DNA of 64,000 bases from Glandiceps talaboti (taxonomy: Eukaryota > Hemichordata > Enteropneusta > Spengelidae). Below, in pieces: positions 1 to 64,000 of this stretch (within the stretch, counting starts at the first letter, position 1; each line of letters opens with the position of its first letter). The notes beneath the pieces were generated by a model, which did no database searches, was not told the origin of the DNA, and saw only the letters and a list, made by a program, of their open reading frames with translations. The translations under genes and the position numbers were made by a program. The DNA is taken from contig NC_135564.1 in assembly GCF_964340395.1 (NCBI RefSeq), positions 329,501 to 393,500 of the forward strand, written 5' to 3'.

Positions 1-3000
1 TAGACAATTAGGGGTACACATTTGATTTCCAGGGGGGGGGGGTGGAAGATTTTTTTTAAAAAGAAAGAAATTTGTCATCAGCCAAAACGAGGAAAACATA
101 AAATTTGCTGACCAACTTTAGACAAAAAAATGTGTTTACAGGGTAGGAGCTAAAAACAAATTGTGCTGCAAGTGCAGAAACATAGCTACAAATATCAAAT
201 TCCCAGGTACATGTGTTTCTGAGGAAATCCCCCTCCCATACCCTTCCCCACTTGGCTCCCTCAAACTTCTTTTCAACTTACTGCCTACTTTCCAATTTTA
301 CTGGCCGCTTTTGGAATATTAAAGTTTCATTCATTTTACCTCTTACTTTTGAAATAAGCTACATTCATCATGCATGTCTCCTGTTATGAGAAAATTCAAT
401 TTCAAAAATAAACAGTTACATGACATGAAACAACATGGCGAAAAGTCAAATTTAAAACATACCAGTAATTATTTCAAAAATTTGCTGTACCTCTACTTGG
501 CAAAAAAAATTTGCTGTCTAGTTGCTCTTGAAAAAATAAATTGCTGCCATGGTGGTTGAAAAAAATAATTTGTTGTTGGGGCCAAATCTTCTACTGGGAA
601 AATATATCTTGTGAATTCACATTGTTCCAAAAAACAGAAAGAAACTATAACTGTGCAACCAGAAAAAATACCGCTAGACAATCCGCACTTGTATAACAAA
701 TGTTTTGATTGGGATATTGAAACGACCATTGACAAATCCGTTCCTTTGAAAAGTTTACTACATATACACTAGATGCTTACTTATTCAAATTATCTACACC
801 TTTATGAGACTTTCAAATTTATTTCATTTCAGTATTTCTTTGCATTATATTTCCTAACATCATCTAAACATTAAGATTGACAGCTAAGGATTGCTAACAG
901 AGACAGCTGTGTGTACTGTAAACCACCACAGAACCATAAATATATATCATACAATGTACGTGTATCAAAAAGAAACTGGGCGGTCTCAACTAAAATATAC
1001 AAGCTTTGCATTCATGCTTGGCTGGCTTTCATCCGGTTAGGAAGAGTATCATTTATATCGTGTGCTACAAACAGTGTGCCCCGCAAAACCAATTTGACAC
1101 ACTCGCCACACTCGCCACACAGCAATTTCTTTCAGAGATTCTCAAGAAAACCATCATCGTAAACCATAGACTCTCTTACAGCACCATCCAAGACAGAAAC
1201 ATTGAATTTGAACCGGTTTAACTGAATCGATTCAATTTGATTCGATTTGAAATCGATTGATATGGGGACAGGGCTATTCTGAAACTATTTTACATCATTA
1301 ATCTTGATTTTGATCTTACAAAATACTTTCTTCTCCTAGTGCTTAGAAATAAATTTGCACTGAAACCAGAGAAAGTTCTATACTCTTGACTCGCATAAAG
1401 AATTCTGCATAATTTTTGTAAAACCCATGAATGTGTGTACACATATAATAATATTTACTACATAATATATCTGCCTTGCTCAACATCTCAACTTCAGACT
1501 AAACCAAGAGGAGTATCAATATATATCTAGTTAACATAGGGCAAATACCAGGAACTCTACAGTGGGGTGTCAATTAGCTGGTGGTTTGGAACTGGCTGTT
1601 CATGGAATCTACTGCTACTACAATACTAGCTATGACCTACCTGTGTTTATTTTACTGTGGAATAATTGACTGACTTATTTAACATATATATTGAAATATT
1701 ATGTCAATACTAGTCTACTTATAATATTGTATGCCACACTGAGTGAAATGATCATCTAAATGAAATCTGATCATTTTCAATGTGAAGAAACTCTAGCCAA
1801 ACATTATTACTGAGCGGCTCATATTTGTTTCCTTGGTGGTGGGAAGCTCTTTTGAATGTCTCTAGAACGTGGAAATGCATTATGCATCAGGTGTGCATTT
1901 TGTGTCATCCTTGAAAAGACAAACTTTTGTTAATTATTCAATCACACATATGCTTGTAAGGTCTTTCTTTGTTTTTATCTTTTACAGTTTATCCCTTTTG
2001 TGTATGCTTATTCGTTTTGAGTTCTGTGAAGGCATTGAGGTTGTTGCATAATGTGCTGATAAGAATTTATTAAATACTCTCCACTGTGTATATCATTTAC
2101 ATAATTCATTATTATGTTATAATATTTTGTTAATTTTGTTCTACAGTATTATGTTGTCTTCAAGCCTCGTTGTCTTGAACATTTTGTATGAATTTACCAA
2201 CATTATGCTTTTTTTTTTAATTCTTGACTGCCAACAAATTTCTTTATCATTCAATTTCAAAAATGGGTTTTATTTTCTATACACTAAATTTGGAAGCTAC
2301 ACTAAAATTATGACATTGCACACAGAAATAAGGGTAGAATCAGTGTGTAATAAATGGAAAGGTCATTAATTATTTCATTGCAGTGACTGCTATTCTTCAC
2401 ATTTTGATGATCTGGCAGCATGGATGTTAAATGTACAAAATCAAAAACGATAAATTTTATTCAGCTTTTCTACCTAATGATATACCAAACTATTTAAATT
2501 TACACTTATAATATACATATATTACAATGTTACACCGAACCACTGCGATTTACCCAAATTTCAACACTGGTTGCACTGAAATTGTTTAAATTGGTTTCAT
2601 CTTTTCCCTTTAAATCTACGGTCAATTTTCGGGTGTGTTCTCCCAAGAGCCGACTGCCGTGTAAAATTACGAAACAAAGTTAATCCCTGTTTGAAATCTG
2701 GCAACAAATCTAACATGTTATGCAGTCGAGTGTGGCAAAGAAATTCTCTCTCTCGAGTCTCTGCATTCTCTGTGGTACGGCCAACCATTTAGCCAAAAAG
2801 AAAGTGAGATGTTGTGATTACGAAGTGTTATAACTTAGCCACATTATATAGACAATTGGACAATGAAATCGTTAGTATGAAAGATAACCACATAAAGTAG
2901 GCTATTTTACATCAAGAATAAAAATAATTTTTTGAGGAACGTAGCTTTTAAATCCATCAAACCCCACATGTTCATATGTAATCGTGTGCGTCTCTGCTCA

Positions 3001-3552
3001 TAAGGCTCACCCTCGTCGCGTTGCATGTTGTGCACGTCTGCTAGTTCCGTTCGCTTTCAACAAATGGGGACTTTGGTACCGTTTTCAAAGAAATCAAAGA
3101 TGACGGAACAAAAAGGAGACTTTAAGAACCTCTAAAGTAAACTCCAGTAAAACAGATCTATACCAAACTCACCTGGAACTGGCTAAATATTGACAGTTTC
3201 CGACTCAGTCAAAATGTAAATTTACTCGTGTGTATGTGTAGTGAGCTAGCCGCCAGTACAGTGTGTAAATGAATCAGCAGACTAAATAGCTAAACAATCC
3301 GCGCTCGTATAACGAACGTTTTGATTGGGCTATTGAAACGACCATTGACAAATCCGTTTTCATTGGTCATTGTTCCCTGTCCCGGGAAGTTCAACAGATC
3401 ATCTACATCATCTAGGTTTCACATGTCCACAAAACGAGTCCACAATGCTACGTATGAAGATAAAGCTAGTGTACAATCGGAGCACAGTCGTCAGGAACTA
3501 GACTAAGTTCACAACGCAACGAAAGCTAGCAAGCAGGTGAACACAGCAAAAC
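1..3552. other. Gene-free AT-rich stretch with dispersed repeats
   Basis: No exon with recognisable protein similarity is seen. The stretch contains A/T runs and one dispersed repeat pair: about 664-745 and 3283-3358 share roughly 75 bp in direct orientation, including the string GAAACGACCATTGACAAATC. A short minus-strand open frame at 2597-2788 (63 codons) has non-repetitive, protein-like composition, but I recognise nothing in it and see no support for expression. A cluster of GATTCGATTT-like words near 1210-1260 resembles similar words near 30640-30780. Confidence 0.5.
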
Positions 3553-3806
3553 CACAGACACTTACTTGTTTCCCGAGATATGTATCAGAACATTTCTATC
3601 AGAATACAATAAAATGTCGATAATATCGATAATATTGACGTACGCGTATTTAGCAAACTGTATATGAAAGGGATAACATTACACTTGTTTCTATGATCGC
3701 ACAAGTCCACCCACCGCGAAATAATATTATTGATATTATCGATATTTTATTGTATTCTTATAGAAATGTTCTTATACAAAACTCGGGAAACAAGTAAGTG
3801 CCTGTG
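3553..3806. mobile_element. hAT-like fold-back MITE with 8-bp target duplication
   Basis: The left end reads CACAGACACTTACTTG and the right end is its imperfect inverse, CAAGTAAGTGCCTGTG. The inverted arms continue inward for about 80 bp through CCCGAG, AATACAATAAAAT and TCGATAATAT. The octamer AGCAAAAC directly flanks both ends (3545-3552 and 3807-3814) and reads as a target-site duplication. An 8-bp duplication with CA(C/G)-type termini fits non-autonomous hAT elements. The 254-bp length and absence of an open frame fit a MITE. A related, truncated copy lies at about 48640-48780. Confidence 0.8.
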
Positions 3807-3851
3807 AGCAAAACCATCCTGAAAAGTTCTCATACAAAGTTATATTTGACT

Positions 3852-4021
3852 TAGCTGCAATAATTGTAGCGTCTTGTTGCGGTTTTGTGGGTTTTTTCGT
3901 CTGTTTTGGTGACTTTTTAAGTTTTAATGTTTAACCCGCTAAACACTAAAACTTAAAAAGTCACCAAAACAGACGAAAAAACCCACAAAACCGCAACAAG
4001 ACGCTACAATTATTGCAGCTA
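3852..4021. mobile_element. 170-bp near-perfect hairpin MITE with 9-bp target duplication
   Basis: Two arms of about 82 nt starting TAGCTGCAATAATTG are inverse copies that I find to differ at only one position, around a loop of about 6 nt near 3936 (ACCCGC). TATTTGACT flanks both ends (3843-3851 and 4022-4030). A 9-bp duplication is typical of Mutator-like elements, and of some others, so the superfamily is inferred. Near-identity of the arms suggests recent insertion or active arm correction. No coding capacity. Confidence 0.85.
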
Positions 4022-4030
4022 TATTTGACT

Positions 4031-6272
4031 ATGTTCATGCTGGCGTTTCATTATCAAGCTTCAAGCATAGTAAAAATGTAGAGCAATGTCATGGACATTA
4101 ATTATTATAACCATCTAGAACTTAGAAGTAAACATTGGTAGTGCCGCGAATTTCTTTTAGTGGTCTGAGGTTATTGTTGTTAGAATTCAAACATTTATAA
4201 TACATACAGGTGATTTGTACTTTCATTTAATGATATTAACAAGTAACATTCATTATAAGTTTTTTTGGCAAAATGAAGATCATGAGATTACGTTTATCCA
4301 TTAATACATTTAAAAAAATGTTTTTCTATTTATATTCATCATTTTGTTTTTCATCAAATCTATTAGTTGTGGTTTCAAACACTATTCTTTCAAATTAAAA
4401 AAAAATATATGTGACGCTATCATAGAGTTATAGCGAATAATGAGAGACAGGGCAAGCAATGTGTCCAGTACGAGTTCCTATACGGCATCGTTACGATTTA
4501 CTCCTCCACCCACAGTATAGTCAAAGTCGTTATTCTAGAAGTGCTGAGATGCATGAGATGCAATTTGAAATTCACCCATACATGGCACCCATACAGTCAT
4601 CAACATCTTGTCTTTGTTAATCAATCACAAAATTCTAACCCATAACACAGTCCCTCATAAAGATAGTGGTTATTGTGGGCAGTTACATAATGACCAAATA
4701 TGGTGTATTTGTCAGCTCAGGATGCTATTTATACACAGTTTACACCACTATAACAGTTGGGGTTCACTGATTGGATAAACAACCTTTTGTTCTGATTGAG
4801 GGACTTTGACTAGATGTGGTTTAGTTAGAGCCCACCGTACGGGGGCACGTATTATTGCTTAGATTGCCGTTTTCTTAGGAAAATATCGCACGAATTCTGC
4901 TGCTACAAATGTATCAATCTCTATACTATACTAGTAGAAATATTCACGTTACAGGTAGGAATACATAGTCAAAAGGTTGTTATATTTGGTCTGTAGACCT
5001 GGAAAACAACAATCTATGAATTATTACACGCCCCTATGGAGCACGATGGCATCCAGACTGTGCTGTGTCCAGAGCCGAGGACGCTGTACTCGCGCCCTCA
5101 AAGTGATATATGACATTTATTTTGTTTTTATAATTATTGCCACTGGGGGCGCTAACTTCTTGCTAAGTTTGGCCATAGACGTTTGAGTGGTTTGTCTTCT
5201 GCTGACACACAAAAAGTGTGCGAGTGTTGAATGTTGTTTTTGCTCTGTACCATACCACACTTATAGTGTTTGTTGAGAAAGTAAAAATTCAATTTTGAAT
5301 TTGTGTATGTTTGTTTATCTGCTGAAATTTCCATTTGAATAGCATATACCGTTACATGTAATCTTATAGTATATCTCTATATTTCTATAGCTTTGTATCA
5401 TTATCGACCAACATCATTTTTTGTGTGAGAATGACCAACATTTATGTTCACTACACTTTAAAATTACTAACACAGCCCCACCCCCTCCCCCTCTCCCCCT
5501 CAAAAAAAAATTAAAAAATTATACTATAGCATTGTGACTATTTGGGACCATAACATGTACAGTGAACAATCTTTGACAAATTATTATCAATATAGCTTGT
5601 TGGTGTCCATGCACTCACTTCTTGAAAATAAAACTTTTGAAAAGTGCAGATAAAATGAAATCATACTTCTAATTTTAAGGGGACCTTCTTCCACCAACAA
5701 GTAATAAATACAGAGATGTTAAATAATGAACTTTATCACTCTGAAACTGATTAGCTTCTGTAACTTGTGTTTAGTGTGGTTACATTTCACTTTACAAACA
5801 ATTAAACACCAATGTTACATTGGTAAAAATTGCCCTGGCCAAGAGTCACCACCATTTGTCATGGTACTATCTCAAGCTATGCATGGTTCAAATTAGAAAC
5901 AGCCCAGCCCAGACCAGACTCTGACAGCACCCCTAACCTTCTGAGCTTCAGAATAAGGTAACTTAGAATCAGTCAACCATGCTCCATCTGCAAACAGAAT
6001 CAGTTGAGTAAAGCTTGAAATAGTAAGACCACAGGGGGCCAGGTTTAGTTAGGTATGTTATGAAGAACCAAAGATAAACAACAAATGACAACAAAATGAT
6101 ATCAACATTGACAAACATGACAAACATGAACGACAAAGTAATTACATATTAATCAGGCATCAACAATCTTTATATGCAACAAGATTTACATTATATTTTC
6201 CTATTGTGTAATTACTCTGTCATTCATATCTGTCATGTTTGTAGGTGTTGATATATTGCTGTTGTTTGTTTA

Positions 6273-6311
<39 letters not shown>

Positions 6312-7898
6312 AGGTCTGTCGGTCTGTCTGTCGGTCTGTCGGTCTGTCTATTTTTGGTTTTTCATAAACATAACTAAGTCCAGGGGGCCTATGGTAAAAC
6401 CATGTCATGTTTCTGGGCTAACATTACCTGAATAGAAAGACCGGAAGCATTTTGAAATGAATATGAGAAGACATTGGCTCTTTATGCTATATCATTTGAC
6501 CTTCTACTGTATAATTGGGGATATCAAAACAGAATGCACAGAATGCATTCCATATGGAAATAAATTTGTAAAATAGACCTATTCTTCTTTATGGAATTCT
6601 AAAACTTTTGATATAAATACCACAGACAGTTGGTGAATAACATAATATGCCACATTTGGTCCATAATAGTGAACTGTAGCACTGTAGCACTAATTAGATC
6701 TGTGGAGATTTGATCCATGACCTTAGCATGGCTGAACTTTGAACCATGTAACAATATCCTGTCAAACAATTCATTTAGAAGACATTTACTTTTTAGTGGA
6801 AAAGAGTACTTGTTTATCTGTTTGGATTTTATGACAAGATACAGTCTTGGTGAAAAGTGTTTTCACTGGAAAATAGGAGATGACATATAAATATGTGTTT
6901 TTACTATTTTGTACATGTACACAGTTGTTGAATATCACGGAAGTTACAGTTCCATTCTATAGACAGCTATTCATATCCTGGAAAACTCATTGTCATTTTG
7001 TAGCTAGTATTCCTGGGATGGAAACACACACCCTTTGTTGTAATTTTATAACTGCATGCATCATATAATTTCACTTCTATTATCTTTAGTAATCGCATCA
7101 AAAAGTGTTCATGACAGCTAAACAATGACTTTATGATTGTGTGTCAGTATGAAAACTGTACACTTTATTAACCTTACCTAAATCTATAAGGAAAGATATG
7201 GACACTTTCATTCCATTCTTCATGCATTGAAATAAATGACCATCAAACAACTGTTTTATGAAATATAAGAACTAGCATTTTTATTACAAAAGTAGAAAAA
7301 TAACTTGTGTAAGACACTTGTGCACTCCCATAAAATTGTCATACTACACAGCCTCAACAATGTAAAAAGTTGCCAATATGTAAGAAATGGTACAAAACTG
7401 AAGTTACACTTTGTTTGTGCCCATCTGTAAATAACAAATAAACTAGACCGTACTACAAGTTGTTGTTTTTTCCTTCATCATAATCTCCAAATGAAAACGT
7501 GTTTTTACTAAATCATGTATCCCATTTCACTCTAAATTAATGCAGAATTTGTAGTTTTGGATCAATTTATGACATTTAGACTTTCAGAAGTATTTCTAAA
7601 TATCAGAAATGAAATTCTATATACATGTACAACAATTACAATACATAACCTATAACCTCATCCTAAGTTATCCAATGAATAATTTAAAATTAACCTAAGA
7701 CCTCATCCTCGTTCAAAGAATCATAATTACATAATTATCTTATTTGTTTACAAAAATGTTCCAATTTTGGCATTCTAAATATTGAAATCAAATCTCTAGA
7801 ACATAGATTTCCATTTTAAACTGGAACCCCTTTAAAAATACTGTTTTCCACAGTAAAAATACACAAATTTGAAAATAATTACACAACTAAACAGAACA
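4031..7898. other. Gene-free stretch with a CTGT microsatellite
   Basis: No recognised gene. About 6269-6350 is a tetranucleotide repeat of CTGT with interspersed CGGT units. The words GGGACTTTGACTAGA at 4799 and the stretch around 4955-4985 (containing AAAAGGTTGTTATATTT) recur near 45014 and 47809-47842, so these are pieces of dispersed repeats. The rest is AT-rich with no clear structure. Confidence 0.5.
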
Positions 7899-8338
7899 AC
7901 TTAGGAACGATTGCACAATGTCGGACACAAGCTCAATAAGCAAACTTTCTTTGTTTAGGGGGATGGGGTCTGCTGTCAATGTGATTGCTTAACTTCATTT
8001 TCACACTTCCAACCAAATTTTGAAAACTTTCACACATTCAATGATAAGAGGTTCTGTACTACTGAGATGTTGATAAGTTGGTTAAAAATTTACTCCTTAG
8101 TGAGATACAGTGCTGGGTTTCCAGCAGTATTTTCATGTGTCTACCATCATGTTTTTACATTGCATCGATCATAGTGGTGTGACCACTACAATTTTGAACA
8201 TGGTTTACATCATATATAAACATAGCGATGTCACACTTGTGAATGTTTATTTAGGGAGAGGAGGAGGGAGTTTTTTCCTAAACCAACAAAGTTCATTTAT
8301 TGAGCTTGTGCGACTTTGTGCAATCGTCCCCTAAAGGA
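7899..8338. mobile_element. Fold-back element with about 58-bp inverted ends
   Basis: 7899-7955 begins TTAGGAACGATTGCACAA and contains CAAGCTCAATAA. The inverse of 8280-8338 begins TTTAGGGGACGATTGCAC and contains the same CAAGCTCAATAA. The arms are about 75-80% alike and lie about 325 bp apart. No open frame and no convincing target duplication was found, so the exact ends are uncertain. The TAGGG-like terminus would fit a decayed hAT-type MITE. Confidence 0.6.
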
Positions 8339-9760
8339 GTGCTTGTGCAGTGTGAAATGATCAAAACTTTAATGGTTTGTCTGAGTATGAGCCAAACAGA
8401 CCATGTTGACAAAAAAGTCATTATATATTAATAAAGTGTTTGACAGTAAAAGTGTTTGACAGTAAAAGTGTTTGACAGTAAAAGCTAAAATGTCATAACA
8501 TAAAAGTCAATGTAATCTACAAGAATCAAATATCCAGTTTCTAACTACAACTACCGGTAGTAGTTTTAGTAACTTCTCATAAAATCTATCAAATGTAAGC
8601 TTATACTTTTAACACAAGTCAAATGTATTAACTCATGTGTATTCTCATATTTTATATACCAAATCAAATCTTTCTTTAAGAAAACAACTACTTCTTTGTA
8701 ATCAATTGCCTGCAACTACATGTATTTTATATTTTTATTATGTAATATTTCAGACTAAAGTTGATGACTTAATTTGAAGCATGGGCCAAATGTCCAGTTG
8801 TAGACAAAATACAGTAAATCATAAATTTTTAACTTGCAGTACCACCATCATACTTCTAATGTTCAGCTGACTTGTTTATACAATGTCCGCTTGTCTCCCT
8901 TTAAAAGTCATAGCCCAACATCCATCCCCCATCCCCCATCCCCATCCCCATCCCCCATCCCCATGCCAATCCCACTCCATATACAATAGCATGCACACTG
9001 CTTGAAAAGACAATCTCCTCTGGGCATTCTAAAATTGGAATGAAACGAGAATGAGTGGGCAGAAGTCTGGACAAAATTCCAATTTGCTTACCACAACAGT
9101 ATTGGAATGCAAGTCAAATGATGGTGGCTGTAACATTAGCAGGTTGGGATGTAAAACAGAATAAAACAAACATTTCCCTATCATCCTTGATGCATAACTA
9201 GTAACTATGAAGGAGTAATCTGAGGTGGAAAAAACATCCTTTTCCTATCTTTCCACTATAAATAATCTTGCTAAATAGACCTATACAATATTGTATTGTT
9301 TTTTATGGTTTTCTTCTTCTACATCCTATGAAAGTGGCACATTTATGTTTCCATTTATGATTCCATGTATCCAGAAATAACATCCAAAACTGACCAAATA
9401 ACAGACACTAAATATAATCGGCAAATAACTTCTGAATATTAATAGCACCATAAATCACTTGCTAGTTTCAATATATAATATTTTCCTAACTTTCTCCCTG
9501 ATAGAGTTCATTCTATAAGATACATGTATGTGACCTGTAGTATATCTAAATACATGCTAATAGTGATCTGAAAGATGGTCCAAAGATGACAAAACTTTCT
9601 TTGTCCTGAAAGCTTCATGTTGTCTGTTTTATGTCGAAATTGGAGTAAACTTTTTTAAAAATACAATGACAAAGTAAAATACATCATATAAACAATCATT
9701 TCAAGGCCTGATTTGTGTTTGAAGGACAGTACGCATACACGCACGCACGCACGCATGTGT

Positions 9761-9795
<35 letters not shown>

Positions 9796-12379
9796 AATAC
9801 ATTAACAATGAAATGAAGGAATGGATACATCAGTAACATACAAATATTGAATTATCATGAGTTTTGAATTCTGTAATCTCGAGCTCCTTGGGTTACAAAA
9901 TCTATCAGCCTTGGTAATTCAAGATGAAATCATGTAACATGCAACAAATACTACAACCATGTTACAAATAATGTAGATTTTATAACATGGTAATGGTTTA
10001 TATGCCATCTGCTGCTATATCAAGTTTTTCTAGAGGATAAAATATCTACACAAGTGTTTTCGTTAAAGGTTTGGGAACCCAATTAAACTGTGGAGAAAAT
10101 ATGGCAAAACTTACACACATTTCTATACTTTGTACTGTAAGTATAATTTTGGTGAGCAACCCCATAAAATATTTCAAGAACTCAAGTAGATTTAACTACT
10201 CAACTGTACAAAATATACAATGCAATAATATAACAGTAATCAATGAAGACTGTGTATTATTTTATTACTACCTATAATACAGTAATACACTGCAACTATT
10301 CCAAAATAAATGTGTTGCTAAAAATGTCTTAATATATCACCTCAGAACAGGGATTGAATTAGAAATCTACTCTTAGAAGTCAGTTTAGCCAAGTGAACTG
10401 TTTTAGCTACAATTTTCTGTTGATTTTCATTGGACTATCATCAGACTACCATCTTGTAAATTTGGTACTCTAAATATGTTTACTAGACTATGTGTCTGCT
10501 GACTGAATTGGTAGTCTAGATACAATGTTTACAAGTCTATGTGCCCTGGACTACTCTAATTTCAAGTCCTGACGGAGACTTACTTGAAAAGAACTTTGCC
10601 AAAAATAGGACTACACAGAGTATATAATATACAGAATGTGAAATATGTAAATAAGTCAAACTAGTCCTTTATTACCAGTTAATATGCAAGTACTGGTGCA
10701 ACTTCTACATTCCAAAATATAATATCAATTCTTATAGTACTATAAAATTCACCTCAGGATTAGCTTGGTAAACTGTATATTGTATCACTGAATTCATCAT
10801 CACTAATCTTGTCAGCCATTTTTATGAACATTTTCCCACCAAAAATGCAAAACAATACTTACTATACCACAATATCATATTTGCTACACAATCTTTTTTT
10901 ACATATTGACTGTTTTCTACCATGGATACATATTTTCTGAGTTTTGTAAAGCACACTGAGGTTGCTTAATATGCTGTTAAAGTTTGTATTATCATTATTA
11001 GTAGAAGCAAAGTCAAGGTATATGGACCTATTGCAATCAGTCTATAGGCTCAGCTGAATATATTACATGTTATTTCTTGCACCAGGGTTTGATAATATAT
11101 ACATCTTACTTGACATTTGAGGAATACCTAGCTTAGAAATGTATTATTTTGATTACATGCCAAATAAACATTTATATGTGAAATGTATATTGATTTGTCA
11201 AATAATATTTGTTCATACAAATTGGCAAAAACAATATCTAGCAAAATCAGAATTTTTAATGGAGTACTATTTATTCAGTCTTCTTGACTTTGGGTAAAAT
11301 GTTCACCTAATCCTACATACCAACTATTGTGGATGTTCCTGTCAGAAACAATAGCAAGATAGCATGACTGCATGTGTACATTCACAACACATAAGAAAGT
11401 CATTTTCAAAGACATGGAATAATGGCTAGTACCTGACAATTCAACAGTGACAACAATGACAAGTAAATAAACAAAATTTACTTCTATATCCCCTTTTTTC
11501 ATTTAGAATATGAAAGTAAAATAAACCGAGTGTTTCAATTTCACTAAGTTTATTTGAAATCTTGGTTTTGTTACTATCTCTGTATAGTTACTGGTAGGTT
11601 ATAATCATGTGTAAAGTTTGTGTAATTACATTTTTATGGTGATGTGATCTGTTCAACACAAAAAAATGACATTACAATTTAATATATGTCATACTTTTGA
11701 AAAAAATTCAAAAGCACTTAAGCAGACCAATTTGTTGATTTCAACAACAAATTCTTAGTCTTGTTAAAACATATTAATATTTCAAATATTCAATGAGTTC
11801 AAAGATACAAATAAGGAAAGAATAACATTACTGATTTGTATTTAAATGTTTTGATAAATTATTTTCTTGTCTTTCAGATAATATGCATTTGTTCTGAAAA
11901 AGTTGGTACTGTATTTCAGAGATTGACTATGATTCAAATAGTAAAACAAGGAATGTTGTTAGCAATTTGAATCTACAGGGACCTCATCTAATTGTTTTTC
12001 TCTTACTGAGATTCATCAATGATGTAAATGTAATCTAATTTGACAGTAAATATGTTCACCATGCTTAATGCAGATTAGCTCTGTTATTAATACATAGTAG
12101 TTGATAGAACCATTGATCTAAGATAATCACATTTCAACAAAATTAGGTGGGAAACTATATGGATAAATGTGTTACACACTATACCTTCATGGTGATTAAG
12201 AAATGAACACTTCCACATGAAAAATTCAACATTACCAATCTGCAATTTGTACAAAACTACATCCTTCACAAATTATACCATTTATACCACATCTCTCTCA
12301 GATCAAAGTTTATCATAATATACAAAGTATAAAACAAACTTTAGCCTGCAATAACATGATTACAGAAAATGTCAGCTGA
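8339..12379. other. Gene-free AT-rich stretch with simple repeats
   Basis: I see no gene. Simple repeats are a CCCCAT-type run at about 8920-8966 and a CACG then CA dinucleotide run at about 9735-9793. Part of this region could be 3' untranslated sequence of TMEM169, which is transcribed leftward from 14036, but no decisive polyadenylation site could be assigned. Confidence 0.4.
8429..8483. repeat. 17-bp tandem repeat, three copies
   Basis: AAGTGTTTGACAGTAAA is repeated three times head to tail. It is short, non-coding, and has no evident role. Confidence 0.85.
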
Positions 12380-13113
12380 TATGTTATAGAGTACTACTAA
12401 TATGTTATAGAGTACTACTAATAATAGTAATATGTTATAGAGTACTACTAATATGTTATAGAGTACTACTAATATGTTATAGAGTACTACTAATATGTTA
12501 TAGAGAACTACTAATATGTTATAGAGTACTACTAATATGTTATAGAGAACTACTAATATGTTATAGAGTACTACTAATATGTTATAGAGTACTACTAATA
12601 ATAGTAATATGTTATAGAGTACTACTAATATGTTATAGAGTACTACTAATATGTCATAGAGTACTACTACTATGTTATAGAGTACTACTAATATGTCATA
12701 GAGTACTACTACTATGTTATAGAGTACTACTAATAATAGTAATATGTCATAGAGAACTACTAATATGTTATAGAGAACTACTAATATGTTATAGAGAACT
12801 ACTAATATGTTATAGAGAACTACTAATATGTTATAGAGTACTACTAATATGTTATAGAGTACTACTAATATGTTATAGAGTACTACTAATATGTTATAGA
12901 GTACTACTAATATGTTATAGAGTACTACTAATATGTTATAGAGTACTACTAATATGTTATAGAGTACTACTAATATGTTATAGAGTACTACTAATAATAG
13001 TAATATGTTATAGAGTACTACTAATATGTTATAGAGTACTACTAATATGTTATAGAGTACTACTAATATGTTATAGAGTACTACTAATATGTTATAGAGT
13101 ACTACTAATATGT
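12380..13113. repeat. 21-bp minisatellite beside the TMEM169 stop codon
   Basis: The unit TAATATGTTATAGAGTACTAC is repeated about 33-35 times. Variants are GAACTAC for GTACTAC, TGTCATAG for TGTTATAG, and short TAATAG insertions at several unit boundaries. Because 21 is a multiple of three, the minus strand stays open for 267 codons (12341-13144) with the heptad NILVVLY, but this is an artefact: composition is pure repeat and the frame overlaps the TMEM169 end. The array starts about 20 bp beyond the TMEM169 stop, so it probably lies in that gene's 3' untranslated region. Confidence 0.93.
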
Positions 13114-13130
13114 TAACATTGCTAATCTTT

Positions 13131-14036
13131 TCAATAATCTGCATTATCCATAAATGAAGTCTGTGCTTCTAGTTGATGTACATTCTCACTATCTGATGTA
13201 GCTGTCTCACCAGTTACTTCCACTACATCATATGCACAATAGTCTTCCAGACCAAGCTTAGAACACAGCCAGCCATAAAATCCTTTCTCAAAATCTTTGA
13301 AATCTCTTTTCCATGATGTTAAAAACCAGGAAATCTGGATAACAGCTGCATACAGAGCTATTGCAAGTGTCAGAATTACAATGACGGGAGGGTAAAAAAT
13401 TATCAACACCGGACACAATAAAATTCTATAGCCAAAGCCTTTGTCATCATAAAAATGTACAAAAATATTATACCAAGTAATGGTTCCAAGGTAGCCAGCA
13501 ACTACAAATGATGCAATAAATGCAACAGGTACACATATGAAACTGAATAATACAATATGGATGCCTTTATCAAATCCCCAAACACAGTCCTCGGGTGTAT
13601 CTTCATGTGTCAATGCTCGTAAGTTGTCCTCAGACATTGTCACGTGGATAATCTCACTGGATTTATGTCCACGTCGTAACGTACCAACCATTGTAATATT
13701 CTTACCACCAATAGATGATGTTGTTGTGTTGAGGGTATCTCTACTTGGACTGTGTTCTAACACTGTAATCTGATTGCTATCCATACTGGTATCTTTCAGT
13801 GGTTCTAATTGGACATCACAGTCCATACTGTTATCTTTCAGTGGCTCCAATTGGATGTCACAGTCCATACTGGTATCTTTCAGTGGTTCTAATTGGACGT
13901 CACATTCACTCACAACATGTGCATTATCTATACTACTACTACTACCTCCACCACTCTCTTCTCTTTCACTGTTCATCTCTCTGGCTGAACTTGACTCAGG
14001 ATCAATATTTTTACTTTTTTCTCTTGCCTTTGGCAT
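13131..14036 (-). CDS. TMEM169: Transmembrane protein 169 ortholog
   Basis: A single-exon frame of 301 codons, starting at the ATG complement at 14034-14036 (A at -3) and ending in TGA at 13131-13133. Length matches vertebrate TMEM169 (about 297 aa). The C-terminal half carries the family signature: CVWGFDKGIH at 151-160, a hydrophobic segment at about 159-184 running into YLGTITWYNIF, a second at about 204-238, then EKGFYGWLCSKLGLED at 250-265. The N-terminal 150 residues are Ser/acidic-rich, low complexity and presumably cytosolic. Residues 45-86 are three tandem copies of a 14-residue unit (CDVQLEPLKDTSMD), a coding 42-bp minisatellite. The biochemical role of the family is not established, so I infer only a two-pass membrane protein. 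No intron interrupts the coding region. Confidence 0.93.
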   Translation of the reverse strand: MPKAREKSKNIDPESSSAREMNSEREESGGGSSSSIDNAHVVSECDVQLEPLKDTSMDCDIQLEPLKDNSMDCDVQLEPLKDTSMDSNQITVLEHSPSRDTLNTTTSSIGGKNITMVGTLRRGHKSSEIIHVTMSEDNLRALTHEDTPEDCVWGFDKGIHIVLFSFICVPVAFIASFVVAGYLGTITWYNIFVHFYDDKGFGYRILLCPVLIIFYPPVIVILTLAIALYAAVIQISWFLTSWKRDFKDFEKGFYGWLCSKLGLEDYCAYDVVEVTGETATSDSENVHQLEAQTSFMDNADY

Positions 14037-14707
14037 CTTGATTTTCTAATATGCGTTTTTTTTCTTCTTTTCAGCCTAGATAATGATAAATCATAATACC
14101 ATATTAATTATTATTACATTTTTTATTTGTTTATTGAAATATTCATGTATACATATCTATTGAAAATATAATCATGCATTCAATTTCATGATTTTCAAGA
14201 TAAGATATTCAGAATTCATGATATGTCATGAATTATTAAAATTGCAATGATATTGATAGTGCAGACGGACTTATGAATAATTTATTACACTACAATGTTC
14301 CTACACATGTAGTCATTGGTCAGAGTCAAATCACATGACCCTCTTTAAATAGACTATTGCCTGTGTAGTCATATTGCCCATGTGTTCAGAGACTATTGCC
14401 CTTGGCTATTGGCACTATTGGCCGGCACTATTGGAGTTATTTTGACTGTCGTACATCTATTCTGTGCATGTTTTCCAGTGTTGTGTGCGCCAGATGACAA
14501 AGTTACTACACTGTGACACACAAGCATATTTCTTGTAAATATTTGAATAAATATAAAAACAAATGAGCTGTGGAGACACTTGAACTCCTACAAATAATGC
14601 CATGTCTGCATTCTATGGTTATCTACAAGAACAATTTGGAAATACACCATGAAAGGGAAACTTTTTTTGGATCGGTGACGAATGGTGATGGACATTGAGT
14701 GGACATG

Positions 14708-15125
14708 TGAATGAGGGACAAATGAGTGGATGGTGTAATAAAATTCTTGCTACCTGCAATACAATTCTACGCATCACTGTGGAGTCAAATGGAACGAAAT
14801 CGCTCAACAATGCATTCTAATGTCGACAACTACACTTCCGGTCGGCTATGCTAATACACAGGAATGTTACTTTCCCATTTTCAGTTGTAGACATCTCTTG
14901 TAATTTTGCTCTGGAAAGATACTGTACATATTTAAATGAGCTTAAAACTTGCGTTTATCTTATTTGTTACAAATTAAACTGTTTGGAAGAAACATTCATG
15001 TGTATTGACATAGGCGACCAGAAGTGTAGGTGTCGACAAATGCAAGCGCGGTCGCAAGACTGCTTTCCATTTGACTCCTTAGCGATGCATAGAATTGTAT
15101 TGCAGATAGCAAGAATTAATAACAC
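14708..15125. mobile_element. Decayed fold-back element
   Basis: About 14708-14832 and 15024-15125 are inverted copies about 100 bp long. Each contains TCCATTTGACTCC (or its inverse) and GAATTGTATTGCAG, followed by AGCAAGAATT, and each has GTCGACA near the inner edge. Spacer is about 190 bp. A second hairpin (15118-15277) begins exactly where the right arm stops matching, as if inserted into it. No target duplication identified. Confidence 0.6.
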
Positions 15126-15277
15126 ATGCACGAGGGCAATATCACAATTTAGTGCTTGCCCTCAGGCTGGCACTCTTTACGAAAACCTTTATGATGCCCA
15201 AGTTGATTTTGGTAAAGAGTGCCAACCCTTGTGCAGTCACTAAATTGTGATGTTGCCCTCACTGGCATGTGTTATTT
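15118..15277. mobile_element. Imperfect hairpin element
   Basis: AATAACACATGC at the left is matched by GCATGTGTTATT at the right. Inside, GGGCAATATCACAATTTAGTG and CACTAAATTGTGATGTTGCCC pair, followed by GGCACTCTTTAC and GTAAAGAGTGCC around a loop of about 35 nt. It lies at the edge of the right arm of the 14708-15125 element. It has no coding capacity; the 131-codon plus-strand frame at 14848-15243 runs through both fold-backs and is not a gene. Confidence 0.6.
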
Positions 15278-16534
15278 GACTGAAAGACAAATATAAAGGT
15301 AGCATTATCATTTGATGAAGTACTAATAAATTTGATGGATTCTGGACAATCATGGGGTTAGTTGTATGAGTGGGAACCCAGGTGATGAATGAAGGCCTAT
15401 ATATGCACTATCTTTATCAACATTCTTTAGTCACTTTGAACATGTGTACTCATCAATGACTCATTTCTTATCACTTGTTTCTATGTGGTGTATTTCCTTT
15501 CACTACTACTACCAGCCTTGAAAGTTAAGAGTTCAATCAAGGTTTCTGAATCTGTTATAATACATTATAATATATTTTTTCCCCAAGTTTATTTTCTGTA
15601 ATGATTCAATGATTGTTTACCTTGCAACCCACTCCCCCACCAACCCCCCACCTGACCACAACATTACTGTAAACATCAAACCCATGTGATATAGAGGTCT
15701 AGCTCAGACAAGTGCATGTATTAAACATGTTGAAATTGGTTAGACTTCAACAACAATGATAATGATACAACCTATTTCCAATTTTGTATCAGCTGCCACT
15801 ATTTCATATAACAATACCAGCAGTGTGCGACAAGTGAATGACCGATACTCGTGTTGTTTATGCATGTATACTTACATAACTCACATAACCATGTGTTGTA
15901 CAAAGAAATATAAATTTCTGTAGCATCAACGCAGATTCGACATAATATTTTATCACCACACCTAGCACCTGTCCCATGAACGTCCGCCACTGCACTTTCA
16001 TGGACACACTTGTCACAATTTTATATTATGTAGTGAAAGTGAAGGTTAACTGATTGAAACAGATATCGAAATTACGAAAGGAACGACATACCTGTTGTTA
16101 CAGCGTCAACCACTACATGTGGCTTGATAAGTAGTTACTCAGCTTTAGGACATTCTGCTCCGATCTCCTGTAAAAAATGGCACTGCATTGATATTTTCCA
16201 TTGACGAGCCACACCGACCACGCCGAAACCCACCAAGACCCAGTAGACTCTCTTCCTTCAGCAGCGGAAGTTTCACAAAGAACTTCCTATGTTTCGGGTA
16301 GCTTCCATTTGAAATATGACGAATATTAAAAATTGAATACGTCAAATATTATTTCTGCTATTCCAATAAACATTCGTAAACAACGTTTACACGTTTCACT
16401 ATCATTTTCCGCATAATAAAATAGGTGATATTTTCAAATAGATAAACAAACGATTTTGTCCCTCGTTATCATGCCTTCTCCAACCCGTAGTATTTTAGAT
16501 TCGCCCAACCTTGGGCATCCGGGCATCGAAAATC
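15278..16534. other. Spacer upstream of MLX, possible divergent transcription
   Basis: No certain gene. Near the MLX start the base composition becomes less AT-rich and CpG reappears (about 15950-16560), consistent with a promoter region. On the minus strand a 66-codon frame (16145-16345) of non-repetitive composition faces away from MLX, so a divergent transcript is possible. I recognise no family, and all three frames close before the next donor-like site at about 16092. Confidence 0.35.
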
Positions 16535-19500
16535 ATGGCGGAGGAAGAAGAGGGCATCTCATGGAGAGCGCAAGATCAACAATCGGTAAAACTTTATCAA
16601 CAGTGTACTTTTATTGAAGTGAAACGTAATTTCCGAATTCTAAAAATACTACAGTATAGTTTGAGCTGTCGTTTGTGTTCTTTATAGTTACGGCTATGAT
16701 AGAAAATGGGAAATGCATACACGTTGGTGATCTGAAGTTGTGCTGCAGTCAGTGCATGCAGATCAGTAGTAAATTCGCAGTGATCACGTAGACCGCACAT
16801 GCTATTTTGTTGTTCGACACTTTTATTTGTTTACATGTACATTTCGTCTGAACTTTTATTCTTTTATTCGTCTGCCCAACAGACAACTGCTTTTATCGTT
16901 GGTAGTGACACTTTTGGGGATGCAAGTTTCGATCAGAGTAAGTCATTTGCTTTGTTACATTTGTAATGGTGTAAACGTATGTACAAGTTGATGTTTAGTT
17001 TGCGTAAGTCGTAACGTTCACACTGTACTGTGTGTGTTCATTTGTCGGTCAATATCCATATCCTATCTGCAGTATTAGCTATTCCGCTCTTATGTATCTC
17101 GGTTCTCCGCTTTGGGTTTTTGCAAACCCCGTAAGTAAATAATGAGTAAAATATAAAAAAGTATTGCAAATAAAAACAAAGCTACGTATACGGTATACGG
17201 TAGAGTTCAATCCATGTCATGCATGTGTTGTCGTTACGTTCCGGGGGGGGGGGGGGGGGGTTCCGAACGCCAGTTACTTGTTTTGAGTGTAAATACATGT
17301 ATTTGAAGGCTTATGCTTTCTTGCTGTGTCCAGACGAATTCTAAAATTCCTATCCCACGATCGTGAAAAACACGATGGGTTTCAGTAATTACGTCATTCC
17401 TATTTTTGTATAGGGGTACTCCCCATATCCTAAGGGCAGCATCTATGATTTTCGAATTTACAGTTGGTGTTTTGGTGTTCAAAAAAATATGTGATGAAAG
17501 TCAGTTTTGCACAATTGTCTCGTAAATGAATTATTTGATTGTTGAATAGCATGTTATATTCGCTTTTTAGATTGTTGTCCTTCCTTGCCAACACATAAGA
17601 ACAACTGATAAAAGAGTAGTCCTTGCAGATGGAGTAAGTCCCAACTCAATTCTGACATTGCCCCTCCTTCTTCTACACCATCCTGCAAAAACTTGTGTAA
17701 CAAGTATCACATACAAAATAACTAAAATGACTAAAAATTTTGAAATAGGAACTTTTCAGTATTTCAAACCACCTTCTTTATATATGCGAATGTACACTGC
17801 CATATTAACTATGCCATAGGTGTACAAAAGTTGGTCAAGGAAGGTAATTTGAGCTAAGGAAATTTTTGCTCATTTGCGCAGGGACTATTGCATGTAGTCA
17901 AAGAGATGTGAAATGATTAAATAGTCAATCAGTTGCCAATATTTGACAGCTGAGTCTCATAATTCTGTGATATTAGGCATAGCTGGGGTAGTACAAGTTT
18001 GTTGTACAGCTCTTTGCAGGATAGAGAAGGAAAAGGGACCATGTCAGAATCGAGTCCTGATGTACTCTGTCTGCAAGCAGGAATAATGAAAGAGGTTCTA
18101 GTCTAATTTGAATCAATAGATCATGATCTAACCATCAAAACAGTACAAATGATTTATACAGTAATTGATATAAAAATTTGTAAGGACAGCTTTTCAGATT
18201 TGAATAATGTAAATTCAGAAGTACAAACAGTATCTGAGACAGAGAGATGCTGTTATTTTCTTCTTGATGGCTCTGACCAATGCTAAACAGTGGTCTGTCA
18301 TCATATCTGAGGTGATATTTATTAATGTCTTTGCAGTGTGTTCACAGTGGAGTTTGAAATGAAACATAATATCACAGTGCAAGCATGACTATATTTTTAA
18401 TGTATTATGAATATATTCAGTTGCAAATTAGAGCTCTTGAGTTTCACACTTGGTTTATAATTGTCTTGTGGATAATTATGGACTGTATAGAGTCACTGCT
18501 AACACCAGTTGGTGATGTCAGCATTCCAAAACGTATCTTCTTAAATTTACCCCTTGTAGTAGACTTTCCAGGCAATGGTGATCTGAAAATTGAAGCATCA
18601 AGTCCACCACCAACAGGACAGGGTGGAAACCAGAGACATCTTGTAAGAGCTAACAGTAGCAATGCATCTATGTCACATACTGAAAGTGCTTCATCCTTAC
18701 AACTTACAGGTAAGTAAAGTTTTGGTAAAGTTTATTGCAAAGTGTGGGAGCCTTGACATTCCTACCGTGTTAGTATGCAAATTGCATATACAGTGTAGTA
18801 TTACACAATGTCACTTCGTTTTGTATTGTTCAACAAAAGCCAAGGATAACAGTACCTCTGATGTGCAGCTCCAGCAAGACATTGACCGCAATGTTTGATG
18901 CTGTGCAACCTGTTTTAAAGTTAACAGAATTGTCCAAGGGTCTAGCAGCTAGACTAGAATGTCAATATATTCAACAGTTTGGGAAAACATGAACAAGGGT
19001 TCCAAATTACTTACAAGTAACATTTCACCTGTTGAAGTTGACAACCTTTGTCAAACATTACTAGATGTAAAGTCTTTGTCAAACATTACTAGATGTAAAG
19101 CCAGTAAAACAGACAGTTTGACAAAGCCTGTCAATCTAACAGGCCAAAATGTCACCTGTAAGTAATTTGAACCGTGGTTGTTTAACAAGAACTGTTTATT
19201 ACTTGGAACATTTCTAGTTTCACACCTAACTTACCATTACAAGGATCAGTGTGCCTGCTAAGCCCATTTGACTTACCACTGCACTGTTACACACCAATTT
19301 CTTATGACTCACTAACAATGAGATTGAGATTGCCTCCTCAACTCAACACTTTCTCCTTTTACATCAATGATAACATTTGCAATTCCTTTGTAGATGATGA
19401 TGATGATGATACCACTAACGTAAGAAATTACAGAGATAAAAGACGTAGTGCTCATACAGCTGCTGAACAAAAACGAAGAGATGCAATCAAGGTAAGATAA

Positions 19501-22412
19501 AGAACTGAAGACAAGAAACTTACCACGATTTTTACTTTGAACAATGAACAATATGTAGACAATTGTGTTAATGTTGACTCAAAAATATCAAAATAATTAA
19601 AAGCAATAAAGCAATGATTATATTTATTGGATATAACAATTTATTTGACTCAAGATAGAGTAGTTTAATGCGATATCATCATCAGAGGTATTCACATAAA
19701 CCATTGTAGGAAATCCCCAACATGGCCAAACACATATCAAATCAGAGGTATTCACATAAACCATTGTAGGAAATCCCCACCATGACCAAACACATATCAA
19801 ATCAGAGGTATTCACATAAACCATTGTAGGAAATCCCCACCATGACCAAACACATATCAAATCAGATGTATTCACATAAACCATTGTAGGAAATCCCCAA
19901 CATGGCCAGACACTATCAAATGCATAGGGCTTCTTTTCAAGATTTCAAAGTTGAATAAGTTACCAAGATGTTATTTTATCACCCATAGTCATATGTGAGT
20001 CGATAGCAGTAATCAATACAGTGTACTAAGGGCAGAAATAAACCTGACTGCACATTTCCTTTAATTCCCAATAAATTGCTACCATAGGTTTTCATATCAC
20101 GAAACCTCAAAGTACATGTGTAAATTAGACAACTGTTGTATATTCAAAAAGAAACAAATCTTGGTCATCACATCATAATGTATCACCACTATACTAACAT
20201 GTTATGTTGATTTCCTTCACACAGAAAGGTTATGAAGACCTACAGAATATTGTACCTACATGTCAACAAGCAGACACTGTAGGTTCACAAAAACTTAGTA
20301 AAGCTGCCATCCTACAGAGATCCATTGATTACATCAAGTTCCTTGGACAACAGAAAAAGAAACAAGAAGATGATCTCAGTGCACTCAGGAAAGAAGTCAT
20401 GGCACTTAAAATTATGAAGGCGTGAGTTTGGTGTATTATGACAGTATCTATTCATTCATATAGGGTTATTCATTGTGAATAATCAAGAGATTGAGATTAC
20501 AATATCTTTCTTCTCATTAACCCCAAGCCCTATTCTTTCATTGTTGAATATACCAGCAGTAAAAATGCATCATTTGGAGTCATGATGGGTGAATGGTTAG
20601 AGTGGTTGGTTTGGAATCGGCAGGTTGCAGGTTCAAATCTCATCTCTGCCATTTGTTTCTGAATGGCTAAAGTCCTTAGGCAATATTTGAACCATGATTG
20701 TGGTTCAGTCAACCCAGCTTTATAATTAGGGACCTGGTAGGATAGAGGTTGTGATGTGCTAATAAATGCTGCAATGGATTGTATGCTCACCAGGGAGTTG
20801 AGGAAATATAAATGGCTGTTGTGCTGCCATTAATCCATGCCGGGGTAATAATTGTGAACGCCTCAGGAGAAAAGGCACAAAATAAATGCACATCATTAGT
20901 CATACTTTATATTAGATGAATGCTTGTTAGTCGCCCCCACAGACTTGGCTATCTGGCTTGAAAATGTCATTCACTCGATCTGTCAAACCAGTAAGTCAGG
21001 TCACTCCCAGATGATATTGTTTGAAGTATAATAATTGGAATCTCTCTGTCCTATTATTTCATTCCAGCAATTATGAACAGATAGTGAAGGCACATCAAAA
21101 TACACCGGCTAGTGGAAGAAATCAAATATCAGATGAAGTCAAATTTCAAGTGGTAGGTTGTTTTCATCCTTTCACAGTTCAAAGGCAAATATTCCAGTCA
21201 GTACTTAGTAGTAATTGATTAGCATAAGTATTTTCACAATCATAGCTAATATTTTCAGAAGAATCCAGTGCCTAAATCTGTATACCAGGGGATATTTGTT
21301 TGTACACAACAAACTACAAGATGGGAAAACAGGATTAAATTCTTATCGGCATTATAAAGAAAATGACATTTTAAAACCCTTTGCAAGCAGCACTGTTTTA
21401 ATTGAGTTTCAGATCTCACCTCTAGATCTCACTAGGATCTTCCACCATTATTATGATAAAAGTGATGTGAAAGTAATTGAAACGCTGAAGAGTCAGGAGA
21501 AAAGCAGAACAGATTGACATTGGATTTGTTACTTACCAAATGTATTACAGATGTTATGGACACATTGTATTTGCCAATAAGAACACAAACACTGCATAGA
21601 AAGAGAGTGGAACATTTTCTGATACGTTATTCATAATATTGATTTCAAACTTGTCATCTTTCACCAGTTCAAAGCCATCATGGATGCCCAGTTCCAGTCA
21701 TTTAATGCATCAATATCTGTGGCTAGTTTTGCTGAGTTGTCAGGTTGTGTGTTCCATTGGTTAGAAGAATGCTGCAAACCACAGGTACAGATAGTGGATC
21801 ACAGATGGTAGCAAAAATGCTATGTAGTCATCACATAAAAACCTTTGGAATAAAATTTTATTTTGTGTCAGCCAGACATTGTTTTGTTCTGTATAAAGGA
21901 GTCAGAAAGCATGGGGTGTGAAATTTCTTTGTGTAGATTTTCCTTAACACTCCTTTCCTCTCCATGTTCAAGCCTACCAACAAAGTCACTGAAGTTCAAA
22001 ATTTTAGCAACTCAAGGGGCTCAAGGGGAAAGGAGGGGGGGGGGGATTTTTGACAAGTGTTTTATAGTTTGAAACCATATCTTTACATTTTATTTGAAAT
22101 TTTGCATGTTGCTGATATTTTCAGAGTGAAATTAGCAACTAAAATGACAAAGTGATGAAGCCCCATACTTTATATTTGAATACAGTGTACAAGGGTATAT
22201 GATATTGGAAATTATTATATGGATGTGAACGTATTCATGTCCATGGAATTCTGCATTCACATAGATCATGGTCAATATTGATAGAAATGACATTAGATGC
22301 AATGACACTCACAGTTTTTTCTTCTCTTTTACAGGCTTTACGTGATTTGGTTCTTGGTGTTCTAAGAAATGTTAGTGTACAGCTTTATGGCAGCCAACCA
22401 ACAACACTATAA
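16535..22412 (+). CDS. MLX: Max-like protein X, bHLH-leucine zipper factor
   Basis: Eight coding exons: 16535-16585, 16883-16937, 18572-18709, 19394-19491, 20225-20421, 21068-21152, 21668-21784 and 22335-22412. All have GT-AG borders and compatible phases, giving 272 aa. The ATG has A at -3 and G at +4. The basic region has RRSAHTAAEQKRRDAIK with the E-box-reading triad His102, Glu106, Arg110. Helix-loop-helix and zipper follow (KGYEDLQNIVPTCQQ, QKLSKAAILQRSIDYIKFL, KKKQEDDLSALRKEV). The C-terminal dimerisation and cytoplasmic-retention domain contains FQSFNASISVASFAELSG and CVFHWLEECCKPQ. The known family role is nuclear E-box/ChoRE binding as obligate partner of Mondo/ChREBP and some MXD proteins in nutrient-responsive transcription. 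Exon 4 opens on an Asp run (six GAT codons across the junction) matching the acidic stretch of vertebrate MLX. The N-terminus is shorter than the longest human isoform. Confidence 0.96.
19030..19100. repeat. Short tandem duplication in MLX intron 3
   Basis: Two head-to-tail copies of about 29 bp with the core TTTGTCAAACATTACTAGAT. Intronic; it opens a short frame at 18959-19165 that is not an exon. Confidence 0.75.
19679..19918. repeat. 60-bp minisatellite, four copies, MLX intron 4
   Basis: Four units of 60 bp start at 19681, 19741, 19801 and 19861. Each contains GTATTCACATAAACCATTGT and GGAAATCCCCA and differs by one to three bases. The minus strand is open through it (20-residue period) only because 60 is divisible by three. 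Confidence 0.92.
20583..20890 (+). mobile_element. tRNA-derived SINE in MLX intron 5
   Basis: The 5' part looks like a tRNA gene with pol III promoter boxes: an A box at about 20594-20605 (TGGTTAGAGTGG) and a B box at 20630-20640 (GGTTCAAATCT), 25 nt apart. The following body has a conserved-SINE look, with GTCCTTAGGCAA then GGGACCTGGTAGGATAGAGG. I infer a tRNA-derived SINE with an internal conserved domain; the family cannot be named from the sequence alone. The 3' end is uncertain. Confidence 0.65.
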
Positions 22413-23630
22413 CATTTACATTTTACTTACTTTAAAAAACATTTCATGTGTTTTGTGTTTAAAAGGGGGGAAATCATGTTTAAAGAACACTTTGTATGAG
22501 TGTAAAAGAAATTATTCCAAACTTCTGTTTTGTAATGTACCTGCTTTTCTGAATGCATGACATTTGACACAACCGAATGAAAACTAAGAAGACAGTTTGT
22601 GTAGTTGAAAAATGCAGTCTGCCACTTTTCAGGGGGAGGGGGGTTATAAACAGTCATATCAGGGGCATTAATTTATTATATAGTCCACTTAATAACAAAT
22701 ATGTCTATGTCAAGGAAAGTGAGGTCATAGTTCAGCTGTCATTTTCTGTGTTCTACAAAATTGCCAAAATAGTATCCAAACAGAGTCTGCCAAGATGCAA
22801 AGGACTGTTGGTTTCTTATAGTTTCAGTAATACCGAATCTGAAGAGATCATCAGGACAGCTCCATGGGTAACAAGACTAGATTATTTATGGTTGACAAGA
22901 ATGTGACAAGATTATTTACAACAGTTAATGTTTATGATACTGTATGTCCCCCAATGCAACATTTAAAATGGTAGCGGGCCTGTTGACTAGAAAATTAAAT
23001 CACAGTAACCCTATATAACAAAGTATGAACTGTAGTCGCAACAAATTATCACCAATAGCAATACTGAATCTTTCACCAGACATATTGAAATGTACCGACG
23101 AGAAATCATTGAAATTTGAGTATTAATTTAAACAAATTTCAAAGCTCTTGTAGAAGTCATCTTTCGTGTCTCATCACAAAATCTGACTACTGATTCTTTT
23201 CTTGTTTTTCTTCTTTGTGTATTTGACACTTGGCCCATCATTTGAACACTTTGAAATACAGTTTGTTTCAGTCTCAGTCTATGATTTAGCCCAGACACTT
23301 GACTTGGCAATCTGGCTTGACAGTGTTGTTTACCAGATGAGCCAGTGTGTTGTGTCAGATAACCAAGTCTCCGGGATACCTGGGGATTTGAAAATTACAA
23401 CCTTAAGAAATGTAATTAAATAAAGGATATTTTGTATATCCTTGACAAAATATCAGCAACGCACAAGATTTAGACAGTTACAAAATCAAAATTGTTGAAT
23501 ATTTCATTTATATGGTTAATTGTACCAAGTACAACTAATATTCAATCATATCTTACCTATTCTTAATCTCACTCCAAATAACAGATAGTTTGTGTTTACA
23601 TGCTCAGTATATTGAAATGAGCTTCATAGT

Positions 23631-23825
23631 GAACACATATTGCCTGGCCTTGAGGGCTATAGCACCCGTTTATTACACCCGAGGGACTGTGAGTTACCAG
23701 AATCACATGCTATTTCCCAAGGCCGAAGGCCGAGGGAAATAGCATGTGATTCTAGTAACTCACAGTCACGAGGGGGTAATGAACGGGTGCTATAGCCCGA
23801 ATATAGGCCTGGCAATATGTGTTTT
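23631..23825. mobile_element. Long hairpin MITE downstream of MLX
   Basis: The arms pair across about 95 nt with few mismatches. AACACATATTGCC at the left is inverse to the right end. Inside, GGGCTATAGCACCCGTT pairs with AACGGGTGCTATAGCCC, and AATCACATGCTATTTCCC pairs with GGGAAATAGCATGTGATT. The loop is GGCC-GAA-GGCC near 23722-23730. The next 170 bp contain a related palindrome, CTATTTCCCTAGGGAAATAG (about 23938-23957), and two copies of GCTGTGAACTC, so the full element may extend to about 24005. No clear target duplication. Confidence 0.75.
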
Positions 23826-24691
23826 ATAATATACCTCATGCTGTGAACTCGCGGTGGCAGACGACATCATCAGAAGCTGCCATTTTGACCTGCTGTGAAC
23901 TCACGGTGGTCACGTGACCATGTAATAGTTGATGGAACTATTTCCCTAGGGAAATAGTCATTCTATTTTCCTATCACGTGACTGATTCTAGCGAATCATG
24001 GCACCGCATTATCACTAGGTATATTATAATCATAAATATTGTCAGTGACAAAATCATCACAAGTTTCATCTGTTGCAAAAGAGAGAATTCATTTCAAATT
24101 GCATTCTATGGTGTGCTTGTAATGCACCTCCCATTATTGTGCCAATATTATGTATATTACTATTACACATTTTACGGTTCCAAGTTTTTAAGTGTTCATA
24201 TGATATTAGTAGTAGTTTTCTGAGTGTGTCTTTCAAGATGCATATTCCATCTTATATACTTTAAACATACAAATTTGTGTACTAACCAATCCATAGAACA
24301 GTTTAGCAGCCATCTTGGATTATTCCTGTCAATCAGACAAGCTTTAAACCCATTTCTAAAACATTTATACTATTACTTCCATGCATCATACAGATGTGCT
24401 TTCATCCGTCAGATTGTGAACATCCCAAGAAATAGTATGTATCAACCATAAACACTAAGATGAAAATGCATCCTTTCAGCTCTGGTGCAAATGTGTTATA
24501 AAACCTATAGAATTACACTACAGAGTATTACCACAGATACTGTTATTGTTATGCAAAATGTAATTATATTCAAAAACTAATATTACTGGAATAAATGTCT
24601 ATGAACACTCGTTCTGTCTTGTTCTTCTATCAACTCACATGTCATTTTCACCTTTTCTGCATATTATTGTTTAATTTTGTTTGATTTCAAC

Positions 24692-24697
24692 AATAAA
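24692..24697 (+). promoter_or_regulatory. Candidate polyadenylation signal, possibly MLX
   Basis: AATAAA followed within 40 nt by GT-rich sequence (TTTGTATGTTGTTGTACTT). If it serves MLX, the 3' untranslated region is about 2.3 kb and includes the 23.6 kb hairpin; nearer sites cannot be excluded. Confidence 0.3.
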
Positions 24698-25029
24698 AAC
24701 TGTAAATAATGCAAGTTTGTATGTTGTTGTACTTTCTGTTACAAAATATATGCATCATCAATAGCCAAGACTAATTCAATCATTGCAATGCTTTGAATCA
24801 ATCCATGCTGGCATAATATCTGAAGAAAACAATAGTTAGGTCAATGTCTCCGATAGTTGGCGCCCTTGTACCAGCTAGTGTAACATTATAAGCTTTGTCC
24901 CTTTCTATTCGTATGCCCGTTCGTATTCTGTTCATATATGATTATTATCTTTCTATTCATATGATTATTTTTTAACTTCGATGTACTTTTGGTACATACA
25001 TTAAATATAACAAGGCACTCATGTTATAA

Positions 25030-25395
25030 TGCGTGTTATGTAGCTTATAGTTTTAAGAAGTAATTTACATAATTAATGGCTGTGGTAATAAGGCTATATC
25101 TTAAAGTAAGAATATAATTCAATTACATATATCAACCATAGTAAGCGCGGATGTCCTACAAGTCTGTTGGCATAGTACTTAGTTTTAATGAGTAATTTCA
25201 ATCATTAATGGTTTTTGGTAATTATACTATATATTAAGAATGCAAGTTTCAAATTCAACATAATTTGGCACAGAGGTCAATCGTAACAAGAACACGTATC
25301 CTATAAATCCTGTTGGCATATTATTTTATTTTTAATGGTTAATGTACACATTAATTATTTTCGGTATTGTAATTAGGCTATACATTTCAACAGTG
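25030..25395. repeat. Degenerate long tandem repeat
   Basis: Two to three diverged copies of about 150-185 bp. Each runs through a TAGTTTTAA/TAATTT segment, an ATTAATGG...GGTAAT segment, a long AT tract and then TCCTAYAARTCYTGTTGGCAT. No coding capacity; it may be part of an old element. Confidence 0.5.
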
Positions 25396-25889
25396 TGCGT
25401 AGGAGCAAAAACCTATGGTTCGCCCTCACGGGAGGCATTCAGTCTAAATCTGGTTAATAGGCAAAAATGACCGCGTGTTGTTGAGATTTGTAATCCGTTG
25501 CATGTTGTGGTCATGTTAAAAGGGGGAAGTCAATCGATTTATTTTAATTTGTTAGTAACGGTGTGTAGGTGTATAAATATTCCACTGTAAACTCCTTTCC
25601 TTTATACTCGTCTACACATGCATACTTGGATCGTTACAAATCTGTTAACTACTTGAACACCACGTAATATAAAGCCCGCTTCCACAGAAATCTATCGATT
25701 TCATCAATGGAATTTTCTGTCGTCATTTTACGGGGTATTTACGTTTTACTATGTAGTATGTAAGGAAAATAATATCATTCATTTACTAGTTCACTAATCA
25801 CTTGAATTGCATTTTTTTGTAAATGTACATACTTGTCCAAAGTGAATTAGACATATGGTTTGTTTTCCTGTTATTTGTAGGTAAATAAA

Positions 25890-26003
25890 GATTCATCCAT
25901 CTATCCATCCATCCATCCATCCATCCATCCATCCATCCACCCATTCATTCATCCATCCATCCATCCATCCACCCATTCATTCATTCATTCATCCATCCAT
26001 CCA
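25890..26003. repeat. CATC/CATT microsatellite
   Basis: A tetranucleotide run of CATC with CATT and CACC variants, about 110 bp. Confidence 0.9.
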
Positions 26004-27775
26004 AGTTGCTTGCTTGAATTCATCGCCATTTCGCTCGAAAATAAAACACGGTACATCCTGGGGTCACATGACAAAAACACGTCTATTTAAACAGAATAAG
26101 TCGCGAAATAGGGGAATGTTAGAAAATCGTATTCTCAAACCAAACCAAACAAAGGAAATTGCTTTTGATACTCTAGAATCCAAAAATGCTATAGGAAAAC
26201 ATTGACAAATATGAACAACTGCATCAGAGGATCCAACTTTATGTTTTCCTGGAAGTACATTCTATATTTCACTGGTGTAAGGTAGATAATAGTATCTCCC
26301 TGTTGCTGCAAACACAGTAGCATCTACACTTCCGTGTACCTTTCTATTTGCTGTCTGAGTTCAAGAGATTTAACAACATCCTCGTAGCGTGGGAGTACAC
26401 CGTCGTGACCCATTATCAAAGATCAAGTCCTACACAGTCACTCCCACATCGTCTTTGTGTCTGTATACGTAGATGAACCACCACAACTGACATGTAAATT
26501 TCTTTCATTTACCTTCGGTATATGACGAAAACAATCTCAATATATCATTATACTTCGGTAACACCGGGGTATATTTTCCTGACGGTATAAAATGTATGAA
26601 TTCAACACCAGAGTAGGGTCTGTGTGGACCCTCATACTTTGCATACAAAACTTACGTGGGTGTGACGGACATATCGAATCTCAAGAATTTATAAGTTCTT
26701 TGGAATGTGACTTTACGTTTAGTTTAGTTTATTGCTTTTTAAAAATCGCCAGTAATTGACCGAAAATATCTCTAAATGTATTTTGTTAGCAAATATCAAC
26801 ACATTCATAGAAATACCGACCTGTATAATCACAATATCTAAAGTGTACAAAGATCCAGTAACATGTACTATCGTGTTTCGGCATGATATGACTCCGACTT
26901 TTTGTCTTCCCACCCACAAGAAATTATTTTCATCTGAACACAACCGAACTATAAATACCTTATTTGTTCATAGTTACTTTTCTTACGTTTGTCATGGCCC
27001 GATGTGAAGTTTTAAACATAACAGTTTGGACCCCTGACTATTTTTTTTGACGTTGTCTGTGTTTGTGTGTAGTGAACCAAGTAGTGTCTACATTAAAATG
27101 TTTTCACGTGACTTAAAACTTAAACACATGTCGGACTTCTTCTTTAATTCACATTTCTCTATTATTTTCCAAGCATAAAAGCATTTAAAAGTATGTTGAG
27201 TGCGTGATTATATGTAGGTTCCCTACAGAAGTACACTCGTTTGCTGCTATTGCTTACATTATGTCTATGTATGTCAGTAAATGATATTGGAATCAGTGAA
27301 ATGGCCGATACAAATATTGCTTTTCTTTGAATACTTTGTTATTTTGATGCTGATCGCATGTACTGTAACACCTGCGTCTTCAAATACGTTGCAATGACCC
27401 ATCGTAACCGTTGTAGCCCCTGGAGTAGACATGAATCCGTGGTACATTCCGGCCTGCAGCAAAATAATCAATTTGAAGTTGAAATTTATCAAGGTTACTG
27501 AAATGTATATGAAGTAAAGACAATCGTTGAGTTGTGTAAGGCCACAAGAAGGGAATAAACCATATACTTCCACATGACAGCGAAATATTCACAATCAAAA
27601 TATTAAGAAATTAAGTAAAAAAAGAAAAATTAAAATAATTACATTTGCGTCAAAACTGACAAGTAGCCTAATGTAATTTTACTTTATTTGAAGGTTGATA
27701 ACTTTACTGGCCGTGATATCGATGTGATGTGGATTTACATGACTCAATTGCATTGAATTGTCTATGCCATGACCA
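26004..27775. other. Gene-free spacer before the satellite element
   Basis: No recognised exon, RNA gene or repeat structure on either strand. Short open frames here have no family resemblance. Confidence 0.45.
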
Positions 27776-28149
27776 AACTACGAGATACCCGGCCCAAAAT
27801 GAACCACTGTTTTCAATGCCTATACCACACGACCGGTCGTACGACCAAATTTTGGTCGTGGATAATAGTAGCATATACTAATACGAGTAATAGGGGCTAC
27901 AGTAAGAAATACCCGGATGTTCGAATGATCTTGGACATAGGTCGTCTTCTTTACTCATGTTACTTATCAGGAGTTACCATGAGTATGAATCTAAGACCAG
28001 ACTAAAAATCAGATTCACATTGGAAGAACATATGATTATGAATCAAATCTCCTAATTATGAGGCTGGAACTGGGGCTCAATATATTAGAAGAGTCTGTCT
28101 CATTAAGTATCTTCAATATGTGAACATGAATCTGAATCCGATGACTTTT

Positions 28150-29325
28150 CTCCACGACCGGTCGTATGGTCGTGGCAAGTATTTATTTTCCCTGTGTTTT
28201 CTCCACGACCGGTCGTATGGTCGTGGCAAGTATTTATTTTCCCTTTGGTTTCCCCACGACCGGTCGTATGGTCGTGGCAAGTATTTTTTTCCAATGACTT
28301 TTCTCCACGACCGGTCGTATGGTCGTGGCATGTATTTTTCCACCATCTTTTCTCCACGACCGGTCGTATGGTCGTGGCATGTATTTTTTCCAATGAATTT
28401 TCTCCACGACCGGTCGTATGGTCGTGGCATGTATTTTTTCACCATCTTTTCTCCACGACCGGTCGTATGGTCGTGGCAAGTATTTTTTTCCAATAACTTT
28501 TCTCCCCGGTCGTATGGTCGTGAGAAATATTTTTTTTTTCACCATCTTTTCTCCACGACCGGTCGTATGGTCGTGGCATGTATTTTTTCCAATGAATTTT
28601 CTCCACGACCGGTCGTATGGTCGTGGCATGTATTTTTTCACCATCTTTTCTCCACGACCGGTCGTATGGTCGTGGCATGTATTTTTTCCAATGACTATTC
28701 TCCACGACCGGTCGTATGGTCGTGGCATGTATTTTTTCACCATCTTTTCTCCACGACCGGTCGTATGGTCGTGGCATGTATTTTTTCCAATGACTTTTCT
28801 CCACGACCGGTCGTATGGTCGTGGCATGTGTTTTTTCACCTTCTTTTCTCCACGACCGGTCGTATGGTCGTGGCATGTATTTTTTCACCATCTTTTCTCC
28901 ACGACCGGTCGTATGGTCGTGGCATGTATTTTTTCCAATGACTTTTCTCCACGACCGGTCGTATGGTCGTGGCATGTGTTTTTTCACCATCTTTTCTCCA
29001 CGACCGGTCGTATGGTCGTGGCATGTATTTTTTCACCATCTTTTCTCCACGACCGGTCGTATGGTCGTTGCATGTATTTTTTCACCATCTTTTCTCCACG
29101 ACCGGTCGTATGGTCGTGGCATGTATTTTTTCCAATGACTTTTCTCCACGACCGGTCGTATGGTCGTGGCATGTGTTTTTTCACCATCTTTTCTCCACGA
29201 CCGGTCGTATGGTCGTGGCATGTATTATTTCACCGTCTTTTCTCCACGACCGGTCGTATGGTCGTGGCATGTATTTTTTCCAATGACTTTTCTCCACGAC
29301 CGGTCGTATGGTCGTGGCATCCATT
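28150..29325 (+). repeat. Dyad satellite, left arm (about 24 copies)
   Basis: The unit is a 24-bp dyad (CCACGACC, GGTCGTAT, GGTCGTGG in sequence) followed by one of two linkers of 25 or 26 bp: one with TTCACCATCTTTTCT, the other with TTCCAATGACTTTTCT. Units are thus 49 or 50 bp, and the linkers mostly alternate. The dyad contains the perfect 12-bp palindrome ACGACCGGTCGT. Long frames on both strands (up to 315 codons) cross the array because stops are absent from the unit; they are not genes. Confidence 0.93.
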
Positions 29326-31104
29326 TTGGGCCAAGCGACGTAATATTGGCCCTAATTTTACATAAGTCATAAGTATGATTGAAGTTTAGGATGATCGAGA
29401 ATAGCTGACAAGTGTATACGGACTTTGATCGATACTTGTACACCTTTGCCAACACCTTCGCCACCTCTTACTATAAGAAACGTAATTCATTTGTTTTAGT
29501 TCGCAAGAGGAAATGGGAACATGAACGATTTGTCCTATTGCAACGCTTACTATTTCATGCACCATTTACATCGTCATTGGTATGCAAACTAAACTAGCAA
29601 AATTCATTCAAAGTTTAAAGCGTTTTATTAACTCTGCAAAACATTCTTTCAACGGGAAATTGTATTTACCAGTCTTCGTGCTTTCTATAGAGTCTTCACG
29701 CTGTTTCTGTGGTTTCATTTGCCCGTTTCCGCATATCGACACTCAGTTACTTAAAACAGGCACTGCACAATGACCTTGACTGCTTTCACGTGTTTCAAAT
29801 ATCACGTGAAAAAATGTACAAATCTCTCCAAAAAAACTAAAACCATTGCTGAATAATTAATTTTGACGATCGGTCTTTTCGTTTTCACCTCAATAAATGG
29901 ACACAGGCTGTCGTCGAGACCTGAGTTGACCTCAAATGCGTGACATCGCACCGGTAATTTCCGGATTGTCGTTCGTGTAAGTTTCACGATATGTCGGGCC
30001 CACCCCCAACATGACATGCAGCACGGCCTAGCTTTGAACCTTTTTGACAACTCCTTTTCCACGTAAATTCTGTTAAAATCAATTAGGGTGACGACCATAC
30101 AAGAGTCACATGACATGTCGTACACACAGTGTTGTTTATCTCTCTGCTGTTCGATGTGTCCCAAGAGCGAACCCGTGTCGACTTTGGATTCAAAAAAATG
30201 TTACGTATAAATCCGAGAAATTTTAGGTACATGTTCATGTAGGTAGTTTTAGTAATGTAACAAGTAGAAAGTCCGAGCCCGGGCCGATTCCAGTTCGTCG
30301 AATACTACACGATCATTTCTGGTCGTGACAACTACCGCCAAAGGAAGTCTCTATCAATTTGAGAAATTCGGCAAAAAGACTTCTTTTTAGGTGTTGATGA
30401 ATCCATAATAAAATAAGGTTTTTATAGCAATCACATGGTTGTTTTTGTCACTCATTTATTGCTGAACATTCCATTCAGGCGATGCCATCTTGTCATGTGC
30501 TGGATAATACTTCACGTACTCCAGTTGTGTTCCAAACCGAAGGTGTCGGCCTACAAAGCATGTAACTTGCAAAATTTAACCTGGAGGTCAAGATTCCAGT
30601 TCGCAGCTGTGGGTAATTGACATTGAACCGATTCAAGTTCAAGTTCGATTCGGTTTTAAGTCGGTTTTTCCTGTCCTAACTACGACAAGTTAAACCTGTT
30701 CCGAACCGATTTACTTTGAACCGAATCGACCCCCCCCCCCCCCAGGTAGTTTCGAACCGATTTAAGGGATTCGATTCGAATCGAAACAGGTTCAGAATTT
30801 AGGTCGGGACACAGGGTTACTATCTTGATGCCGAAAGGGGTGTTCTCAATAGGGGGGTTACATGTATTCTGATTAAATCTCATATCAACGAGTTCTGTGT
30901 TAAACGTGATGTCGAAAGTTTTTTCCGTCGTTTATGTCTTATCAGGAACACCTTATTTTTAGTTCGTATAAAGGGATCTTACCTGATTTATATATAAACA
31001 CTTTATTGATGATAATGTTGGTGCAGCTTCACTCAAACTTGCGGAATATGTAACTTCAATCCTGCTATTCAGTATACTTACATGTATGATATTCTGAACT
31101 ATCA

Positions 31105-31595
31105 ATTTCCTTGTCATCTTTCTTAGGATTGATGGTCATGATATAGCTACATCTGTTAATACTAAACCTACAGATTCACATTTATATTTGCAGTATGGTT
31201 CATCACATCCTAATAAATGTAAAGATTTCATTCTCTTTGTCTACGTCGTATAATATTTGTAGTAGTGATTTGGATTTCAGGGATAGCCCTGCTAAATTTT
31301 TCCACGTACTTCCACCAACGTGTATCCAGTGTCGGTTACCAATGCGGCTTTAAAGGTGTCTTCTTTGTCTAGGAAGCTTGTATCAAATCACATGATCAGA
31401 AGATCAGAAGAGTATTAGGAACATAATAAGGACTTACGTTCTAATAGGATAATTTCCTGACGCACCTTTAACAGCTTGGCGTGGTGATACCAATCTTAGA
31501 AATACGGTGGTCCGACACATAACAACATGGATTGGAAGTTAATGCTGGTTCATTTCCATGACATAGTACTCGATGTGGTATATGTCGTTTCATTA
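31105..31595 (+). pseudogene. Reverse-transcriptase C-terminal relic (Penelope/GIY-YIG type)
   Basis: With frame changes, the plus strand reads LRIDGHDIATSV then TKPTDSHLYLQYGSSHPNKC, the post-palm motif familiar from Penelope-like reverse transcriptases linked to GIY-YIG endonucleases. Further on it reads ICSSDLDFRD, then STYFHQR, then TNAALKVSSLSRK. After about 90 bp it reads APLTAWRGDTNLRNTVVRH and later STRCGICRFI, which match in order the downstream segments of such proteins. At least three frameshifts and several stops interrupt it, and the N-terminal reverse-transcriptase core and the GIY-YIG domain are not seen. It is a dead fragment, lying inside the 27.8-35.2 kb element. Confidence 0.7.
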
Positions 31596-32024
31596 TTAAT
31601 ACTATAATCGTGCATTTGGCTCTAAGAACAGCGTGGCTGTTACGACAGTAGCTTTACTTGTATTAGTACTACAGACCCTTTTCATCAAATTTCCATCCTA
31701 TGAATTCATAATTTTTAAAAAAACCATCCTGATAACATATTTCATTCCATATTTCATATCTAAACTATTTATTCAAGTGCAATGTATGTATGTACTACAA
31801 ATTTGGGCAAGCGCTGGTATATTTTGTTTGACGATTTAAACCCCTCCCCCCCATTCCACATACACGCACATAAAAAGTAAAATAATATGAAATAAAATAA
31901 AACGTGAGTTTTCACATAGATTTAATGTATCCAGGTACAACCCTAACAGTTACACGTTCTCTAAGCCATCCTGCAGATCTGTCAATGTGTACTGTGCAAA
32001 TTAATACACAATGAGCAATATTTT

Positions 32025-33830
32025 TAGATCGTCTAAATAGTGGATACTAGTACTTTATAAAGTTTAGTATAAAATGTAGAACGATATTTAGATCGTTTAA
32101 ATAGTGGATAGTTTATCAAGTTCAGATAACGATATTTAGATCGTCTAAATATAAAATGCAGAGCAATATTCAGATCGTATAAATAGTCGATAGTTTATAA
32201 AGTTTAGATAACGATATTTAGATCGTCTAATATAAAATGTAGAGCAATATTCAGATCGTATGAATAGTCGATAGTTTATGAAGTTTAGACGATATTTAGA
32301 TGGTCTAAATGTAAAATGTAGAGCGATATTCAGATCGTATAAATAGTGGATACTTTATAAAAGTTTAGATAACGATATTTAGATCGTCTAAATATAAAAT
32401 GTAGAGCGATATTTAGATCGTATAAATAGTCGATAGTTTATAAAGTTTAGATAACGATATTTAGATCGTCTAAATATAAAATATAGAACGATGTTTAGAT
32501 CGTCTAAATGTAAAATGTAGAGCGATATTTAGATCGTATAAATAGTGGATACTTTATAAAAGTTTAGATAACGATATTTAGATCGTCTAAATGTAAAATG
32601 TAGAGCGATATTTAGATCGTCTAAATATAAAATGTAGAACGATATTTAGATCGTATAAATAGTCGATAGTTTATAAAGTTTAGATAACGATATTTAGATC
32701 GTCTAAATATAAAATGTAGAACGATGTTTAGATCGTATAAATAGTCGATAGTTTATAAAGTTTAGATAACGATATTTAGATCGTCTAAATATAAAATGTA
32801 GAGCGATATTTAGATCGTATAAATAGTCGATAGTTTATAAAGTTTAGATAACGATATTTAGATCGTCTAAATATAAAATATAGAACGATGTTTAGATCGT
32901 CTAAATGTAAAATGTAGAGCGATATTTAGATCGTATAAATAGTGGATACTTTATAAAAGTTTAGATAACGATATTTAGATCGTCTAAATGTAAAATGTAG
33001 AGCGATATTTAGATCGTCTAAATATAAAATGTAGAACGATATTTAGATCGTATAAATAGTCGATAGTTTATAAAGTTTAGATAACGATATTTAGATCGTC
33101 TAAATATAAAATGTAGAACGATGTTTAGATCGTTTAAATAGTGGATAGTTTATCAAGTTCAGATAACGATATTTAGATTGTCTAAATATAAAATATAGAG
33201 CGATATTTAGATCGTATAAATAGTCGATAGTTTATAAAGTTTAGATAACGATATTTAGATCGTCTAAATATAAAATGTAGAACGACATTTAGATCGTCTA
33301 TATGTAAAATGTAGAGCGATATTTGTATCGTATAAATATAAAATGTAGAACGATATTTAGATCGTTTAAATAGTGGATGGTTAATAAAGTTTAGATAACG
33401 ATATTTAGATCGTCTAAATGTAAAATGTAGAGCGATATTCAGATCGTATAAATAGTGGATACTTTATAAAAGTTTAGATAACGATATTTAGATCGTCTAA
33501 TATAAAATGTAGAGCAATATTTAGATCGTATAAATAGTCGATAGTTTTAATATAAAGTTTAGATAACGATATTTAGATCGTCTAAATATAAAATGTAGAA
33601 CAATGTTTAGATCGTCTAAATGTAAAATGTAGAGCGATATTTAGATCGTATAAATAGTGAATACTTTATAAAAGTTTAGATAACGATATTTAGATCGTCT
33701 AGATATAAAATGTAGAACGATATAGATCGTCTAAATAGTGGATGGTTTATAAAGTTTAGATAACGATATTTAGATCGTCTGTAGAACGATATTTAGATCG
33801 TATATATAGTGGATAGTTTATAAAGTTTTA
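32025..33830. repeat. Composite AT-rich satellite with hairpin modules
   Basis: Two modules alternate. A 34-bp module is GATATTTAGATCGTCTAAAT plus a TAAAATGTAGAAC tail; a 48-bp module is GATATTTAGATCGTATAAAT plus a linker with TTTATAAAGTTTAGATAAC. The combined period is about 82 bp, with extra 34-bp modules in places. ATTTAGA-TCG-TCTAAAT is a 7-bp-arm hairpin present in nearly every short module. A higher-order duplication with a period of about 397 bp is visible: the stretch from about 32404 recurs almost unchanged from about 32801. No coding capacity. Confidence 0.9.
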
Positions 33831-34199
33831 GATTTAGAGTAAGATCATAATGGTTAACTTAGCTTTCTAATTTCTAACTTAAAAACTTTAGATTTAGATT
33901 TAGACACTTCTAATTTATCTTTCTAAACTTCTAGCTAAACTTTCTAAACTGGCTAATACACAATTCCGCACCTTGCTGCAGTATACTTAACATTTTAGAA
34001 GCGTCATGTCATCTCATCGTGGACGTATACAGAATCAAAAATATAAATTAGATCAAAGGCAAATTAAGTTCAAACTGACATTTTAAGATACACAAATATT
34101 TGCATATTAAAAGGAATCGTGAAAAACCACATCACGTATTCAAAAATGGTATTTAAAAATGGGGGCTACGATCGTACAAAGGTCGTGGGGGAAAGAGTG

Positions 34200-34985
34200 C
34201 AAAAATATTTCTTCATCACTGTCCCATGGTCGTGGAAAAAAGACAGTAAAGAAATACATACCACGACCATACGACCGGTCGTGGAGAAAAGACAGTGAAA
34301 AAACACATGCCACGACCATACGACCGGTCGTAGAGAAAACTCATTGGAAAAAATACATACCACGACCATACGACCGGTCGTGGAGAAAAGACAGTGAAAA
34401 AATACATGCCACGACCATACGACCGGTCGTGGAGAAAAGTCATTGGAAAAAATACATGCCACGACCATACGACCGGTCGTGGAGAAAAGATGGTGAAAAA
34501 ACACATGCCACGACCATACGACCGGTCGTGGAGAAAAGTCATTGGAAAAAATACATGCCACGACCATACGACCGGTCGTGGAGAAAAGATGGTGAAAAAA
34601 CACATGCCACGACCATACGACCGGTCGTGGAGAAAAGTCATTGGAAAAAATATGCCACGACCATACGACCGGTCGTGGAGAAAAGATGGTGAAAAAACAC
34701 ATGCCACGACCATACGACCGGTCGTGGAGAAAAGATGGTGAAAAAACACATGCCACGACCATACGACCGGTCGTGGAGAAAAGTCATTGGAAAAAATACA
34801 TGCCACGACCATACGACCGGTCGTGGAGAAAAGATGGTGAAAAAACACATGCCACGACCATACGACCGGTCGTGGAGAAAAGTCATTGGAAAAAATACAT
34901 GCCACGACCATATGACCGGTCGTGGAGAAAAGACAGTGATAAAATACATATCACGAACAACATAAGCTTACGACCGGTCGTGGAG
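34200..34985 (-). repeat. Dyad satellite, right arm (about 15 copies, inverted)
   Basis: The same 49/50-bp unit as at 28150-29325 but in the opposite orientation, with the same two linkers, seen here as AGAAAAGATGGTGAA and AGAAAAGTCATTGGAA. Edge units carry degenerate linkers (GACAGTG). The orientation makes the two arrays a potential stem of about 0.8 kb. Confidence 0.92.
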
Positions 34986-35164
34986 AAGATAGAATAAATT
35001 TATTGTTTATTGTCCGAGGTCAAACGAACATCCGGGTATTTATTACTATAGCCCTGTGTATTATATGATACTAAACATCCACGACCGAAATTTGGTCGTA
35101 CGACCGGTCGTGTAGCGTAGGCATTGAAAACAGTGGTTCATTTTGGGCCGCATATGAACTACGA

Positions 35165-36190
35165 CATGTTGCGTCATGACAAAATCAATCGTGGCCGTTA
35201 ACCTCAACCACTTCAAGTTTTACGGCACCGTCCAACAAGATACAGCTTTGTTGGTTTGCGAGAACTAACAAATCCGAAAGCTTGTAATTTTGGGTATTAA
35301 TTATTAGTTACCCTTTCTAAAATGACAACTAGGGAATGAAGTAAAGACCACGTCGCAAAAATAACTCAGCAAAACGTTTACATGTATTTTATGATGAACT
35401 TCCGTTATGGACAGTTTGGTTAGCCTACCACTGGTAAATAATGCTTGAACAATGAATGCCGTTGTTACCACAACGCAAATTAGCAGAGGACGTACTTTCG
35501 TGTCGTGACCAACTTGTGAGGTCACTTTCCCGATTAAGGGAATGTGAACGATGGGCTTTCCATGCACAAACGCAAATGACTTCAATCAGTCTGGTAGAGT
35601 TAATCACACACTCTATGAATATTATTAGTATGAAGTTTTCCAATACTACCTATTCACGTTTTACTAGCACTAATATCAAAACTGTTAATCTTGAATCACG
35701 ACATGGTAACAGTACGAAGTATTTAATTTTGTTATTTTTTATCATATCATGTTCTATTCATGAATGTGATATTTCTGCTTTTTACAGGTATTCTAACTAG
35801 TGGTTGTCGTGTACATGTGTATATCCGACATTATTAAATCCCGACCTATTCGGTCTGTGATTTCCATATGTCTGCAGACACAAAGTGTTTGTTCTGAAAC
35901 AGTTAATACCGGGAAAAGGAAGTGTGTCGTATAGAAATTAATTCGTAAATATAAACAAAGACCGGAATAACCATAGTATGTATAGACAAGTAATTTGATC
36001 AGTTCTGAAAAAAAATTCTCATTGAGCACTAGCACACATTCTTCAACTTGGATTCATCCTTGATTGGTCAAGGGTTAAAGGGATTAGGAGTTCCGAGCAT
36101 GGATGTACATGTATAAGGGAAGACCTCCATGCTCCGAGCTTTGTTTGGTGCCTAGAATGCCATGCCACAGTGTATAGAAGGCCTCTTAGC
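35165..36190. other. Spacer without recognised gene
   Basis: Several short frames overlap (35304-35585, 35456-35800) but none resembles a known family or has a repeat structure. I see nothing else in this stretch. Confidence 0.4.
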
Positions 36191-36192
36191 TT

Positions 36193-36765
36193 CACTATGG
36201 TACCTCTAGTGTCTATCTATAATGTTTGTCATGTCCTTCACTATGGTACCTCTATTGTCTATCTATAATATTTGTCAGGTCCTTCACTATGGTACCTCTA
36301 GTGTCTATCTATAATATTTGTCACATCCTTCACTATGGTACCTCTAGTGTCTATCTATAATATTTGTCACATCCTTCATTATGGTACCTCTAGTGTCTAT
36401 CTATAATATTTCTCACATCCTTCACTATGGTACCTCTAGTGTCTATCTATAATATTTGTCAGGTCCTTCACTATGGTACCTCTAGTGTCTATCTATAATA
36501 TTTCTCACATCCTTCACTATGGTACCTCTAGTGTCTATCTATCTATAATATTTGTCACATCCTTCACTATGGTACCTCTAGTGTCTATCTATAATATTTG
36601 TCAGGTCCTTCACTATGGTACCTCTAGTGTCTATCTATAATATTTGTCACATCCTTCACTATGGTACCTCTAGTGTCTATCTATAATATTTGTCACATCC
36701 TTCACTATGGTACCTCTAGTGTCTATCTATAATACTTGTCAGGTCCTTCACTATGATACCTCCAG
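36193..36765. repeat. 46-bp minisatellite, about 12 copies
   Basis: The unit of 46 bp contains TTCACTATGGTACCTCTAGT then GTCTATCTATAATATTTGTC and ACATCC. Variants include CAGGTCC for CACATCC, and one copy has an extra CTAT. Includes the palindrome GGTACC. Non-coding. Confidence 0.93.
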
Positions 36766-37384
36766 TGTCTACACTAGAGTCTTTATATCTTGGTGAAAAT
36801 AACAGAATACAATAAAATGTTTACTCTTACTTTCGACTTATTGCTGTACATATTATAATGTTAGCATAAGTATAGGTTTTGTAGTGTACAGTCTCTATTG
36901 CCATGTTTATGCCACTGATGTGAAATGAACATGGCATGACACAATTTTCCTATCATGCAATAATTTGTTCTTCTGAGCAAGAGCTATTATATGAAATAAC
37001 GTGCCAAGAATTCACATTCCTGGTATACACAGTATGTACATCTGCACAATAACTCTGAAACATTTATCAGAAATTTATTTTCTTGACAACAAAGTACTTC
37101 CATATTGTAATAATAACACACAAGTTGTATATCATTGCCCCCTCCCCACAAGTTGTGTATAATTGCCCCCCCCCCCTTTCCCCACTATCAACAAGCAGTA
37201 TTTATATGATCACAAAATGTGATAATTTTATGATAAAATATTTTTGAAGAGTGACTAAATCCTTTTTTTTTTTGCAAATTTAAATTTAAATTTCACTCTT
37301 ATTTACTTCAGTTTATTTACAAGTGTATTTAGTATTCTTTCAATACTTAAGTTGCAGCTCATGAATGTACAGACTAAATATGAC

Positions 37385-37560
37385 ATGAAGCACTTTGTAT
37401 GTTCAATCTGATTGGCTAGCAAGAATGACATGAAGCATTTTGTATGTTCAATCTGATTGGCTAGCAAGTATGACATCAAGCACTTTGTATGTTCAATCCG
37501 ATTGGCTAGCAAGTATGACATCAAGCATTTTGTATGTTCAATCTGATTGGCTAGCAAAAC
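37385..37560. repeat. 45-bp minisatellite, four copies
   Basis: Four units of 45 bp containing TTTGTATGTTCAATCTGATT and GGCTAGCAAG. The minus strand is open with a 15-residue period, an artefact of the repeat length. Confidence 0.9.
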
Positions 37561-38773
37561 AAAGGAAAACCAGTTGTTTGAATGTAAAAGATTATAACCA
37601 TAAAATATAGCTGTTGCAACAGACAACACAAGATCCTAATATGGAACATCATTTGCTTATTCGCCAAATATGGTACATAATTTGAATATTCACATTTCAA
37701 AAAATTGAATAACATTTCTTTTGAGTAAAACCACTTTGTTTTAGCAACGATGCAATTTGAAAATTACTTGATATTCTGACAAAGCTTCTAACCATTGAAT
37801 ACTTACTGATATAATGATAGAGAATATATATTTAGCCAATGCCACAAACATTTCTTAAAGGGGTACAAGCTGAGTTTATACATATTTGGGCAGAGCTTTT
37901 TGCTGCATATTTAAAAGCTACTCACAGTATTGTACTTACTGAAGCACAGTGTCACTTAATCACCACTTGCAATTGGCTGAACTTAAACCTGGTAATAAGC
38001 TATGACTCATAAAGATCCAATGATCTAATTTATCAAGTATCAAAAAATGTTCAGGAAATCCACACAATTCATTCAATTGTTCTAACAATGTCATGACAAT
38101 TGTAATGTCATAAAAGACATGCACTGACACTAACAGAAAACTGGGATGTGGTTTTATCTCAGTATTTTCACTTGAGTCAAAAAAGTTGTAAACTCAGCTT
38201 GTGCCACTTTAAGCAGTTGATTGTATGAAAGTTCTAAGCATGCCTATGATTGGCTATTAGTTTGTTCAAATGAATAGCAAGATAATATTTCAGCCAATTA
38301 AACAATGCTATGAATATTACCCACACCTGGTATTGTTTTCAGCAAAATGTACTGATTTTGGCAGAACATTAAATTGTCAATTGTACTGGATATCTTTTAT
38401 ATAAAAGTATACATGTACATGTTACTTTGCCATGACAGATCTGGCAATTTCTAGTCAAATATAAACATAAAAGTAACTTCCCCCTTCTCACTACACTGTT
38501 GATGTCATTAACTAAGTTATAAAAATAATACAAGTTTCTAATTGGATAGAGAAAATGATGGAGTTCCCTCTTAAGTGCATTGGTAATGTTTCAAACACTT
38601 TTTTCTTTGATCAGTAACACTCTATCCCACCACACAGTCTGTATTATATCATATTTTGAAGGGTACTAGTATCTGCTTTTAACTTTGCACAGGAAATGGC
38701 CAAGTTTTCTTGTAAGCTAAGATTTAGTGATGTGATCAATTACACTAACACATCATGACTGAATGTCAATGAT

Positions 38774-46641
<7,868 letters not shown>

Positions 46642-46744
46642 GTTTGCTAGTAGATTATTCTACACCCGGAAGTATAAAAGCATCCAACACTCCAACACAG
46701 GCCTCGCGAACGCACACCGTGCAATAAATCGTAGCGTCGCTATG

Positions 46745-47000
46745 TTATTTCTCTTCCACGATGTTGATGATCAGTTTAGCTCTTCAAATATACAATAACT
46801 GATATTTAGAAAGGAATAAAACCCTCCGTATATAGACAGCCATGAAATTTGGTAGAAGTTCGGAGGAGGCCATGCAAAAGATGACTTCAACTAATACCAT
46901 TAAATACGCATGCGTACATACTTAATTACGGGATATCCCTTGTCGGTCCCAACTAGCGACCATACAATACAAATGATACATGCTATGATTATGGTGCTCA
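46745..47000. other. Upstream flank of MYD88, promoter candidate
   Basis: MYD88 starts at 46641 on the minus strand, so its promoter should lie at about 46650-47000. The region includes CpG-bearing sequence (CCACGATG, CTCGCGAACGCAC at about 46703-46715). No canonical TATA box or NF-kB site was found with confidence. Confidence 0.3.
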
Positions 47001-47003
47001 CAC

Positions 47004-47472
47004 CACAGGGTGCTCAGGCTCATTTAGTTCTGTTTACAAATATAAACAAAACAAAATAAACATACAAGTAAACAAACAAACAAACAAACAAACAAACAAA
47101 CAAACAAAAACAAATAAACAAGTAAGTAAACAAACAAACAAACAAACAAACAAAATAAACTGACAAATGAGTAGATACATACATGAGTAAACGACAACAA
47201 ACCAACGAACAACCAAACACTTCCCCTCCCCCCCGAAATGGTCACATATGGAAATAACCGGTTATTTACATATGTGACCATTTTTTTTTTTGGGGGGGGG
47301 GTGCAGTGTTTGGTTGTTCGTTGGTTTGTTGTCGTTTACTCATGTATGTATCTACTCATTTGTCAGGTTATTTTGTTTGTTTGTTTACTTGTTTGTTTGT
47401 TAGTTTACTTGTATGTTTATTTTGTTTTGTTTATATTTGTAAACAGAACTAAATGTGCCTGAGCACCCTGTG
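47004..47472. mobile_element. Large palindromic fold-back element
   Basis: The arms run from the left CACAGGGTGCTCAGGC to its inverse at 47472 and meet at AACCGGTT (47256-47263), the centre of a TGGTCACATATG...CATATGTGACCA dyad. The arms stay alignable throughout: TTTAGTTCTGTTTACAAATA, CAAA tracts, then GAGTAGATACATACATGAGT. The left arm is about 40 bp longer because its CAAA tracts are longer. Both strands carry open frames built from the CAAA tract that are not genes. Confidence 0.85.
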
Positions 47473-47837
47473 CTCACACTGTAAACAAAATAGCATAGTT
47501 CAGAGAGCTTGAGATAAAAATTCAAGGCTATTGTATAATGCATCTTACTGATATCTGGTATAATACCGTTACTTACGCAACTGAACAAATAGACAGGATG
47601 GGGAACACTCGAATATTCATTGATTTGTGACTTTATAATATTACATAATAGAACAATCTTTGATACATGATGCATGTATACCCAAAGTGATAAAACGCAC
47701 TGAAATGGGTCCATTCAACAATGCAATAAGTAGGTGTGTAAATCTGCCAGTCTTAGATGCGTGTTCTCCACGTTTACCAGTCGGTTTAATATTGTCTCTT
47801 CCCCTTACATGTAGGAATATATAATCAAAAGGTTGTT

Positions 47838-47950
47838 ATATTTTGTTTGTTTGTTTGTTCGTTCGTTCGTTCGTTCGTTCGTTCGTTTGTTTGTTTGTTT
47901 GTTTGTTTGTTTGTTTGTTTGTTTGTTTGACTGTTTGTTTGTTGTGTGTT
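47838..47950. repeat. GTTC/GTTT microsatellite
   Basis: Tetranucleotide runs: GTTT, then GTTC, then GTTT again. Flanked by sequence (AAAAGGTTGTTATATTT) also found near 4970. Confidence 0.9.
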
Positions 47951-48639
47951 TTTGTCTGTCTGTAACACAGTTCCTGGGCTCCCTATAGATGCAATGTACA
48001 ACCCATAACACCAAAGTAAACTTGAGCATTTTCTGCCACAATCGTTTTTAGTAGCCTTGTCATTTTTTATCTGTACCACCTTTTTTATATGAAACTTTTT
48101 ATGTTTACTCTTTTGCTGTGTTTTTGTGAGCGAGTGTTGTCAATCTGTCTGTAAACTGTCATCTGGAGGACCACTGGCATATGTTTCAGTTTCGAAAAAA
48201 TGGTTTGGCAACACGAGCTCAAACTATCAAATACATCTAAAAGAAATGACAACTATATATGTTTGGCAAAGTTTGACCAAGGGCAATATGTTCAACAAAA
48301 TGGGAACATGCTCAGAAATTCAAAGAGTTAAAATAAAATAAATTGTCATTATATACCTCGGGGGTGAAGATGCAGTAAAAGTTACCCTGCGTCTACTACA
48401 CCTCCACTAACAAACATAGTACATATGTAGTGAAGAGAGTATGATTTAATACTAGGTTTTTCTGTGCAAAGTGTATCAAACATTAGTCTAGTTCGTGACG
48501 ACCGTATTCCGATCTTACACTACGATATCTTCACACATTACGTGAATATAACGTAGTGTAAACATCAATGTTTCCAAAGAGATAACACCCCTGATGAAGA
48601 TAGGACATGTGATTCCCACTGGACAGTACAAACACATCC

Positions 48640-48780
48640 CATCGCCTGTGCTGTGTGGACTTATATGCGAACCTAGAAACCCGTGTTATTTACCCCTTTC
48701 ATATATTATTTGCCAAGTATCTCAATATTATTGATATCTTATTGTATTCAGGAACATATCCCGGGAAACAAGTGCCTGTG
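48640..48780. mobile_element. Truncated relative of the 3553-3806 hAT-like MITE
   Basis: The right end CCCGGGAAACAAGTGCCTGTG and the preceding TATTATTGATATCTTATTGT match the right arm of the 3.55 kb element. Further left, GTGGACTT, CTAGAAACC...GTTATT.CCCTTTCATATA match the inverse of its interior. The other terminus is not found, so this copy is incomplete. Confidence 0.6.
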
Positions 48781-49520
48781 TGTTATTAGCATGTTTACTA
48801 TACTGTGACTTCCATACCATAACCATCATCTTTTCAGCTTGCGAGAAGACGACAGCTATTGAAGTCAGTGCAGTCATGGATGTATTAGTCTCACTATTCA
48901 CTAATACATCCACGGCCACAGCGTTTAAGCCTGTCCATGCGGATCATGGACGAATGTTCATCAACTTGTCGGAAATAGTAATTCGATTAAAAGCTCAAAT
49001 GGTTTTGCCGATCAAGCAACCTTATTACTTCTGGTCAAGACACATTAGAGATACAGTGTAACCATGGTAACATATAAGTAATGTGTACATTTTATTTTTT
49101 CGGGCAAACTGAACGTAATAGATATAATGAACAAATTCTACCTTCGAAAAAAACAAAATGGACAAAACAAACTGAGATGACGTATACGATGCTATATTTT
49201 GAGAACCCTTATTCTAATATTCTATTCGAAAATAAAACCAAAAGAGAGACTGAGAAAGTTGTGATATTAGTAAAAGGGGCAACTTGGACAGTGGATTATT
49301 TTATAGAGATCTGTTAAATTTCATAGAGATGGAGATGGAACTTTTAAAGTGAAATGCCTGAAATGACGGATTAATCCTAAATAACCCCCTTTTCTCAATG
49401 GGGTTTGCGTATTATATTAGAATTATCACAACCCGGCGGTTTACCCTTGTTCCTACCTAAAGAGGGCGCATTTCTTTGAACGACGGTGTGACCTCAGTGT
49501 GACCTCCTGGTGGCTCGGTA

Positions 49521-51209
49521 ATGGCTAGAAACGGCGCATTGCAACTTTCGCGACAAATCTTGAGAGTTGTCGCAGACAGCCATGGCTTCGACAGAGTTGC
49601 GGCAAAGGTACGTGATAGCACTGATACTCATTTTACCGATCACAGTCCGTGTAGCACTCGTGATCAGGGACTATACTAGTGGTGGACGTCCCCGATATGT
49701 TGGTGCTGATGGTTGTATCATGGAAGTATAACCCACACTTCCATGGTTGTATGTAGCTCTGGATGGATTGTACACTTATGCTACGAGGTTCGACACGTCT
49801 TCCCCTCTCCTATGATCCTGGATGTACGGTATATGGTACGAGGTTCGACATGTCTCAGCTCTGGAATAAGTATATGCTACGAGGTTCGACACGTCTTCCA
49901 AGCTTCCCTCTCTCGTCACAACTAAACTAAAGTCCTCTGCATCTAAAAGCAAGGCTGGCATCTCTGTTTGATGAACAAAATTAAAATTTAAGCTAAACTG
50001 TGCTGGAACACTTTCTCGTTAGACAGAACTGCGACTGATGAAAGACCCAACAGCCGGTCCGAAATGTCTTAAAACAAGGGTCAACTAAGTATCGACCAGG
50101 GACGTATCGCCAATGTCTTCACTGCAATAACCTTGACAAACCGGTCACTTTGCTATTACTGACCTTTAAACCAAACAAAATAATCAAGTTTGAACCAGCT
50201 TTGGATAATATGCTTCCACTTATTTCATGCATGGTAGAGGGGGTGGGTCAGGATTTTTTGTGCAATGATTTGAGGGCGGTCTATATTTTTAATGCCTCGG
50301 TCTTTTGAAGAACACCCCACCCTGTCCAGTCCCTTGGTAATAGTATTGTTATGGAGAGTGCCACTATTGGCCATAAGGGGGGTAACACATGCGCTGTTAC
50401 ATAGAGGTCTTGGGTGAGACAATCCGATATGATATGATATGATATGATATGATATACGATATGATACGATACGATACAATACGATACGATACGATACAAT
50501 ACGATACGATACGATACGATACGATAAGATGCGATACAATACGATACGATATATGATATATATATTGTATATAGTAGTCCTGTGGGTGCCATAGCTTGAA
50601 GGTGTGCTAGATGCACCAAAAGATAAGTATTTTACTTTGGGATTGGAAGTATACGGCTGTCTTCAAACACCACTACGTGTTCAACAAGTCATTTATATCA
50701 ATTTATCCATATTAATATATAACATACAGTACATATATATAATTTGGTTGTCTGGTAGAGTTATAGATAATACAATTGTCATTATTATCATATGCCTATG
50801 CCCAGATCAATTGTTCTTGATGAAATTTAATGTGAAATATCACGTCTGATATGTGTTAAACGTCATCAGAGAATGCCTTTCTGATTTGACAAGACACAGT
50901 GATTCCAAACATGAACAAACATAAGCAAACAAAATGGTGGACGGTCTTCCACATTGATGTAATCACATATGGCCACAAAAAATGACACTTCTTTCAAAAC
51001 AGGGAAATTTTGACAAAATATCCATACCCAAATGATACTATTTACAATCATACATTAAATTATAAATTCATAACTACACTGTACAGGTATCATTCGTTTA
51101 GCAACAGTGTCGCCAACACGACTGTAGGCCACCTACTATGTGTACACTACTTCAGAAGTTACACTCGTTTAACCAACTGAGGTTCAGTAGTGCTTTAGGC
51201 ATCATGAAA

Positions 51210-51249
<40 letters not shown>

Positions 51250-54200
51250 AATGACTTAAAGTCAAAAACATGCCAGACTGATTGCCTTGGTTTTTGGTGG
51301 GGACATTACTTAGGGCGTGTAGATGGGAAATTGTTCAAATGAAAATGATCACACCAGAGATGTGTGTTTTGGGTCAACAAATGTTATTTTTGGTCAAAAA
51401 ACTTAAACTCTAAAACTACTGGGCAGATTGGCCTGAAATTTAGTGGGAATGTTCTTGGGGGTGTTTAATTTAAGAATTATTCATGACAAGCATAGCAACA
51501 GACAGGTAGGTAAGTAATTAAAGAATAAATAAAATGTATGTTAATATGCCTAGCAACAAGACCACACCCATAGCAACATCCAAATGATGGTAATATTGCA
51601 ATGATGAAAACTGGGAAGGGTAGGCAAATGAATAAAGATTCCGAAAATGTATGCAAATATGCTAGCAACAAGACCACACCCATAGCAACAGCCAAATACA
51701 GTTGTGTTACAATGCCATTGGCGCTATTTTTAACATATTAAGTCATTTTCTGAAATTTTTAGAGGAATACACTACAACAAAAATTGTATTTCAAAATAAT
51801 TATGAAAAGTTACACAGATCATTTAAACATCCCATCAAAGCAGTTTTACATGTTCAGCAGACTGTGCACGTGAATGTCGCATGAAAATAAAGTCGTGCAA
51901 TGCACGAGGCACATGTCAGGCTGTGCCCTTTTTATTTTTCATGTATTCTCTTTGAGTTCCTGGGTATGGGCATATGATAAATCAGTTGTTATCTGATATC
52001 ACCTCTTCGTTTGTCATATCTCCATTCATGCCATTCCGGCAATGTGATACTCATCTTATGACTCTTGTCAATATGTGGAAACAGCATTCAAAGTAATACA
52101 ACAAACAAAGGGTATTATCCTCATATTATTTACCTCCGTACTATAGGTCAGTGTTGTAACAAAGGGTAATATCCTCATATTATTTACCTCTGTACTATAG
52201 GTCAGTGTTGTAACAAAGGGTATTATCCTCATATTATTTACCTCCGTACTATAGGTCAGTGTTGTAACAAAGGGTATTATCCTCATATTATTTACCTCCG
52301 TACTATAGGTCAGTGTTGTAACAAAGGGTAATATCCTCATATTATTTACCTCCGTACTATAGGTCAGTGTTGTAACAAAGGGTAATATCCTCATATTATT
52401 TACCTCTGTACTATAGGTCAGTGTTGTAACAAAGGGTATTATCCTCATATTATTTACCTCCGTACTATAGGTCAGTGTTGTAACAAAGGGTATTATCCTC
52501 ATATTATTTACCTCCGTACTATAGGTCAGTGTTGTAACAAAGGGTAATATCCTCATATTATTTACCTCCGTACTATAGGTCAGTGTTGTAACAAAGGGTA
52601 ATATCCTCATATTATTTACCTCCATACTATAGGTCAGTGTTGTAACAAAGGGTATTATCCTCATATTATTTACCTCCGTACTATAGGTCAGTGTTGTAAC
52701 AAAGGGTATTATCCTCATATTATTTACCTCCGTACTATAGGTCAGTGTTGTAACAAAGGGTAATATCCTCATATTATTTACCTCTGTACTATAGATCAGT
52801 GTTGTAACAAAGGGTAATATCCTCATATTATTTACCTCCATACTATAGGTCAGTGTTGTAACAAAGGATAATATCCTCATATTATTTACCTCCATACTAT
52901 AGGTCAGTGTTGTAACAAAGGGTAATATCCTCATATTATTTACCTCCGTACTATAGGTCAGTGTTGTAACAAAGGGTAATATCCTCATATTATTTACCTC
53001 CATACTATAGGTCAGTGTTGTAACAAAGGGTAATATCCTCATATTATTTACCTCCGTACTATAGGTCAGTGTTGTAACAAAGGGTATTATCCTCATATTA
53101 TTTACCTCCGTACTATAGGTCAGTGTTGTAACAAAGAGTAATATCCTCATATTATTTATCTCCGTACTATAGGTCAGTGTTGTAACAAAGGGTAATATCC
53201 TCATATTATTTACCTCCGTACTATAGGTCAGTGTTGTAACAAAGAGTAATATCCTCATATTATTTACCTCCATACTATAGGTCAGTGTTGTAACAGCTGA
53301 ACCAGGAAGAGTCAAATTTGAGATGCCAGTTTGTGAAGAACATTCCAACAAAGGGGGTACTTTACATGGTGGAATGACAGCTACACTTATAGATATGATG
53401 ACTACAGTAGCATTGATGACCACGGAGAGGGCTGTCCCAGGTGTTAGTGTTGATATGAATATCACGTAAGTAAAGGATGGGGAGGGAAAAAGAGGGATGC
53501 AGTTTACTGCCTTAAAGGCCAATGATTCGGTTCCAGGTTCTTGCATTAGTGCGCTCTTATCTGTGGAGACAAAAGATTAGACAGAATCATTCTGTTATTC
53601 TAGATCATCTTTATAGGTCTACCAGACAACTATTTCTTGCCAAAGTATAATCTTTATCTGTCTGACATAAGACATGGGCCTTTAGACAATATTTTTAATG
53701 GGGGGGGGGGGGGGGGATATTATTCCCCTTTGAAGTTTTAGCAACAGAAAAAGGCAGTCAACACTGCATAGTGTTACTGCTTGTTGTACAACACGTAACA
53801 GCCAACCAGAGCATTTCCTTGCTTGCCATAATCATTTATAGCATCCATATAAAGTGTAAATACCACTGGTTTCATTAATATAAGACTAGCATGTAGCCTT
53901 TCCAACTGTGGTCAATTTGTAAACAGTGTTGTCAGCTATCATAGCATGTAACCTTTCCAACTGTGGTCAATTTGTAAGGGAAGAAAGGTTAGGGTGATTT
54001 TATCTTAGCTGCGTTTCTATATGCTTTAGGTTACCCTGAAAACCTAATTGTCACCAGTCTTGCATAATCAATGTTACCTTTCTAAAGTAGAGGTATGCAA
54101 ATTGACAAATCTGGTTTTACTCTTGGGACAGGTGAGTGATTTTGGGAAGAAACAGAGTTACAATCATCCCATTGTAATTAAAATCTGATGTAGTGATATG

Positions 54201-54718
54201 ATTCCATTTCTTTATTTACTTCTGTTTCCTTTACACATTGTCATTTGTTTGTAATTCTGTTATTTTGAGACTGGGCTTCCCTTTTCCTAAATCTGACCTC
54301 TTCCTATGGCTTTAGGAAGAAGGTGCTCACTCCACTGCTAAAATTTCACTTCTCTTTTTAAGAAAGATGCTGAAGCATAGATTTTCTTGGCTTTAAAACA
54401 CTGTAACTGAATTTATGAACCACACTTTACTTCCTTGGCTTATTATGTCATGAAAGATCTACAAGTCAGAACAGTTTTGGCATATCTTCAATCGATTACT
54501 TCTGTATTTTACTATAATTATCCAAAAAATAATTCTGACATTTTCCCATTTACTGTACTAGGTACATGAAAGCAGCCTTTCCTGGAGAGACAATAACTAT
54601 CGATGCCAAAGTTTTGAAAGCTGGTAAAACACTAGGATTTACTACTTGTGATATTACCAATGAAAAGGGTGCTCTTGTAGCTCAGGCAAGACATACAAAG
54701 TTTATTGGTAGCTCTTAG
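49521..54718 (+). CDS. ACOT13: Acyl-CoA thioesterase 13 (hotdog fold)
   Basis: Three coding exons, 49521-49607, 53281-53465 and 54562-54718, give 142 aa (human 140). Donors are AAG|GTACGT and AC|GTAAGT; acceptors are CTATAG|GTC and TACTAG|GTA. Exon 1 ends RVVADSHGFDRVAAK and exon 2 continues VSVVTAEPGRVKFEMP, aligning with the vertebrate family. Hotdog active-site residues are present: Asn52 in HSNKGGTLHGG, His58-Gly59, Asp67 in ATLIDMM and Ser85 in PGVSVDMN. Exon 3 encodes the C-terminal strands (ETITIDAKVLKAGKTLGFTT) and ends FIGSS. The known role is hydrolysis of medium/long-chain acyl-CoA as a homotetramer, mitochondrial and cytosolic, often with PC-TP in vertebrates. The remarkable feature is intron 1, whose 3' end is a 22-copy array of the acceptor region, so only the last copy gives this protein. 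Confidence 0.96.
49764..49897. repeat. Short dispersed repeat in ACOT13 intron 1
   Basis: Three copies of a core containing TACGAGGTTCGACACGTCTT (one copy reads CATGTCTC) at about 50-bp spacing. Non-coding. Confidence 0.75.
50431..50556. repeat. GATAC/GATAT pentanucleotide array
   Basis: About 125 bp of GATAT then GATAC with AATAC variants, in ACOT13 intron 1. The minus strand frame rich in SYRIV is an artefact. Confidence 0.93.
51211..51248. repeat. GT dinucleotide repeat
   Basis: About 15 GT units followed by GTAT, in ACOT13 intron 1. Confidence 0.9.
51480..51695. repeat. Diverged tandem duplication, ACOT13 intron 1
   Basis: Two to three copies of a segment of about 130 bp containing AGCAACAAGACCACACCCAT and AGCAACA-CCAAAT. 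Confidence 0.65.
52097..53280 (+). repeat. 54-bp array carrying duplicated ACOT13 splice acceptors
   Basis: About 22 units of 54 bp. Each unit is GTCAGTGTTGTAACA, then AAGGGTAWTATCC, then TCATATTATTTACCTCC, then RTACTATAG. The first 15 nt equal the first five codons of ACOT13 exon 2, and the remaining 39 nt equal the end of intron 1, so the duplicated unit spans the splice junction. The last TAG (53278-53280) is the acceptor that joins to functional exon 2. One upstream copy, near 52795, has TAG|ATCAGT in place of TAG|GTCAGT. The 492-codon minus-strand frame (52068-53546) is an artefact of the 18-codon period. Confidence 0.95.
53245..53281 (+). promoter_or_regulatory. Authentic ACOT13 exon 2 splice acceptor
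   Basis: The tract ATCCTCATATTATTTACCTC and CATACTATAG precedes GTCAGTG. Use of this acceptor keeps phase 0 from exon 1. Any upstream copy would add codons VSVVTKGNILILFTSVL and then hit the TAG of the next unit in frame, giving a truncated product. Confidence 0.85.
53889..53980. repeat. Tandem duplication in ACOT13 intron 2
   Basis: Two copies of a segment containing CCTTTCCAACTGTGGTCAAT, about 55 bp apart. A 17-base G run lies upstream at about 53701-53717. Confidence 0.75.
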
Positions 54719-54728
54719 CTAGCTGTTG

Positions 54729-54734
54729 AATAAA
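54729..54734 (+). terminator. Proximal ACOT13 polyadenylation signal
   Basis: AATAAA 10 nt after the stop codon, followed by GT-rich TTGGGTGTTTTGGGG about 25 nt on. Good match to a mammalian-type signal; the cleavage site is inferred. Confidence 0.6.
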
Positions 54735-55918
54735 GATAATGCATACATCTTGGGTGTTTTGGGGAATTAAAAAGTTATTATATTAAACTTGAGACTGTAT
54801 GAGTGTTACATTAATATTAATTATTGGAATGTTTTATTAAGACCAGTGTCTTTATTGAATTCTCTTTTCCCTCTAAAATACTACCAAATTTCCCTTGGAA
54901 AATGAGTGGAAATTAAGATTAACACATATGAGAATGGGTTGGAAGTAAGAGCAAAAGTTAAAAGACACTTAGTATTTCCAAGGCACTAACTTGGAAGGTT
55001 TGTACAAACTACAAACTACCTCAGGGAAAGGACTTGTATAGACATGAAATTATCATCAATAGTACTGTCAATAGTACTGTAAGAATGTAAAACACATGTT
55101 TGAAAGTTATCCAGTGAAAGCTAAGAAGCAGAATTTACTTCTTTGAATTACGTGTTTTGATAAAACACAAGTTCTCCCATCTGCTTTGTACAGTCAGCTG
55201 TGCCACTCCTGTATTCAATACAGTAAGTTAACATAACAATTTATTCTTTTGTTATGTAAATTTAGTTACAACTCCACTGTCTTCTGGGAAGTGTACTGCA
55301 ACCTAATGATTTGTCAAATTTAGACAATTTCGTCAATTGTAATTTTGTGTTTTTATTTTGAAGTAAAATTAAATATGATATCACTGATATGTGTGATGAC
55401 TCCTCCATTCAGTGACATATGTCCTTTTGCATAGAGAATAGAATATCAGTCAAACCAGTGTCTGTCAAGGAATGAATTTCTTGTTTCCACTAGCTACTCC
55501 TACTGGAAGAGATGTATTAATAGAAGCTTCCTCCCCTTTCAGATGGTATGTCGTGTTGCAGTTTTTCATGTTTCCCTAACACGGCCACCCCCTTTCAAGG
55601 TGAAAGATGATCCCAAATACATGTTGTATCAGATTTGCAATCATTCCTTTTCAGTTTTGATAATCTGGAATTTGGACAATCAATGTTCCACTGTGTAAAT
55701 ATAAATGAGTAAAACTTTTGTGTATAACATGAAATGGGGTGCTTTATACTTACTAAGCAAAAGTTTGAGAACAGATACAATTATGTCATCACAGGGCACT
55801 CTGAAGACAAGCAGTCAACTTTCACTGGCTGGCTGGTGACCATGGATTTTGTTTGAACTTCAACTGATTATATCTTGTGTAGTAGTGTGCATGCTGTTAC
55901 TGTTTATATCATTAACTT

Positions 55919-55924
55919 AATAAA
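55919..55924 (+). terminator. Distal ACOT13 polyadenylation signal candidate
   Basis: AATAAA with GATGTTTGTGTGTTATC about 25 nt downstream, lying between ACOT13 and the F-box gene. It would give a 3' untranslated region of about 1.2 kb. Confidence 0.45.
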
Positions 55925-56090
55925 GAGCCCATACGATGTAAGTGATGTTTGTGTGTTATCATTTTGGTGTCTATCTCAAGGTAGTGTACAAAACGAAACC
56001 TGACTCGCTCTACGGAAAAGAACTGTAAGAACTACACTACCCTTTCCCCATTTATGGTTACTACAAGCCCAAAGACTATATTCTGTACAC

Positions 56091-56215
56091 AGTCGCTTGT
56101 AAACTGTTATTCCTTTCCTAAACGGTTTTATTCTTGTCTATGACGGTCCTAATACAGAACAATGACCGTCATAGACAAGAATATAACAGTTTACAAGCGA
56201 CTGTGATTCTGTACA
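56091..56215. mobile_element. Fold-back hairpin upstream of the F-box gene
   Basis: CAGTCGCTTGTAAACTGTTA at the left pairs with TAACAGTTTACAAGCGACTG at the right, then TTCTTGTCTATGACGGTC pairs with GACCGTCATAGACAAGAA around a short loop. The left arm has about 17 extra nt (CCTTTCCTAAACGG). The outermost words TTCTGTACA are also inverse. It lies about 230 bp before the F-box start codon. Confidence 0.75.
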
Positions 56216-56442
56216 TTGATCCAGACACATCTTTAACAGAATTTCTGTCAGTGTCACGGGTTTTACAAATTACATCGTAATACTCGTTTTATGCGCTTTA
56301 CTTTACGCCCTCTACGTTACATCTGCTAGCGCGTCGCTTTCTTGCTAGGTCGGCTGCTGAGGTTGCAAACTCGGCTGAGTCTGTCGCTATTTTCTTGCTG
56401 TTCGTTACCCTACCGAAAATCTCACAAGGAACGTTTGACAAA

Positions 56443-58204
56443 ATGGTCAAAATACCTAAGATAGTATCTCACAGAGTAGGGACAAGAAAGAGGATACGCA
56501 CTCGCAGTCAGGAGCAATGTTGGAAGCGGGAAGGGAAGCGACTTGTGCGAATCACAATCAGCAGAGATGCCACTGATAGCATGCCAGCCACGTCGGTGAA
56601 TGAATCAGAAGGTGAATGTATATACTATATCGCAGTACAGGAATTTAACTTTGTTTTACATTTGGCACTTCACTCTTCACTGAATATGTACTTCCATATA
56701 TAACATATCATTGACGGATCTGGTCTGGGACCGTGTCTAATGTCAGTGCTTTCTTGTAGTACATCGGTTGGTTAATCCATTGACCCATCCAACCACCAGC
56801 ACTCTCTATATGGGTTAATTTGCATCTGTATAGAATATAATTATATTTGTTATGTAAATTTTATTGCTATGAAATAATTTGACATCCAAAAGCCTTGAAG
56901 TTAAAGTTCTTTTGAAGTTTTTGGGAACACTGGACTGTATCAATAGATCTATTTTGTCTTATTGACATGACCAAAAATAATGCCTATTGACTTCCACTAA
57001 ACATGTAATTTTCAACCAGACTTATAAAGTCAGTACTTGTGCATTTATTGTTTTCTTTGTAGACAAACAGTGAAATAATGATATAGTGTTAAATGACTGA
57101 AATGAAAATATATCAATCACCATGTTTATACATGTGTTTATCTCTTATTTTTAACAAATAGGCCATGGTGATGAAGATTTGGTGTTTCCTGGTTTGCAGA
57201 ACCTGTCAGATGATATTCTTCTTCAGATCTTTTCCTATCTAAGTAAAGAGCAGTTAGCATATTGTGCAGTTGTGTGTCAGAATTGGAGAGATCTTGTGTA
57301 CACACCATCACTGTGGTTTGATTATGAGATACTTCGCTTTTATAATGGATCCTGGAGAGAATATCTTGATGGCAGAAATCGTCAACCACCACTGTGGCAA
57401 CTAAAGAAGGAAGTAAAGAATCTATCACGTGTTATTTCATATGGCTACAAAACAAAAACAAGACTAGTTATACAGAAGACAATAGACACATGGGGTTTGC
57501 ATCCTTGTGGTATATTTGGTGTGATGGATTTTTCCCAAGTCAAAGAACTCAAGATAAGTTGGTCAAAGTCATGGGATTGCTTGACAGATGAGAGACAACA
57601 AATCCAAGTGAATGCATTTGCTTTATTTCTCTTTCATTTGTCTGTGTCTTGTAGTTGTAATTTAGAGTCGTTACACATTCAAACATCAATGAATCTGCTT
57701 GACCAACCCTTTTTTGGTTCAATATATTTTCCATATGGTTTTACCACATTGAAAGAATTAACAGTGACGCATCTTGATATTGATGGAAAGCAAGGATTAC
57801 AACAGCGACATTTAGACATCTTATTGAGTTGTCCTAATCTGAAAAGTTTCAATCTATATCATTCCAAAGCATACAATATTGCTGATGTTATCCCTAGGTC
57901 ACAGTCTTTGGAGTCAATAAGTATGGATTTCTGCAAATGCTTTAACATCATTGACTCTGACTTGCCAAACTTGAGAGAGCTTCATGTAGGCAATGCTGTT
58001 TTTGATGGATGTGATAATCCAAATAGAAGAAGATGCAGAAAACTGAAAGATATCCTGAAAAGGTCAACAAAGTTACAGCTGATAGATATATCTGAGCAAT
58101 CAAGCAAACTGGTGAATGCAAGGAATGGGAGGAAGAAACTTTCATGCTGGAACTGGTCACATTTATGTTATTTGCACAGAACAAAAATATGTGGCTACTG
58201 GTAG
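56443..58204 (+). CDS. F-box protein with LRR-like C-terminal region
   Basis: Two coding exons, 56443-56611 and 57162-58204, joined GAAG|GTGAAT to AATAG|GCCATG in phase 1, giving 403 aa. The start is the first in-frame ATG, with A at -3 and G at +4. Residues 1-56 are strongly basic (RVGTRKRIRTRSQ, KREGKRLVR) and may be a nuclear or RNA/DNA-contact tail. Residues about 66-108 are an F-box: GLQNLSDDILLQIFSYL, then CAVVCQNWRDLVYTPSLW. The rest has irregular leucine-rich repeats (VKELKIS, LESLHIQT, LKELTVTHLD, LKSFNLYHSKA, LESISMDFC, LRELHVG, LQLIDIS). By family knowledge such proteins bind SKP1 through the F-box and choose substrates for SCF ubiquitin ligases through the repeats. I cannot assign it to a named FBXO/FBXL ortholog. 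Intron length 550 bp. Confidence 0.85.
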
Positions 58205-58530
58205 AAGAGCACTGACTTGTGTTAGCTACAAAAGATAACCAGAGCAGCTAGTTACTAAGTATGTAACAGTTACATACAGTGATTTCTCCTTCCGAGCTGT
58301 ACTGGTCATACTTTTGTTAGTAAAATGTTAGTCAAGTCATGAAAACTCAACTTGTTAGAGGTGCTTGTGTGCATACTCTCTTCATGGATATTCAGCATGT
58401 AGCATAAATAGTGGCTGTAAGTCAACAGAAAGGTAGTCGAACCTTGGCACCTAAAAGTAGTAGCAAAATTTTGATCATGTGACTTTTCCAATCATCTTGA
58501 AAATATGGAAGTTTTCCTGTCACAAGAAGT

Positions 58531-59684
58531 AACATTGTAGTAACATTGTAGTAAACATTGTAGTAACATTGTAGTAAACATTGTAGTAAACATTGTAGTA
58601 AACATTGTAGTAACATTGTAGTAACATTGTAGTAACATTGTAGTAAACATTGTAGTAAACATTGTAGTAACATTGTAGTAACATTGTAGTAAACATTGTA
58701 GTAACATTGTAGTAAACATTGTAGTAAACATTGTACATGTAGTAAACATTGTAGTAACATTGTAGTAAACATTGTAGTAACATTGTAGTAACATTGTAGT
58801 AAACATTGTAGTAACATTGTAGTAACATTGTAGTAACATTGTAGTAACATTGTAGTAACATTGAAGTAACATTGTAGTAACATTGTAGTAAACATTGTAG
58901 TAACATTGTAGTAAACATTGTAGTAACATTGTAGTAACATTGTAGTAAACATTGTAGTAACATTGTAGTAACATTGTAGTAACATTGTAGTAACATTGTA
59001 GTAAACATTGTAGTAACATTGTAGTAACATTGTAGTAAACATTGTAGTAACATTGTAGTAACATTGTAGTAAACATTGTAGTAACATTGTAGTAACATTG
59101 TAGTAAACATTGTAGTAACATTGTAGTAACATTGTAGTAACATTGTAGTAAACATTGTAGTAACATTGTAGTAACATTGTAGTAAACATTGTAGTAAACA
59201 TTGTAGTAACATTGTAGTAAACATTGTAGTAACATTGTAGTAACATTGTAGTAAACATTGTAGTAACATTGTAGTAACATTGTAGTAAACATTGTAGTAA
59301 CATTGTAGTAACATTGTAGTAAACATTGTAGTAACATTGTAGTAAACATTGTAGTAAACATTGTAGTAACATTGTAGTAACATTGTAGTAACATTGTAGT
59401 AACATTGTAGTAACATTGTAGTAAACATTGTAGTAACATTGTAGTAACATTGTAGTAAACATTGTAGTAAACATTGTAGTAAACATTGTAGTAACATTGT
59501 AGTAAACATTGTAGTAACATTGTAGTAAACATTGTAGTAACATTGTAGTAAACATTGTAGTAACATTGTAGTAAACATTGTAGTAAACATTGTAGTAACA
59601 TTGTAGTAAACATTGTAGTAACATTGTAGTAAACATTGTAGTAACATTGTAGTAAACATTGTAGTAACATTGTAGTAAACATTG
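58531..59684. repeat. Mixed 11/12-bp minisatellite, about 100 copies
   Basis: Two unit types, TAACATTGTAG (11 bp) and TAAACATTGTAG (12 bp), are interspersed. Only two other variants were noticed: CATTGTACATGTAG near 58730 and CATTGAAGTAAC near 58862. All three minus-strand frames stay open for about 400 codons because neither unit holds a stop on that strand; the resulting LLQCYYNV/TTMFTTM proteins are artefacts. The array begins about 330 bp after the F-box stop codon. Confidence 0.95.
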
Positions 59685-59904
59685 CCTACACTCACAATCA
59701 AATATACATGGCTTGTCATGCCATTCTTCAGACACAATGTAATCATAAATGTAATAGCTTCTATCAACCACCAAGAATGGTCCCGGGTGATGACTTTTGC
59801 ATCTCACCTACTTGGCCTTCTGCCACTGCTGTTGATCATTTGTGAAAGTACTTATGCATGGATTTATTTCATAATTTTGCTTTATGCCACTTCTGATTCA
59901 TCCA

Positions 59905-60309
59905 TATTATGACCATTGTATATTACAAACTAGTGGGAATACTCACCTAAGGGTTTGTCACTGTGAGGTCTTCCATATTGTGACCATTGTATATTACAAA
60001 CTAGTGGGAATACTCACCTAAGGGTTTGTCACTGTGAGGTCTTCCATATTATGACCATTGTATATTACAAACTAGTGGGAATACTCACCTAAGGGTTTGT
60101 CACTGTGAGGTCTTCCATATTGTGACCATTGTATGTTACAAACTAGTGGGAATATACTCACTAAGGGTTTGTCACTGTGAGGTCTTCCATATTGTGACCA
60201 TTGTATATTACAAACTAGTGGGAATACTCACCTAAGGGTTTGTCACTGTGAGGTCTTCCATATTGTGACCATTGTATGTTACAAACTAGTGGGAATATAC
60301 TCACTAAGG
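59905..60309. repeat. 71-73-bp minisatellite, left part (about 5.5 copies)
   Basis: The unit contains GACCATTGTATRTTACAAAC, TAGTGGGAAT, a variable ATACTCAC(C)TAAGG segment, GTTTGTCACTGTGAGGTC and TTCCATATTRT. This part is separated from the rest of the array by the 60310-61691 element. Confidence 0.95.
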
Positions 60310-61691
60310 AGGTATGTAATTCGCCCAAAACTGACCAAGTACGGGCAGAGTTACGAGCTCGTAAGTCTCAAGTACGAGTGACGTCTGAACTCGTAATTTC
60401 CATATACGGGTGACGTCATACTCTTGCAGTTGGCCTAATTTTCGATGAGTACGCAGAGGACTCACGCTTGTCGTATTCCGCGAGTACGTGGCGAATATCT
60501 GAATTGATCGGTCATCCGAGCTGACTACGTGTCCCACGAAAAAATTTGTTGTTCTGATATCAAAGTAATGTTTCGGTAAAAATTTGAAGTTTGATGAATG
60601 ACGATCGACTTGTGAATGAGCGCGGTTTGTCTTGGAGCTACAGTGTGCATAAAATCACTGTCCACCACTTGAATGACGTGAGCAAAAGACGACTGCATCG
60701 GGTGCATTGGAACGATCACACCTTCAATAACATCTCAATAAAGTTGTTCTCCTATTGACCGCCCCGTTGTCTTTTGTATGATTCATAAAAGATTTGAGAT
60801 GATTGTGAAATGGTGAGAACGGCATGTCACACTCTGACTATAGTGGCGACTTTCAAACAACTTGTCGGCATGAGATGTAACGCAACCATTGATGATTGAC
60901 TGTGATACCGAAAAGATGATTGTCGGTCAGAAGTGAAAGGAGTTTCGTTTCTTTTTCCAATAAAGATTTTCAAAGGTGTAAAACTTTTTCAGCTTCGGCC
61001 TACCTATAAATCTGCGATGTCTAGGAAGGAATCCTCATTCGATCGTGAACCTTAATAAAGCCGAAAAAGATGTCCCGTGTGAACCAGTACCATTGCACGG
61101 CGAAGCGGCAGCTATGCTTTCTCCGTGTTTGTTATGGCTAGAGTCGCAGCCTGATTGTGAACCTACCCAGTTGTTATTGCTCCGTAGTTTACCCAGAAAA
61201 GCAGCAGACAGCCGTGCAATGAAACAGAAACCCCTGACTTCGTTTTTCTGAACTTTATTTTTTCTTCTCATTGAGTGGCTAAATTGCGGACACATCGTTT
61301 TATACACATTGATACAATTTGATTACATTTACATGTCAGTGAACACTATTTATAGATGCAACCATGACAACAATACGTTCTTATCAGCTGTCCACCACGT
61401 CGTCGTCTTTCTTGTAAATACGTTTTTTGATTTATTCTACACATATTCAATTCAACAATCTTATATTCAACTCTGTATTTAGTTTTAGTATTAAATAAGT
61501 ACAATTCATTAAAAAGGGTTTCTATGTAGTACGGTACGTTTCATTTGTCTGAGAGTGCATGTAACATGTGTAAGTGTGATATGCAGCGTACGTGTACGTT
61601 CATTCTGTATGAGTGACGTCACTCGTACTTGAGACTTGCGAGCTCGTAACTCTGCCCGTACTTTGTCAGTTTTGGGCCAATTACTTACATG
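60310..61691. mobile_element. 1.38-kb inverted-repeat transposon inserted in the 72-bp array
   Basis: The ends are inverse copies over about 70 bp. The left reads GTATGTAATTCGCCCAAAAC then TGACCAAGTACGGGCAGAG, TTACGAGCTCGTAAGTCTCA and AGTACGAGTGACGTC; the right is its inverse with GGCCCAAAACTGAC. The octamer CACTAAGG, part of the array unit, is duplicated at 60302-60309 and 61692-61699, which fixes the boundaries. An 8-bp duplication suggests hAT or P-type insertion. The interior lacks a long transposase frame. One plus-strand frame ending at 61251 finishes in QKPLTSFF, a PCNA-interaction-box-like motif. GGCCCAAAA near the terminus is shared with the 27784-35156 element. Confidence 0.85.
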
Positions 61692-63663
61692 CACTAAGGG
61701 TTTGTCACTGTGAGGTCTTCCATATTATGACCATTGTATGTTACAAACTAGTGGGAATACTCACCTAAGGGTTTGTCACTGTGAGGTCTTCCATATTATG
61801 ACCATTGTATGTTACAAACTAGTGGGAATATACTCACTAAGGGTTTGTCACTGTGAGGTCTTCCATATTATGACCATTGTATGTTACAAACTAGTGGGAA
61901 TATACTCACTAAGGGTTTGTCACTGTGAGGTCTTCCATATTGTGACCATTGTATATTACAAACTAGTGGAAATATACTCACTAAGGGTTTGTCACTGTGA
62001 GGTCTTCCATATTGTGACCATTGTATGTTACAAACTAGTGGGAATACTCACCTAAGGGTTTGTCACTGTGAGGTCTTCCATATTGTGACCATTGTATATT
62101 ACAAACTAGTGGGAATATACTCACCTAAGGGTTTGTCACTGTGAGGTCTTCCATATTGTGACCATTGTATATTACAAACTAGTGGAAATATACTCACCTA
62201 AGGGTTTGTCACTGTGAGGTCTTCCATATTGTGACCATTGTATGTTACAAACTAGTGGGAATACTCACCTAAGGGTTTGTCACTGTGAGGTCTTCCATAT
62301 TGTGACCATTGTATGTTACAAACTAGTGGGAATATACTCACCTAAGGGTTTGTCACTGTGAGGTCTTCCATATTATGACCATTGTATATTACAAACTAGT
62401 GGGAATACTCACCTAAGGGTTTGTCACTGTGAGGTCTTCCATATTGTGACCATTGTATATTACAAACTAGTGGGAATATACTCACCTAAGGGTTTGTCAC
62501 TGTGAGGTCTTCCATATTGTGACCATTGTATATTACAAACTAGTGGAAATATACTCACCTAAGGGTTTGTCACTGTGAGGTCTTCCATATTGTGACCATT
62601 GTATGTTACAAACTAGTGGGAATACTCACCTAAGGGTTTGTCACTGTGAGGTCTTCCATATTGTGACCATTGTATGTTACAAACTAGTGGGAATATACTC
62701 ACCTAAGGGTTTGTCACTGTGAGGTCTTCCATATTGTGACCATTGTATATTACAAACTAGTGGGAATATACTCACTAAGGGTTTGTCACTGTGAGGTCTT
62801 CCATATTATGACCATTGTATGTTACAAACTAGTGGGAATATACTCACTAAGGGTTTGTCACTGTGAGGTCTTCCATATTATGACCATTGTATGTTACAAA
62901 CTAGTGGGAATATACTCACTAAGGGTTTGTCACTGTGAGGTCTTCCATATTATGACCATTGTATATTACAAACTAGTGGGAATATACTCACTAAGGGTTT
63001 GTCACTGTGAGGTCTTCCATATTATGACCATTGTATGTTACAAACTAGTGGGAATATACTCACTAAGGGTTTGTCACTGTGAGGTCTTCCATATTATGAC
63101 CATTGTATGTTACAAACTAGTGGGAATATACTCACTAAGGGTTTGTCACTGTGAGGTCTTCCATATTGTGACCATTGTATATTACAAACTAGTGGGAATA
63201 TACTCACTAAGGGTTTGTCACTGTGAGGTCTTCCATATTATGACCATTGTATGTTACAAACTAGTGGGAATATACTCACTAAGGGTTTGTCACTGTGAGG
63301 TCTTCCATATTATGACCATTGTATGTTACAAACTAGTGGGAATATACTCACTAAGGGTTTGTCACTGTGAGGTCTTCCACATTATGACCATTGTATGTTA
63401 CAAACTAGTGGGAATATACTCACCTAAGGGTTTGTCACTGTGAGGTCTTCCATATTATGACCATTGTATATTACAAACTAGTGGGAATATACTCACTAAG
63501 GGTCTGTTACTGTGAGGTCTTCCATATTGTAACCATTGTATATTACAAACTAGTGGGAATATACTCACTAAGGGTCTGTTACTGTGAGGTCTTCCATATT
63601 GTAACCATTGTATATTACAAACTAGTGGAAATATACTCGCTGAGGGTTTGTCACTGTGAGGTC
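61692..63663. repeat. 71-73-bp minisatellite, right part (about 27 copies)
   Basis: Same unit as 59905-60309. Three length variants occur (AATACTCACCTAAGG, AATATACTCACTAAGG, AATATACTCACCTAAGG), so only runs of 72-bp units stay open in one frame (for example 62736-63443), an artefact. Local blocks of identical variants repeat: four-unit groups around 62040-62330 and 62330-62700 recur in the same order, indicating segmental amplification. The last three units are most diverged (GGTCTGTTACTG). Confidence 0.95.
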
Positions 63664-64000
63664 TCTTGACGAGTAATGACAGGGTCCCCTTAGGTCATGA
63701 ATATTTTCCTCAGCTGAATAACGGAAAATATTGGGGAATAATATGGTATCTAATTGTTCTGCCATTTCATTGTTTAATGTTACAATATTTGTACTAGTAT
63801 CATGATTTGATCCATTAGACAATCATACACAAGACTAGCAAATATAACAACACTATATAAGTAAAGCATAAGAGAAACATTATGAAAAAAATAGTTCATT
63901 ACAGCTACTGGTATTTCAATATATTTGTTGTTAGTACTTTGTGACTTTTGAAAGAGCATTTACATAACTTTTGGTAACATGTATGACGTTCCTAGTGACT
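63664..64000. other. Window end, nothing recognised
   Basis: AT-rich single-copy sequence after the minisatellite. I see no exon, RNA gene or repeat. Confidence 0.4.

Follow-up and report, generated by a model that had tools for sequence, protein, structure and literature searches.

A 22-copy minisatellite over the AG|GT acceptor of ACOT13 intron 1 in Glandiceps talaboti, possibly tolerated through its own splice point

How can a gene still make its protein when its splice acceptor has been repeated many times over, each copy nearly identical to the one that has to be used? This question is raised by a locus in the window analysed here, a stretch of 64,000 nucleotides of the enteropneust Glandiceps talaboti. 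The original prediction described a 22-copy array of the 3' splice site of ACOT13 intron 1, with a 54-bp unit joining the last 39 nt of the intron to the first 15 nt of exon 2. Both statements are borne out: TRF detects a tandem array with a period of 54 bp over 52104-53295, scoring 2237 and counting 22.1 copies, with matches at 97% and indels at 0%, and cutting it in register with exon 2 gives 22 units, each composed of exactly these 39 intronic and 15 exonic nucleotides.

The identity of the gene is well supported. Exons 1, 2 and 3 together give a predicted frame of 142 codons, without internal stop, that matches the Pfam family 4HBT (PF03061, 4.7e-19). The best match among 17 PDB sequences is THEM2 (4ord_A, E 2.4e-49, residues 7-141), and the top four of the 17 are all named thioesterase superfamily member 2, THEM2, the older name of ACOT13. 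The frame is thus that of a 4HBT thioesterase at full length, its best relative being THEM2, in agreement with the assignment to ACOT13, a gene of fat metabolism. The alignment with 4ord has no gap at the junction of exons 1 and 2, and it is therefore the last acceptor that yields the conserved protein.

The copies are closely alike. Over the 22 whole units in register the mean pairwise identity between units is 0.971, with seven of the 54 columns variable. The start of exon 2, 53281, falls within the last (22nd) unit, leaving 21 copies upstream of the functional acceptor. The sequence TAG|GTCAGTGTTGTAACA is exact in 20 of these, close to the figure of about 20 upstream acceptors given at first; the single deviant copy, 52756-52809, reads TAG|ATCAGTGTTGTAACA. 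The AG is kept in all 22 units and is followed by GT in 21, and the motif CTCAT is unvaried in all 22. The span first reported, 52097..53281, captured the array but not its boundaries, since it starts 7 to 11 bases early and ends on the first exon base. As RNA, a four-unit stretch (52972-53187) is no better folder than its shuffled versions: 73 of 200 of these do as well, and z is -0.23. The features of the locus are collected in Table 1.

Table 1. Features of the ACOT13 locus and its splice-site array; positions are those of the window.
Feature	Position	Strand	Description	Basis
ACOT13 exon 1, coding part	49521..49607	+	29 codons; phase 0 end GCAAAG|gtacgt	ungapped THEM2 match across junction
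ACOT13 intron 1	49608..53280	+	3,673 nt; array at its end	sequence
AACA at array left edge	52104..52107	+	probable microhomology of first duplication	sequence
Array	52108-53295	+	22 head-to-tail 54-bp units	TRF and cut in register with exon 2
13th of 22 units	52756..52809	+	splice point AG|AT instead of AG|GT	sequence
Functional acceptor copy	53242..53280	+	ctcat branch-like motif, A at -24 from exon 2; pyrimidine-rich stretch; tactatag	sequence
ACOT13 exon 2	53281..53465	+	185 nt; begins GTCAGTGTTG; donor CAC|GTAAGT	sequence
ACOT13 exon 3, coding part with stop	54562..54718	+	acceptor CTAG|GTACAT	sequence

What would the upstream acceptors produce? Exon 1 was joined in silico to each of the 22 acceptors. 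All 21 upstream joins give a frame of 46 amino acids (29 + 17) that ends in an in-frame stop, the TAG in the acceptor of the next unit, exactly as had been proposed for the use of any upstream copy; the last acceptor, 53281, is the only one to yield the full protein of 142 codons. Judged by these translations, the upstream acceptors are predicted poison sites. The premature stop lies at least 185 nt upstream of the exon 2-3 junction, and by the 50-55 nt rule of nonsense-mediated decay such transcripts are expected to be degraded.

The nature of the repeated splice point nevertheless weakens the case for simple loss of such transcripts. The exon starts with GTCAGT directly after TATAG, so that the repeated point reads AG|GT in 21 of 22 units; the duplicated segment is thus flanked by AG|GT, in phase with the splice junction, except for one AG|AT. 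From splice point to splice point, 20 of the 21 segments run GT...AG and the remaining one begins AT. Each of the 20 carries a donor-like GTCAGT, a branch-like CTCAT with its A at -24 (branch-like with reference to the branch-point consensus), a pyrimidine-rich stretch and TATAG. At 20 of the 21 upstream copies, a junction with exon 1 would recreate the predicted donor AAG|GTCAGT; the 13th unit, with its AG|AT, is unable to give it. The predicted U1 duplex energies are -8.4 kcal/mol for the rebuilt AAG|GTCAGT and -8.3 kcal/mol for TAG|GTCAGT as it stands in the array, compared with -7.2 and -7.3 kcal/mol for the gene's own donors at exons 1 and 2. Among 3,260 GT sites outside 17 larger arrays of the window, 17 match or exceed AAG|GTCAGT in U1 energy, and 18 match or exceed TAG|GTCAGT. 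A simple tally of positions that agree with the donor consensus gives 9 of 11 for the exon 2 donor, 8 for the rebuilt junction and 7 for the exon 1 donor. The rebuilt donor thus beats the exon 1 donor by both measures, but the exon 2 donor by energy only, a lead that is not robust. A C at +3, as in GTCAGT, is uncommon among donors.

The AG|GT closure and the rebuilt donor together imply that a wrong acceptor choice would in principle be repairable by a second splice, and that the array could therefore grow without breaking the gene. Removal of the array leaves the reading frame unchanged, exon 1 and the last copy forming the open THEM2 frame. The original view that a wrong choice is lost is thus correct as to the early stop, present after all 21 upstream acceptors, but is weakened as an account of simple loss by the donor predicted to be rebuilt at 20 of them. 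Stepwise removal of the copies had been named as an option; the AG|GT at the repeated point and the GT-AG segments that it creates had gone unreported.

We conclude, with a probability of about 0.6, that the array is a duplication-born minisatellite that has grown over an AG|GT acceptor and may be tolerated through the combined effects of last-acceptor choice, re-splicing and nonsense-mediated decay. The boundary of intron 1 and exon 2 would have been duplicated in tandem to give a minisatellite, which was probably enlarged in blocks of units. Exon definition may favour the last copies, with exon 2 measuring 185 nt and having its own donor after 53465. If an upstream acceptor were used, the AAG|GTCAGT junction could act as donor in a further splicing step that joins it to a later copy. 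Re-splicing that reached the last copy would restore the same mRNA, and the unspliced remainder, which bears the stop, would go to nonsense-mediated decay. A larger copy number may slightly lower output, but this would be incidental, not a control that has evolved. On our best reading the tolerance would be owed to the repeated point being AG|GT, the probability given above being that of the reading as a whole.

Some aspects of splicing bear on how far such repair could go. At 54 nt, an intron would be close to or under the minimum length usual in many animals, and repair may therefore need jumps of two or more units. The re-use of donors rebuilt at exon junctions is repressed in human cells by the exon junction complex (EJC; PMC6224609), an effect that could block the proposed repair. 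The rebuilt donor is present in the correct mRNA too, where it could skip exon 2, and protection by the EJC is probably needed regardless of the array. GT is also the commonest dinucleotide at exon starts (PMC6224609), so that the AG|GT closure is no rarity and may be a matter of luck; it is permissive, and no evidence of design.

Could the choice of the last acceptor suffice? That the array is neutral, with exon definition picking 53281 in nearly all transcripts, the upstream copies ignored and re-splicing playing no part, is a credible if rather unlikely alternative. The last acceptor alone gives a short exon (185 nt, against 239 to 1,319 nt from the upstream acceptors). A parallel is offered by intron 7 of human factor VII (F7), which has a variable number of 37-bp donor repeats and in which splicing normally uses the most upstream donor alone (PMC6627357). 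The last copy itself, however, lends this alternative little help. Its tract content (0.70) equals that of the preceding copy, and at the seven variable columns no base is unique to it, only their combination. No advantage of the last copy over its neighbours was found in this comparison, which covered tract content and the seven variable columns and not a full acceptor score. F7 intron 7 resembles the array in that a tandem repeat copies a splice site, every unit here containing one (22 acceptor copies). It differs in the site concerned, since F7 repeats a donor, according to the source cited, and the array repeats an acceptor together with 15 nt of exon. We do not, therefore, file the array as a member of the F7 type, but as one that may work alike. 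Nothing relating F7 repeat number to the factor VII level was found among the matches listed, nor in the available part of PMC3778950.

A second comparison is with recursive splicing. At recursive splice sites acceptor and donor are juxtaposed at AG|GT and the donor is rebuilt upon splicing (PMC8605326, PMC6224609). The array units share with these sites, and with ratchet points, the juxtaposition of an acceptor and a predicted donor at AG|GT, and rebuilding of the donor at the splice point is predicted for 20 of the 21 upstream copies (-8.4 kcal/mol). Fly ratchet points are mostly found in long introns; the Ubx intron, of ~73 kb, has two RS microexons (PMC8605326). This contrasts with the 21 AG|GT points of the array, which follow one another every 54 nt, or after 108 nt where the AG|AT unit intervenes. 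The array also departs from the pattern of RS-exons, since the donor of an RS-exon would here be the GT of the next unit or a weaker GTAATA. That GTAATA, considered as a microexon donor within the units, was rejected as weaker (-6.0; 121 of 3,260 GT sites are as strong). The array might still be a chain of ~20 back-to-back ratchet points, in which each 54-nt unit could be read either as an intron (GT...AG) or as a poison exon (AG|54 nt|GT, with stop). Intron 1 would then be removed in recursive hops that vary in number, and the amount of ACOT13 mRNA that escapes decay would be set jointly by EJC activity and the number of copies. We consider this unlikely.

The suggestion that the array acts as a length-dependent splicing rheostat, with copy number setting the fraction of poisoned transcripts and hence ACOT13 output, under selection, appears highly improbable. 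It would draw on the stop that follows 17 codons after all 21 upstream acceptors and on the 97% likeness of the copies, with which allele length differences may well exist. Against it, a 13-column core drawn by hand (CTCAT, AG, GTCAGT) holds one of the seven variable columns, compared with 1.7 expected by chance, and three further variable columns lie in the pyrimidine-rich stretch; these seven columns, set against chance, give no signal either way of selection on splice signals within the array. The AG|GT closure would, moreover, buffer any effect of copy number. An assembly artefact, with copy number collapsed or inflated or the array false, is scarcely to be credited: copies 97% alike over 1.2 kb do exceed the span of short reads, but the non-trivial order of the seven variable columns, the clean edges, the intact 142-codon frame and the further arrays in the window all speak against it, while being still compatible with a wrong copy number.

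The edges and the internal order of the array offer some indication of its origin. The AACA at its left edge also ends every unit, including the exon 2 copy, where it occupies +12 to +15, and the left flank is otherwise little like the unit (17 of 54 positions match in all). This fits a first duplication between two AACA sites, from a single-copy ancestor. The order of the variants has a weak 4-unit period, reached by 46 of 2,000 shuffles; this is the best of eight lags (the runner-up, lag 7, is reached by 125 of 2,000) and fails correction for eight tests. Growth in blocks of units, by unequal exchange or slippage, would fit such an order. Arrays are common in this window. Seventeen larger ones, hand-picked from the TRF rows, cover 17.6% of it, a figure that is not a total, since small or simple-repeat rows with a period of 11 or more (for example 8922, 19046, 33906, 37119, 39211, 45649, 47044, 47372 and 55056) are left out. 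An array at a splice site is therefore less surprising here than it would be in an array-poor genome.

The window contains several other features. On the minus strand, a gene of the TMEM169 family (13134-14045; PF15052, 1.4e-48) includes within its open frame a 42-bp tandem repeat (13780-13904) encoding a 14-residue repeat, and a Death-domain open frame lies at 46291-46659 (PF00531, 7.5e-11). An F-box open frame at 57155-58201 (PF12937, 7.3e-12) precedes a 1.16-kb array with an 11-bp unit (58528-59684). Two arrays with units of ~49 bp, at 28145-29327 and 34228-34956, lie ~5 kb apart, and by eye their consensus units look mutually reverse-complementary. A large inverted repeat at 47004-47472 has arms measuring 101 nt (96%) and 145 nt (86%), with AAAC/TTTG runs within, and has the look of a foldback element. 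A 30-nt inverted repeat at 56119-56193, 93% complementary with 15 nt between its arms, lies between ACOT13 and the F-box frame. A stop-to-stop frame of 502 codons on the minus strand (52071-53576), running through the array (as an 18-residue repeat) and exon 2, was rejected as an antisense gene; it is mechanical, since any frame free of stops within one 54-nt unit stays open from copy to copy.

How does the array relate to known ways of gaining introns? Tandem duplication of AGGT segments is a known route, and the listed gains by AGGT or boundary duplication comprise the Rogers model, ATP2A1, potato RdRp, fission yeast and Drosophila cases (PMC4974935, PMC2891723). In the potato gene a duplication spanning an intron-exon boundary made a new intron, the new donor being a cryptic GTAAG in the exon and not the boundary's own GT; in fission yeast genes, introns lie across two and four 24-bp AGGT duplicates (PMC4974935). 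As in these tandem-duplication introns, duplication supplies predicted splice signals by which the extra segment could be removed. As in potato RdRp, the duplicated stretch crosses an intron-exon boundary; in the account of the potato gene cited above the donor was a cryptic GTAAG, whereas the repeated point of the array is itself AG|GT. The array differs further in having 21 extra copies, not one to a few, and in that these sit at a pre-existing acceptor and lengthen an old intron. A limited literature search on splice-boundary repeats and recursive splicing turned up no description of an array of this size on the acceptor side. Tandem-duplication introns, F7 donor repeats and recursive sites are all known, and it is the copy number and the acceptor-side form that make the array an unusual variant.

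Finally, the array, if real and transcribed, suggests a route by which an intron may gain over 1 kb from copies of its own boundary while the protein stays intact. On the same condition it would provide a natural series of near-identical acceptors within one intron, in which the spliceosome's positional ranking of identical 3' splice sites would become directly testable. The same series would make it testable whether donors rebuilt at exon junctions rescue a wrong splice, and whether exon starts of the AG|GT kind confer tolerance to minisatellites that invade a splice site.
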